From: an uncultured Acidimicrobiales bacterium
GTDB taxonomy: Bacteria > Actinomycetota > Acidimicrobiia > Acidimicrobiales > SHLQ01
Reading direction: 5' to 3'
Assembly (NCBI GenBank): GCA_938015295.1
Contig: CALLQB010000027.1
Span: 1 to 47,372, forward strand
Length of the DNA stretch: 47,372 nt
Positions 1 through 47,372 of the stretch are shown here, in pieces (the first letter of the stretch is position 1; the number at the start of each line of letters is the position of its first letter). The notes beneath the pieces were generated by a model. It saw only the letters and a list, made by a program, of their open reading frames with translations, was not told the origin of the DNA and did no database searches. A program made the translations under genes and the position numbers.

Positions 1-795
1 GACGTCGAGGGCTCAAACTCTGAATACGCACCTGGACAGATCGAGATCAACGTCGGACACGCCGATGCGATGACGGTCGCCGATAACACGGTGCTGTACA
101 AGTCGATCGTGAAGCAGGTGGCTGTCGAACACGGGCTTCGGGCGACGTTCATGCCGTTGCCCTTCAACGGTGCGGGCGGTTCGGGAATGCACATCCACAC
201 GAGCCTCACCGACCTCGACGGTGGTGGCAACGCGTTTGCTAGTAGCGATGGCGCGCCAAACGAGATCATGGAGCAGTGGACTGCTGGCTTGCTGGCCCAC
301 GCTGTCGATTTTGCGCTGATTGGCTCGCCAACCCCCAACGGCTTTAAGCGCATCCGGCCCTACACGTTCGCTCCCACCCATGTGCACTGGGGCGGCGATA
401 ACCGCACCGTGCTCGCACGAACGATCACCGAGGCAGGATCGAAGGCGAATCGAGTCGAGTTTCGCTCGCCCGGCGCCGACGCGAACCCCTATATAGCTAT
501 CGCCGCATTGCTCGCCGCCGGTAGCGACGGCATCGAACGCAAACTCAATCTGCCGCCCATCGCCTCTGGTGACATGTATGGGAACCCGGGTGACAGCCCC
601 GCTCTGCATCTCGATTACGGCGATGCGCTGGCCGCGTTCAAGGCAAGCGAGCTGGCCAAACGGCTCGGCGAAACGTTCAGCATCGGGTACGCGTGCATAG
701 CCGACGCCGAGCTCGGTCTTGCAACCGAAGCGGGCGGCATGGGCGGCGACGAAGTGACCGACTGGGAACGCGAAAGGTATATCGAGTTCTCATGA
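1..795 (+). CDS. Glutamine synthetase family protein, C-terminal part (cut by window edge)
   Basis: The first 264 codons visible are the catalytic C-terminal region of a glutamine synthetase fold enzyme, which joins an amine to the gamma-carboxyl of glutamate using ATP. The frame is open from base 1. It shows the family block SEYAPGQIEIN, then GGSGMHIHTSL (ATP/Mg site), then an FRSPGADANPY block where the family has its C-terminal active-site arginine. The N-terminus lies outside the window. Its stop overlaps the start of the P450 gene by 4 nt (ATGA), so the two are translationally coupled. Because it sits with a P450 and ferredoxin and not with nitrogen-regulation genes, it is more likely a gamma-glutamyl-amine or -polyamine synthetase type than housekeeping GlnA. 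The family call is sure; the substrate is inference. Confidence 0.9.
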   Translation, partial: DVEGSNSEYAPGQIEINVGHADAMTVADNTVLYKSIVKQVAVEHGLRATFMPLPFNGAGGSGMHIHTSLTDLDGGGNAFASSDGAPNEIMEQWTAGLLAHAVDFALIGSPTPNGFKRIRPYTFAPTHVHWGGDNRTVLARTITEAGSKANRVEFRSPGADANPYIAIAALLAAGSDGIERKLNLPPIASGDMYGNPGDSPALHLDYGDALAAFKASELAKRLGETFSIGYACIADAELGLATEAGGMGGDEVTDWERERYIEFS

Positions 796-2033
796 CCACC
801 GTCGCCTTTGTCCCTGATGTCACCACGAGCGATCTCTACCTCGATGGCATCCCCCATGAGACCTTCGCGCAGATGCGGGCGGTCGATGGTTTGGTCTGGC
901 ATCCATACGAAGGCGGTGGCTTTTGGGCCGCCACCCGACACGCCGATGTGCTGACCATTAGCAAAGACAGCGAACGATTCTCCTCCGCGATTGGCCATAC
1001 CAACCTGTGGGATCTCGAGGCCGATGCGCTTGAAGCCCGCCGTTCCCTGATCGATTCTGATGCGCCCGAGCACACCCGGTTACGCCGGGTGGTGAGCAAA
1101 GCGTTCACGCCGAAAAACATCCGAGCTTGGGAGGAAGTGACCCGCAACATCGCGGTGCGGTGCCTTGATGACTTCGTCGCGCAGGGCGGCGGTGACTGGG
1201 TCGACCTCGTCGCAGCTCCGGTGCCGATCAACGTGATCTTGACCATCATGGGCGTGCCTCTTGAGGACGCCGACCTTTTAGTCGAACTCTCCAACTATCT
1301 GGTTGAGGGAACCGGCGAGACCCAGTCGTTGGCTCCCGATGCGTTTGGCAACACGACCGAGCTTCGGCTTCTTCCGTTTAACAGTCCGGCGTCGCACGCG
1401 CTGTTCGAGTACGGCGGCAAGATCCGCGAAGTGCGCGAAGCCGACCCGAAAGAGGATCTCGTTACCCGGCTCATCTTCGCCGAGATCGACGGCGAAAGAC
1501 TGACGAAGTCTGAGTACCAGAACTTCTTTCAGCTGGTGGTGTTTGCTGGCAACGAAACAACCCGTACGGCGATGAGCCATGCGGCCATGGCGTTGGCCGC
1601 GAACCCGCACCAATGGCAACGGTTGCTCGACGACCCTTCGATGATCGACTCGGCGGTTGAAGAACTGCTTCGCTGGGCGTCGCCGGTGATGCACATGCGC
1701 CGCACAGCCGCGGTCGACGCCGAGGTCGCCGGCACCGCAATCGCCAAGGGCGACAAGGTTGTCATGTGGTACTCATCGGCCAACTTTGACGAAGCGGTGT
1801 TCGCCGATCCACAAATCCTCGACCTGTCTCGGGACCCCAATCCTCACTTCGCTTTCGGTGGCGGAGGGTCGCATTACTGTCTAGGAGCGTTCCTCGCTCG
1901 GATGGAGCTGAAGATTCTTCTCGAAGAGATGATCCGACGCGACCTGCGGCTTTCGGTCGTCGGCGAGCCGGTTCGAGCGCCATCGAACTTTGTGCAGGGT
2001 GTCCTGTCAGTCGATGTGGAGATCACCAAATGA
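792..2033 (+). CDS. Cytochrome P450
   Basis: A 413-residue soluble class I bacterial P450, the usual length, with no membrane anchor. It has the I-helix oxygen-activation motif AGNETT (252-257), the K-helix ExxR (E291-R294) and the heme-binding loop FGGGGSHYCLG with the axial cysteine at C363. The ATG at 792 overlaps the upstream TGA, and the gene ends in an ATGA overlap with the ferredoxin gene, which argues that the P450 takes electrons from that ferredoxin. The enzyme would insert one oxygen atom into an organic substrate. P450/ferredoxin/glutamine-synthetase groupings are known from mycobacterial degradation of cyclic secondary amines (CYP151 type), so such a substrate is possible but unproven. 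Confidence 0.95.
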   Translation: MTTVAFVPDVTTSDLYLDGIPHETFAQMRAVDGLVWHPYEGGGFWAATRHADVLTISKDSERFSSAIGHTNLWDLEADALEARRSLIDSDAPEHTRLRRVVSKAFTPKNIRAWEEVTRNIAVRCLDDFVAQGGGDWVDLVAAPVPINVILTIMGVPLEDADLLVELSNYLVEGTGETQSLAPDAFGNTTELRLLPFNSPASHALFEYGGKIREVREADPKEDLVTRLIFAEIDGERLTKSEYQNFFQLVVFAGNETTRTAMSHAAMALAANPHQWQRLLDDPSMIDSAVEELLRWASPVMHMRRTAAVDAEVAGTAIAKGDKVVMWYSSANFDEAVFADPQILDLSRDPNPHFAFGGGGSHYCLGAFLARMELKILLEEMIRRDLRLSVVGEPVRAPSNFVQGVLSVDVEITK

Positions 2034-2314
2034 CGAACGATACAAAGGGCGAGTCGCTCGAACCAGGCAACGCACGCGTCGTTGTCGATCAAGACAAATG
2101 TGTCGGTGTCGGCAAATGTGAAATGCTCGAACCCGAGGCTATGGAGGTCGACGAAGACACGGCCATCGCTTCGATGATCGAGGGCACAGTGTTGCCACTT
2201 GAGCGTGCGCAGAAGCTCGTAACCGAATGCCCGAGCAGTGCAATCTCAATCGGGGACATCGAGGGTTCACAGACCTCCCAGAACGTCGAGCAACAGAACG
2301 CTGAGGAACGTTGA
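2030..2314 (+). CDS. Ferredoxin, probable [3Fe-4S], partner of the P450
   Basis: A 94-residue ferredoxin of the small type that accompanies actinobacterial P450s. The cluster ligands visible are C-x5-C (DKCVGVGKC) and a distal TECP cysteine, the pattern expected for a [3Fe-4S] cluster with the fourth cysteine missing. The last 25 or so residues are a Gln/Glu/Asn-rich tail beyond the ferredoxin domain. The start overlaps the P450 stop (ATGA), and the stop abuts the GTG of the next gene. It should carry electrons to the upstream P450. No ferredoxin reductase gene lies in the window, so a reductase elsewhere must serve it. Confidence 0.9.
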   Translation: MTNDTKGESLEPGNARVVVDQDKCVGVGKCEMLEPEAMEVDEDTAIASMIEGTVLPLERAQKLVTECPSSAISIGDIEGSQTSQNVEQQNAEER

Positions 2315-3781
2315 GTGGCTGATCTTGAGAAATTCGGTAACTACATCGACGGCGGCTGGGTCGCGGCGAAACAAACAATGCAGACCAGCAGCCCCTTTAC
2401 GGGCGAGGCGTGGGCAGAGGTGTCTGACGATCCAGCGGCCGTCGACATCGCTGTTGCTGCCGCGCGGCGCGCTTTTGCCGATGGGCCGTGGGCGACGATG
2501 TCGGGCCGTGAGCGGGCGCACCTGATGAATCGACTCGGCGCGTTACTTACCCGCGACGCCGACAAATTGGGAAAGCTCGAAAGTCGAGATAACGGCAAGA
2601 TTATTCGCGAAACCTCCGCGCAGGCGAAGAGCTTAGCGACCTACCTTGGGTACTTCGCCGGCATGGCCGACAAGATCATGGGGCAACAAATCCCCGCGCC
2701 AGCATCGAACTTCTTGATCTACACCGAGAGGGTCCCGAAAGGGGTTGTAGGCGCCATCATTCCGTGGAATTCACCACTTGCGCTTCTGACATGGAAGCTG
2801 GGTCCGGCGCTCGCTGCTGGCTGCACCGTTGTCGTGAAACCCTCAGACATCACCCCGGTTACTGCGTTGCTTCTCGCAGAGCTCGCTACCGAGGCTGGTT
2901 TTCCGCCCGGCGTCATCAACGTCGTGACCGGTGGCGCCGAGGTTGGCGCGGCTATCAGCTCGCATCCCGGCATCGACAAGATCACCTTCACCGGTGGCGG
3001 GGCCACCGCTCGTCACGTTGCGAGGGCTGCAGCCGACAACCTCACGCCGACCGTGCTTGAGTTGGGCGGCAAATCACCGCAGCTCATTTTTGGCGACGCC
3101 GATCCAGAAGCGGCGGTCAACGGCTTACTCGCCGGGATCTTTGCAGCTTCGGGGCAGACCTGCGTGGCTGGGTCGCGGGCCTACATCCACGAGTCGATCG
3201 CCGATGACATCATCGGTCGCATCGTCGCCCGAGCTGAGAACCTCAAGCTGGGCGACCCGGCCGACATTGAAACAGAGATGGGGCCCGCTGCGTCCGACGC
3301 CCAACGCGACCGCATCCTGGCGATGGTCGCCCAAGCAGAAGCTGAGGGAGCGACGATCGCTACTGGCGGGGTCCTTGACCCTGTGCTTGGCGGGCGGTTT
3401 GTTCGACCGACGGTTATCACCGGCGTCACCAACGAGACCACGATTGTTCGTGAAGAGGTCTTCGGCCCTGTTCTGGCATGCATGACGTTCACCGATGAGG
3501 ACGAAGTGGTGCAACTGGCCAACGACAGCGACTACGGGTTGGCCGCAGGAGTGTGGACCGCCGACATCGGTCGAGCACATCGGCTGGCCCGCAAACTCAA
3601 CGTTGGCACCGTCTGGATCAACACGTACCGGAACGTGTCGTATGTGGCCCCGTTCGGGGGAGTGAAGCAGTCGGGGTACGGCCGAGACAACGGGCTCGAA
3701 TCGCTTGATGCGTTCCTCGATACCAAGACCGTCTGGGTCGAAATCGAAGGCCAGACACGCGATCCGTTCGTGCTGGGCTGA
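2315..3781 (+). CDS. Aldehyde dehydrogenase (NAD(P)-dependent)
   Basis: A 488-residue member of the ALDH superfamily, full length. Visible are the substrate-entry PWNSPL (150-154), the cofactor-site KPSD (175-178), the FTGG loop (225-228), the general base in LELGGK (E249), the catalytic cysteine in SGQTCVAG (C283) and EVFGPVLA. The GTG start directly follows the ferredoxin stop, so it is the fourth gene of the coupled block. It would oxidise an aldehyde to a carboxylate, plausibly the ring-opened aldehyde released after P450 hydroxylation. The substrate cannot be read from the sequence. Confidence 0.93.
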   Translation: MADLEKFGNYIDGGWVAAKQTMQTSSPFTGEAWAEVSDDPAAVDIAVAAARRAFADGPWATMSGRERAHLMNRLGALLTRDADKLGKLESRDNGKIIRETSAQAKSLATYLGYFAGMADKIMGQQIPAPASNFLIYTERVPKGVVGAIIPWNSPLALLTWKLGPALAAGCTVVVKPSDITPVTALLLAELATEAGFPPGVINVVTGGAEVGAAISSHPGIDKITFTGGGATARHVARAAADNLTPTVLELGGKSPQLIFGDADPEAAVNGLLAGIFAASGQTCVAGSRAYIHESIADDIIGRIVARAENLKLGDPADIETEMGPAASDAQRDRILAMVAQAEAEGATIATGGVLDPVLGGRFVRPTVITGVTNETTIVREEVFGPVLACMTFTDEDEVVQLANDSDYGLAAGVWTADIGRAHRLARKLNVGTVWINTYRNVSYVAPFGGVKQSGYGRDNGLESLDAFLDTKTVWVEIEGQTRDPFVLG

Positions 3782-3865
3782 TCGATGCGCCAGATCGATT
3801 CGCACAGCAATTCACCGATCATTTACACAGAGAAACGCACGGGAGGACGGTGGGTATGAGAGATT

Positions 3866-3879
3866 GTTTGGAACCAAAC
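3866..3879. promoter_or_regulatory. Perfect inverted repeat upstream of the transporter operon, candidate operator
   Basis: GTTTGG-AA-CCAAAC lies in the 148-nt gap between the aldehyde dehydrogenase and the ABC binding protein, about 50 nt before its start. The size and symmetry suit a TetR- or LacI-type operator, but no regulator gene sits next to it. The call is from symmetry alone. Confidence 0.35.
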
Positions 3880-3929
3880 GACTTTCAAACTACAGTCACA
3901 AACGGCGCACTTACCCTTGGAGGGGAACT

Positions 3930-5216
3930 ATGAAAAGCAGACCACTACTCATCTTGCTAATGGCGTTGTCGCTCATCGCTGCAGCCTGTGGCTCAAGCGA
4001 TGACGCAAGCAGCGACGCCGACTCCGGTGCATCGACCGAGAGCGATACCGGCAGTGATTCGGGCGGCGATGACGATGCCATGGAAGAAGGCGCACACTCC
4101 GGCCTCGATATCGACGCGATCCTCGCGACCGATCTTGCGAACTGTGTCGCCGCTCCTAGCGGCGATCCAATCCGTGTCGGCATGGCGATGGACTTTAGTG
4201 ACGTCGTTGGTTTCGTCGACATCCCCGGCTCGAACCTCGTGCCCTTTGTCGCCGAAAAAATCAACTGCAACGGCGGCATCAACGGCCAGCCGGTTGAGGT
4301 TCGCGTAGCTGAGGTCGGCGACGACGCAGCACTCGCAGCGCAAGAGCTGCTCGACTGGGGTGCCCACTTTCTGATTGGCCCACCATTTGCCGACTTTGCT
4401 CTGCCCATCCTGCAGACCACTGAAGGCAAGGTGCCGCTCTTTGTGGCCGCATCGACCGAGCCAACGTTGGCCGATGCCACGATTAACTCGTTCCTCGTGA
4501 CCTTTGATGACTTCGGTATGGCGGGCGCGGCAGCGCAGTGGGCCATCGACGAAGGCATCACTCGGGCGATTGTGTTCACCGAGGGCGAAGGCGTTCCGTA
4601 CACCGGCGTCAATCCCGATGCGTTTATCGCGAAGTTCGAAGAGCTGGGTGGCGAAATTGTGAGCGTGCAGAGCTACGTCTGGGCAGCCGACACCGACTTC
4701 TCCGCCCAGGTCAACGAAATCGCTGGCCTTTCGGAGAACAACGAAGTCGTGTTCTCGGCCGCACTTGCTTTCCAGGTGACGGCACTTCGTGGTCAGCTTG
4801 AAGGGCAGGGCCTCGACGGGCTGACCTATATCGGTACCGATGCGATGGACGCTACCGGTATCCAGGTTGAGGACAACAACGAGGGCATCGCCCACACCCC
4901 GCACACCAGCATTTCTGCCGGCGACCGCATCGACACCTTGCTCGCCGAGTACGAGGCTGCCAAGGGCGAAGCACTTGAAAGCCGCGGCTTTATGGCGCTG
5001 TACGTCGACTCGGCATTCCTTGGCATCCAGGGAATCCTCGACTGTGGTTGCACCGACACCGAGGGCATCGGCGCCGCAGTGTCGGCAATCTCAGGTTTCG
5101 AAGGCCTGAGCGGAACCATCACCTACGCCGGAACGAACGGTATTCCGCCCAAGGACGTGCCGATTAACCGGATCACCAACGGTGAAGACGTCCTCGCAGC
5201 CACCATCGGCGGCTGA
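3930..5216 (+). CDS. ABC transporter substrate-binding lipoprotein, branched-chain amino acid/amide type
   Basis: A 428-residue extracytoplasmic binding protein of the LivJ/LivK-like (type I periplasmic fold) family. It has a lipoprotein signal: a K-S-R n-region, a hydrophobic stretch, then the lipobox AAAC with the modified cysteine near residue 18. A low-complexity Ser/Asp/Gly linker of about 40 residues follows, typical of actinobacterial lipoproteins. The mature domain begins with PIRVGMAMDFSD, the first strand of the fold. The ATG at 3930 has a strong GGAGGGG at 3919-3925. It is the first gene of a transporter operon. Family members bind amino acids, amides, urea or aromatic acids; the ligand here is unknown. 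Confidence 0.9.
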   Translation: MKSRPLLILLMALSLIAAACGSSDDASSDADSGASTESDTGSDSGGDDDAMEEGAHSGLDIDAILATDLANCVAAPSGDPIRVGMAMDFSDVVGFVDIPGSNLVPFVAEKINCNGGINGQPVEVRVAEVGDDAALAAQELLDWGAHFLIGPPFADFALPILQTTEGKVPLFVAASTEPTLADATINSFLVTFDDFGMAGAAAQWAIDEGITRAIVFTEGEGVPYTGVNPDAFIAKFEELGGEIVSVQSYVWAADTDFSAQVNEIAGLSENNEVVFSAALAFQVTALRGQLEGQGLDGLTYIGTDAMDATGIQVEDNNEGIAHTPHTSISAGDRIDTLLAEYEAAKGEALESRGFMALYVDSAFLGIQGILDCGCTDTEGIGAAVSAISGFEGLSGTITYAGTNGIPPKDVPINRITNGEDVLAATIGG

Positions 5217-5258
5217 GCACGAACACCGTTACGAAGATACTGAAAGAAACGAGGCGTC

Positions 5259-5960
5259 GTGCTCGAAGTAGCCGGGATCACAACCAAATATGGGGCGATC
5301 TCGGCGCTCCGGGACACGTCGCTGACCGTTGGGTCCGGTGAGGTCGTTGGCCTCATTGGACCAAACGGTGCAGGAAAAACAACGTTGCTTGGCTCGGTCG
5401 CTGGCCTGTTGAAGCCAACCGGAGGAACGGTGACCTTTGACGGCGCCGATGTCACTGGTGCGGCGCCCGAGAAGTTGCTGCGTGCCGGCCTCGCACTTGT
5501 GCCCGAGCATCGCCGAATCTTTGTCGATCTCACCGTCGAGGAGAACTTAAAGATCGGCGGAATCACGGCGAGCAAATCTGATCGGGCCGAACTTCTCGAG
5601 GAGATGGCCGACCTCTTCCCCGTGTTGCGAGACAAGTGGACAACCCAAGCCGGGTTCCTCTCGGGCGGCGAGGCTCAGCAACTGGCGATTGGGCGAGCGC
5701 TGATGTCAAAGCCTCGGCTTCTTATGATGGACGAACCCTCGCTCGGTCTCGCACCGGTACTGGTTGATGTGGTGTTCGAGCTGATCGAATCGCTCCGGGC
5801 TGCCGGCCGCACGCTGCTCGTCGTCGAACAAAACGCGAGCCGGATGCTTGAGGTCGCCGACCGCGCCTATGTGCTCCGAAGCGGCGAGATGGTTGCCGAA
5901 GGAACCGGGGCAGAGCTTCTTGAACGAACCGACCTCTTCGACACCTTCGTGGGGGGCTAG
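5259..5960 (+). CDS. livF: Branched-chain-type ABC transporter ATP-binding protein (LivF family)
   Basis: A 233-residue ATPase with Walker A GPNGAGKTT, the signature LSGGEAQQ, Walker B LLMMDEPSLGLAP and the H-loop region VVEQNAS. LSGGE followed by DEPSLGLAP, and the length, place it in the LivF group. It starts with GTG 42 nt after the binding-protein gene and is 4 nt from the permease gene that follows, so it is in the same operon. It supplies half of the ATPase dimer of the importer; the other half is fused to the LivM-type permease at 6852-8714. Confidence 0.93.
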   Translation: MLEVAGITTKYGAISALRDTSLTVGSGEVVGLIGPNGAGKTTLLGSVAGLLKPTGGTVTFDGADVTGAAPEKLLRAGLALVPEHRRIFVDLTVEENLKIGGITASKSDRAELLEEMADLFPVLRDKWTTQAGFLSGGEAQQLAIGRALMSKPRLLMMDEPSLGLAPVLVDVVFELIESLRAAGRTLLVVEQNASRMLEVADRAYVLRSGEMVAEGTGAELLERTDLFDTFVGG

Positions 5961-5964
5961 TCGC

Positions 5965-6852
5965 GTGACCGAACTTCTCCAAAATCTCATCGACGGTTTG
6001 GGTCGCGGCAGCATCTACGCCTTGCTCGCGCTTGGTGTTGCCGTCATCTTCGGCGTGATGCATCTGCTGAACTTCGCCCACGGTGAGATGATCACGGTGT
6101 CGGGCTACGCAGCGTATTGGGCGTTTCAGCAAGGCTGGTCGTGGTGGATCGTCGTTCCGCTCATCCTCGTGGTGTCGGTGCTGACGTCGCTAGCCATCGA
6201 CCAGGTCGCGTTTCGTCGAGTGCGAGGAGCCGACGATTTCACCTTGCTGCTGACCTCCTTTGGCGTGCACTTCGTGGTTTTCTCGCTCTTCCTTTTGTAC
6301 GTCTCGGCCTCGGTAAAGAACTTCTCTCGGCCCGGCTGGGTAACCGACACCTACAAAGTGGGTTCGCTTCGCATCGAAGTATTCGACACCGTTGTCATCG
6401 GTGTCACGATCATTACGCTGCTGCTGGTTTCGTTGCTGCTGCAACGCACGATGTTTGGCCTCGCGTTGCGTGCCGCCGCTGCCGACTTTGACACGGCGCG
6501 ACTGATGGGTGTGCGGTCCGACAACGTGATTCGTGGAGCGTTCGGCCTTTCGGGCCTGCTGGCCGGAATCGCTGGTGTGTTTTGGTTAATGCGCGCTGGA
6601 CAAACGACCCCGAGTGCAGGCCTCGACCCCATGCTCAAGGGCGTTTTGGCCGCTTTGATTGGCGGGCTGGGAAGCCTGCGTGGTGCAGTGCTCGGTGGCC
6701 TTGCGCTTGGTATGGCCGAAGTTCTGCTGCGCTCTCGGCTGCCAGATTCGATTGCCGGACTCACCGAAGGGGTGGTCTTTCTCCTTATCGCGTTGCTCTT
6801 CATCTTTCGGCCGGGCGGGTTCGTTTCGGTTGCTCACGCGGAGCGCGTGTAA
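5965..6852 (+). CDS. livH: Branched-chain-type ABC transporter permease (LivH family)
   Basis: A 295-residue polytopic membrane protein of the LivH family. It opens with an N-terminal helix followed by GSIYALLALGVAVIFG, the family hallmark, then LNFAHGEM, and ends with the GGLGSLRGAVLGGLALG segment common to these permeases. GTG at 5965 is chosen because it follows the LivF stop by 4 nt and puts the conserved LLQNLIDGLGRGSIYALLALG at the N-terminus. Its stop overlaps the start of the next gene (TAATG), indicating translational coupling. Confidence 0.93.
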   Translation: MTELLQNLIDGLGRGSIYALLALGVAVIFGVMHLLNFAHGEMITVSGYAAYWAFQQGWSWWIVVPLILVVSVLTSLAIDQVAFRRVRGADDFTLLLTSFGVHFVVFSLFLLYVSASVKNFSRPGWVTDTYKVGSLRIEVFDTVVIGVTIITLLLVSLLLQRTMFGLALRAAAADFDTARLMGVRSDNVIRGAFGLSGLLAGIAGVFWLMRAGQTTPSAGLDPMLKGVLAALIGGLGSLRGAVLGGLALGMAEVLLRSRLPDSIAGLTEGVVFLLIALLFIFRPGGFVSVAHAERV

Positions 6853-8714
6853 TGGGGGGACTGTTCCCCAACATCAAGCGTGATGTGGTGTTTCCCCTCA
6901 TCGGCGTGATCGTGTTGTTTGTGGCGGTCGTGGCTGGCGCGCTGCTGTACCAGAGCATTCTCGGTGGGGCCGCCGAGCGGCTCGTGACCCTAATGCTGAT
7001 CAACGCAATCTTGGTGATCGGCATGCAGATCTATGTTGGCAACACCGGTGTGTTGTCGTTCGGCCATATCGGGTTCGGTGCGATTGCCGGCTACACCTTT
7101 GCGGTTTTTGCCATCTCGCCAGCCGAGAAACTCAAGCGGATCCCCGACGCTCCGTTTGGGCTTGCCGAGGTCGATATGAACCCGTGGCTCGCGCTTGTCA
7201 TCGCTGTGGTCGTCACCCTGGGCTTCGCGTTACTGGTGGGTATCGGGCTCGCTCGGTCGGGCGCCGAATCGGGTGCGGTGGCCGCCACGGTCATTACCCT
7301 TGCGCTGTTGTTTGTGACCCATGAGGTTGCTCGCAACTGGCCCGATCTGACCGGTGGCGATCGCGCCGGGCTGTCGTTCAGGATTGGCGGTGCGCTCGAC
7401 ACGCGGGTGCCGGTGTATCTGGCGTTGTTCTGTTCGCTACTCGTCGCCAGGCTCTACGCTCAAAGTCGCAGCGGCCGCCTTGCCGCTGCGGCACGCGAAG
7501 ACAACCTTGCGGCCCGAGCGATGGGCGTCAATCCGTTGGTGCAGCAGATGGTTGCCTTGCTGATCTCGGTGGCGGTTGTCGCCGTCGGAGCGAGCCTCCG
7601 GGTTTACGAGAACGGGTCGATCCTGCCCGACAACCTCTTCTTCGACCTCACGCTCGTCACCCTGGTCATGCTGATCGTCGGAGGACGAAACAGCGTCACC
7701 GGTGCGCTGGTCGGTGTCGTCGTGATGACGGCTGGCCGCGAGCTCGCACGCCGGCTAGGCCAGGAGGGCTTTGAGGTCTTCGGCATTGGTCTCGATGGAG
7801 CACCCCTCGACTGGGTCTTCCGTGAGAACCTGCAAACGGTGTTTCTCGGCGTTTCGATGCTGGTGTTTATGATTTGGCGTCCGTCGGGTCTGCTCGACGA
7901 CTGGGAGCTCGACGAGTGGCTGTACGCTCGGTTCGGCAAGTCGCCTTCGGTGAAACCCGACCCGCTGGCCGAACTCGCTGACAACACAGGTCCCGCCCTG
8001 CAGGCATCGGGTATCGACGTGGTGTTCGGTGGTTTCCAGGCGCTGAAGGGCGCCGGGCTCACCGCCGAGACAGGCGAAATCATTGGCATCATCGGCCCGA
8101 ATGGTGCCGGCAAAACAACGTTCGTGAACGTGATAACCGGAATGGTGAAGCCTACGGCTGGTTCGTTCGCCATCGGTGACATCGATCTTACGACCAAGCC
8201 ACCTTTCGAGCTGGCCCGGTCGGGAATCGCCCGTACCTTTCAGAACCTCCGTCTGTTCTCGGCGCTCACGGTGCGTGAAAACGTCGAGGCGTCTGCGCTG
8301 ATCGCGAAGGAACATCGCCGGGGCCACGCCGTTCCCAATGTCGACGCCATTATTGCTGAAGCCGGGCTCTGGGATCACCGTGACCGACGAGCCCGTGAGC
8401 TCGATTACGGAAACTCCCGTCGCCTTGAGTTGGCTCGTGCCGCCGCAACTGCACCTTCGTTCCTACTGCTCGATGAACCAACCAGCGGCATGAGCAACTC
8501 CGAGTCACTCGAAATGATCGAACAGGTTCGCCACATGGCTGCCACGGTGGGCGCCGCAGTTATCGTGATCGACCACGACCTGGGATTTATCACGGGTATT
8601 AGCGACCGCATCTATGTGTTCGATCAAGGGCAGGTCATCGCCGACGGCACACCTGCTGAGGTTCAAGCCGACGAGCGGGTGCGCGCTGCGTATCTCGGCT
8701 CGGCGGGCGGCTGA
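6852..8714 (+). CDS. Fused LivM-type permease and LivG-type ATPase
   Basis: A single 620-residue reading frame joins two normally separate importer subunits. Residues 1 to about 345 are a LivM-type permease with multiple membrane helices, including VGNTGVLSFGHIGFGAIAGY (62-81) and AAREDNLAARAMGVNP. After a linker of about 40 residues, residues 385-620 form a LivG-type ATPase: Walker A GPNGAGKTT (415-423), Q-loop Q464, Walker B LLLDEPTSGM (538-547) and the H-loop VIDHD. The signature is LDYGNSRR (517-524) where LSYGxQRR is usual, so the Ser is replaced by Asp. No stop or start separates the halves. LivM-LivG fusions occur in some bacteria; the altered signature is the unusual part. Confidence 0.93.
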   Translation: MGGLFPNIKRDVVFPLIGVIVLFVAVVAGALLYQSILGGAAERLVTLMLINAILVIGMQIYVGNTGVLSFGHIGFGAIAGYTFAVFAISPAEKLKRIPDAPFGLAEVDMNPWLALVIAVVVTLGFALLVGIGLARSGAESGAVAATVITLALLFVTHEVARNWPDLTGGDRAGLSFRIGGALDTRVPVYLALFCSLLVARLYAQSRSGRLAAAAREDNLAARAMGVNPLVQQMVALLISVAVVAVGASLRVYENGSILPDNLFFDLTLVTLVMLIVGGRNSVTGALVGVVVMTAGRELARRLGQEGFEVFGIGLDGAPLDWVFRENLQTVFLGVSMLVFMIWRPSGLLDDWELDEWLYARFGKSPSVKPDPLAELADNTGPALQASGIDVVFGGFQALKGAGLTAETGEIIGIIGPNGAGKTTFVNVITGMVKPTAGSFAIGDIDLTTKPPFELARSGIARTFQNLRLFSALTVRENVEASALIAKEHRRGHAVPNVDAIIAEAGLWDHRDRRARELDYGNSRRLELARAAATAPSFLLLDEPTSGMSNSESLEMIEQVRHMAATVGAAVIVIDHDLGFITGISDRIYVFDQGQVIADGTPAEVQADERVRAAYLGSAGG

Positions 8715-8753
8715 ACGACAACAACTATTCGTTATCAAGGGAGACCTGCCGCA

Positions 8754-9638
8754 ATGGCTGATTTTAGACGTATTCTTCTCAATGGCTACCCGGTCGACGT
8801 GCAGCGTGATGGCGATGAACTCGTTGCCGGCGATGGACGCCGAGTCGCCGCCGCCGATGCGACCCACTTGCCGCCAAGCGAGCCCAGCAAGATCATTTGT
8901 GTGCACCTGAATTACTCGAGTCGGGTGGACGAGTTCATGACCAAGCTGCCAGCGGCGCCGACCTATTTTCAGAAGCCGGTCAGCGCTCTCAATAGCCACG
9001 GCGCCGACGTCGTGCGACCCGAAGGCTGTAAATGGCTGAACTACGAAGGCGAGATTGCGATCATCATCGGCCGTACCTGCCGCAACATTTCTCCTGACGT
9101 CGCTGGCGACTACATCGCGGGTTACTCGGCCAGCAACGACTATGGCCTGCACGACTTTCGCGACACCGACGCCGGATCGATGCTGCGAGTGAAGGGCAGC
9201 GACACACTTTGTCCCGTTGGGCCCGGCCTGGTAACCGACTGGGATTTTCACGGCAAACAGATTCAAACGATCGTCAACGGCGACGTTGTGCAGGACGCCA
9301 GCACCGACGAAATGAAGTGGGACATGCACTACCTCGTCGCCGACATTGCCCGCAACATCACGCTGCAGCCCGGTGACATCTTGTTGTCGGGAACCCCGGC
9401 CAACTCGCGTACGGTGTACCCGGGCGACGTGGTAACTGTGCAGGTTGAAGGTCTTGGAGCGATGACCAACACCATTGTCACCGGCCCGACGCCGATCCGC
9501 TCCGACGTTGGTGCACAGCCAAGCGACAGCGAAGAAGTGCAGAGTACTGCACAAGGCGGCGACTGGGAGTTCCGTGGTATCCGTGCGCCGATGGGGCCCG
9601 GCGCCAAACACTACGAGTCGACGGTCGACCAAGACTGA
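8754..9638 (+). CDS. Fumarylacetoacetate hydrolase family protein
   Basis: A 294-residue FAH-fold protein with the metal-binding core: YFQKPVSALNSHG, then NYEGEIAIIIGR (Glu ligands), GYSASNDYGLHDFR and the late GDILLSGTPA. Enzymes of this family cleave or decarboxylate ring-opened aromatic acids, for example HpaG in homoprotocatechuate breakdown. The first 45 residues match the small N-terminal domain of the family. A GGGAGA lies about 10 nt before the ATG. It follows the transporter and is directly followed by an aldehyde dehydrogenase, an HpaG/HpaE-like pairing that suggests a ring-cleavage or related dicarboxylate pathway. The last 30 or so residues are not part of the conserved core. Confidence 0.88.
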   Translation: MADFRRILLNGYPVDVQRDGDELVAGDGRRVAAADATHLPPSEPSKIICVHLNYSSRVDEFMTKLPAAPTYFQKPVSALNSHGADVVRPEGCKWLNYEGEIAIIIGRTCRNISPDVAGDYIAGYSASNDYGLHDFRDTDAGSMLRVKGSDTLCPVGPGLVTDWDFHGKQIQTIVNGDVVQDASTDEMKWDMHYLVADIARNITLQPGDILLSGTPANSRTVYPGDVVTVQVEGLGAMTNTIVTGPTPIRSDVGAQPSDSEEVQSTAQGGDWEFRGIRAPMGPGAKHYESTVDQD

Positions 9639-9639
9639 G

Positions 9640-11103
9640 ATGATGGCTTCAACAACAGTCACGATCGAAGGAGTTGAGGTGCCAACCGGCCACCTCATTG
9701 GTGGTGCCTGGGTTTCCTCGCCCACAACCTTCGCCACCTATTCGCCCACCGACTGGGATTGGAAGCTGGCCGATATCTCCCGCGGCGATGCGACGACCGC
9801 TGATGCTGCGGTGCGGGCGTCGTTGGAAGGCTTCGCCACATGGTCGACGTACTCGCCGGTAGAACGAGCGGCGGTTCTTCGTCGTTTGGCCGACCTCATC
9901 GATCATCGCAACGACGACATTGCGATGGTCGAGACCGTCGACATGGGCTTTCGTCACGAGTCGATGCGCGAACGGTTAGTCGCTCGCGGCGCGTTGAACT
10001 TCCGCACGTACGCCGACATCATCGAGTCGCACGAAGACGAGACGTGGGATGTGAAGAACACACGGCACGCGGTGCTTCGCATGCCGGCGGGCCCAGCGGT
10101 GGTCATCACGCCGTGGAATGCGCCGTTCATGCTGGCCACCTGGAAACTTGCACCCGCGCTGGCGGCCGGCAATTCGGTGTTGTTCAAACCCGCCGAATGG
10201 TCGCCTCTGTCGGCTGCACTTCTTGCCGAACTTACCGTCGAGGCCGGTTTTCCGCCTGGAGTGTTCAATATGGTGCAGGGCATTGGTGAAGAGGTAGGCG
10301 CATCCCTGGTGGCCGATGAGCGTGTCCGGCGCATCAGCTTTACCGGTTCGCCCGAGACCGCACGGCATATTGGTAAGGCGGCTGCCGAGAACCTTGTACC
10401 GTTCACGGCGGAACTTGGTGGCAAGGGGCCGCTGATGGTGTTCGCCGACGCCGACCTCGACCTTGCAGCTCGAAAGGCCGCCGAACAATACGAAGATTCG
10501 GGCCAGGTCTGTCTGGCTGGCACTCGACTGCTGATCGATGCATCGGTTGTCGACGAATTCCGGGAGGCCTTTCAACGCCTTACCGAAGCCCATGTACTCG
10601 GAGATCCGCGAAATGATGCAACGTCGGTGGCTCCGGTTGTTCACCCTGACCATCTCGCCAGCATCGGCGGTTTTGTAGACCGGGCGAAAAGTGAAGGCGA
10701 CAACGTGGTTTGGGGCGGCAAACGACGGGAGGACTCGTTGCATTACGAGTTGACGCTTATCGAGCCGGCATCCAACAACAGTTCGATCGTGCAAAACGAA
10801 GTGTTTGGGCCAGTGCTGACGATCCAGACCTTTGCCGATGAGGACGAGGCTGTCGCGTTAGCCAACTCGACCCGCTACGGATTGACGGCGCTGATCTTCA
10901 CCGGTTCGCGCGAGCGGGCCGAGAGGGTCGGCCGAGCGGTGCGAGCGGGCATTGTTTGGGTGAACACGTTCCTCGTGCGCGATCTGCAGGCGCCGTTCGG
11001 CGGTGCAGGCATTTCCGGCATCGGCCGCGAAGGCGGCCGCTATGCCCTCGAGTTTCACAGCGATCTGAAGACCCTCATCATCGCGGACGACACCACGATC
11101 TGA
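9640..11103 (+). CDS. Aldehyde dehydrogenase, HpaE-like
   Basis: A 487-residue ALDH counted from the ATG at 9640: PWNAPF (159-164), KPAEWSP, FTGSPETAR, the general base in AELGGK (E258), the catalytic cysteine in DSGQVCLAG (C291) and EVFGPVLT. It is only distantly similar to the ALDH at 2315, so the two probably act on different aldehydes. The start is uncertain. ATG 9640 lies 1 nt after the previous stop, but an in-frame GTG at 9679 has a good GGAG at 9669-9672 and gives a 474-residue product beginning with the conserved GHLIGGAWV region. Pairing with the FAH-family gene suggests oxidation of a semialdehyde such as 5-carboxymethyl-2-hydroxymuconate semialdehyde. Confidence 0.92.
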   Translation: MMASTTVTIEGVEVPTGHLIGGAWVSSPTTFATYSPTDWDWKLADISRGDATTADAAVRASLEGFATWSTYSPVERAAVLRRLADLIDHRNDDIAMVETVDMGFRHESMRERLVARGALNFRTYADIIESHEDETWDVKNTRHAVLRMPAGPAVVITPWNAPFMLATWKLAPALAAGNSVLFKPAEWSPLSAALLAELTVEAGFPPGVFNMVQGIGEEVGASLVADERVRRISFTGSPETARHIGKAAAENLVPFTAELGGKGPLMVFADADLDLAARKAAEQYEDSGQVCLAGTRLLIDASVVDEFREAFQRLTEAHVLGDPRNDATSVAPVVHPDHLASIGGFVDRAKSEGDNVVWGGKRREDSLHYELTLIEPASNNSSIVQNEVFGPVLTIQTFADEDEAVALANSTRYGLTALIFTGSRERAERVGRAVRAGIVWVNTFLVRDLQAPFGGAGISGIGREGGRYALEFHSDLKTLIIADDTTI

Positions 11104-11112
11104 CGGTAGTTG

Positions 11113-12243
11113 TCAGGCAGCTGCACGCTGTTGCGCTGCCGCGTCGTGGGCGGCGAAGATGACTCTGATCGCCCGGAGGTCGTTCTCGCCAAGCATGCGG
11201 TTCATTGCATAGGAGACGGTCATGTTGTTCTCGACATCGACCACACACATCGATCCGCCCCAGCCGGCCCACCAACAGGTGCGGTCGTTGACGCCCAGCG
11301 GCGACTCTGCGCTGTTGAGGCCGTAGCCGATGCCGAGGCGGAGCTTGCGGCCAAGCACCCGGTCGACGCTATTGGATTGTTCCTCGAAGATCCGGTCGAT
11401 GGTGGATGGCGACAGCAGCTGATGGCTGTTCGCCACTCCGTTATTGGCGAGAGGAATCATCGCCTTCGCTATCGAACGAGCGTTGCCGTGTCCATTGGAG
11501 GCGGGCATCTCGTGACGACGCCATGCTGTGGTGTTGACCAGTGAAGCACTGCGCTGGCTGTGCATACGCTTCGCAATTTCGGGATCGGGCGAAAGCGTCG
11601 GAATCGCATCGATTGTGGCGACATCAGCAACTCGCGCGAAGTGTTCGTCGGCGAGGCCGACGTGAAAGTCGAGATCGAGCGGTTCGGCGACTTCTTTCCG
11701 AAAGAAATTGCCCATCGTGCGGCCGTCTACGCGTCTGATGAGTTCGCCAAGCAGCCACCCTTGCGTTTCGGCGTGGTAACCCGAACCATCGCCCGGGGTC
11801 CACCGCGACGCTTGTCCGGCCAGGCGCCGGCAACATTCGTCCCAGTCGAACACCGTCAGGTCGTCGACCGGGTCATCGAATGCCGGAAGGCCGGCGCTGT
11901 GCGCCAGCACATGACGTACCAGCACGCCGTCTTTCGCTCCGGCTGCGAACTCGGGCCAGTACGTCGCCATTGGAGAGTCGATGTCGAGGGCGCCGCGATC
12001 GTGGAGCATCAAGACACACATCGCCGTCATCATCTTGGTAGTCGACCACACGTTGACGAGGGTGTCCTGCTCCCACGGGAACCGGCGTGCAAGGTCGCGA
12101 TGGCCGGCCCACAGATCGACGATCACCTCGCCATCGAGGGTGACAGCGCACGACGAACCCACGTCGCCGTGGTTGTAGTTCTCGGCCATTGCTTCGCGGA
12201 CGGACGCAAACGCAGGATCACAGGTGCCGTGTATTTCGGTCAT
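11113..12243 (-). CDS. Serine hydrolase, beta-lactamase/esterase EstB-like (class C fold)
   Basis: A 376-residue protein of the beta-lactamase-related serine hydrolase family. It has the catalytic S-x-x-K (STTK, S67 and K70) and a tyrosine in GSGYHAET (Y156) at the place of the YxN motif, and ends with the GWGGS segment that takes the place of the KTG box. No signal peptide is evident, so it is probably cytoplasmic and an esterase or amidase-type hydrolase, not a resistance enzyme. It runs opposite to its neighbours and its stop lies 9 nt from the end of the upstream aldehyde dehydrogenase. It is divergent from the acyl-CoA synthetase across an 89-nt gap. Confidence 0.88.
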   Translation of the reverse strand: MTEIHGTCDPAFASVREAMAENYNHGDVGSSCAVTLDGEVIVDLWAGHRDLARRFPWEQDTLVNVWSTTKMMTAMCVLMLHDRGALDIDSPMATYWPEFAAGAKDGVLVRHVLAHSAGLPAFDDPVDDLTVFDWDECCRRLAGQASRWTPGDGSGYHAETQGWLLGELIRRVDGRTMGNFFRKEVAEPLDLDFHVGLADEHFARVADVATIDAIPTLSPDPEIAKRMHSQRSASLVNTTAWRRHEMPASNGHGNARSIAKAMIPLANNGVANSHQLLSPSTIDRIFEEQSNSVDRVLGRKLRLGIGYGLNSAESPLGVNDRTCWWAGWGGSMCVVDVENNMTVSYAMNRMLGENDLRAIRVIFAAHDAAAQQRAAA

Positions 12244-12332
12244 CGACCCAAACTAGGGCGAGACAAGAGGCTCCGCTAGGTTCGTCGGGAACGCTTCGTG
12301 GGGAAACGTTACGCAGAATGGAGGGGACTGCC

Positions 12333-13928
12333 ATGACCGACCTATCGATCGACCAACGCGTTCGAAAGGCAGCGTCGGATCGACCGCATCATCTTGCGCT
12401 TGCCGATGCCCCCAATCGAAACTCGTTCTTTGCGGGCGAACCGCAGCGGCTGAGCTGGGCTGAGGTCGACAATGCGGTCGAACATCTTGCAGCGTCTCTT
12501 CGTTCGATCGGAGCCGGGCCCGGCGTGCCGGTCGCAATCCAACTACCAAATGTCGTCGAGCTTGTGCTCACCATTCTGGCGTGCGGTCGGGTTGGCGCGG
12601 TGTCGGTGCCGTTTCCGGTGCAGCATAGGGCCCACGAGCTTCGCTACGGCCTAGGTGTGTCGCGGGCGCAGGTGATGGTTACCGATACGTGGCCTGGACG
12701 CGAAGATCAACTCGAGGTGGTGGGCAGCGTCATCAAAGCGTTGGACGGCGACGTTTCGCTTGCGTGCTTCGGTGGTTCGGCAGCGGCCCATCAGCTCGCA
12801 ATCAACACCGAGGCGCCCGACACCGTTGGCGCTCCGCTTGTGTCTGATCTCGAGGCCCCACTCACTGTCTGTTGGACGTCGGGCACGACGGGCACACCCA
12901 AAGGCGTCCCGCGTTCGACGTCGAGATGGCTCGCTTCGGGAAACTTTCAGGTCGACGAGCTGTCGATGTCGGCCGATGAACGAATCCTGTGCCCCTTCCC
13001 GGTTGTCAACATGGCGGGTATCGGCGGCATGGTTGTGCCGTGGGCGATTGTCGGGGCGACGCTGCATCTGCATCAGCCTCTCGACCTTCCGGTGTACTTG
13101 CAGCAGCTTGAGGCGGAGAAGATCACCTATACAGTTGCGCCGCCTCCGCTCCTGAATATGTTGCTGGCAAACGAGGCGATGCTCAACGGGGTCGATTTGT
13201 CGGCGCTGCGAATGATCTCGTCTGGCTCGGCGCCTCTTGACCCTTGGATGGTCGAGGGCTGGGACAAACGAGGCATCGAGATCGTGAACGTGTTTGGGTC
13301 GAACGAAGGTGCGGCGTTGCTGTCGACCCGCAGCGCAGTGCCCGACCCAACCGAGCGCGCCAGATACTTCCCTGAACCAGAACGTGAAGGAGTTCGTATC
13401 CGCCTTGTCGATCTGGAGTCCGGCGAAGACGTTGCCGATGCGGGTGTCATCGGCGAACTTCGGTTCGCGGGATCGACGGTCTTTACCGGCTATCTCGAAT
13501 CCGATGGTGCAGAGTTTGACGAGAAGGGGTACTACCGCACCGGCGACCTTTTCGAATGGGTCGACGGCGCAACCGCTCCCCGGTTGCTGCGGTTCGTCGA
13601 CCGGGCCAAGGACATCATCATCCGCGGAGGCATGAATATTTCGGCGGCCGAGATCGAGGGCTTGATCTCAAGCCACAGCGGTGTCAGCGAGTGTGCGGTC
13701 GTTGCTTTTCCCGACGCCACACTGGGGGAGAAGGTTGGCGTGTTCGTGGTTGCCGCCGGAGCAGACGATGCTCCAACCCTCGGCGAGGTCGTCGCCTACC
13801 TGCGCGACGCCGGCATTGCCAGCTACAAATTGCCGGAGCGGCTGGAGCTCATCGCCACGTTGCCCCGCAACCCGGTTGGCAAGGTCACCAAGTCCGAGCT
13901 GCGGGAACGGTGGGCTAGTTCGAGCTAG
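12333..13928 (+). CDS. Acyl-CoA synthetase / AMP-dependent ligase
   Basis: A 531-residue ANL-superfamily enzyme that activates a carboxylic acid to acyl-AMP and then acyl-CoA. It shows the P-loop TSGTTGTPKG, NVFGSNEG (A5 region), YYRTGDL (A7), RAKDIIIRGGMNIS (A8 hinge) and the catalytic lysine in NPVGKVTK (A10). ATG 12333 is preferred over ATG 12318 because GGAGGGG lies 7 nt before it. The final TAG overlaps, by 4 nt, the stop of the convergent small secreted protein. The substrate is not evident: A5 carries NVFGSNEG instead of YGxTE, so it is not a typical long-chain FadD. Confidence 0.92.
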   Translation: MTDLSIDQRVRKAASDRPHHLALADAPNRNSFFAGEPQRLSWAEVDNAVEHLAASLRSIGAGPGVPVAIQLPNVVELVLTILACGRVGAVSVPFPVQHRAHELRYGLGVSRAQVMVTDTWPGREDQLEVVGSVIKALDGDVSLACFGGSAAAHQLAINTEAPDTVGAPLVSDLEAPLTVCWTSGTTGTPKGVPRSTSRWLASGNFQVDELSMSADERILCPFPVVNMAGIGGMVVPWAIVGATLHLHQPLDLPVYLQQLEAEKITYTVAPPPLLNMLLANEAMLNGVDLSALRMISSGSAPLDPWMVEGWDKRGIEIVNVFGSNEGAALLSTRSAVPDPTERARYFPEPEREGVRIRLVDLESGEDVADAGVIGELRFAGSTVFTGYLESDGAEFDEKGYYRTGDLFEWVDGATAPRLLRFVDRAKDIIIRGGMNISAAEIEGLISSHSGVSECAVVAFPDATLGEKVGVFVVAAGADDAPTLGEVVAYLRDAGIASYKLPERLELIATLPRNPVGKVTKSELRERWASSS

Positions 13929-14197
13929 TCGCGACCGGCTGCTTTGGTGTTGCCAGAGCGGCCTGGATCGCGATCTTGGCCGGCGAAGTTTGCTTCGGCC
14001 GTGCCGCCCGCATCCCAACACGGGTTGGTGTTGACCGTGCCAGTTGCGGCGAGTCTTCGTGCTTGCGCTGGGTTGAAGATGGCATTGCTGTTGGCTCTGC
14101 AGTTCTTAGAGGGCTGCGCCGCAGCGGCTGTACCAACCGAGGTCACACCCGTAACCATGCTCGCTACAAACAATGCACTAACAATTTTCTTCCGCAT
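13925..14197 (-). CDS. Small secreted protein of unknown function
   Basis: A 90-residue predicted secreted protein. The ATG at 14197 has an AAAGGA 5-6 nt upstream and opens a classical signal peptide (MRKK, a hydrophobic core and an Ala-rich cleavage region ending AAAAQ). The mature part is about 60 residues with only two cysteines (NCRAN and PCWD), which could form one disulphide, plus an Asn/Ala-rich segment. An in-frame start further upstream would lack a signal. It is convergent with the acyl-CoA synthetase and shares a CTAG of 4 nt across the two stop codons. I do not recognise the family. Confidence 0.6.
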   Translation of the reverse strand: MRKKIVSALFVASMVTGVTSVGTAAAAQPSKNCRANSNAIFNPAQARRLAATGTVNTNPCWDAGGTAEANFAGQDRDPGRSGNTKAAGRD

Positions 14198-14445
14198 TTT
14201 TTGTCCTTTGAAGTCGGAAACGTCGGACGTGTGTGCTGAACCGTCCATCTGGGCATCAGCTCGTCCAAAGTGAAACTAACCCGAACCCACCGTGATGATG
14301 CAAGTTTCGAGTCAGCCTGCCCGGTCGAGAAAGCGTGTGCCGGGTCTGCCTAGCGCCCTCACCGCGGTCGAATCGGCACCCAAATTGGGATCTCTGCCAT
14401 GTCGCGCCGCGCACCCGTTGGTATGGGAGAACTAGTGTTTGTTTA

Positions 14446-16158
14446 GTGTTGAATGCAGCAGAGGCAGCCAAAATCGGCTCTCAGCTTCGTCAACTTGTCG
14501 GTCGGCGGATCGTCGAGCCTTCGTGGTCGACGGACTTTCCTGAACTTGCACAGTTGGTGAGCGGGGCATCCCAGCTTGGCGATCCAACAGTTGTCGACCT
14601 GATCGACGCTATCGACCTGGTAATTGATGACTTGCGCGACCCAGCAGGAGAAGGCGCAGCTCGACAACTCTTTCTCACGGATTGGCCGGGCGCAGCGCTA
14701 AAGACACGAGCGACGGCAGCGGCCGCCGAGTACGGCATCAGCTACGACGCGTTTCGTAGGAAGCGTGTGGCCGGTGGCACGAGTCGTCTCGATGACCTGG
14801 TGAACCGACTCGCGCTCTTGCTGGTCGAAGCCTCCAGCAGCGGCACGGAAGAGACCACGCCGATGCTACCTATGACCCAGCCCGAAGTGCTCGGTGCAAC
14901 GACATCGACTCTGCCCTCCAAAAATGTCCTGCTGGCGGCGGTCGCGCTCCTTGTCTCGTTGGCGGGCATAGGGGCACTGGTGGCGGCTGCGAACGAAAAC
15001 CGAGACGACACGTCGTCACGTGCGGCAGCCTCGACACAACCGGTGTCGCCAGGCTCGACGGAGTCGGCCGCGGAGGTCACGGTGACGGGCGATGGAGTAG
15101 CAGCGACCGCAGTGCCAACGAACGACACCATCGAGGCCACCGCACCGGAGGCCACGGCATGTTCGCTCGCTCCTGGCGAAGGTGCGCCGGCGATGCAGGA
15201 GCTGATCGACGACACCGAAGCCGAGGCAATCATTGCAGGCCTCGGCTGCCCATCGGAGCTGGCCGAACTCCGCGGCTCTCTCCACTTTCAACGATTCCAT
15301 CGGGGCATCAATGCCACCGGCGGAATAATCGGCCTGCCCGACGGCGAGATACTGACGCTCAACATCGGCCAGTATCAGTCCTACATTCGGATCGGCGGTG
15401 GAGATGGCGGCCGAAGTTCTACGCTCGGCGGCATGCCCACTGGCGTCGTCAGCCAGGTTGGTGCCGATGAGTGGCGATACCAACTCGATAGCAAGGTTCT
15501 CCTCGTTGCCGAGCAGCAAGACAGCACCTATTACTGGCTACCGGAGATCGTCGCGACGAAGTGGCTCGAAACCGGGGGACGAGAAGGGGTATATGGCGCT
15601 CCAGCAGGTAGTCCCCGCGTAACCGGTGAAGGAATCCGTCAGGACTTCGAAAATGGCTATCTCGTTCTCGTGAGCGAAGGCGAGCTCGAGTGGCGACCGC
15701 TTCTCGATGACGGCAGCGAAAAAGCGCCAGAAATGGGTATCTCCGGGGGCATCATCAGCGCTGCGGACGGCACGGGCTGGTTCGTCGATGAACGTGAGCA
15801 GCGCTGGTGGATCCCCGATCTACGAACCTATGAGTGTGTCGGGGGAGGCGCCAATCAACGGAAGAGCGATCTGCCGGGTCACGAAATTCACGCGATGCCG
15901 TTCGGCGGGGTGGTTCAGTGCCCTGCCGTCGTGCAGGGGCTATATCCGGCTGAAGGTGGCTTGCTGCTCGACGAATTCTGCAAGGACACGATATCGGCGT
16001 TGGCTACCGCGAGGTTCGACGATGTCGCAAATCAATGGTGGTGCCAGGCGACAGCGTCGGTTCCGGTCAACCTCGGTGACGCGTGTCGTTGGCAGTACGG
16101 GCCTGCCGCCGTGGCGGTGGAGAATGGCGACGGTGGCTGGCGTTGCGAAGGCCAGTGA
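14446..16158 (+). CDS. Membrane-anchored protein with N-terminal helical domain and LGFP-like extracellular segment
   Basis: About 570 residues, function unknown. The first 125 or so residues form a cytoplasmic helical domain (LTDWPGAALKTRATAAAAEYG, then SYDAFRRKR, then a LVNRLALLL helix) that resembles the AAxLLGVSyxTFRR-type domain found at the N-terminus of various actinobacterial signalling proteins. A single membrane helix (LLAAVALLVSLAGIGALVAA) follows, then a Thr/Ser/Ala-rich linker and an extracellular region. One stretch there (TKWLETGG..GVYGAPAG..GIRQDFENG) matches the LGFP repeat of cell-wall-binding proteins. Several cysteines follow. The start is uncertain: GTG 14446 and TTG 14449 are candidates, and a GGGAGA lies about 15 nt before. 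Confidence 0.6.
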   Translation: MLNAAEAAKIGSQLRQLVGRRIVEPSWSTDFPELAQLVSGASQLGDPTVVDLIDAIDLVIDDLRDPAGEGAARQLFLTDWPGAALKTRATAAAAEYGISYDAFRRKRVAGGTSRLDDLVNRLALLLVEASSSGTEETTPMLPMTQPEVLGATTSTLPSKNVLLAAVALLVSLAGIGALVAAANENRDDTSSRAAASTQPVSPGSTESAAEVTVTGDGVAATAVPTNDTIEATAPEATACSLAPGEGAPAMQELIDDTEAEAIIAGLGCPSELAELRGSLHFQRFHRGINATGGIIGLPDGEILTLNIGQYQSYIRIGGGDGGRSSTLGGMPTGVVSQVGADEWRYQLDSKVLLVAEQQDSTYYWLPEIVATKWLETGGREGVYGAPAGSPRVTGEGIRQDFENGYLVLVSEGELEWRPLLDDGSEKAPEMGISGGIISAADGTGWFVDEREQRWWIPDLRTYECVGGGANQRKSDLPGHEIHAMPFGGVVQCPAVVQGLYPAEGGLLLDEFCKDTISALATARFDDVANQWWCQATASVPVNLGDACRWQYGPAAVAVENGDGGWRCEGQ

Positions 16159-16179
16159 TTGCCCGTCAAACGCAGCGAC

Positions 16180-16216
16180 TCCCACATATTTCCCACCCTT
16201 TCCCACCGCTTCCCAC
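16180..16216. repeat. Four phased TCCCAC repeats, resembling an MraZ box
   Basis: TCCCAC occurs at 16180-16185, 16191-16196, 16201-16206 and 16211-16216, with start-to-start spacings of 11, 10 and 10 nt. On the minus strand this reads GTGGG(A) repeated once per helical turn, the layout recognised by MraZ. A second pyrimidine tract with CCCC-ACCTTCT units lies at about 16355-16397. No mraZ or dcw promoter is next to it. The remainder of this 305-nt gap holds no gene that I can support. Confidence 0.4.
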
Positions 16217-16419
16217 AGATCGTGATCAGCGGTCGTTGCTGTTGGACCGCCCACCCGCCATCATGACAGCTGCTCGTCCCAACGGTCGGCGAACGCGTAC
16301 TAGCAGCGCCGCCGGCACCGTTAAAAACCTGGGGGGAGGCTGTCGGCGGACGGCTTCTCCCCACCTTCTCCCCATCTTCTTCCCGCCTTCTCCTACCTTC
16401 AGACGCACGAGATAGACAG

Positions 16420-16460
16420 AAAAGTAAGAACGCAGGGTCTGACCCCGCGTTCTTACTTTT
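16420..16460. terminator. Long bidirectional hairpin terminator
   Basis: Two perfect 14-nt arms (AAAAGTAAGAACGC at 16420-16433 and its complement at 16447-16460) enclose GGGT/ACCC with one A-C mismatch and a 3-nt loop, so 18 base pairs in 41 nt. The right arm runs into TTTTT on the plus strand. It lies between convergent genes and ends 3 nt from the rpiB stop, so it can serve both. The inner GGGTCTGACCCC is a common motif of dispersed palindromes, so a repeat-element origin is possible. Confidence 0.8.
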
Positions 16461-16463
16461 TGG

Positions 16464-16904
16464 TTATTCGTCTTCGATGGCCATGACCTGGTCGACTCGG
16501 CGTTGATGACGCCCGCCTTCAAAAGCGGTCGACAGAAACAAGGTGACGATCTCCTCGGCGAGGCCGACGCCTACCACGCGTGCACCGATCGACAGCACGT
16601 TGGCATCATTGTGTTCGCGCGCCATGCGAGCGGTGTAGAGGCAGTTACAAAGCGCTGCTCGTGCGCCCTTTACCTTGTTGGCCGCCAACTGTTCACCCTG
16701 CCCTGAGCCCCCCATGACGATGCCGAAATCGGCTTCGCCTGATACGGCTAGGCGCGCTGCGCCGGCACAAAACTCGGGGTAGTCGACCGAGTCCGTCGAA
16801 TCGGTCCCGACATCGATAATCTCATGGCCCGCTGCTTTAAGAAAAGTAACGAGGTGTGACTTGAGTTCATAACCTGCATGGTCTGATCCGAGTGAAATTT
16901 TCAC
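16464..16904 (-). CDS. rpiB: Ribose-5-phosphate isomerase B
   Basis: A 146-residue RpiB, which interconverts ribose 5-phosphate and ribulose 5-phosphate in the pentose phosphate pathway. Visible are SDHAGYELK near the N-terminus (phosphate and ring-opening residues), GGSGQGEQLAANK, and ARMAREHNDANVL. The cysteine base of the E. coli enzyme is absent; the Mycobacterium-type GGSGxGEQ with Glu at residue 71 is present, so it should use Glu as the base. It starts with GTG 2 nt after the stop of the peroxiredoxin gene and is the last gene of that operon, ending at a strong terminator hairpin. Confidence 0.96.
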   Translation of the reverse strand: MKISLGSDHAGYELKSHLVTFLKAAGHEIIDVGTDSTDSVDYPEFCAGAARLAVSGEADFGIVMGGSGQGEQLAANKVKGARAALCNCLYTARMAREHNDANVLSIGARVVGVGLAEEIVTLFLSTAFEGGRHQRRVDQVMAIEDE

Positions 16905-16906
16905 GG

Positions 16907-17362
16907 CTAGCGGTTGTTTCGTTTCGCCAACGCAGCAAGGGCCTTGTCGGCGTGGTCGGTCATCGAGGTTTCGCTCGACACCGCTTCCAGCACTGTTGCA
17001 TCGGTATCGATGACAAAGGTCGCACGCTTGCTCGGCAAGGGTCCCATGCGTTTTACACCGAACTGCTTGGCGATACTTCGGTCGCCATCGGACAACAGCG
17101 GAAAGCCGAGGGTATTGGTCGTATCGAATTCCTTCTGCCGACTCACCGAGTCAGCGCTGATTCCCACTCGCTGTGCGTCGAATTCACCGAATTCAGACGC
17201 CAGATCACGAAAATGACAGCTTTCCTTCGTTCAACCAGGGGTCATGGCCTTCGGGTAAAAGAACAGGACAACTGGTCCGACCTCGAGCAAGCTCGACAGC
17301 GACACCATGTCACCGTTCTGGTCGGGCGCTGAGAACTCAGCGACCTTGTCTCCAACATGCAT
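16907..17362 (-). CDS. bcp: BCP-type peroxiredoxin, probable selenoprotein (in-frame TGA read as selenocysteine)
   Basis: Read from the ATG at 17362, which has GGAGGA 5 nt upstream, the frame runs 151 codons to a TAG at 16907 with one internal TGA at codon 44 (bases 17231-17233). The residues around it read FYPKAMTPG-TGA-TKESCHFRD. In bacterioferritin comigratory proteins the same block is YPKxxTPGCT..AC..RD, so the TGA stands exactly where the peroxidatic cysteine belongs. The resolving cysteine five residues later is kept. Both halves are fully conserved in sequence and length (E. coli BCP is 156 residues), which argues against a decayed gene. A hairpin can form just after the TGA. It would reduce hydroperoxides. 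It lies between acyl-CoA synthetase and rpiB genes in one operon. A single sequencing error (TGC or TGT to TGA) is the main alternative. Confidence 0.85.
17207..17230 (-). promoter_or_regulatory. Candidate bacterial SECIS hairpin after the selenocysteine codon
   Basis: Directly after the in-frame TGA, the minus-strand RNA can pair ACGAAGG with UUUUCGU (five Watson-Crick and two G-U pairs) around a 10-nt loop AAAGCUGUCA. A competing inner pairing of GAAA with UUUC leaves the loop GCUGUCAU. Both put a G and U in the apical loop, as SelB needs. The loop is rather close to the UGA compared with E. coli fdhF, so this is a candidate only. Confidence 0.45.
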
Positions 17363-17389
17363 GTAGATCCTCCGTAGATGGTCGCGACG

Positions 17390-18925
17390 TTAGTTCACGG
17401 CCCGCTCGAGACCTTCCCAATACGGCTCGCGAAGCTTGAATTTCTGGAGCTTGCCCGTTGCGGTTCGGGCGAGCTCGTCGCGAATTTCGACCGACTTTGG
17501 GCACTTGTAGTGGGCCAAACGGCCGCGGCAGTGCTCGATGAGCTCGTCTGGCGTCACCGTTGAGCCTTCGGCGAGCACAACGAGCCCGGTGACGGCTTCG
17601 CCCCACTTCTCGTCGGGCACGCCAATGACCGCCGCTTCGGTCACGTCAGGATGCGAAAAGAGTGCGTCCTCAACCTCGATTGACGAAACGTTCTCTCCGC
17701 CCGAGATGATGACGTCTTTTTTCCGGTCAGAAATTACTGCGTAGTTGTCTTCGTCGATGATGCCGCCGTCGCCAGTATGAAACCAGCCACCTTCGAGCGC
17801 CTGTGCTGTTGCGTCTGGCTGAGCCCAGTAACTCTTGAGCACCACATTGCTCTGGGCGAGTAGTTCGCCAGATTGGCTTACCTTCATCCGCACACCAAGT
17901 GCCGGAGCGCCGGCACGGCTCAACTTCTGGGCACGCTCCTCAACCGGAAGGTCGTCCCACTCTGCCCGACAACGACTCATCGTCAAGAGCGGTGACGTTT
18001 CGGTCAGGCCGTAGATCTGGATGAACTCCCAGCCCAGTTCTTCTTCACAGCGTTGGATGGTGATAGTCGGCGGGGGAGCGCCGGCGCAGATGATACGGAC
18101 TTTGTCTTTGCCCGGAATCTCGCCATCCCAGTCGGCTGCGGCATCGAGGATCGTTGCGAGCACCGCAGGTGCAGCACACATAAAGGTCACGCCATGTTGC
18201 TCGATACGTCGAAGAATTTCGGGGCCGTCGATCTTGCGTAGCACGATCTGTTTCGCACCCATGCCTGCGACGGCGAAGGGCATGCCCCAACCGTTGCAGT
18301 GAAACATCGGCAGCGTGTGGAGGTAAACGTCGCGATCGCTAACACCTGCTTGCCACCCGAATGTGGCTGCGTTGATCCACAGGTTGCGGTGGGTCATCTC
18401 GACGCCCTTAGGGCGCGCCGTGGTGCCGCTGGTGTAGTTGATCGTCGCAGTGCCGTTCTCGTTCCAATCCCAGTCGGTGGGCTCGGTATCGAAGTCGAAC
18501 AAGGCGTCCTCGTCGGCCGAGCCGATTTCGACCACTCGCGTATTCTGCAGGTCGCCCAAGGTGTCCATCAGCTCTGGATCGACAAGGGTTATCTCGGCAC
18601 CAGAATGGTCGATGATGTACTGCACTTCGACCACGTTCAGACGGAAATTCACTGGCACACCTACCCGGCCCCAGCCGGGGACGCCGTAAAGAAACACCAG
18701 CATGCGAGCGGCGTTCTGCGACACGATCGCCACCCGCCCGCCATGAGCGATTCCCTGCTTCTCAAGCCCGGCGGCCAGCGCCTTGCCGCGCCGGAGCACT
18801 TCGGAATACGTGAGATCTGCGAGCGCTGCAGCGGGTTGGTCGGGTTCATCGACGATGCCGATCCGGTCGCCATACACCAATGCGGCTCGTTCGATGTGGT
18901 CACGTACGGTGAGCGCTACTTCCAT
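17390..18925 (-). CDS. Acyl-CoA synthetase (fatty-acid-CoA ligase type)
   Basis: A 511-residue AMP-forming ligase with YTSGTTARPKGV (P-loop), YGLTETSP (A5), FHTGDGG (A7), SDRKKDVIISGGENVSS (A8) and the catalytic lysine in TATGKLQK (A10). The YGLTE and ISGGENVSS motifs are those of medium/long-chain FadD and the related AMP-binding group. It is the first gene of a minus-strand operon with the peroxiredoxin (27-nt gap) and rpiB. It differs clearly from the ligase at 12333 and should act on a different acid. Confidence 0.94.
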   Translation of the reverse strand: MEVALTVRDHIERAALVYGDRIGIVDEPDQPAAALADLTYSEVLRRGKALAAGLEKQGIAHGGRVAIVSQNAARMLVFLYGVPGWGRVGVPVNFRLNVVEVQYIIDHSGAEITLVDPELMDTLGDLQNTRVVEIGSADEDALFDFDTEPTDWDWNENGTATINYTSGTTARPKGVEMTHRNLWINAATFGWQAGVSDRDVYLHTLPMFHCNGWGMPFAVAGMGAKQIVLRKIDGPEILRRIEQHGVTFMCAAPAVLATILDAAADWDGEIPGKDKVRIICAGAPPPTITIQRCEEELGWEFIQIYGLTETSPLLTMSRCRAEWDDLPVEERAQKLSRAGAPALGVRMKVSQSGELLAQSNVVLKSYWAQPDATAQALEGGWFHTGDGGIIDEDNYAVISDRKKDVIISGGENVSSIEVEDALFSHPDVTEAAVIGVPDEKWGEAVTGLVVLAEGSTVTPDELIEHCRGRLAHYKCPKSVEIRDELARTATGKLQKFKLREPYWEGLERAVN

Positions 18926-19090
18926 GTGGTCCCCCTGGCGACGTTTCGGTCACCTTTGTCACGTCGTTTGTCACGGCTTTGGTCTCGATGTCGTGCCTAT
19001 TCGTATCACGCAGAGAGGGTGTGACGCATGCCTCGGGGCGGCGATATTCGTCGTCCGGAAGCAGGCAAGGACGTCGATAAGGAGCGGGCG

Positions 19091-19852
19091 CTAGAAGAGG
19101 CCAGCGATTCGCCTTTGTACGCTCGTCGGTAGGCCCTTGATGCTGCCTACCATTGCCTTGTTGTGTGCACCCGGGATGACCATCGCCTTCTTCTTTGCAG
19201 CGCCTTCAAGCGCTGCATTGGCGACGTCCTCGGCTGATTGCCAAAGAAAATCGGGGATGCTCGTGGTGTCGAACTGCGCTTCCTTTTGAAAGTCGGTTCG
19301 CGTAAAGCCGGGTGCTACAGCGGTGACGATAACGCCGTTGTCGCGTTCCTCATCGTGCAGCGCCTGAGAGAACGAACTGACGAACGACTTTGTTGCGCCG
19401 TAGACGCCGGTGTTGGGCACGGGCGAATAGCCGGCAACCGACGACACATTGACAATTGTTCCGCCAGCGCGACGCATGACGTTTACCGCGACGTGCGACA
19501 GATGCACGAGAGCGGTCACATTGAGATGGATTTGCGCCAGCTGTAGATCGAGTTCGTCGTCGGCGAAGGGGCCGGTGCGTCCAGACCCGGCGTTGTTGAC
19601 CAGAAGATCCAGGTCGGGCGCAGAGCGGATTCGTTCGGCGACCCTGTTGAGGTCTCCCGAGTTGGTCAAATCAGCCACGAGTACCTCTGCGGGGCCGCTG
19701 TGGCCGGGTAGCTCCTCAGCTAACTCCTTGAGTCGCCCCTTCGAGCGGGCGACAAGCACTACCTCGGTGCCCTCGTCGTGGAGCTTTCTCGCGATGGCCT
19801 CGCCTATGCCGCTCGATGCTCCTGTCACAAGTGCTCGTGTCCAGCGTGTCAC
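19091..19852 (-). CDS. Short-chain dehydrogenase/reductase
   Basis: A 253-residue classical SDR with the nucleotide loop TGASSGIG, NNAG, the catalytic serine in NVSSVAGY and the Y-x-x-x-K (YGATK). It resembles the DltE/YqjQ-type short-chain reductases; the substrate is unknown. I chose GTG 19852 because the frame upstream consists of a translated tandem repeat and because AAGG and GAGG lie just before it. It is followed by the acyl-CoA synthetase gene after 165 nt and is divergent from a methyltransferase gene. Confidence 0.9.
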   Translation of the reverse strand: MTRWTRALVTGASSGIGEAIARKLHDEGTEVVLVARSKGRLKELAEELPGHSGPAEVLVADLTNSGDLNRVAERIRSAPDLDLLVNNAGSGRTGPFADDELDLQLAQIHLNVTALVHLSHVAVNVMRRAGGTIVNVSSVAGYSPVPNTGVYGATKSFVSSFSQALHDEERDNGVIVTAVAPGFTRTDFQKEAQFDTTSIPDFLWQSAEDVANAALEGAAKKKAMVIPGAHNKAMVGSIKGLPTSVQRRIAGLF

Positions 19853-19863
19853 CTTGTCACCTC

Positions 19864-19902
19864 GTTGTGTCGTGTCGCGTTGTGTCGTGTCGCGTTGTGT
19901 CG
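19864..19902. repeat. Tandem repeat, 15-nt unit
   Basis: GTTGTGTCGTGTCGC is repeated twice and followed by a partial copy of 9 nt. It sits in the divergent promoter region between the SDR and methyltransferase genes, 12 nt upstream of the SDR start. Translated, it would add repeated Thr-Gln-Arg-Asp units, which I take as an argument against an earlier start. Confidence 0.75.
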
Positions 19903-20024
19903 AACTGCCTCGGCCTGTGCAGCACGCTGCAACTCTAGCGGCCAATCGATTCGTTGGTCGGGCGCTCAGGCACGGCGCGAGTGACGTTGGGCAGTCCGAT
20001 CGAAAGAATGCAAAGATCTCGAAC

Positions 20025-21131
20025 ATGGCAGATGGCGCACCGTTCCCAACCGACTTCGATACCTCTGATGTTGATCCCGACGAGGCGAGTATGTTCGCCT
20101 TTCAGGTGTACACCTACAAGATGGGCGAGATGGTCTCGTTAATGATTCATCTTGGCGACCGTTTGGGTTTGTACCGCTTTCTTGCGGGCAAAGAGCCGCT
20201 GACTGCCGAACAGGTGGCCGACCAGACCGGCTACCACCCTCGTTGGATTCTCGAATGGCTACGAGGTCAAGAAGCAGCGAAGCTGCTCACCTATGACGCC
20301 GACGGCGAGACCTTTCAGCTTTCAAAGGTTGGCGCATCGGTGCTGGCCGACGAGAACCATAGTTTGTTCTTCGCCGCGGGAGCGTTCGCAGCGCCACAGG
20401 AACCGGCCATTGTTGAACGACTCGCCGAGGCGTTCACCACCGGTCTCGGGTTGTCGTGGGAGGAGCTTGGGCCCAACGGGGCGCATCGCACCGAAAGGAT
20501 GCTGGGCCCCTGGAGTCGCCTTGCGTTTGTGCCGAACATCATTCCGGCACTCGAGGGGGTAAAGGCGAAACTTGAGACCGGAGCGATGGTCGCCGACGTT
20601 GGTTGTGGTGCTGGTCTGGCACTTCGTGTGCTCGCGGCCGAGTTCCCGAATTCAACCTTCCATGGCTATGACCCCTCGGAAACAGCGCTCGACATCGCCC
20701 GAAAGAAGGCGGCCACAGACGGACTTGAAAATATTTCGTTCATCCATGCTGGCGGCGAAGATCTGCCTGCCGACCAGGGTTACGACTTCATCTACACCTT
20801 CGATTGCCTGCACGACATGACTCGGCCGGCCGATGTCATCGCCGCGATAAAGACAGCGCTCAAGCCCGACGGCACGTGGCTGATCAAAGATATTCGGTCG
20901 AGCGGTGACTTCGTGAAGAACCACAAGAATCCCATGCTCGCCATGCACTACGGGTTCTCGGTTTCAAGTTGCATGTCGTCGGCCATGTCAGAACCCGGCG
21001 GCGCTGGCCTCGGCACACTCGGGTTCAGCCCGCCGGTGGCCGAGGAGATGTGTCGGGCGGCCGGTTTCGGCCACTTCGAGCAGCACGACTTCGGCGATCC
21101 CGCCAACCTTTACTACGAGGTGCGGGCATAA
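20025..21131 (+). CDS. SAM-dependent class I methyltransferase with winged-helix N-terminus
   Basis: A 368-residue methyltransferase. Residues 30-115 form a dimerisation/winged-helix domain (GDRLGLYRFLAG, then LTAEQVADQTG), as in the small-molecule O-methyltransferase-like family. The Rossmann domain begins with motif I VADVGCGAGLALRVLAAEFP, then the acidic loop HGYDPS and the motif IV region DFIYTFDCLHD. The same architecture occurs in actinobacterial and animal METTL27-like proteins annotated only as methyltransferases. ATG 20025 is used because the product begins at the conserved domain; the frame upstream has no family content. Substrate unknown. Confidence 0.88.
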   Translation: MADGAPFPTDFDTSDVDPDEASMFAFQVYTYKMGEMVSLMIHLGDRLGLYRFLAGKEPLTAEQVADQTGYHPRWILEWLRGQEAAKLLTYDADGETFQLSKVGASVLADENHSLFFAAGAFAAPQEPAIVERLAEAFTTGLGLSWEELGPNGAHRTERMLGPWSRLAFVPNIIPALEGVKAKLETGAMVADVGCGAGLALRVLAAEFPNSTFHGYDPSETALDIARKKAATDGLENISFIHAGGEDLPADQGYDFIYTFDCLHDMTRPADVIAAIKTALKPDGTWLIKDIRSSGDFVKNHKNPMLAMHYGFSVSSCMSSAMSEPGGAGLGTLGFSPPVAEEMCRAAGFGHFEQHDFGDPANLYYEVRA

Positions 21132-21283
21132 CGTTCCGCCAGAAAGGCTTTGCGCTCTCCTGAATCGTTGTGCCTGTCCGGCGGCCTCTCGTAGGACCTC
21201 CGGCAGGCAATGTTCGAATCGTGCCGCACTGTTCGATAGTGCCGTTCGACAGTGTCGCAATGGCGACAATACCGCCGAGCGGT

Positions 21284-21781
21284 CTACTTGGCGCGAAGGG
21301 TCTTTAGTGCGAGGGTGACCTTGCCGGTTCGCTCTCCGGTCCAAGGAGCGCTTAGGCCCGCTGAGACGTAGCAGAGTTCAGAGCTGCGGTCGGTTGGCAA
21401 CTTGAGAGCCACTTTCGCCGGAAGCTTGACGCCACCTTCAGGGGCAATCCATTTGGACTTGGTTACCGCCAAGTCAGCGTCACCGCTGGGATGTGCGCAG
21501 TAGTAGGTGATCGAGATCTGATCGACGGTCGTGAACTTCTTCGACGAGACCTTGAGCTGCACCTTCACCAGGCCCGGATCGAGCGCAGTGTCGGAGCCGA
21601 GGCTTCCGCCGCCGGCAGCTACAGCAATGAACCCACCCTGACGTTGGGTAGCTACAGCAACCTTCGAAACGGTAGTGATCCGCTTGTTGGCTGCAGCTTC
21701 GACCGAAGCTGTCGGCACGAGTGCCGCCATCAAACTGGCGACCGCGAATGCGATGATTATTCGAATCGAGTTTCGACTCAT
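21284..21781 (-). CDS. Secreted protein of unknown function
   Basis: About 165 residues with an N-terminal signal peptide (M-S-R-N then a long hydrophobic stretch, cleavage near ASVEAA). The mature part is predicted beta-rich, with two cysteines (YYCAHP and ELCYVS) about 55 residues apart and a GGGSLGSD loop. No catalytic motif is visible. ATG 21781 opens the signal sequence directly; an ATG at 21811 in the same frame has a stronger AGAAGG upstream and is an alternative. It is convergent with the methyltransferase gene; the 152-nt gap between them holds a TGTCGC-AATG-GCGACA hairpin at 21253-21268. I do not recognise the family. Confidence 0.65.
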   Translation of the reverse strand: MSRNSIRIIIAFAVASLMAALVPTASVEAAANKRITTVSKVAVATQRQGGFIAVAAGGGSLGSDTALDPGLVKVQLKVSSKKFTTVDQISITYYCAHPSGDADLAVTKSKWIAPEGGVKLPAKVALKLPTDRSSELCYVSAGLSAPWTGERTGKVTLALKTLRAK

Positions 21782-21877
21782 TACGAGATGATCCTTTTGG
21801 GGGGAGTACATGGGGACGCCTTCTTCTCTAGAATGCCAAACATTGCAGGCACTTTTCAAGTCTAGTTAATGCTTTTC

Positions 21878-21907
21878 ATTGTATTTCATGTATTCAACCT
21901 TGTCTAA
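21878..21907 (-). promoter_or_regulatory. Possible sigma-70 type promoter of the secreted protein gene
   Basis: On the minus strand TTAGAC (21902-21907) and TACAAT (21878-21883) are separated by 18 nt in an AT-rich patch, giving a leader of about 90 nt. The rest of the 308-nt gap 21782-22089 shows no gene or strong structure. Confidence 0.35.
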
Positions 21908-22089
21908 GGGACTCCCGAGGTCCTCGACATGGCAACTTCCCGAATGGAGTATTCGGCCAAACATCGCTGCAAACAGAGGGGCAACGCAGAGAGTGATCAA
22001 ATCCTAGCGCATTCACACCCGCTGTGTGGCCCGGAGAAAAGAAAGCTCACTTTGTACCCAAAGGAGGGTCTCTGCATTGCCCCTCGAAG

Positions 22090-23364
22090 CTAGGCGCTGC
22101 GATCTGCGAGTGGTACGTACGAGCGTTCGCCTTCGCCAACGTACAACTGGCGCGGACGAGAGATGCGCGAATCTTGCTCGAGCATCTCGTTCCAATGAGC
22201 GAGCCAACCTGGTGTGCGGCCAATGGCAAACAGCACCGTGAACATCTCGGTTGGGAAACCCATCGACTGATAGATAAGCCCAGAATAGAAGTCGACGTTT
22301 GGATACAGGTTGCGGCTGACAAAGTAGTCGTCGGACAGCGCGACCTCTTCAAGCTTGAGTGCCATGTCGAGCAACGGGTTGCGCCCGGTTACCTCAAACA
22401 CATCGTGTGCGGCCTTCTTGATGATCTGTGCACGCGGATCGTAACTCTTGTAGACCCGGTGACCGAAGCCCATGAGACGACCCTCGCCCTTTTTAACCGA
22501 CTCGATGAAATCGTCGATCTGGTCGTAGGACCCGATGTCATCGAGCATGCGAAGCACAGCCTCATTCGCCCCGCCATGTCGGGGGCCATAGAGGGCGGCG
22601 CAGCCTGCCGACACTGCCGAATACGGGTCGGCGTGGCTCGATCCGACAACGCGAGCGGCGGTGGTCGAACAGTTCTGCTCGTGATCCGCGTGAAGAATGA
22701 ATAACACGTCGAGTGCTTTGGTCAGCACCGGGTCGGCCTCAAACTTTGGCTTTGCGACCCGGTACATCATCGACTGAAAGTTGGCCGCATAGGTGAGGTC
22801 GTTATCGGGGAAGACAAAGGGCAGGCCCTGGCTGTACCGATACGCCGCCGCAGCAATAGTGGGCATCTTGGCGATTAAGCGAACGATTTGGCGCATCCGG
22901 ACATCGGGGTCTTCGATCTCTTTAGCCTCTGGGTAGAACGTCGAGAGGCCGGCGACACTCGAGGTGAGCATGCCCATCGGATGTGCGTCGTAATGGAAGG
23001 CGTCGCTAAAGCGCTTCCGGAAGTTCTCGTGCACATAGGTGTGGTGCGTTATCTCATGCACCCAGTTGTCGAGTTCGGTCTGATTTGGCAGTTCGCCATT
23101 GATGAGAAGGTAGGCGACCTCAAGGAAGGTCGAGTGTTCGGCAAGCTGTTCGATCGGGTAGCCGCGGTAGCGAAGAACCCCTTCGATGCCGTCGAGTTCG
23201 GTGATGGCGCTCGCCGTGTTGGATGTGGTGGCGAGGCCTGGGTCATGAAACCAGATTCCGGGCAGCAGCTTGCGCCACTCGGCAGCGTCTACGCCGCCAT
23301 CTTTGATCGGAATCTCCATGGATTCGCCGGATCGATTATCGGTAATGGTGATGCTGTCGGCCAC
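22090..23364 (-). CDS. gltA: Citrate synthase
   Basis: A 424-residue type II citrate synthase, which condenses acetyl-CoA and oxaloacetate in the TCA cycle. It carries the histidine in LHADHEQN, the citrate-binding GPRHGGANEAV (catalytic His) and MGFGHRVYK, and the N-terminal strand region TITDNRSG seen in hexameric gram-negative and actinobacterial GltA. It starts with GTG 23364; the Shine-Dalgarno sequence is weak. It stands alone on the minus strand with 259 nt upstream. Another TCA gene, aconitase, lies 6 kb away. Confidence 0.97.
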   Translation of the reverse strand: MADSITITDNRSGESMEIPIKDGGVDAAEWRKLLPGIWFHDPGLATTSNTASAITELDGIEGVLRYRGYPIEQLAEHSTFLEVAYLLINGELPNQTELDNWVHEITHHTYVHENFRKRFSDAFHYDAHPMGMLTSSVAGLSTFYPEAKEIEDPDVRMRQIVRLIAKMPTIAAAAYRYSQGLPFVFPDNDLTYAANFQSMMYRVAKPKFEADPVLTKALDVLFILHADHEQNCSTTAARVVGSSHADPYSAVSAGCAALYGPRHGGANEAVLRMLDDIGSYDQIDDFIESVKKGEGRLMGFGHRVYKSYDPRAQIIKKAAHDVFEVTGRNPLLDMALKLEEVALSDDYFVSRNLYPNVDFYSGLIYQSMGFPTEMFTVLFAIGRTPGWLAHWNEMLEQDSRISRPRQLYVGEGERSYVPLADRSA

Positions 23365-23502
23365 GTGGCTCGGGTTCCCTCTACGAGTGATGGATTCTTT
23401 GGTAATTCGGCGTCGTGAAGTCGCCGGCTTTTACCGGGTGGCGGCATCGACGGTGATGCCCGCCGCTCAAGGTGAACACTAGTCGCTCCGGCCCAACAAA
23501 AC

Positions 23503-23530
23503 CGCCCCCGAATTGAACCGATTTGGGGCG
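23503..23530 (-). terminator. Rho-independent terminator-like hairpin
   Basis: On the minus strand CGCCCC (23525-23530) and GGGGCG (23503-23508) pair across a 16-nt loop and are followed by GTTTTGTT. It lies about 95 nt past the stop of the carboxyltransferase gene and before the citrate synthase gene. The loop is long, so the strength is uncertain. Confidence 0.45.
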
Positions 23531-23623
23531 ATGCAGACGTGGTGGGGATCGCTGCCCGCTGTGCGGAGTTCTTCGCCGGGTCAGTAATCGGCCTGTACGG
23601 GGCCAGCGCCGGCCCGCAGCGGC

Positions 23624-24970
23624 CTACAACGGGAGGTTGTCGTGGCGTCGCCGGGGGAGTCTTTCACGTTTGTTGCGGAGAACGGTGAACGCCTCGGCTA
23701 CCTGGCGGCGTGTGTCGGCCGGATCGATAACGGCTTCGATCGATCCACGTTCTGCCGCAATATAGGGATTGAGAAGGCGTTCCTCGTACTCGGCCTGTAG
23801 CGCTGCTCGCTCGGTTTCGTCTGCGTGGCGGTGCAAGATTTCAACGGCACCTTTGGCCCCCATGACGGCGATCTCTGCGCTCGGCCAGGCAAACGACAGG
23901 TCGTTGCCCATGTATTTCGAGTCCATCACGATGTACGCACCGCCATAGGATTTGCGGAGTGTGACCGCGACGCGAGGCACCGTGGCGCGAGCGTACGCGA
24001 AGGCCAGTTGTGCGCCGTAGCGGATCATCCCGCGCCATTCGAGGTCTTTGCCCGGGTAGAACCCCGACGTGTCGACGAGCGTCAACAGCGGGAGATTGAA
24101 CGCATCGCAGAACCCGACGAATTGGCCACCCTTTTGGGAGGCGGCGATGTCGAGCGTGCCGGCGACCGTTTGCGGCTGGTTGGCCACTACCCCAACCGGC
24201 ATGCCAGCTATCGTTGCGAGTCCCGTAACCAGGTTGGCGGCCCACGCCTCACGAAGCTCGAGCATGATGCCATCGTCGACGACCTCCACGATGACGTCGC
24301 GCACGTCGTAACTGCCTGTCGGGCTGTCGGGAATAAGGCTGTAGACATCATCGAGGATGCGGTCAGCGGGGTCGTCGGTGGGAACCAGTGATGGAAGCTC
24401 GTCGGTACTTTGCGGCAAATAGCCCAGCACGACCTGGACAAGCTCCTGGGCTTCGTCGAGGTCTGCAACCGCAAAGCTTGCGAGGCCGCTGGTGCGGTGG
24501 TGCACCGTGGGGCCGCCGAGCTCGGCTGCATCGATTGGTACGCCGGTGAATTCAGTGACCATCCGCGGTCCGCCGACGAACGTGTAGCTTTCGTCGACCA
24601 TGATGACGATATCGACGAGGCCGAGAAGGAGCGCAGGCCCGGCCACCACGGGCCCCGTAACGACGGCGATGATCGGAACAACGCCTGAACATTCGACGAT
24701 TGCACGAGCGGCTCGGCCCCAACCATCGAGTGCGGCGATTCCCTCGTCGACCGACGGGCCAAATGCCTCGATTTGTAGAACCAGCGGCACGCGGCGGTCG
24801 AACGCGAGTCGGGCTCCGGACGCCATGTCGGTGCCCTCGGTGGACGTGATGCCATTGCGCGAGTCGCCGGCGTCGAGTGTGACAAGCACATAAGGCGACT
24901 CGTTGTTGGAGATGAAACTCGACGTGCCGCTTCCCAGGGTTCCTGTTCGGAGGCCGACGCTGCTGGTCAT
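23624..24970 (-). CDS. Carboxyltransferase-domain protein (acetyl/propionyl-CoA carboxylase beta-like)
   Basis: A 448-residue member of the biotin-dependent carboxyltransferase family. The C-terminal half is well conserved (VDTSGFYPGKDLEWRG, RKSYGGAYIVMDSK, FAWPSAEIAVMGAKGAVEI, and a C-terminal R-x-DNLPL end). The N-terminal half is short and divergent: the usual 510-residue PccB/AccD proteins have about 60 more residues and a clear acyl-CoA oxyanion GGG.. motif, here reduced to VTGPVVAGPALLLG and VGGPRMV. No biotin carboxylase or carrier gene is adjacent. It may be a partner subunit of a carboxylase encoded elsewhere or a relative with changed function. A LysR gene lies 60 nt upstream in the same direction. 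Confidence 0.82.
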   Translation of the reverse strand: MTSSVGLRTGTLGSGTSSFISNNESPYVLVTLDAGDSRNGITSTEGTDMASGARLAFDRRVPLVLQIEAFGPSVDEGIAALDGWGRAARAIVECSGVVPIIAVVTGPVVAGPALLLGLVDIVIMVDESYTFVGGPRMVTEFTGVPIDAAELGGPTVHHRTSGLASFAVADLDEAQELVQVVLGYLPQSTDELPSLVPTDDPADRILDDVYSLIPDSPTGSYDVRDVIVEVVDDGIMLELREAWAANLVTGLATIAGMPVGVVANQPQTVAGTLDIAASQKGGQFVGFCDAFNLPLLTLVDTSGFYPGKDLEWRGMIRYGAQLAFAYARATVPRVAVTLRKSYGGAYIVMDSKYMGNDLSFAWPSAEIAVMGAKGAVEILHRHADETERAALQAEYEERLLNPYIAAERGSIEAVIDPADTRRQVAEAFTVLRNKRERLPRRRHDNLPL

Positions 24971-25030
24971 TGCCGAATGCTCGCAGGAAAATCGGTGCGA
25001 CCCGTAACCCGGTGAGCGGGTTCGGGGTGA

Positions 25031-25939
25031 CTAACTAAGCGAGAGCCCCGTGTGACCCGGGACCTCTTCATTGACGACGTCCCGGAGCACCGAGGCGAAG
25101 GCACGTTCGGTGGCCGACGGGGTGCTGCCCGCTGGGGTCGCTAAGCCGACGTCGCGTTTACCTAAGCCCTTCACAAGTACCCGTTTCCAGTCGCCAGAGA
25201 GCCAGCCTGGGGCGGCACTCGCTGGCAAAATCGCCGGGCCGTAGCCTTGGAACGCCAGCGACGCCATAAGGCGCATGCCATCGACTTCTGCCGAAGGGGT
25301 CAACGATCGCCCAATTCGTTGTGCCTCGGCTTCGAGCGTGTCGCGTAGTTGGGTGCCAGCTGGGCTTAACAGTAGAGAGAACTCGGTCAGGTCGGCGAAG
25401 GAGATCTCGTCGAACTGTGCCAAGTCATGGTCGTTGGGTGCGACAACAATTCGTTCCTCGGAAAAAAACTGCTCAGTCTGCACCTGCGGGTCGTCGACAG
25501 GCATGTTCACCATCGCTGCGTCAAGCGTGCCTGCTCGAAGCTGCGGCACAAGAGAGGTCGTGGTGGCATCGACGATAATCGTCCGGATTCCGGGATGTGT
25601 CTGATCGAGTGCATCGAGTAGGGGAGGTACCAGCCACCTCGCTGTGGTGCCGATGATGCCGAAACGGACAGTGCCGTGCACGTCGTGGCGAAGGCCAGCG
25701 ACGTCGGCTTCGATCGCTTCGAGTTCGGAGTTGATGCGGTTGGCACGGGCGAGTACTGCTTCGCCCTCCGGGGTGAGCTTTCCGCTCTTGCGGTCGATGA
25801 GCTCCGCATTAAGTTCGCGTTCGAGGCGGGCGATATGGGTCGAGACATTTGATTGCACCGTGTGAAGCGAACGCGCGGCGGCAGAAAACGACTGGTGCTC
25901 GGCGACTGCAGTGAGTGCTCGGAGTTGGCGAAGGTCCAT
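25031..25939 (-). CDS. LysR family transcriptional regulator
   Basis: A 302-residue LysR-type regulator. The N-terminal helix-turn-helix (MDLRQLRALTAVAEHQSF, then SLHTVQSNVSTHIARLE) is followed by the effector-binding domain. ATG 25939 is preferred over one six codons earlier because LysR proteins begin with exactly this M-x-L-x-x-L stretch. A palindrome lies 10 nt upstream of the start. The regulated gene may be the carboxyltransferase-like gene downstream, but LysR genes usually control a divergent gene, and here the divergent neighbour is the 6C-like RNA and the HAD-PlsC gene. Confidence 0.93.
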   Translation of the reverse strand: MDLRQLRALTAVAEHQSFSAAARSLHTVQSNVSTHIARLERELNAELIDRKSGKLTPEGEAVLARANRINSELEAIEADVAGLRHDVHGTVRFGIIGTTARWLVPPLLDALDQTHPGIRTIIVDATTTSLVPQLRAGTLDAAMVNMPVDDPQVQTEQFFSEERIVVAPNDHDLAQFDEISFADLTEFSLLLSPAGTQLRDTLEAEAQRIGRSLTPSAEVDGMRLMASLAFQGYGPAILPASAAPGWLSGDWKRVLVKGLGKRDVGLATPAGSTPSATERAFASVLRDVVNEEVPGHTGLSLS

Positions 25940-25948
25940 CTCGAATAA

Positions 25949-25963
25949 TGATAGCAACTATCA
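25949..25963. promoter_or_regulatory. Palindrome upstream of the LysR gene, candidate autoregulatory site
   Basis: TGATAG-CAA-CTATCA is a perfect 6-3-6 dyad, 10 nt before the LysR start codon. It contains the T-N11-A spacing typical of LysR boxes. The position fits autoregulation. Confidence 0.5.
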
Positions 25964-25973
25964 ATCACAACTG

Positions 25974-26003
25974 TTGGACAGATGATGCTAGTTCGTGAAT
26001 ACT
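25974..26003 (+). promoter_or_regulatory. Probable promoter of the 6C-like RNA
   Basis: TTGGAC (25974-25979) and AATACT (25998-26003) are separated by 18 nt and would start transcription near 26010, just at the first hairpin of the RNA. The -10 matches TATAAT at four of six positions. Confidence 0.45.
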
Positions 26004-26009
26004 TTCACG

Positions 26010-26125
26010 TAGGGAAAGAAACGCAGATCCCCCTCTGCGCTTTCCCCCCGACCAAATCGGTTCCCCCTGATTGAAGTCGAAGAGAACGGACCGGAATCCC
26101 CCTTCCGGTCCGTTCTGCATTTTTA
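26010..26125 (+). ncRNA. 6C RNA-like small RNA with three C-rich hairpin loops
   Basis: Three hairpins follow each other. (1) GGGAAAG and CGCAGA pair with TCTGCG and CTTTCCC (26012-26046), loop TCCCCC. (2) AATCGG pairs with CTGATT (26055-26072, one G-U), loop TTCCCC. (3) A perfect 14-bp stem at 26083-26116, loop TCCCCC, is followed by GCATTTTT, a rho-independent terminator. A further CCCCCC run lies between the first two. This matches the known actinobacterial 6C RNA class, defined by hairpin loops with six or so cytosines and described in mycobacteria and Streptomyces. It lies between a divergent LysR gene and the HAD-PlsC gene. Its role would be trans-acting pairing to G-rich leader regions; targets are not evident here. 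Confidence 0.83.
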
Positions 26126-26149
26126 GCCTCGCCGCCCTAGCCTCAATAG

Positions 26150-27583
26150 ATGGCACCACGAGCTACTGGCGGCGCAGCATTTTTCGATCTCGACCGAACC
26201 CTCCTTCTGGGTGCTAGCGGGCCGGTGATGTCGGCCGCACTTCGAGACGCAGGTGTTATCACCTCAGCAAAGACACCTATCGAGGACGCGCTCTTCGGCG
26301 TATTTGACCTCGTCGGTGAAACCCGGCCAAGCATGATGCTCGCCCGACTAGGCGTGCGCTTCTCCAAGGGCTGGGATGCCGACGCCGTTGCTCGAGCAGG
26401 ACAACAGGCCGCCGAAACACTTGCACCCCAAATCCAGCCCTACGCGCGTCAGCTCATCGAGTGGCATCGCCTAGAAGGGCGACAAGTTGTGATGGCGACG
26501 ACGAGCCCCATGACGATGTGTCGCCCTCTTGCCGAGCTGCTCGGACTCGACGATGTCATCGCCACGTCCTATGGGGTCAAACGTGGCAAATACGACGGCA
26601 CGGTCGACGGGCACTACGTGTGGGGCCCCGGCAAACGCGACGCCGTCAACGAATGGTGCGCAGCCAATGACATCGACCTTGACCTCAGCTACGCATACTC
26701 CGATAGTCGCTACGACCTGCCGCTCTTGCGTAGTGTCGCGAATCCGGTCGCTGTTAATCCCGACCCGCGGCTGTTGGTCATCGCATCGGGGTTGCAATGG
26801 CCAGTCCTTCACCTCGATGTGCCGGCCGGGGTTCCGAAAGTCGGCGGCGTCGAACCGGTGGAAGCAATCATGTCGGTGTTGCGTCCCGAACTCACGCCGT
26901 ATGCCCGTTTCGATATCAATGGCACCGATCATATTCCCGAAACCGGGCCGGTCATCATCGCCGCAAACCACCGGTCGTACTTTGACCCGCTTGCCATCGC
27001 CTTCGCACTGGCTCAAGCTGGTCGCCCGGGCCGATTCCTCGCCAAAAAAGAAGTCGTCGATGCCCCGGTTATTGGACAAGTGGTCAAGTCGATGGGAACA
27101 ATCCGAGTCGATCGAGGCTCGGGGTCGTCTGAACCGCTCGACGCCGCGGTGGCTGCACTTGAAGCCGGCGAGGTCGTCGTCATCCTTCCCGAAGGAACGA
27201 TCCCGCGTGGCGAGAGCTTTTTCAGTCCGGTGCTTGAAGGGAAACTTGGCGTCGCCAAACTTGCACGCCTCACGGGTGCACCCGTTGTGCCCCTCGGACT
27301 CTGGGGTACCGAAGAAGTCTGGCCCCGTAACGCGAAGCTGCCCCAAATTTGGAACATCACCAACCCGCCGAAGGTCACGATTCGGGTGGGCCCGCCACTT
27401 GCGCTCGGCCTTAAGAAGAAGTCCGCATCAACCAAGGCGAACGCCCGAGTCGTCAAAGACATCATGGCCGCTATCGCCGACCAGCTTCCGGACGAATCTC
27501 GCGAGCAAATCGACCCGACCGAGGAACAACTTCGTCGCACCTACCCCAGCGGTTCGGTGCCCGAGCAGGCAGGCGACGCCTGA
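26150..27583 (+). CDS. plsC: Bifunctional HAD phosphatase / 1-acylglycerol-3-phosphate acyltransferase
   Basis: A 477-residue fusion. Residues 8-215 form a SerB-like HAD-IB hydrolase with DLDRT (D13, D15) and the late acidic motif DSRYDLPLL. Residues 250-460 form a PlsC acyltransferase with NHRSYFDP (NHx4D, 273-279) and PEGT (347-350). The M. tuberculosis PlsC Rv2483c has the same HAD-PlsC order. It would transfer an acyl chain to a lysophosphatidate-type acceptor and, by the HAD half, remove a phosphate. It starts 25 nt after the 6C-like RNA terminator, with no clear Shine-Dalgarno, and its stop overlaps the next start (TGATG). Confidence 0.92.
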   Translation: MAPRATGGAAFFDLDRTLLLGASGPVMSAALRDAGVITSAKTPIEDALFGVFDLVGETRPSMMLARLGVRFSKGWDADAVARAGQQAAETLAPQIQPYARQLIEWHRLEGRQVVMATTSPMTMCRPLAELLGLDDVIATSYGVKRGKYDGTVDGHYVWGPGKRDAVNEWCAANDIDLDLSYAYSDSRYDLPLLRSVANPVAVNPDPRLLVIASGLQWPVLHLDVPAGVPKVGGVEPVEAIMSVLRPELTPYARFDINGTDHIPETGPVIIAANHRSYFDPLAIAFALAQAGRPGRFLAKKEVVDAPVIGQVVKSMGTIRVDRGSGSSEPLDAAVAALEAGEVVVILPEGTIPRGESFFSPVLEGKLGVAKLARLTGAPVVPLGLWGTEEVWPRNAKLPQIWNITNPPKVTIRVGPPLALGLKKKSASTKANARVVKDIMAAIADQLPDESREQIDPTEEQLRRTYPSGSVPEQAGDA

Positions 27584-29202
27584 TGGCTACTAGCTACCGG
27601 CTTGGTATCGATCTTGGCTCTTCGGTAACGCTTGCCACATATCTCTCGAGCGCCGAGGTTCGCCTGCTGCCGCTTGGTGATGAGGTTGCCGGCATTCCAA
27701 GCGTCGCTCACGTTGCGGCGAGCGGCGAAATTTTGGTCGGCGACGAGGCAAAATACGAGGCGCGCCTCGACCCTGAGGGGTATGTCGATGATCCCCTTTC
27801 GCTTTTGTCGAAATCAGCGATGGTTACGATCAACGACTCGCGAACAACCGGAGAGGTCGTCGTCGCGAAGCTGCTTGAAAAAATCGTCGGTGCAGCCGTC
27901 GACCACTTCGGTGGGCGTCCGCAAAGGTCGGTCATCGCCCATCCTTCCCACTGGCAGGGAACCGCCACGTCGAATCTGATGGCCGCAGCGGCGAGGGTCG
28001 GCCTCAGTAACGTCACGTTGATTTCGGCCGATGAAGCCATCGCGATCGCCAAGGTGATGGTGAGCGACAAGGCCACCATCGAGCCCGCCTTTTTGGGTGC
28101 CTACGGTGCGGCAGTGCTTGCATCAAAAGCCCTCAGTGACGACCTCGAACTTACCCAACCCGTCCCGATGCCCCTGGTGACACTCGAAGACCTCGATGGT
28201 CCTGTCGTGCCTCCGACCACAAAGCGGTCAGACATCGAGTCGATTTATGAGCCGGAGGGGCCCGACACCGTCTTTACCGAAGACGACGGGACGGCCCAGC
28301 CGGCCCCGATTCCACAGGTCTCGCAGCAAACCCCTCCACCCGCGCCCGTGGCTCCACGAGTAGTGCCGTCGCGTCCGGCCACCGAACCCCGTCGCACCGG
28401 CTGGTACGCGGCTATCGGCGTGGTAGCAGTAGCGATTCTTGCCCTCGGTGGCTACCTGCTTCTCCGCGACGGCGATACCCCCGCATCGACCTCTGCGTCG
28501 GACACTGTTGTGGTCGGGACAGCGCCAACCTCTACTCCTTCAACCGCTGCATCGTCAACGACTGTTGCGCCGACGACCCTTCCGCCAACGACCCTTCCGT
28601 CAACGACCCTTCCGCCAACGACCCTTCCCACCACGACCGTGCTCGCTACGACCGTGCCCCCCATCCCGCAGCTACCAGGGCCCGGCCCGGTCGAGCTCAG
28701 TGGCTTCGGGCTTGTGCTGTCGTCGGGCACGGCCAACGAGATCAACGTGCCGTTTGGTTTCGACGCCGATGCCGCACTTGCTCGAATCGTTGCGGTGGCA
28801 GGAGAGCCCGACAGCGACTCGGGTTGGATCTCCGACGAGTACTGTTTGGCGCCCATCGTGAGAATCGTGGCCATAGGCGACCTCGAGCTCATCTTTTCTG
28901 GAGCGAACGACGACGTCGGCGCTCTCGAGTTCTCGCAATGGTTCGTCGGTAGCAGTCGTCAGCAGAATCCGGCGAACCTTGTTACGCGGCGCGGTGCTGG
29001 AGTCGGTGTCGCTGTGGGGGATCTCGAACTCATTTACGGCGAGGCCTTCAGTGTGCAAGTCGACCAGGGCCGCGAGAACGGCGACGGCTTGTTTCAACTC
29101 GAGGACCGCGGCGAAATTTCGGGCACCACCAATGGCATTAAACGCCGCTCAGGAATTCGCACCCTCAGCGCTGGTCGAACCTGCGATCTGTTGATCGAAT
29201 AG
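27583..29202 (+). CDS. Membrane-anchored protein with a lobe-I-only Hsp70-like domain
   Basis: A 539-residue protein of unusual build. Residues 5-160 resemble the first lobe of Hsp70/DnaK: GIDLGSSVTLATY (phosphate-1 loop), IPSVAHV, VGDEAK, then AHPSHWQ and ISADEAIAIA in the place of the PAYF and EPTAAALAYG motifs. It then jumps to FLGAYGAAVLAS (170-181), which resembles the helix at the end of the DnaK ATPase. The second lobe with DxGGGT is missing. A Pro-rich linker, a membrane helix (274-294) and a Thr/Pro repeat follow, then an extracytoplasmic C-terminal domain of about 170 residues. It is coupled to the HAD-PlsC gene by TGATG. I do not recognise a named family; ATP use is doubtful. Confidence 0.75.
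   Translation: MATSYRLGIDLGSSVTLATYLSSAEVRLLPLGDEVAGIPSVAHVAASGEILVGDEAKYEARLDPEGYVDDPLSLLSKSAMVTINDSRTTGEVVVAKLLEKIVGAAVDHFGGRPQRSVIAHPSHWQGTATSNLMAAAARVGLSNVTLISADEAIAIAKVMVSDKATIEPAFLGAYGAAVLASKALSDDLELTQPVPMPLVTLEDLDGPVVPPTTKRSDIESIYEPEGPDTVFTEDDGTAQPAPIPQVSQQTPPPAPVAPRVVPSRPATEPRRTGWYAAIGVVAVAILALGGYLLLRDGDTPASTSASDTVVVGTAPTSTPSTAASSTTVAPTTLPPTTLPSTTLPPTTLPTTTVLATTVPPIPQLPGPGPVELSGFGLVLSSGTANEINVPFGFDADAALARIVAVAGEPDSDSGWISDEYCLAPIVRIVAIGDLELIFSGANDDVGALEFSQWFVGSSRQQNPANLVTRRGAGVGVAVGDLELIYGEAFSVQVDQGRENGDGLFQLEDRGEISGTTNGIKRRSGIRTLSAGRTCDLLIE
28573..28632 (+). repeat. Four tandem 15-nt units coding for Thr-Thr-Leu-Pro-Pro repeats
   Basis: Near-identical units of ACGACCCTTCCGCCA at 28573, 28588, 28603 and 28618 encode the extracellular Thr/Pro stalk just outside the membrane helix. 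Copies differ at one to a few bases. Such stalks often vary in length between strains. Confidence 0.85.
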
Positions 29203-29215
29203 ATTCGACCAGCGC
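29168..29215. terminator. 12-bp perfect inverted repeat across the stop codon
   Basis: GCGCTGGTCGAA (29168-29179) and its exact complement (29204-29215) enclose 24 nt that include the TAG stop of the Hsp70-like gene. It sits between convergent genes, so a bidirectional terminator is likely although there is no T-tract. Confidence 0.5.
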
Positions 29216-29233
29216 CTTGGGCGAAACATCAAC

Positions 29234-31519
29234 TCAGCCCTTCGAGCGTTCGCGAATGATATTTAGAGCGCTTCCAGCCTTGAACCACTCGACCTGATCC
29301 TCGCTGAACGTGTGGTTGGTCAGGAAGCTGATGGTTGAACCATCAGCTTTGGTCACCTCGACCGTTACCTGTTGATCAGGGGCAAGCTCGGCAAGTCCAC
29401 GAACGGCGATGCGGTCGTCTTCGTCGATGCGGTCATAGTCGGCCGGGTCGGCGAAGGTCAGCGGCACCATGCCTTGCTTCTTCAGGTTTGTCTCGTGGAT
29501 GCGGGCGAAGCTTCGGGCAATTGCGACCACACCTAGGCGGAACCGTGGCTCCATGGCGGCATGTTCGCGGCTTGAGCCCTCGCCCATATTCTCGTCGCCG
29601 ATGACGACCCACTGCTGGCCGGCCTCGTGGTAGGCCTTCGCCATGTCGGGGAAGGTTTGTGTGGCGCCGGTGAGCTGGTTCTTTCCATGCCCGACCTCGT
29701 AGCCGGCGTAGGCATTGACCGCCCCAAGGTAGAGGTTGCCGGAAATGTTCTCGAGGTGTCCGCGGTATTTCAGCCACGGCCCGGCCATAGAAATATGGTC
29801 GGTTGTAAACTTGCCCTGTGCCTTTACCAGCACCGGCAGGTTCTCATAGTCGTCGCCGTTCCAGGGCTCGAAGGGAGTCAGCAGCTGGAGGCGGTCCGAC
29901 GTTGGCGAGACCGCGACATCCACTCCCGAACCATCGGCCGGCGGTGCGACGAAGGTGTTCTCGCCGGGCGTGAAACCGAGAGGTGGCAATTCGATGCCAA
30001 CCGGCACGTCCAGCGAGACCTCTTCGCCGGCGTCGTTGGTGAGGGTGCCGTTGATCGGGTCGAAATCCACGCGACCCGAAAGAGCGAGGGCCATGACTGT
30101 CTCTGGCGAGGTAACGAACGCAAGCGTTGCCGGATCGCCGTCGTTGCGCTTGGGGAAATTGCGGTTGTACGACGTGACAATGATGTTCGGCTCACCGGGT
30201 TTGTGTTCAGACTCCTCAGAGCGATCCCACTGGCCGATGCACGGACCGCAAGCATTGGCGAGCACAACGGCTCCCATCGCTTCGAAGTCGCCAAGAAGGC
30301 CGTCGCGTTCGATGGTCGCTCGCACCTGCTCAGAGCCCGGGGTGATCATGAGCTTGGTTTTGGTAGTGATGCCCTTTGCGGCGGCGTCGCGAGCGATCGA
30401 TGCTGCTCGAGTGATGTCCTCATAGGACGAGTTGGTGCAGCTGCCGATGAGTGCGGCGCTGATCTCAAGCGGCCAACCCTCGGCGGCGGCCTCGGCGCCG
30501 AGGTCTTTGACTTCGCGAGCGCGATCGGGGGTGTGTGGGCCATTGATATGGGGCGTGAGCGTGTCGAGGTCGATCTCGATGACCTGGTCGAAGTAGGTGC
30601 TTGGGTCGGCAAGTACCTCGTCGTCGGCGCGGAGGTGATGGGCTACCGCGTTGGCCGCATCGGCGATGGCTTCGCGGCCGGTGCTCTTGAGGTAACGGGC
30701 GGTGGCATCGTCGTACGCGAAGAGCGATGTTGTTGCACCGATTTCGGCGCCCATGTTGCAGATGGTTGCTTTGCCGGTGGCGCTGAGGCTGTTCGCTCCC
30801 GCACCGAAGTATTCAACAATCGCGCCCGTGCCGCCCTTTACTGTCAGGACTTCAGCGACCTTGAGAATGATGTCTTTGGGTGCGGTCCATCCGCTGAGTT
30901 CACCGGTGAGGTGGACGCCGATGAGCTTTGGCCAACGTACGTTCCAGGGGAATCCAGTCATCACATCGACCGCGTCTGCGCCTCCCACACCCACGGCGAT
31001 CATGGCGAGGCCGCCGGCGTTGGGTGTGTGCGAGTCGGTGCCGATCATCATGCCGCCCGGAAACGCGTACTGCTCGAGCACTACTTGGTGAATGATGCCG
31101 CTGCTCGGGCCCCAAAAACCGCCGCCATATTTGGCAGAAACCGACTCGAGGAAATCATAGACCTCGGCGTTGGTGTTGTTGGCGGCCATCAGGTCGGTCT
31201 TGCCGTCGACGCGGGCCTGAATAAGGTGGTCGCAGTGCGTGGTGCTGGGCACCTGAACGGTGTCGAGGCCGGCGGTCATGAACTGGAGCCATGCCATTTG
31301 GGCGGTCGCGTCTTGCATGGCGACGCGATCGGGACGGAGGTCGACGTAGCTGTCGCCGCGCTCAAGCTCCTGATCGGCCGTGTCGAGGTGGTTGATCAGA
31401 ATCTTTTCGGCCAGGGTTAGGGCGCGGCCAAAACGTGCGCGAGCGGCGCCCAGTCGTTCGTCGAGGGTGGCGTAGACGCCGTTGACGAGTTCGATCGGGG
31501 TTTCTGCCTGTACTGCCAT
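29234..31519 (-). CDS. acnA: Aconitate hydratase, mitochondrial type
   Basis: A 761-residue aconitase interconverting citrate and isocitrate. The [4Fe-4S] ligands are C361 in [10 protein letters not shown] and C424/C427 in [13 protein letters not shown]. The blocks [16 protein letters not shown] and FVTSPETV, the length near 760 and the [10 protein letters not shown] swivel-domain loop match mitochondrial ACO2, not the 890-900-residue IRP-like AcnA common in actinobacteria. It starts with ATG 31519 and is divergent from a GntR/HutC regulator; a near-consensus promoter with flanking repeats lies between. It stands alone on the minus strand. Confidence 0.95.
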
Positions 31520-31650
31520 GTTTCTCGTAATCCCTACGTGTGATTGCTGTGGATGTGCTGAAGATGTTCTATCTCAGTGAACAGGAGTCTGTGGTGATCG
31601 CCACCCCCGTCATCTGCTGCCGCTCTGTCCGACGAAAAGATGTCAGATCT

Positions 31651-31696
31651 AATACAACTATAAGACAAGTGGATGGGTGAGTCAAGTTCAATACAA
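31651..31696. promoter_or_regulatory. Aconitase promoter with two AATACAA repeats, candidate GntR operators
   Basis: On the minus strand TTGACT (31680-31685) and TATAGT (31657-31662) are separated by exactly 17 nt, near sigma-70 consensus, for the aconitase gene, with a start near 31650. AATACAA occurs at 31651-31657, touching the -10, and at 31690-31696, upstream of the -35. The two repeats bracket the promoter, as expected if the divergent GntR protein represses it. Operator function is inference. Confidence 0.6.
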
Positions 31697-31714
31697 GTGT
31701 CGCCTAGTTGTTGG

Positions 31715-31727
31715 TATACTTTCGGTA
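31715..31727 (+). promoter_or_regulatory. Leaderless promoter of the GntR gene (-10 element)
   Basis: TATACT (31715-31720) ends 6 nt before the ATG at 31727, so transcription should begin at or next to the A of the start codon. There is no Shine-Dalgarno. Leaderless mRNAs are common in actinobacteria. Confidence 0.55.
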
Positions 31728-32467
31728 TGTCGCGAGTCATAAGGTATAAAGCCATCGCCGAGACACTTCGTCGCCAGATCGAATCCGGCAAATTAGCCGC
31801 AGGGCAGGTGCTGCCATCGGAAGCCGAACTTTCTGCGACCCACGAAGCAAGCCGCGTCACGATTCGCAAGTCACTCGACGAACTCCGGTCAGCAGGCCTC
31901 GTCGCTTCACGCCAGGGCTTTGGCTGGTTCGTCGCAGCCGACCCACTGCAACAAAGCCTCGAAGTCCTGGGCACCATCGAAGGGCAACTGGCCGAATCTG
32001 ACCGGTCCTCTGAACGCGAGGTGCTCAGCTTCGCATTTGTGGAAGCGCAGGGGTGGGTCGCCGAGAAACTCGGCGAAGGCACTGTTCTTGAGGTAATCCG
32101 AGTCAACTTGGTCGATGGCCGCCCTTTCGGAAGGGTCACCGTTTGGTGCGAGGAAAGGCTTGGGGCTGGCCTTTCGCGGTCCGAAGTGTCGTCGTCCACC
32201 TTTCACGACCTGCTGCCCGTAACGCTTGGCAGCGCGGTCCAGACAATCGCTGCAGTTGCGGCGGACGCAAGCGACGCAGAGATCCTCGAGATACCAACGG
32301 GTTCACCGGTGCTGGTAACGCACCGCGTAACCTGCGATGCCGACGGGAAACCAGTCCTCGCGAGTCAACATGTCTTTCCGGGCCACCTCACCGAGTACGT
32401 CGTCGATCTTCCCGCGGCGTCCGACACCCTTTCATCGCAACATCTTCGGCTTGTCGAGCCTGGCTGA
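31727..32467 (+). CDS. GntR family transcriptional regulator, HutC subfamily
   Basis: A 246-residue regulator. The winged helix (YKAIAETLRRQIESGKLAAG, then LPSEAELSATHEASRVTIRKSLDEL) is followed by a UTRA-type ligand-binding domain of about 150 residues, marking the HutC subfamily. ATG 31727 is preferred over an upstream ATG at 31673 because family proteins begin just before the first helix and because a -10 element directly precedes it. Divergence from the aconitase gene with shared upstream repeats suggests control of that gene and of itself. The ligand is unknown. Confidence 0.9.
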   Translation: MSRVIRYKAIAETLRRQIESGKLAAGQVLPSEAELSATHEASRVTIRKSLDELRSAGLVASRQGFGWFVAADPLQQSLEVLGTIEGQLAESDRSSEREVLSFAFVEAQGWVAEKLGEGTVLEVIRVNLVDGRPFGRVTVWCEERLGAGLSRSEVSSSTFHDLLPVTLGSAVQTIAAVAADASDAEILEIPTGSPVLVTHRVTCDADGKPVLASQHVFPGHLTEYVVDLPAASDTLSSQHLRLVEPG

Positions 32468-32527
32468 TCGGCCGTCATTTACCCAGCAGGTCCTTGATGA
32501 ACGGCTTGTGCCGCCGATCGGCACAGG

Positions 32528-33148
<621 letters not shown>

Positions 33149-33156
33149 CGGCAACC

Positions 33157-33960
33157 ATGGACTCTGTGACATCTTCCCCCCACGCTACTTCTGATGATCG
33201 TGACTCTCAGCCGTCAACGTCCGGTCGACGTTCATGGGTGTTTCTCTTGGCTGTGCTGCTGTTGCCCGCCGTCGTCGCGTACGTGGTCGCCTCGCTGAGC
33301 ACGAAGAAATATGAGGCACAAGCCGAGGTAACCCACACCATCGTCAATCCCTCATTCGGAACAACCGATCGCCTCTTTGCCACCCAGGAAGTCAAGGCGA
33401 GAAGCCGAGCGCTTGCTGATGCTGTGTCAACCCGTCTTGGTCTCGACGGCAGCACCTTTGTCGACGCACTGGCAATCGATGCCATCACCGCCGGCGTCAA
33501 CCAGGACAGCACCGCGTTGCGATTTTCATTCAAAGACGAAGATCCTGACCTTGCACAAGAAGCCATCCAGGGTTACGTCGATGAATATTTGGCGAGTGTC
33601 GAGGTTGTCATCGACGTACCAGGCCTCGACGGGACAGCCGCCGAGATCACCAAATTGCAGGAACGTCGCAACGATCTGCTCGCTCGGATGGGAGCTGCCC
33701 GCGACGCCGGAGAGCTCCCTTTGGCCCAGGAACTCAACGACGATTACGAGTACGTGGTGAATGATCTCGGTGTGCAAGTAGCGCTGTTCAACAGTCTTCG
33801 ACCGAACACCCCTGTCGTCGTGGCTGAGCAACTCGGCACTGCTTGGGTCAGCGATGGGCCGGTCGAGCCTCAGCCAGCACGCGCTGCAGCATTGGGCCTC
33901 GTCGCCGGGCTTTGTATCGCCTCGGCACTACTGCTCGTCTCGCGCCGCCCACGCCCATAA
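33157..33960 (+). CDS. Wzz-like polysaccharide chain-length/membrane protein
   Basis: A 267-residue protein with the topology of polysaccharide co-polymerases: a short Ser/Asp-rich cytoplasmic tail, a membrane helix (SWVFLLAVLLLPAVVAYVVA), an external region of about 180 residues with a predicted coiled coil (EITKLQERRNDLLARMG), and a second helix (AALGLVAGLCIASALLLV) ending in SRRPRP. The start of the external part (KKYEAQAEV) matches Wzz/VpsE-type proteins. No kinase domain is attached. ATG 33157 is chosen over an in-frame GTG at 33136. The next gene is a Wzy-like polymerase, which supports a role in surface polysaccharide length control. Confidence 0.78.
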   Translation: MDSVTSSPHATSDDRDSQPSTSGRRSWVFLLAVLLLPAVVAYVVASLSTKKYEAQAEVTHTIVNPSFGTTDRLFATQEVKARSRALADAVSTRLGLDGSTFVDALAIDAITAGVNQDSTALRFSFKDEDPDLAQEAIQGYVDEYLASVEVVIDVPGLDGTAAEITKLQERRNDLLARMGAARDAGELPLAQELNDDYEYVVNDLGVQVALFNSLRPNTPVVVAEQLGTAWVSDGPVEPQPARAAALGLVAGLCIASALLLVSRRPRP

Positions 33961-33964
33961 TCTC

Positions 33965-35515
33965 GTGACCCCAGACGACAAAACTTGTCGCTCTGTGTCA
34001 CGAGTTTCCCGTTTTGCGGTGGGAGCAGGGGTGGGAGGAGTAGAGGTCGGGGCGGGGTATCCGGTGGTTCGTGCTGAGCTGGTGGGCGTTGCCTTCGCAG
34101 CGAGCTTGCTCGCCGGGCTCGCTATTGCCGCGTTGGGCGACTTCGGGCTCGCCCTCGTTGTCGCAATGGCATTCGTCGCGCTGACCGCGTGGAGACCACT
34201 GGCCGGCATAGTTTGTCTCGCTATCGCGACGCCGTTGCTCGCCGGTTTCGCCCGCGGCGATCTCGTGCCCTTGCTACGTCCACACGAAGTCGTCCTCGGA
34301 GCTGTTCTTCTCGGTGCAGGAGTCACCGCCGTCGTCCGACTCGTTCGAAGCCAATCCTTCCGTCTTTCGCTGCAACCCATAGACCAAGCGTTCCTCGCCC
34401 TGGCCGTCGCCGGGTCGCTCGTACCGGTTCTGCTAGCGCTTGGGCGGTCGACACCAATCGATGGGGGAGGGCTGGGCCAAGTAGTGATCCTTCCGAAATA
34501 TTTCGTGTTGTTCATCCTCACTCGGCTCGTCGTTCGCACCGTCGCAGACGCACGGATCGTGATGCTGTTCACCGCCGTAGTCGGCGTGTTCCTCGCCGTG
34601 CTCGGCATCGTGCAATCCTTTGCCCGCGATCAGGTAGCCGATGCTCTGGTTGGTCTCGGGTATCAGGAGACCGACTACCTGCTGTCTGGTCGCGGCACGG
34701 CGACCATCGGCAATGGCATCATCTATGGAACGCTGATGGCGTTACTGGTGCCCGCGGCGCTGTCGCTGCTCCTGAAGGCTTCGGGCACCGGTGATGGGGC
34801 AGGCCACGAACAGATGTCCTGGGCATCTCTCGGCCGCCGCCGCCACAAACTCGCGCTTGTTGGGATGAGTGCGCTGTTCTTTCTTGGTGCTCTGTCCTCC
34901 GGCCAATTCTCGCCCGCGATCGCAGCCATTGTCGGCGTTGTCGTAGCGACCATCGCCGCTGGAAGGAGTCGATTTCTGTTGGGCCTTCCACTCGTTGTCC
35001 TCGTCGCGGGTGCGTTGCTCTGGCCACGAGTCACCGACCGACTCGAGGAGTTCCGCGAGACCCAGGGTCTCCCGGTGAGTTGGCAGACCCGTCTCGACAA
35101 CCTTCGACGCTTTTACCTCCCCGAGTTTGCCGACTGGAAAGACTGGCTCTTTGGCGTTCGCCTCGACGTCACTGCGGATTATGACCAGGTGGTTGGCGAA
35201 GAGGTTTTCCTCGAAAGCGGCTACCTCTGGTGCCTCTGGGTTGGAGGCATCGTGCTGTTGATCGCAGCCGTTGCGTTTCTCCTGACCGGGATAGTGCGCA
35301 CGGCGTCTAGGGCGCGCCACTCTGACCCATGGATTGCGGCGGCCGCTACTGCGACCCTCAGCGCGTTCATATACATAGCGCTGCTGTTGCCAATCGACCA
35401 GCACCTCACCTTTCGGGCAAGCACCGACTTGTTTGTTCTGCTTCTGGCCATCTCAATGGTCGGCCAACCGCCGCCCGTTAGACTTGTACCGGTGCCTGTC
35501 GACGCAGCGACTTAG
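33965..35515 (+). CDS. O-antigen ligase/polymerase-like membrane protein (Wzy-like)
   Basis: A 516-residue polytopic membrane protein with about 12 hydrophobic segments. A long external loop with DRLEEFRETQGLPVSWQTRLDNLRR lies before the last helices, where the Wzy_C domain of O-antigen ligases has its functional loop. GTG 33965 follows the Wzz-like stop by 4 nt. The first 15 or so residues are cytoplasmic and the next are hydrophobic. With the preceding gene it should act on an undecaprenyl-linked glycan. The stop overlaps that of the convergent acyltransferase gene by 4 nt. Confidence 0.82.
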   Translation: MTPDDKTCRSVSRVSRFAVGAGVGGVEVGAGYPVVRAELVGVAFAASLLAGLAIAALGDFGLALVVAMAFVALTAWRPLAGIVCLAIATPLLAGFARGDLVPLLRPHEVVLGAVLLGAGVTAVVRLVRSQSFRLSLQPIDQAFLALAVAGSLVPVLLALGRSTPIDGGGLGQVVILPKYFVLFILTRLVVRTVADARIVMLFTAVVGVFLAVLGIVQSFARDQVADALVGLGYQETDYLLSGRGTATIGNGIIYGTLMALLVPAALSLLLKASGTGDGAGHEQMSWASLGRRRHKLALVGMSALFFLGALSSGQFSPAIAAIVGVVVATIAAGRSRFLLGLPLVVLVAGALLWPRVTDRLEEFRETQGLPVSWQTRLDNLRRFYLPEFADWKDWLFGVRLDVTADYDQVVGEEVFLESGYLWCLWVGGIVLLIAAVAFLLTGIVRTASRARHSDPWIAAAATATLSAFIYIALLLPIDQHLTFRASTDLFVLLLAISMVGQPPPVRLVPVPVDAAT

Positions 35516-36438
35516 TCGAGGTTTGGCCAGGCTCGTTTCGCCCGCTTTGATGCTTTTTGATCTAGGGCCCAGATTCGTCGCCAGGCGCCTGCCTCAGGAC
35601 CGACAAGAGCTGGCGTTGTGCCCGCGTGCGCCCGCTTGCGAGCACTCCACCAATCGGTAGTGGCCTCGTCGGCAAGCACAGCAACTTCGTGTCCGAGACG
35701 CTCGGCGAACCGGGTCGTACGCTCATCGGCGTCGGGAGTGAGGGGCGCCCCGAAGGTGACGGCGGTATTTGCGGGCGAGGGGAGTGGGCGGCCTTTGCGC
35801 AAAATCCGGCCGGTTCCTTCGATGTGCACCGGCACTACTGGGACGGAGCATCGTCGCGCAAGATAGGTAGCGCCGCCTCGGAAGGGCTGACCCCAGCCAT
35901 CGGGACTACGGCCGCCCTCGGGATAGATCAGAAGGCTCCAACCGTCATCGATCAGCTCGGCGGCCAGGTCGGTCGACCGGCGACTGACCTTGGTTCGTTC
36001 GATCGGGAACGCGGCAATCGACAACGCGGCGAGGCTGCCTTTGACCCGCGAGTTGAAGAAATAGTCGGCGGCACCGCCTACAACAAGATTGCTGCGCCAA
36101 GGTTCGGGGATCGACGAGATCATCAGCGGGGTGTCGATGTGGCTGTGATGGTTTGCGGCAAAGATCATTGGACCGTCGAAGCCCTCAAGCCGATCGAGCC
36201 CATGCACCGTCGGCGAAGCAAGGATCTGGATCACGGGTCGCACCAGCGCGTCGGTAATGACCGAGCGAGCAGCACGAGCGGGTCCGCTTCGTGCCCAGTC
36301 GGTATCGAAATCGACACCCGTCTTGCGCACGGGCGGCAAAGGCTCGACCGTTAGTGGGGTCGAGGGAGCCCGAAGCGGAAACGGTAGTTTCGCCAAAGGT
36401 TTCTTGATCTGCGGCAGACGAATCTCGGGTAGGTCCAC
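35512..36438 (-). CDS. Lysophospholipid acyltransferase family protein (PlsC-like)
   Basis: A 308-residue acyltransferase with NHHSHID (96-102, the NHx4D catalytic motif) and YPEGGRS (172-178, acceptor-binding). An N-terminal extension of about 60 Pro-rich residues precedes the domain, longer than in PlsC. A GTG start is used; the preceding LarA-like gene ends 34 nt upstream, so this is the third gene of the reductase operon. It would transfer an acyl chain from acyl-CoA or acyl-ACP to a glycerol-phosphate or alcohol acceptor; the acceptor cannot be read from the sequence. Confidence 0.88.
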   Translation of the reverse strand: MDLPEIRLPQIKKPLAKLPFPLRAPSTPLTVEPLPPVRKTGVDFDTDWARSGPARAARSVITDALVRPVIQILASPTVHGLDRLEGFDGPMIFAANHHSHIDTPLMISSIPEPWRSNLVVGGAADYFFNSRVKGSLAALSIAAFPIERTKVSRRSTDLAAELIDDGWSLLIYPEGGRSPDGWGQPFRGGATYLARRCSVPVVPVHIEGTGRILRKGRPLPSPANTAVTFGAPLTPDADERTTRFAERLGHEVAVLADEATTDWWSARKRAHAGTTPALVGPEAGAWRRIWALDQKASKRAKRAWPNLD

Positions 36439-36472
36439 TACTGCTCCCCGGAGGTTGGCGACGGCGCTGCCA

Positions 36473-38089
36473 TCAGGTGACGTCAGCCATCAGAATTGGT
36501 GGATTGTGGTAGTGGGTGATCGATGCCTGAGGGCCGACCACGTCACTGGCCATTTCGAGAGCGTCCTGCAGGGTCGACGCTGGCCGGAATCCGAGACGGC
36601 GGACCGATCGCGGATCGCCGCCAACGATGATGACCTGGCCGAGGTGCTGCAGCGCGTGCGAACCCCAGTACCACATGTAGAACGGATGCACCCCGTGATA
36701 GGCGTGTGAGGTGCGGTACAAATGCCGGTACCACTCGTCCTCTGCGTACTGCTTTTCGTACTTCTCGCTCATCTCGACCGGATCTTTGGTCTCGGACAAC
36801 ACCTGTTCGAAGAAGTCGATGTAGCTCGGGTGATGCACCGGGTGAAATTCCCACGGTGTTGGATGACTCATGATGAGCACGCCACCTTCACGAACCAGCG
36901 GCTTACCGCGATACATGTTGAAGAAGTAGCCAAGACCCAGGCACATCACCAAGATCGGGTTCATGATCGAGTTGACGTTGTACGGGCAGATATAGGGCAG
37001 CCCCATCGTCAAAATGTCGGTCTGGCCCTCGACCGGCACCAGATGTTGTTTGAGAGTGTTCTCGGTGGTGACGTCGTGGACTGCGTCGACCTCGCCAGCT
37101 TGTACCGACGTGAGTTCATACGGCGCTTTCCAACTCTGGAAGACATTGCGTCTCGCCCGGCTGGTCATTGCCCTAAGGCCGGCATTCATGGCCATGAACG
37201 ACGCTCGGTCGCGGCCCGTCCACTCCCACTCGCGTTTCTGGAGCACCGACATGGGTCCGTCGTTGCCGAACGCATTGGTGTTGATCGTGGTCTCGACCTG
37301 GAAGATCTTTATGCCCGAATCCTTAAGCACCTTGCCCTGGCGCCAGTTGGAGTGATGCAGCTCGCTGTTGTGACGGTCCATGAACGACTTGGACTTGCGC
37401 ATCGTTTCAGGATTGTGGTGATGCTTGAGCGCCTGATAGCCGCTGAGGCCCGTAGCGGTGCTCTTCCAGCCACCGTCCATCGACACGAGATTGATGTTGA
37501 CGTAGACGATGAGGTCGCTCTCGGCTGCCCGCTTGTTCATCTGCACGTCTTCGCCGTGTGGGGTCTGCCCGAGAATGACCATGCCGTCGGGATCTTCGGC
37601 GTCGTGGTTGTAGAGGTAGCCCTGGGGTGCAAACGCGTCGTACACACGATCGCCAACGGCATGTCGCAGCTCGGCCTCGGTCATGCGCCTATGGAGCGCG
37701 AGAGCGGCGATGAGATGCACATCGTCGACACCCGCTTCTGCGGCGAGGTCGAGGACTGCCTCGATGATGCGCTGGCGAATGTCGGGCCGCGCCATTGGCG
37801 GCAACGGCAGCGAGATGTCGTCGAACGCGATCGTGAGCTTCATGCCGGGGGTAAGCAACGCATGCAATGGATCGCTGTCGCCCAACGGATTGGCCAGCGC
37901 GTTGCGAATGGCTCCGTCCGGATCGGCGATACCGGGCAGCGCTTCGGCAGGGTAGATAACGCGGGAGCGGCCGGGAGGCAGCTTCTCGAGACGGAAGCCT
38001 TCGCCATGGTGGAACAGAATCGGCGGCGTTGACCGGTCGACATCGAGTACCAGACCCGGGCGAGGGGCGCGCTTTGGCTCTTTTGCCAT
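36473..38089 (-). CDS. LarA-like (DUF2088) protein, long variant
   Basis: A 538-residue protein of the LarA superfamily, whose founder is the nickel-pincer lactate racemase. The N-terminal LarA-type core is visible: IAFDDISLPLPPMARPDIRQ, then ALALHRRMTEAEL (H133), and GGWKSTATGLSGYQALKHHHN with K209 in the position of the pincer-binding lysine and histidines 223-225 nearby. It is over 100 residues longer than lactate racemase; the C-terminal part is rich in His, Tyr and Trp (HPVHHPSYIDFF; YHGVHPFYMWYWGSH) and is not recognisable to me. Its ATG overlaps the reductase stop by 1 nt. No larB, larC or larE is in the window. The reaction is unknown; racemisation or a hydride-transfer step on a hydroxy acid is possible. 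Confidence 0.8.
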   Translation of the reverse strand: MAKEPKRAPRPGLVLDVDRSTPPILFHHGEGFRLEKLPPGRSRVIYPAEALPGIADPDGAIRNALANPLGDSDPLHALLTPGMKLTIAFDDISLPLPPMARPDIRQRIIEAVLDLAAEAGVDDVHLIAALALHRRMTEAELRHAVGDRVYDAFAPQGYLYNHDAEDPDGMVILGQTPHGEDVQMNKRAAESDLIVYVNINLVSMDGGWKSTATGLSGYQALKHHHNPETMRKSKSFMDRHNSELHHSNWRQGKVLKDSGIKIFQVETTINTNAFGNDGPMSVLQKREWEWTGRDRASFMAMNAGLRAMTSRARRNVFQSWKAPYELTSVQAGEVDAVHDVTTENTLKQHLVPVEGQTDILTMGLPYICPYNVNSIMNPILVMCLGLGYFFNMYRGKPLVREGGVLIMSHPTPWEFHPVHHPSYIDFFEQVLSETKDPVEMSEKYEKQYAEDEWYRHLYRTSHAYHGVHPFYMWYWGSHALQHLGQVIIVGGDPRSVRRLGFRPASTLQDALEMASDVVGPQASITHYHNPPILMADVT

Positions 38090-40437
38090 CAGGCAGATCT
38101 CCTGGGTGCGAGTGGAATGATTTTGCGGGGCCCGCCGGGTGACTTGCCGAAGAGTTCGACGAGCCAACCTCGTTTGCGGGCTACCGACGCGAGCTTTGTT
38201 TCGGGATTGACGGCGACCGGAAAGCCTACGGCTTCAAGCATCGGCAGGTCGCTGGCCGAGTCGGCATAGGCGACCGATTCGCGCAGGTCGAGGTCGTGTG
38301 CGGCCGCATAGTCGGCCATGGCCTGGTAGCGGGCCTCGCCGGTGGGCGGCACGTGGGTCATCTGGCCGTTGTACACCAGACGGTCGGCGTTTGAGCCTTT
38401 ACCTGGGCTAATTTGGCCAAGGCGGGCGGCAATGATGTCGTCAAAGAGCGGTTCGAGCGGTTTGACGACCAAATCGAGCGCGCCGGTGATGAGGAGCGTG
38501 CGGTGGCCGGCGGCGCGGTGAGCTCGCACCCGGCGGATAGCTGCTGGAAACGACTTGGTAAGGATCAGATCGCTGAACATCTCTTCGCTGGCTGCCTCGA
38601 GTTGATCGACACCTGCGTGTTCGAACCGGCGATAGAAGTAGCGCAGGAAGTCGCTTCGGTCCTGGCGATCGAGCGAAAGCAGCGCCGGTCCCTCGAGGAG
38701 GGTTCGAGCGACAAACTTGGCCCGGTCGCGGTCGGGGAGCTGACGACTGGCGAGCCAGGCATAGCTGGCGACCACGTTACTCGCTATAAGCGTGTTTTCG
38801 AGATCGAACACCGCGAGCTGGCGAGTGGGGTCGAGGACTTGGCCGCGTAGCCGGTCTTGTCGAGTAGGCCCGGTCTTTGCGCCAGGGGTCGTCTTTACCC
38901 GACCGGCCTTTACAACCGACGGAAAGTGCACGCCCGGTACGTAGTCGTCCCAAACAATCGTGCGGGGATCAAAGGTGAACGCTTGCTGGTCGGCAGCGTC
39001 AAGCGAATCCCACAGCGTGAGTAGACGGTCGAGGCCGTAGATGGCTTCACATTCGGCATACGCGCCATACAACTCGACGTATCCCTGTGCCCGTTCGACC
39101 TGTTCGCGCTGTTCGCCGAGGTTGGCGGTGTACATGGCAGGCTTTCCACGCAATGGCAGCTTCGAAAGAGTTTTGTCGGCCCGGTCAAGTGACTTTGCTG
39201 CCCGCTCGAGTTGCTTTTGAACCCGCCCGCGGCCCGGGAAGGAAAATTCGGGCACCGCGATCGGTTGACCAAGGTCGTCATACAGCGGGTTCGCCGTGAA
39301 CCAGGCCTGCGCTAGGTCGACGAGCTTGCCGTATCGCAGCGGGTTGAGTGACCCGGAAGCAACTTGGGTGATATCGGGCTTACCTGACTCGGTCTCGATC
39401 GGCCCTCGGGCTGCTACCGCACAGATAGCCGCGACGACGAAGTCGACAGGAATAACGTCGACTACACCTTCTGGGACGCCAGGAAATTCTTTGAGCAGGC
39501 CTCTGGCGTAGCTGATGATGATCGGCTCGGCCATGCGAAAACCGCGAATCCAACCGACCGCAGGTTCGGCGACCGCCGATTCGATAATGGCCGGTCGAAC
39601 GGTGCTGACGGGAAGATCGCCCCGTGTCTCGGCCAAGGCGATCTCGCCGAGCGCCTTTGTGTAGGCGTAGGAGTCAGGGAATCCGAGCGACGAGGCTCGC
39701 GCCCGCCCAGCTTCGGCCAATTGATCGGTGACCCAACGGGAACGAAGCTGTTCGGTTTTGGCCGCGATTGCTGGTCGGCCGGCGGCGCCAAGTTCGCCTG
39801 TCGCCTGGTCGCTGAACTCGGCGAGACGTTTGACGCTTCGGCTTTCGGATTCGAATTCCGCTCGGGCTCGGCGTGCTTGGTCTACCTCGACGCGCCAGTT
39901 GACGTCGACGAAGAAGGGGCTGTCGTCGACCGGTTCTTCGGGTGCTGCCCCGCGACGGCTGCCCGCTACATAGCACGTCGACACAGCCACGAGGTGGGGC
40001 TTGACGCCGAGTTGGTTGAGCGTTTCGGCGACTCGGACAGGCCCAAGCAGGTTGACTTCTACCGCAAGATCGATGGGCGAGTCGAACGAAACCGCTGCCG
40101 CCGAGTGGATCACGATGTCGCAACTCGCGAGGGCGTTGCGGCCCGCGTCGTCGAGTCCGAGACCGTCAGTGCCGACATCACCAGCGTAGGCGTGCACTCG
40201 TTGCTCACAGATGGCGTCGAATTCGGTGCCCCATTGCTCGCGGAGTTTGTTGAAGGCGTCGTTTTTGAGAATTTCGCGCTTTACGCGTTGTTGCGCGCCA
40301 CGGCGGCCGGGACGGACAAGCAGCACGAGTTCGGTGTCGGGCACGCTGCGCAGCAAGCGCTCGACGATGGCGGTGCCGAGGAAGCCGGTCGACCCGGTTA
40401 CGGCGATGCGTTTACCCGCTAGCTGATCTGCGATCAC
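38089..40437 (-). CDS. Fatty acyl-CoA reductase-like SDR fused to a HAD-IB hydrolase
   Basis: A 782-residue fusion. The N-terminal half is an extended SDR of the fatty acyl reductase (male sterility/NAD-binding) type: TGSTGFLG (14-21), VHSAAAVSFDSP, STCYVAGS and Y-x-x-x-K (Y257-K261). The middle part, 360-510, is the family C-terminal (sterile) region. From about 540 a SerB-like HAD domain follows, with DLENT (D546, E548), a Glu in place of the second Asp, and the late ADSASDLPML. Related fusions occur in mycobacteria. It would reduce an activated acyl chain to an aldehyde or alcohol and may remove a phosphate. It is the first gene of a minus-strand operon, 44 nt from a divergent TetR gene. 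Confidence 0.88.
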   Translation of the reverse strand: MIADQLAGKRIAVTGSTGFLGTAIVERLLRSVPDTELVLLVRPGRRGAQQRVKREILKNDAFNKLREQWGTEFDAICEQRVHAYAGDVGTDGLGLDDAGRNALASCDIVIHSAAAVSFDSPIDLAVEVNLLGPVRVAETLNQLGVKPHLVAVSTCYVAGSRRGAAPEEPVDDSPFFVDVNWRVEVDQARRARAEFESESRSVKRLAEFSDQATGELGAAGRPAIAAKTEQLRSRWVTDQLAEAGRARASSLGFPDSYAYTKALGEIALAETRGDLPVSTVRPAIIESAVAEPAVGWIRGFRMAEPIIISYARGLLKEFPGVPEGVVDVIPVDFVVAAICAVAARGPIETESGKPDITQVASGSLNPLRYGKLVDLAQAWFTANPLYDDLGQPIAVPEFSFPGRGRVQKQLERAAKSLDRADKTLSKLPLRGKPAMYTANLGEQREQVERAQGYVELYGAYAECEAIYGLDRLLTLWDSLDAADQQAFTFDPRTIVWDDYVPGVHFPSVVKAGRVKTTPGAKTGPTRQDRLRGQVLDPTRQLAVFDLENTLIASNVVASYAWLASRQLPDRDRAKFVARTLLEGPALLSLDRQDRSDFLRYFYRRFEHAGVDQLEAASEEMFSDLILTKSFPAAIRRVRAHRAAGHRTLLITGALDLVVKPLEPLFDDIIAARLGQISPGKGSNADRLVYNGQMTHVPPTGEARYQAMADYAAAHDLDLRESVAYADSASDLPMLEAVGFPVAVNPETKLASVARKRGWLVELFGKSPGGPRKIIPLAPRRSA

Positions 40438-40445
40438 CCCCCATT

Positions 40446-40479
40446 TCTACCAAACCGTGAGACTTCTCTACCATTTGGT
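40446..40479. promoter_or_regulatory. Candidate TetR operator between the divergent genes
   Basis: In the 44-nt gap, TCTACCA occurs at 40446-40452 and again at 40467-40473, 21 nt apart. ACCAAA (40449-40454) and TTTGGT (40474-40479) form an inverted pair. The gap is so small that binding here would affect both promoters. Confidence 0.45.
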
Positions 40480-40481
40480 CA

Positions 40482-41108
40482 GTGGGTGAAATTTCGACAG
40501 GTCCGACGACCAAGGAGCGCATCCTCGAAGATGCGCTTACAACCTTTGGCACGCGTGGCTACGACGCGACTTCTCTCGACGCTCTAGCGGGGCAACTCGG
40601 TATAAGAAAACAGACGATTCTTTACCACTTCTCAACCAAAGAAGACCTGCTCACAGCGGTTGTCGACCGGGCAGCGCTCGATCTCCTTGCCACGATCGAA
40701 CAAGCGCTCGATAGCGCCGGACCCGAAAGCTGGGAACGGGTCGAAGCGTTAGTGCGACGGATCTTTCGCCTGGCGCTTGTGCGTCCCGAATTGCTGGGAT
40801 TGATGCGTGAAGTGAGTCGTCCGGGGTCCTCTATGGCTGAACGGTTGGCCGCACAGATGGAGCCGCTCATCCGGCGCGGGCGAATATTTCTTCAGCGAGA
40901 AATGGCGGCTGGACGGTTTCAAAAGGCCGACGCAAATTACGTCATGTTGTCGGCCTACTCGGCGGTCGTGGGGGTCGCCACCGAAGTCGAGGTATCGCGT
41001 GCACTTGGCATCGAACCCACCCTTCGTTCGATGGTCGAGCGCCGAAAGCAGATTCTCCACTTCCTCAACTCGGCCCTTCTTGAAAACACGACGACGTCAG
41101 ACTCCTAA
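40482..41108 (+). CDS. TetR family transcriptional regulator
   Basis: A 208-residue TetR protein. The helix-turn-helix is TKERILEDALTTFGTRGYDAT, then LDALAGQLGIRKQTILYHFSTKEDLL; the C-terminal ligand domain is alpha-helical and of normal length. GTG 40482 has no Shine-Dalgarno and the gap to the divergent reductase gene is only 44 nt, so the mRNA may be leaderless. By position it should control the reductase/LarA-like/acyltransferase operon, probably by repressing it in the absence of an acyl-CoA-type ligand, as other TetR regulators of lipid genes do. Confidence 0.93.
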   Translation: MGEISTGPTTKERILEDALTTFGTRGYDATSLDALAGQLGIRKQTILYHFSTKEDLLTAVVDRAALDLLATIEQALDSAGPESWERVEALVRRIFRLALVRPELLGLMREVSRPGSSMAERLAAQMEPLIRRGRIFLQREMAAGRFQKADANYVMLSAYSAVVGVATEVEVSRALGIEPTLRSMVERRKQILHFLNSALLENTTTSDS

Positions 41109-41155
41109 AGCGCTGAACCCTCTAGCGAGCGCATTTAGCCTCTTTCGAGGTGGTG

Positions 41156-41935
41156 ATGTGCCGATGGAGAGCAATGGTGCGGTTCTGTGTGTTGTCTCTT
41201 GCCTTCATATCGCTGTGTTGTTGTTCGTTAGGTGAAGCGGCGGCCGATATTTCGGTTGATGAAGCCATCGACGAATTCGGCTGTTCCTCGGTATTGCTCG
41301 ATCAAGGAGCGAACCTCGGCGACGGCACTCCGGTTGTTATCACCGCGGAGGACGCCGAAGTTTACGGTCGCGTCAAAGTTCGCGTCTTCGATCAAGTACC
41401 CGACGGTTCACTCGACAACGCCCTCGCCGAACATGCAGAGCAGTGCGGGTGGCTGGAAGACCAAGGAGTGGGCGAAGGCAACGTCGTTCTCCAACCCGAT
41501 GTTTTGCTTATGGGCGTATCGGTCAGCGACAAGGCGACGCGCCTTCTCTATGGCGAGCAGTGGGCCCCAGCGCTAGACGACTCGGTGTCGATTATTGTTG
41601 ACCGGTTCATGAATTCGCAGTTCGCCAAAGGCGACTACGTCGGCGGCCTCGTAGCCGGCCTCGAGCAGGTGGCGAGTCGCCGCGGCGATCTCGCGCCAAG
41701 CGGGTCAGCGCCACCGCTGGGTGGCATCGCTGCGGATCCCGCCGATTCCGAAGCTGCCGTCGAGCTTGTCGAGTCGGCGCCCGAGGCCCTCGAAACCTCG
41801 GGGGCGGTTAGCGAGGCGCCAACCAACGACCTTGCCCAAGATTCGAACCTAGGCGTGTATGCGCTGATCGTTGTCGTCTTGGTTGCCGTCGCTGCGTTGC
41901 CGGTGATGATCCTTCGGCGTAGCTCGTCGCGCTAG
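41156..41935 (+). CDS. Secreted, C-terminally anchored TPM-domain-like protein
   Basis: A 259-residue predicted exported protein. A basic n-region is followed by a hydrophobic signal (VLSLAFISLCCCSLGEAAA), a middle domain, and a C-terminal membrane helix (YALIVVVLVAVAALPVMIL) with RRSSSR after it. The middle part has LLMGVSVSDKATRLLYGEQW and FMNSQFAKGDYVGGLVAGLEQV, which resembles the TPM (YgcG/TLP18.3) fold. A Cys-rich CCCS in the signal could make it a lipoprotein. ATG 41156 has GAGG 5 nt before; ATG 41174 with GGAG is an alternative. The stop overlaps the ddl stop by 4 nt (CTAG). Confidence 0.72.
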   Translation: MCRWRAMVRFCVLSLAFISLCCCSLGEAAADISVDEAIDEFGCSSVLLDQGANLGDGTPVVITAEDAEVYGRVKVRVFDQVPDGSLDNALAEHAEQCGWLEDQGVGEGNVVLQPDVLLMGVSVSDKATRLLYGEQWAPALDDSVSIIVDRFMNSQFAKGDYVGGLVAGLEQVASRRGDLAPSGSAPPLGGIAADPADSEAAVELVESAPEALETSGAVSEAPTNDLAQDSNLGVYALIVVVLVAVAALPVMILRRSSSR

Positions 41936-43017
41936 TAGTCGGTGCGGCGCCGCCGACGTGCATGCCGCTCGACAGCCAGTTCAACCAACCTGTCGATGAG
42001 GTCGGGATACGCAAGACCAGATGCTTCCCACAGCTTTGGATACATCGAGATCGGGGTAAACCCGGGAATGGTGTTGAGTTCGTTCAGCAGCCAGCCGCGC
42101 CCGCCCTGCAAAGGGTCCTCGTAGAAGAAGTCGGCACGAGCCATTCCTTCGCAGCGGAACGCCTGAAACGACCGGCGGGCGAGTGCTTGTACTTCGGCGA
42201 CCGCAACGGGCGGCAGGTCGGCAGGGATCTGCAGCCCTGCCGTGCCGTCGTGGTACTTGTCGGAGTAGCTGTAAAACTCATCGCCAGGCAAGATCTCGCC
42301 CGGCACCGACACCTCAAGGTCGCGGTTGCCGAGCACCGCAAGTTCGATTTCTCGGCCCGTGATGGTTTCTTCGGCGACTAACCATTCGTCGTAGGTGCTG
42401 GCCAGTTCAAGCGCAGTGATCACCTCGTCGATGGTGTGTGCCTTCGACACGCCGATTGAGGAGCCCATATTCGCTGGCTTCACGAAGAGCGGAAGGCCCA
42501 GCTCTGACGCGAGTTGACTCGCGGTAGAGCTTTCGATTTCCGAAATGTGTAGACCACGCCACGTGGCTTGGGCTATGCCGTGATACGCAGCAGATTCCTT
42601 CGCCTTGATCTTGTCCATCGTTAGTGCGCTGCCGAGAACACCGCAGCCGACGTAGGGAACGTCGGCGAGTTCGAGCATGCCTTGCATGGTGCCGTCCTCG
42701 CCGAGCGGTCCATGCAGTAGCGGGAACACGACGACTTGTTCGCCTTCATTCGCCGATCGGCGCACCGCAGGAAGAAGGTCGAAATCAGAACCGACTGGTT
42801 TGAGTGAATCAGGAAGAGCGTCGGCTCCGGTGTGTAGCGCGGCGATCGCGTCATCGGCACGCACCCACGCCCCGTCGCGCGTAATGCCGACAGGTTCGGC
42901 AATGTATTTGGCTGTATCGACAGCGGCCAGCACATGCCGAGCAGTCGAACAAGAAACGTCGTGCTCAGCCGAACGGCCACCAAAGACGACGATTAAACGG
43001 GTTTTGCCGCTACTCAT
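41932..43017 (-). CDS. ddl: D-alanine--D-alanine ligase
   Basis: A 361-residue Ddl, which joins two D-alanines for the peptidoglycan stem. Visible are VFGGRSAEHDVS at the N-terminus, PLLHGPLGEDGTMQG, VKPANMGSSIGVSK (ATP-grasp loop) and ARADFF with NELNTIPGFTPISMYP (metal and D-Ala site). The ATG at 43017 starts the conserved KTRLIVVFGG; an upstream in-frame start adds 14 residues without family content. It is divergent from murF, which uses its product, across 74 nt. Confidence 0.96.
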   Translation of the reverse strand: MSSGKTRLIVVFGGRSAEHDVSCSTARHVLAAVDTAKYIAEPVGITRDGAWVRADDAIAALHTGADALPDSLKPVGSDFDLLPAVRRSANEGEQVVVFPLLHGPLGEDGTMQGMLELADVPYVGCGVLGSALTMDKIKAKESAAYHGIAQATWRGLHISEIESSTASQLASELGLPLFVKPANMGSSIGVSKAHTIDEVITALELASTYDEWLVAEETITGREIELAVLGNRDLEVSVPGEILPGDEFYSYSDKYHDGTAGLQIPADLPPVAVAEVQALARRSFQAFRCEGMARADFFYEDPLQGGRGWLLNELNTIPGFTPISMYPKLWEASGLAYPDLIDRLVELAVERHARRRRRTDY

Positions 43018-43091
43018 AGCGACCGACACTACAAGCAACGATGACGCAGCGGTACGCAAAAACAGCGCGAGATGCTGGCAAACTCTCGGGC

Positions 43092-44408
43092 ATGCGATTC
43101 CTTACCAGCGAGATTGCCGCCGTGGTCGGCGGTGTACTCGACGGCCCCGACGTGTTCATCGATGGAGCGACACAGGACTCACGCGCTATCGCGTCGGGTC
43201 AGTTGTTTGTGCCGGTCGTTGCCGACCGTGATGGACATGACTTCATCGGAGCCGCCGTTCGCGCGGGCGCCGCTGCGTACCTCAGCTCGGTCGATGATGA
43301 ACGCAGCGACGGCACGACGGCGGTGCGCGTGGCCGACACCGTCGATGCGCTTCAGGCAGTAGGGCGCCACGCGCGTTTGAGGCTTACCGATGTCGTCGGC
43401 ATAACTGGCTCTGCAGGCAAGACCTCGACGAAAGACCTTATTGCGGCCGCGATCGCCGGCGAACGAAGAACTCATGCGAGTGAGAAATCTTTCAACAATG
43501 AATTGGGCGTGCCGCTCACGCTTTTGAACGCACCGAGCGACACTGAAGTGACCGTTGTCGAGATGGGAGCGCGGGGGATTGGACACATCGAAATGTTGTG
43601 TCAGATCGCAACCCCGTCGGTCGGCGTCGTGACTACCGTCGGCAACGCTCACACCTCAGAATTCGGTTCGTTGGCTGGCGTAGTCGAGGCAAAAGGCGAG
43701 CTTGTCGAGTCGCTCCCGAGCAACGGGGCCGCGGTCCTCAATGCGATGGTGCGCGAGGTCGCAGCCATGGAGGCAAGAACCGAGGCGAGGGTGCTGACCT
43801 TCGGCGTCGACACCGGTGATGTACGAGCCACCAACGTTCAACTCAACGACGACCTGACCAGTTCCTTTTCGATCGAAAGCGACTGGCCAACATTTGAGGT
43901 ACGCCTCGGCGCTCGCGGCATCCATAACGTCGCCAACGCTGCGGCTGCATGCGCGGTTGCGCAGATTCTAGACATTCCCGCTGAAGTCATCGTGGCCGGT
44001 CTGGCCGAGCCCGGCTGGTCGCCGTGGCGAATGGAGATGGCGACCGCCGCAAATGGTCTTATCGTCCTCAATGATTCGTACAACGCGAACCCGCTGTCGG
44101 TGGCGGCGGCGCTCGAATCTTTGGCAAGCGTTCCAGCGACCCGTCGGATTGCTGTGCTGGGAGTCATGGCTGAGTTGGGCGACGAGGAAATTTCTGAGCA
44201 TCGACGCATTGCCCAACTCGCAACGTCGCTTGGAATTGAGGTCGTCGCAATCGATGCCCCGGCGTATGGAGCAGAAGTGCATCTTGCGAACCGGCTCGAA
44301 GCTCTCGAAGCGCTGGGTGCTCTCGGTGCCGGCGACGCGATATTGGTGAAGGGCTCGCGTGTTGCAGGGCTCGAACTGTTGGCTGAGGAACTTCTTGCGA
44401 CCGCCTGA
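43092..44408 (+). CDS. murF: UDP-N-acetylmuramoyl-tripeptide--D-alanyl-D-alanine ligase
   Basis: A 438-residue MurF, which adds D-Ala-D-Ala to the UDP-MurNAc-tripeptide. It has the TQDSRAI uridine-site region, the P-loop GSAGKTSTKD, EMGARGIGHI, TVGNAHTSEFGS and NDSYNANPLSV. ATG 43092 is chosen as the first residues MRFLTSEIAAVVGG are the family start; an in-frame start at 43041 would overlap the ddl promoter region. It is not followed by mraY, as in the usual dcw cluster, but by a Wzy-like membrane protein that overlaps its end by 14 nt. Confidence 0.96.
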   Translation: MRFLTSEIAAVVGGVLDGPDVFIDGATQDSRAIASGQLFVPVVADRDGHDFIGAAVRAGAAAYLSSVDDERSDGTTAVRVADTVDALQAVGRHARLRLTDVVGITGSAGKTSTKDLIAAAIAGERRTHASEKSFNNELGVPLTLLNAPSDTEVTVVEMGARGIGHIEMLCQIATPSVGVVTTVGNAHTSEFGSLAGVVEAKGELVESLPSNGAAVLNAMVREVAAMEARTEARVLTFGVDTGDVRATNVQLNDDLTSSFSIESDWPTFEVRLGARGIHNVANAAAACAVAQILDIPAEVIVAGLAEPGWSPWRMEMATAANGLIVLNDSYNANPLSVAAALESLASVPATRRIAVLGVMAELGDEEISEHRRIAQLATSLGIEVVAIDAPAYGAEVHLANRLEALEALGALGAGDAILVKGSRVAGLELLAEELLATA

Positions 44409-45564
44409 GATCCGCTCAGCTGTAGCAGTTGCCTTTGCCGCTGCTCTTGTGCTGTTTGCCTTACCGATCGGTGAGCTAGCGCGCCTCGTTGCCGGCGGCG
44501 GTTTGGCGCTTGGGTTTGTTGTAGCTCATCGCCTGCATCCCCGCTGGTGGCCGCCGCTGCATGCCAGCGCGGCAACCACGACGTGGTTGCTCGCCTTAAT
44601 GGGGTGGCTGGCTATCACGGCGCTGACCGGTGTCGATCCCGGGCGCTCCATGCTCCTGCTGGTCTGTCACGGTGCGCTCGTGTGGCTTGGGATGGCGATG
44701 GTCGGCTTTTTCGGTACAGGGCGAGCAATGTCACTCCTTTTCGTTTCACTGGTCCCGCCGACGCTGCTTGCATTGGTGTCGATTGTTGGACCACTCGCCC
44801 AAGATCAGCTGTTTGATGTCAGCGACAACGTGGTGATCACGGCCGATACCGCTGCATTCTTTGGGACCGTCATCGCACTACTGGCGGTGTTTGCGCCAAA
44901 CCTTCGGAAACTACCCATCGTCGTTCGAAACTCCTGCGTTGCTGTAGCACTGGTGGTTATCGTGGCAGCAGACAGTCGATCAATGGCCGTGGCGGCCGTC
45001 GTGGCAGCTGGCTACGGGCTAGCGGCGACGGGTCGTGGGCGGCTGGTCTCGAGTGTTGTGTTGGGAGCGTTCTCGTTGGCCCTGGTCGCTGTTGCGTTTT
45101 TGGGATTCGAGGTCGAAACGCTGCTGGAGGCGGTCACCACCGATGTTGCGGCAGGTGGCGGCCGCGACAACTTGTGGGCGGCGGGTTGGGCTGCTGTGTC
45201 CGACCGGCCGCTGCTTGGCTACGGCCTTGGGGCGCAGGTGGAGGTTTTGCTTGACTACCGGCTCGAAAGTCTGTTCGCCATCAAAGCCGAAACCACCCAC
45301 AGTATGGTGCTTTACGCGTTGGTGTCAGGAGGGTGGCCGGCCCTCGGCCTTCTACTGGGCCTCACGGTAGCGTTGCTGAAATCAGCCACGCTGCCGCAAC
45401 GCATCGTTCTCGTAGCGCTGGTGGTATTTGGCCTTGGGGATGCGCCAGTTGAGCAACCAGGAATCTCATCGGTGATCTTTGGGCTCGCCGCCGCTGGCAA
45501 CTATTCTTCTTCTTCTTTTTCTTCTTCGAAGTCGTCTGCTGCGGCGAGCGTCGACGCAGGTTGA
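44395..45564 (+). CDS. O-antigen ligase/polymerase-like membrane protein (second Wzy-like)
   Basis: A 389-residue polytopic protein with about 10 hydrophobic segments. The Wzy_C-type loop is visible: GGGRDNLWAAGWAAVSDRPL, LGYGLGAQ and AETTHSMVLYALVSGGWPA. TTG 44395 is proposed because GAGGAA lies 4 nt before it inside the end of murF; GTG 44359 is the next in-frame choice. The C-terminal end is Ser-rich (encoded by TCTTCT runs) and overlaps the convergent Wzz-like gene by 64 nt. With murF upstream it may polymerise a cell-envelope glycan. Confidence 0.8.
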   Translation: MRPPEIRSAVAVAFAAALVLFALPIGELARLVAGGGLALGFVVAHRLHPRWWPPLHASAATTTWLLALMGWLAITALTGVDPGRSMLLLVCHGALVWLGMAMVGFFGTGRAMSLLFVSLVPPTLLALVSIVGPLAQDQLFDVSDNVVITADTAAFFGTVIALLAVFAPNLRKLPIVVRNSCVAVALVVIVAADSRSMAVAAVVAAGYGLAATGRGRLVSSVVLGAFSLALVAVAFLGFEVETLLEAVTTDVAAGGGRDNLWAAGWAAVSDRPLLGYGLGAQVEVLLDYRLESLFAIKAETTHSMVLYALVSGGWPALGLLLGLTVALLKSATLPQRIVLVALVVFGLGDAPVEQPGISSVIFGLAAAGNYSSSSFSSSKSSAAASVDAG

Positions 45565-46244
45565 GTTCTGCCCGCCAGTAGCGTCAGCACCGCTCCGGCA
45601 CCGATCGCTGAAACCAAGCTTGCGGCAGCAATGATTCGGAGTCGACGGTAGCGTTGCCCGTCGGATATCTCCGAAACGCCGATCCGCTGAATGCGGGCTT
45701 CGCGTCGGTCAAGGTCGCGCTGTGCGTCATCGACATCGCCAAGCAATTCCTGAACTCGCCAGGTGAGGGCGCCTTTGGTGTTGAGAGCGTCGGTGTCTCC
45801 ATCGTCGGCGGCTGGTGTGATTGTGGCTAGCGCTGCTTCGGTTTCGGCCAGCGACTGTTGAGCGGCGGCCAGAGTGGCGAGGGGTGTCGCGAAGGTCTGC
45901 TCGGCGTCTCGGGCGGTTAGGTGATCGACCACAAAATCGACGGCGGCGAGAGCATCTTGATCGTTGTCGGCGGTTGCTCGCACATCAAAAAACGATTGGT
46001 TCCGAGGGAGTTCAGTGCTGACGCTATCGAGCGAACCGCCGACGAATTCGTTGGTGCTGTCGATCAGGTCGCCATCTATCCAGCTTGCGACTTCGAGGCG
46101 TACGGCGTCGTGTTCTGGCCAGCCGACCTGATCGTGGAGCCGCATTCGTGCCACCGCTGCGGCACCCGGGTCGCCAGCGGTTGCGGCCAGTGCAAGCATG
46201 CCGCCGAGCAACGCGGCGGCAAAGATGGGAAACAGTTTGTTCAC
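45501..46244 (-). CDS. Wzz-like membrane protein with acidic tail
   Basis: A 247-residue protein with an N-terminal membrane helix or signal (LFPIFAAALLGGMLALAA), an external region of about 170 residues with a predicted coiled coil (LAAAQQSLAETEAALATI; ELLGDVDDAQRDLDRREARI), and a C-terminal helix (IIAAASLVSAIGAGAVLTLLA). The tail is strongly acidic (D-D-F then mainly Glu). This is the topology of polysaccharide chain-length regulators. GTG start. Its 3' end overlaps the convergent Wzy-like gene by 64 nt; the Glu run and the Ser run come from opposite strands of the same TTC-rich bases. Confidence 0.75.
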   Translation of the reverse strand: MNKLFPIFAAALLGGMLALAATAGDPGAAAVARMRLHDQVGWPEHDAVRLEVASWIDGDLIDSTNEFVGGSLDSVSTELPRNQSFFDVRATADNDQDALAAVDFVVDHLTARDAEQTFATPLATLAAAQQSLAETEAALATITPAADDGDTDALNTKGALTWRVQELLGDVDDAQRDLDRREARIQRIGVSEISDGQRYRRLRIIAAASLVSAIGAGAVLTLLAGRTQPASTLAAADDFEEEKEEEE

Positions 46245-46259
46245 GCGTCTCTCAGGCGA

Positions 46260-46592
46260 TCAGTCGTCGGTTTCAACCGGAAGGTCATCGGGGGGAATCG
46301 GGGTATTGGTCTGACTGTACGTTGCGTGAAGCTCCGGCTGGCAGATCGGGCACAAGTGCACGAGTTTCATCGACTGGATCGAAAGCTGTGTGCCGCGCGA
46401 CTTGTCGAGGATTGCTTTGAAGGCCGGATACACGTCGGTGTTGCTACACGTGTCACAACGCGGAGTGAAATCTCTGTCCCAAACCAGGCCACATTTCTGG
46501 CAGGTCACCGTGATGTTTTCGTTGTTCGGACCAGTTCTCTGGCCGAGGAGGTCTTCTTCTTCGCCGCAGCTCGCGCAGGTGATGTTGGCCAC
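46260..46592 (-). CDS. Small zinc-ribbon protein with four CxxC motifs
   Basis: A 110-residue soluble protein with four C-x-x-C pairs: C6/C9, C31/C34, C46/C49 and C81/C84. The first two pairs can form one zinc ribbon and the last two a second, as in small rubredoxin-like or RNA-polymerase-subunit-like ribbons. The C-terminus is Pro/Asp-rich. Its ATG at 46592 lies 59 nt from the divergent J-domain gene, and its stop is 15 nt before the Wzz-like gene, so these two may be co-transcribed. No further function can be read. Confidence 0.75.
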   Translation of the reverse strand: MANITCASCGEEEDLLGQRTGPNNENITVTCQKCGLVWDRDFTPRCDTCSNTDVYPAFKAILDKSRGTQLSIQSMKLVHLCPICQPELHATYSQTNTPIPPDDLPVETDD

Positions 46593-46651
46593 AACGCGAT
46601 GATACTTGGCTGCTCAGTGGTAGTGCCGCAGGATCTAGAGTTGACCTCGGT

Positions 46652-47293
46652 ATGGCAGATCACTACGAAACGTTAGGTGTTGATGCAGACGCATCGGGAG
46701 CGGAGATTCGTCGTGCGTACTTGACGAAGGCGCGAGCATTGCACCCGGATCGCCATGTCGACGCCGGAGCGGATCGAAGGCGACAAGCAGAACGCGAAAT
46801 GCAACAGGTGAATGAGGCATTCGCTGTCCTTGGTGATGCGGCGGAGCGAACTTCCTACGACCGCAAGCACGATGCAGGATCAGCCCACACGCCACCCGAG
46901 TCTGACTCCTTTGACGAGCAGTTTCACGCTGCGTCCGAGGACGGTCCTGAGACGTTTCATTCCTCGCCCCCAATCTTTCACCTTGTTCGTTCACTTCCGC
47001 TTCTGATTATTCTTGGCACGCTTGCGGGGCTCTTCGTGTTCACTGCGTTTGCGTCTGGTGACCGCGTGAGCGACGAACGAACGATTCCCACCATTCAGGT
47101 GGGCGATTGTGTGTACGAAGCTGGCGAATCGATGACCTGGGTCCCCTGTGATGGTTCGACGACCGGCATCGTGCAGGCGCTGGTAGCCGAGCAGGTTGAC
47201 TGTTTGGCCCGCAACGGCACGACGGCGCGTAAACATCCGACAAATGCCGGATTTGCGTGCGTAGAACCAGCCGGCGACAAAGAACGACCATAA
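46652..47293 (+). CDS. J-domain membrane protein
   Basis: A 213-residue protein with an N-terminal J domain (residues 4-72) containing the HPD loop (31-33) that stimulates Hsp70 ATPase. A polar linker, a membrane helix (113-134) and an external domain of about 75 residues with three or four cysteines follow; that domain (VGDCV, then WVPCDGS) resembles the cysteine-paired domain found in many actinobacterial membrane proteins. It lacks the Gly/Phe and zinc-finger parts of DnaJ, so it is a type III J protein. It may tie the chaperone to the membrane. No DnaK is in the window. Confidence 0.88.
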   Translation: MADHYETLGVDADASGAEIRRAYLTKARALHPDRHVDAGADRRRQAEREMQQVNEAFAVLGDAAERTSYDRKHDAGSAHTPPESDSFDEQFHAASEDGPETFHSSPPIFHLVRSLPLLIILGTLAGLFVFTAFASGDRVSDERTIPTIQVGDCVYEAGESMTWVPCDGSTTGIVQALVAEQVDCLARNGTTARKHPTNAGFACVEPAGDKERP

Positions 47294-47372
47294 GACCCTG
47301 CGGGCAACGGGATGGTCCGAAAACTCCGTAAGTGAGGAGTCCCCAAGGGGGCCGACGAACGACGTGGGCGAT
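47294..47372. other. Structured segment at the window edge, unassigned
   Basis: After the J-domain gene the last 79 nt contain small inverted repeats (ACTCC..GGAGT; CCCC-AA-GGGG) and no open frame of its own that I can support. It could be the start of a structured RNA or a leader, but I do not recognise the class. Confidence 0.3.

Follow-up and report, generated by a model that had tools for sequence, protein, structure and literature searches.

Peroxiredoxins of the Bcp type (COG1225) with selenocysteine (Sec) in a TxxU motif are a known family of bacterial selenoproteins (PMC9312934, PMC1088965). A total of 43 sequences of this kind are given for the Sargasso Sea set (PMC1088965) and 78 organisms for a 2016 survey (PMC5029168). 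The published model of the bacterial SECIS element (bSECIS) places 16-37 nt between the UGA and the apical loop, according to the legend of Fig. 2 of PMC13188914, and the same review states that some bSECIS elements break the model. The locus described here lies on a contig of 47,372 nt (the window, contig C27) from an uncultured Acidimicrobiales bacterium. It holds a bcp/prxQ gene in which codon 44 is TGA, and from its sequence we predict, with high confidence, that this codon is translated as Sec and not as a stop. Given that Sec peroxiredoxins of COG1225 are already known, the gene would be a new member of a known family. It is like the surveyed members in its BCP type, in having Sec predicted at the peroxidatic position and in its T-x-x-U motif. 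The group to which it belongs is marked by its Acidimicrobiia lineage, by a predicted SECIS outside the published spacing and by some orthologues that are Cys-free in the aligned region, traits that may set it apart. The first-pass annotation of this DNA had already proposed the Sec reading, noting that Sec at the peroxidatic position is documented for some peroxiredoxins, and the TxxU family of the surveys agrees with that remark (PMC9312934, PMC1088965, PMC5029168). In the open-licence literature we found nothing that joins Acidimicrobi*, selenoprotein and selenocysteine, and we do not claim that the lineage is unreported.

The features of the locus are collected in Table 1. The context of codon 44 is YPKAMTPG-U-TKESC, and the motif PxxxT(P/S)xC, which we take to be the BCP/PrxQ motif that holds the peroxidatic residue, is present as P37-KAM-T41-PG-U44 with the TGA in place of Cys. 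A resolving Cys five residues past the peroxidatic one is presumably the trait of atypical 2-Cys BCP/PrxQ proteins, and Cys49 stands at this distance. Both positions had been assigned on first pass, and they hold when the product is aligned with M. tuberculosis BcpB (PDB 5epf), in which the two Cys of CTKEAC line up with the TGA and with Cys49, in that order. With the TGA read as Cys, Pfam AhpC-TSA (PF00578) aligns over residues 3-124, with the TGA inside the match (E 5.2e-34, 117 bits against a cut-off of 26), and an AlphaFold model of the product (pLDDT 88.8) has the BCP fold. The best PDB match of the model by Foldseek is 5epf (TM 0.92), followed by Bcp1 and other BCP/PrxQ entries. Thus, M. 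tuberculosis BcpB shares with the window product its fold, the TPGC motif and the second Cys five residues on, and differs from it in having Cys where TGA is found here. Model confidence is lowest in the block of residues 41-50 (mean 62). A locally unfolded conformation of PrxQ exists, as the title of 4gqf states, and we assume that it involves the same loop.

Two narrower profiles do not reach their cut-offs. The NCBIfam equivalog for thioredoxin-dependent thiol peroxidase, NF006960 (PRK09437), scores 102.7 bits against 140, and the gene is therefore not filed under it. NF040737 (peroxi_PrxU), a profile of 233 positions, scores 31.2 bits against 270. This profile presumably represents the type of E. 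acidaminophilum PrxU, the Sec peroxiredoxin that Sohling reportedly described in 2001; the window product is likewise a peroxiredoxin, but at only 31 bits it belongs to another peroxiredoxin branch. The genomic marks of a Sec peroxiredoxin, namely an in-frame UGA at the cysteine of TxxC, homologues with Cys at that position and Sec machinery in the organism, are found for this gene.

Table 1. Positions of the bcp locus in the window, and handles of the related sets of frames
Feature	Position or handle	Strand	Basis
bcp/prxQ peroxiredoxin gene, TGA at codon 44, stop TAG	16907..17362	-	sequence, Pfam, PDB alignment, structure model
In-frame TGA codon 44, predicted Sec codon at peroxidatic Cys position (T41-P-G-U44)	17231..17233	-	alignment to PDB 5epf, relatives
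Codon 49 (TGT), putative resolving Cys, U-x4-C spacing	17216..17218	-	sequence, 5epf alignment
SECIS-like hairpin, +11 to +75 past TGA, 65 nt	17156..17220	-	RNAalifold, single folds, pair counts, shuffles
Apical triloop GGU of hairpin, 42 nt after TGA	17186..17188	-	folding
GGAGGA ribosome-binding-like site, 5 nt before ATG	17368..17373	-	sequence
rpiB-like isomerase gene (PF02502)	16464..16904	-	GTG start 2 nt past bcp stop
AMP-binding (acyl-CoA synthetase type) gene, directly upstream, 27 nt gap	17390..18925	-	sequence, Pfam
TGA forms of bcp that are Cys-free in the aligned region	L044, L058, L093, L114, L144, L150, L153, L155, L174, L176
TGA-bearing frames of the source genome	L217, L218, L219, L221, L224, L225, L226, L017, L232-L243 (contigs C77, C76, C24, C133, C60, C3, C89, C39, C12, C129, C59, C74)

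Direct reading of the sequence confirms the frame as first described, an intact run of 151 codons on the minus strand (17362-16907) from ATG to TAG with a single in-frame TGA at codon 44, and also the good ribosome site that had been noted before it. The first ATG, GTG or TTG 3' of the TGA is the GTG of codon 66, so that a standard gene caller would keep 86 residues, which is the C-terminal fragment that the first-pass annotation had expected a pipeline to report. Its further expectation that annotation misses the gene fits the protein databases, where the best 120 of 7995 protein hits are at most 71% identical and include no close Sec relative, against TGA-form orthologues at 79-84% identity present in genomes; this is a fit and no proof of absence. 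A mechanical scan of the window found 70 frames interrupted by one TGA each (the 60 largest were listed), with bcp among them. The bcp and rpiB-like genes are probably on one transcript. A conserved neighbourhood was considered and rejected: rpiB and the AMP-binding gene are each found in the same orientation within 1.5 kb at only 4 of 46 TGA loci, including the window's own (L018), and in none of 45 Cys loci, indicating that the gene arrangement is local.

We compared codon 44 across relatives of the gene, taken from a search of the bcp product in 297 genomes of the order and from named GTDB contigs (80 of 174 kept). The genome search contributed 110 places (30 + 80) in 109 genomes. Eight matches at E 1.0e-37 or better (G193, G207, G082, G157, G097, G074, G142 and G154), with no stop inside, were left out, as were weaker matches (E 2.8e-32 or worse), one of which, in G282, has a TGA; the distant rows L128 and L129 were kept in the Cys counts. 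Named records place the TGA and Cys relatives in Acidimicrobiales/Acidimicrobiia. Counted over 190 loci (with duplicates), codon 44 reads TGA 77 times, TGC 98 times and TGT 15 times, which is the alternation in related Acidimicrobiia genes that the first-pass annotation had proposed looking for, at exactly this codon. Removal of duplicates left 66 distinct TGA forms (the window's included) and 98 Cys forms. The Sec/Cys tree needs seven changes, three of them forced by starred branches, and its resolution is too poor to separate gain from loss.

These relatives bear on two simpler explanations. The window is a contig of an environmental MAG, and an error in sequencing or assembly could have turned TGC or TGT into TGA in a normal Cys peroxiredoxin gene; one changed base would be enough. 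However, 66 distinct genes from many assemblies share a TGA at this codon, and the two forms differ in more than this codon: codon choice diverges at further positions that include codons 42, 43, 47, 49, 50, 59, 60, 65 and 67, a T immediately precedes codon 44 in 54 of 66 TGA forms and in 24 of 98 Cys forms, and a hairpin described below is also linked to the TGA form. We consider the chance of such an error negligible. TGA is a stop in the standard code, and the gene could instead be dead, or could end at a genuine stop to give a 43-residue peptide and the fragment started at GTG codon 66. Yet all 77 internal stops before residue 148 in the 190 aligned loci are TGA at codon 44, with no TAA, TAG or second TGA in that part, and the other stops of the aligned part fall only at residues 148-150. 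In comparisons with six relatives, dN/dS ranges from 0.06 to 0.22 for the part 3' of the TGA and from 0.10 to 0.31 for the part 5' of it (rough values, with dS above 1 in several pairs), suggesting that both halves are under purifying selection. Since the TGA genomes also keep Sec machinery, a pseudogene or true stop is very improbable.

The source assembly (5.01 Mb, 140 contigs, 94.7% complete, 2.2% contamination) contains all four genes, selA, selB, selC (tRNA-Sec) and selD, whose presence in the same genome had been put forward as a check of the Sec reading. The tRNA-Sec scores 71.3 bits and is called by ARAGORN as tRNA-SeC with anticodon tca; selA (400 bits) and selB (296 bits) are adjacent genes, and selD (370 bits) has a TGA of its own in GAGUGC. 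These genes lie on contigs C110, C34 and C74 and not on C27, so their co-membership with bcp rests on binning. The TGA form occurs together with tRNA-Sec and selA in three congeners as well (G077, G219 and G277). SelB (L009, 1495-3204) matches TIGR00475 only over residues 3-354 of 569, leaving its C-terminal part unmatched. In E. coli SelB, the C-terminal part reads the SECIS, and the unmatched part here may go with the unusual hairpin described below.

Searches of the 297 genomes detected tRNA-Sec in 175 of them (all above cut-off, with E 1e-9 or better) and, at E 1e-40 or better, selA in 178, with 174 of these above cut-off. We crossed the machinery with codon 44 for the 109 genomes in which this codon was read. 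The 34 TGA-form genomes comprise 32 with both tRNA-Sec and selA, one with selA only and one with neither; the 75 Cys-form genomes comprise 29 with both, 3 with selA only, 1 with the tRNA only and 42 with neither. At least one of tRNA-Sec and selA is thus present in 33 of the 34 genomes with the TGA form and in 33 of the 75 with the Cys form (Fisher p 2.7e-8, not corrected for relatedness). In the TGA genomes G071, where selA is present, and G170, no tRNA-Sec above cut-off was found even by a more permissive search. G170 (L022), which has a TGA-form bcp and in which neither tRNA-Sec nor selA was found, is a MAG that is 83% complete and in 520 contigs.

Read-through at a fixed site would conserve the frame in the same way if UGA were decoded as an ordinary amino acid, either by a near-cognate tRNA for Trp or Cys or through genome-wide recoding, with no Sec involved. 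Against this, tRNA-SeC(tca), selA, selB and selD are present, the TGAs of the AhpC-TSA frames in this genome fall at catalytic Cys positions, and such frames carry TGA in 0 of 28 cases in three genomes without detected tRNA-Sec and selA. We therefore give this possibility hardly any weight. Sequencing error, pseudogene and general TGA read-through are all rejected on the relatives, the dN/dS values and the Sec machinery, and translation of the UGA as Sec, as first proposed, is supported by the intact frame, the alternation at codon 44, tRNA-Sec with selA, selB and selD, and the hairpin in TGA forms. The first-pass annotation was silent on this hairpin and on the further TGA-at-Cys frames of the genome.

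A short SECIS directly after the UGA was tried first and rejected, as RNAalifold gave no consensus for the 48 nt made up of the UGA and the next 45 nt, in either TGA or Cys forms. Over codons 42-72, RNAalifold predicted helices for the TGA forms but not for the Cys forms. Five members folded singly, the window copy included, each gave one long hairpin from +11 to +75, with stems at +11-14/72-75, +17-24/64-71, +28-31/57-60 and +34-42/46-54. The 25 named pairs of this hairpin are formed in 82.4% of cells in the 66 TGA forms, and in 64.9% of cells in a Cys control (the first 66 of the 98 Cys rows, 65 of them distinct). When the partner strand is slid by 1-3 columns, pairing drops to 35-45% in TGA forms and 34-45% in Cys forms. 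In synonymous-codon shuffles, the mean z of the minimum free energy is -2.13 for the 66 TGA forms versus -0.21 for the 98 Cys forms (Mann-Whitney p 4e-18), and the mean z of the named-pair count is 2.33 versus 0.74. The TGA forms thus keep the hairpin beyond what coding would lead one to expect, with at most a weak excess in the Cys forms. The Cys forms also lean weakly toward the named pairs (43% above z 1) and score higher than their own shuffles for covariation, so that this measure cannot decide the matter by itself. Cys forms nested among Sec forms showed no remnant hairpin as a group, the mean pair z being 0.52 for the 11 nested forms versus 0.76 for the other 87.

The hairpin could be a by-product of coding in what is still a selenoprotein gene, with a shorter or different element recruiting SelB. 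The energy of the window copy is unexceptional on its own (-24.4 kcal/mol, z -1.40, with 16 of 200 dinucleotide shuffles as good), codon pairs like GAG-TTC/GAA-CTC arise readily in coding sequence, and nearly two-thirds of the pairs are kept in Cys forms, as given above. However, when only uninterrupted stems are allowed, the best hairpin of the window copy at the textbook distance has +1.2 kcal/mol, and a textbook hairpin at -7.5 kcal/mol or below is found in only 3 of 66 TGA forms (15 of 98 Cys forms). The synonymous shuffles also favour the long hairpin in TGA forms; for the window copy itself, 6 of 60 such shuffles are as low in energy and 0 of 60 reach its named-pair count. On balance, we judge a coding by-product unlikely, and favour the long hairpin as the insertion signal.

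The element is similar to the consensus bSECIS (PMC13188914) in being a hairpin in the coding region past the UGA, with a small apical loop and, in the window copy, G as the first loop base. Its energy as a whole lies below the consensus threshold of -7.5 kcal/mol, which the stem of the triloop alone, at -3.2, does not reach. It differs from the consensus in its spacing of 42 nt in the window copy, outside the 16-37 nt range, and in that a G in the first two loop positions, present in the GGU of the window copy, is found in 48 of 66 TGA forms. Rfam, SECIS included, gave no family match in 17000-17400 at E 1 or lower. The hairpin is likely a bSECIS variant outside the published model, with an unusually long insertion signal. 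Given that the review admits model-breaking elements (PMC13188914), it would be an instance of such a class and no contradiction of it. The published model would miss the window bcp.

Translation and catalysis might then proceed as follows. SelB carrying Sec-tRNA would bind the hairpin and deliver Sec at the UGA. The selenolate of Sec44, kept in place by the PxxxT motif, would react with the peroxide to give a selenenic acid, which Cys49 would resolve to a selenenylsulfide, and this would be reduced in turn by a thioredoxin-like reductant. Attack by the residue at position 44 and resolution by Cys49 follow the known chemistry of the BCP/PrxQ family. Codon 49 encodes Cys in 56 of 66 TGA forms and in 98 of 98 Cys forms. 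In the ten remaining TGA forms (Table 1), position 49 is K, R, N, A or G, and the 147 aligned residues contain no Cys at all. The tree requires five changes to account for this loss of the resolving Cys. Sec and this loss give only three independent pairs on starred branches, a low-power comparison without significance, so that Sec-linked loss of the resolving Cys stays a lead. The 66 TGA and 98 Cys forms amount to a natural experiment on the exchange of Sec and Cys, and on whether a resolving Cys becomes less necessary once Sec is present. A second peroxiredoxin of the source genome, L236 (G000:C77:3869-4252), reads TPG-U-TMQGQGF, which has a predicted Sec and lacks a resolving-position Cys.

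The source genome has other frames of this kind. Including bcp, 11 of its 19 AhpC-TSA frames have one TGA inside the match, and by context (TPGU, UxxC or UGC) these TGAs are at the expected catalytic position. One of the 11, on C129, is below the Pfam cut-off and runs off the contig, and two of the TGA frames of the genome have an extra TGA upstream of the likely start, which was disregarded. An FdhA-like frame (645 bits, just below the cut-off of 666) and the SelD frame likewise have TGA at the catalytic position by context. Thus, twelve genes beyond bcp (ten of AhpC-TSA type, the FdhA-like one and SelD) are likely selenoprotein candidates too, for a predicted 13 in all. Six or more selenoproteins count as selenoprotein-rich in PMC5029168, and with 13 candidates the source genome would be so classed.

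We counted by hand the AhpC-TSA frames with TGA in 11 genomes, having checked the TGA positions in the source genome and searched for the machinery in all but G297 and G298. The shares are 11 of 19 in the source genome (G000), 13 of 20 in G077, 11 of 18 in G219, 6 of 15 in G277, 8 of 16 in G113, 7 of 17 in G004, 3 of 6 in G297 and 3 of 10 in G298. They are 0 of 6 in G001, 0 of 14 in G002 and 0 of 8 in G003, genomes in which no tRNA-Sec or selA was found.

The source genome also encodes a COX1-type oxidase (517 bits), and the organism therefore probably respires oxygen. In earlier work, selenoprotein-rich bacteria are mostly anaerobic (78.3%) and Sec users in general occur in aerobic and anaerobic settings alike (PMC5029168), aerobic bacteria seldom retain selenoproteins according to a 2026 review (PMC13188914), and Actinobacteria were counted as selenoprotein-rich in 2006 through Symbiobacterium (PMC1794560). 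A genome of an actinobacterial order with both this oxidase and 13 selenoprotein candidates is a testable counter-case to the mostly anaerobic pattern. The wider selenoproteome of the lineage is a more surprising lead than the new bcp member or the SECIS variant. We tentatively suggest that a group within the Acidimicrobiia, whose oxidase genes point to oxygen respiration, may run much of its peroxide and disulfide chemistry on Sec (13 candidates in one genome), may read bcp through a distinct class of long SECIS (loop 42 nt from the UGA) to which a diverged SelB tail binds, and may in some of its lineages have dispensed with the resolving Cys, giving Sec-only peroxiredoxins recycled by an outside thiol; taken together, this picture is plausible and still somewhat doubtful.

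The TGA form was also seen, at 62-70% identity, in MAGs named as Myxococcota or Deltaproteobacteria (L054, L055, L059, L069, L077, L079, L080, L084, L091, L093 and L108). These rows form one weakly supported group (SH-aLRT 83) together with one Cys row, L056, and transfer between phyla or a binning error are both possible. Finally, the bcp sequences from two records labelled Bifidobacterium breve (L098, L100) and one labelled Actinomyces sp. (L101) group with Acidimicrobiia rows, and these record titles look wrong.
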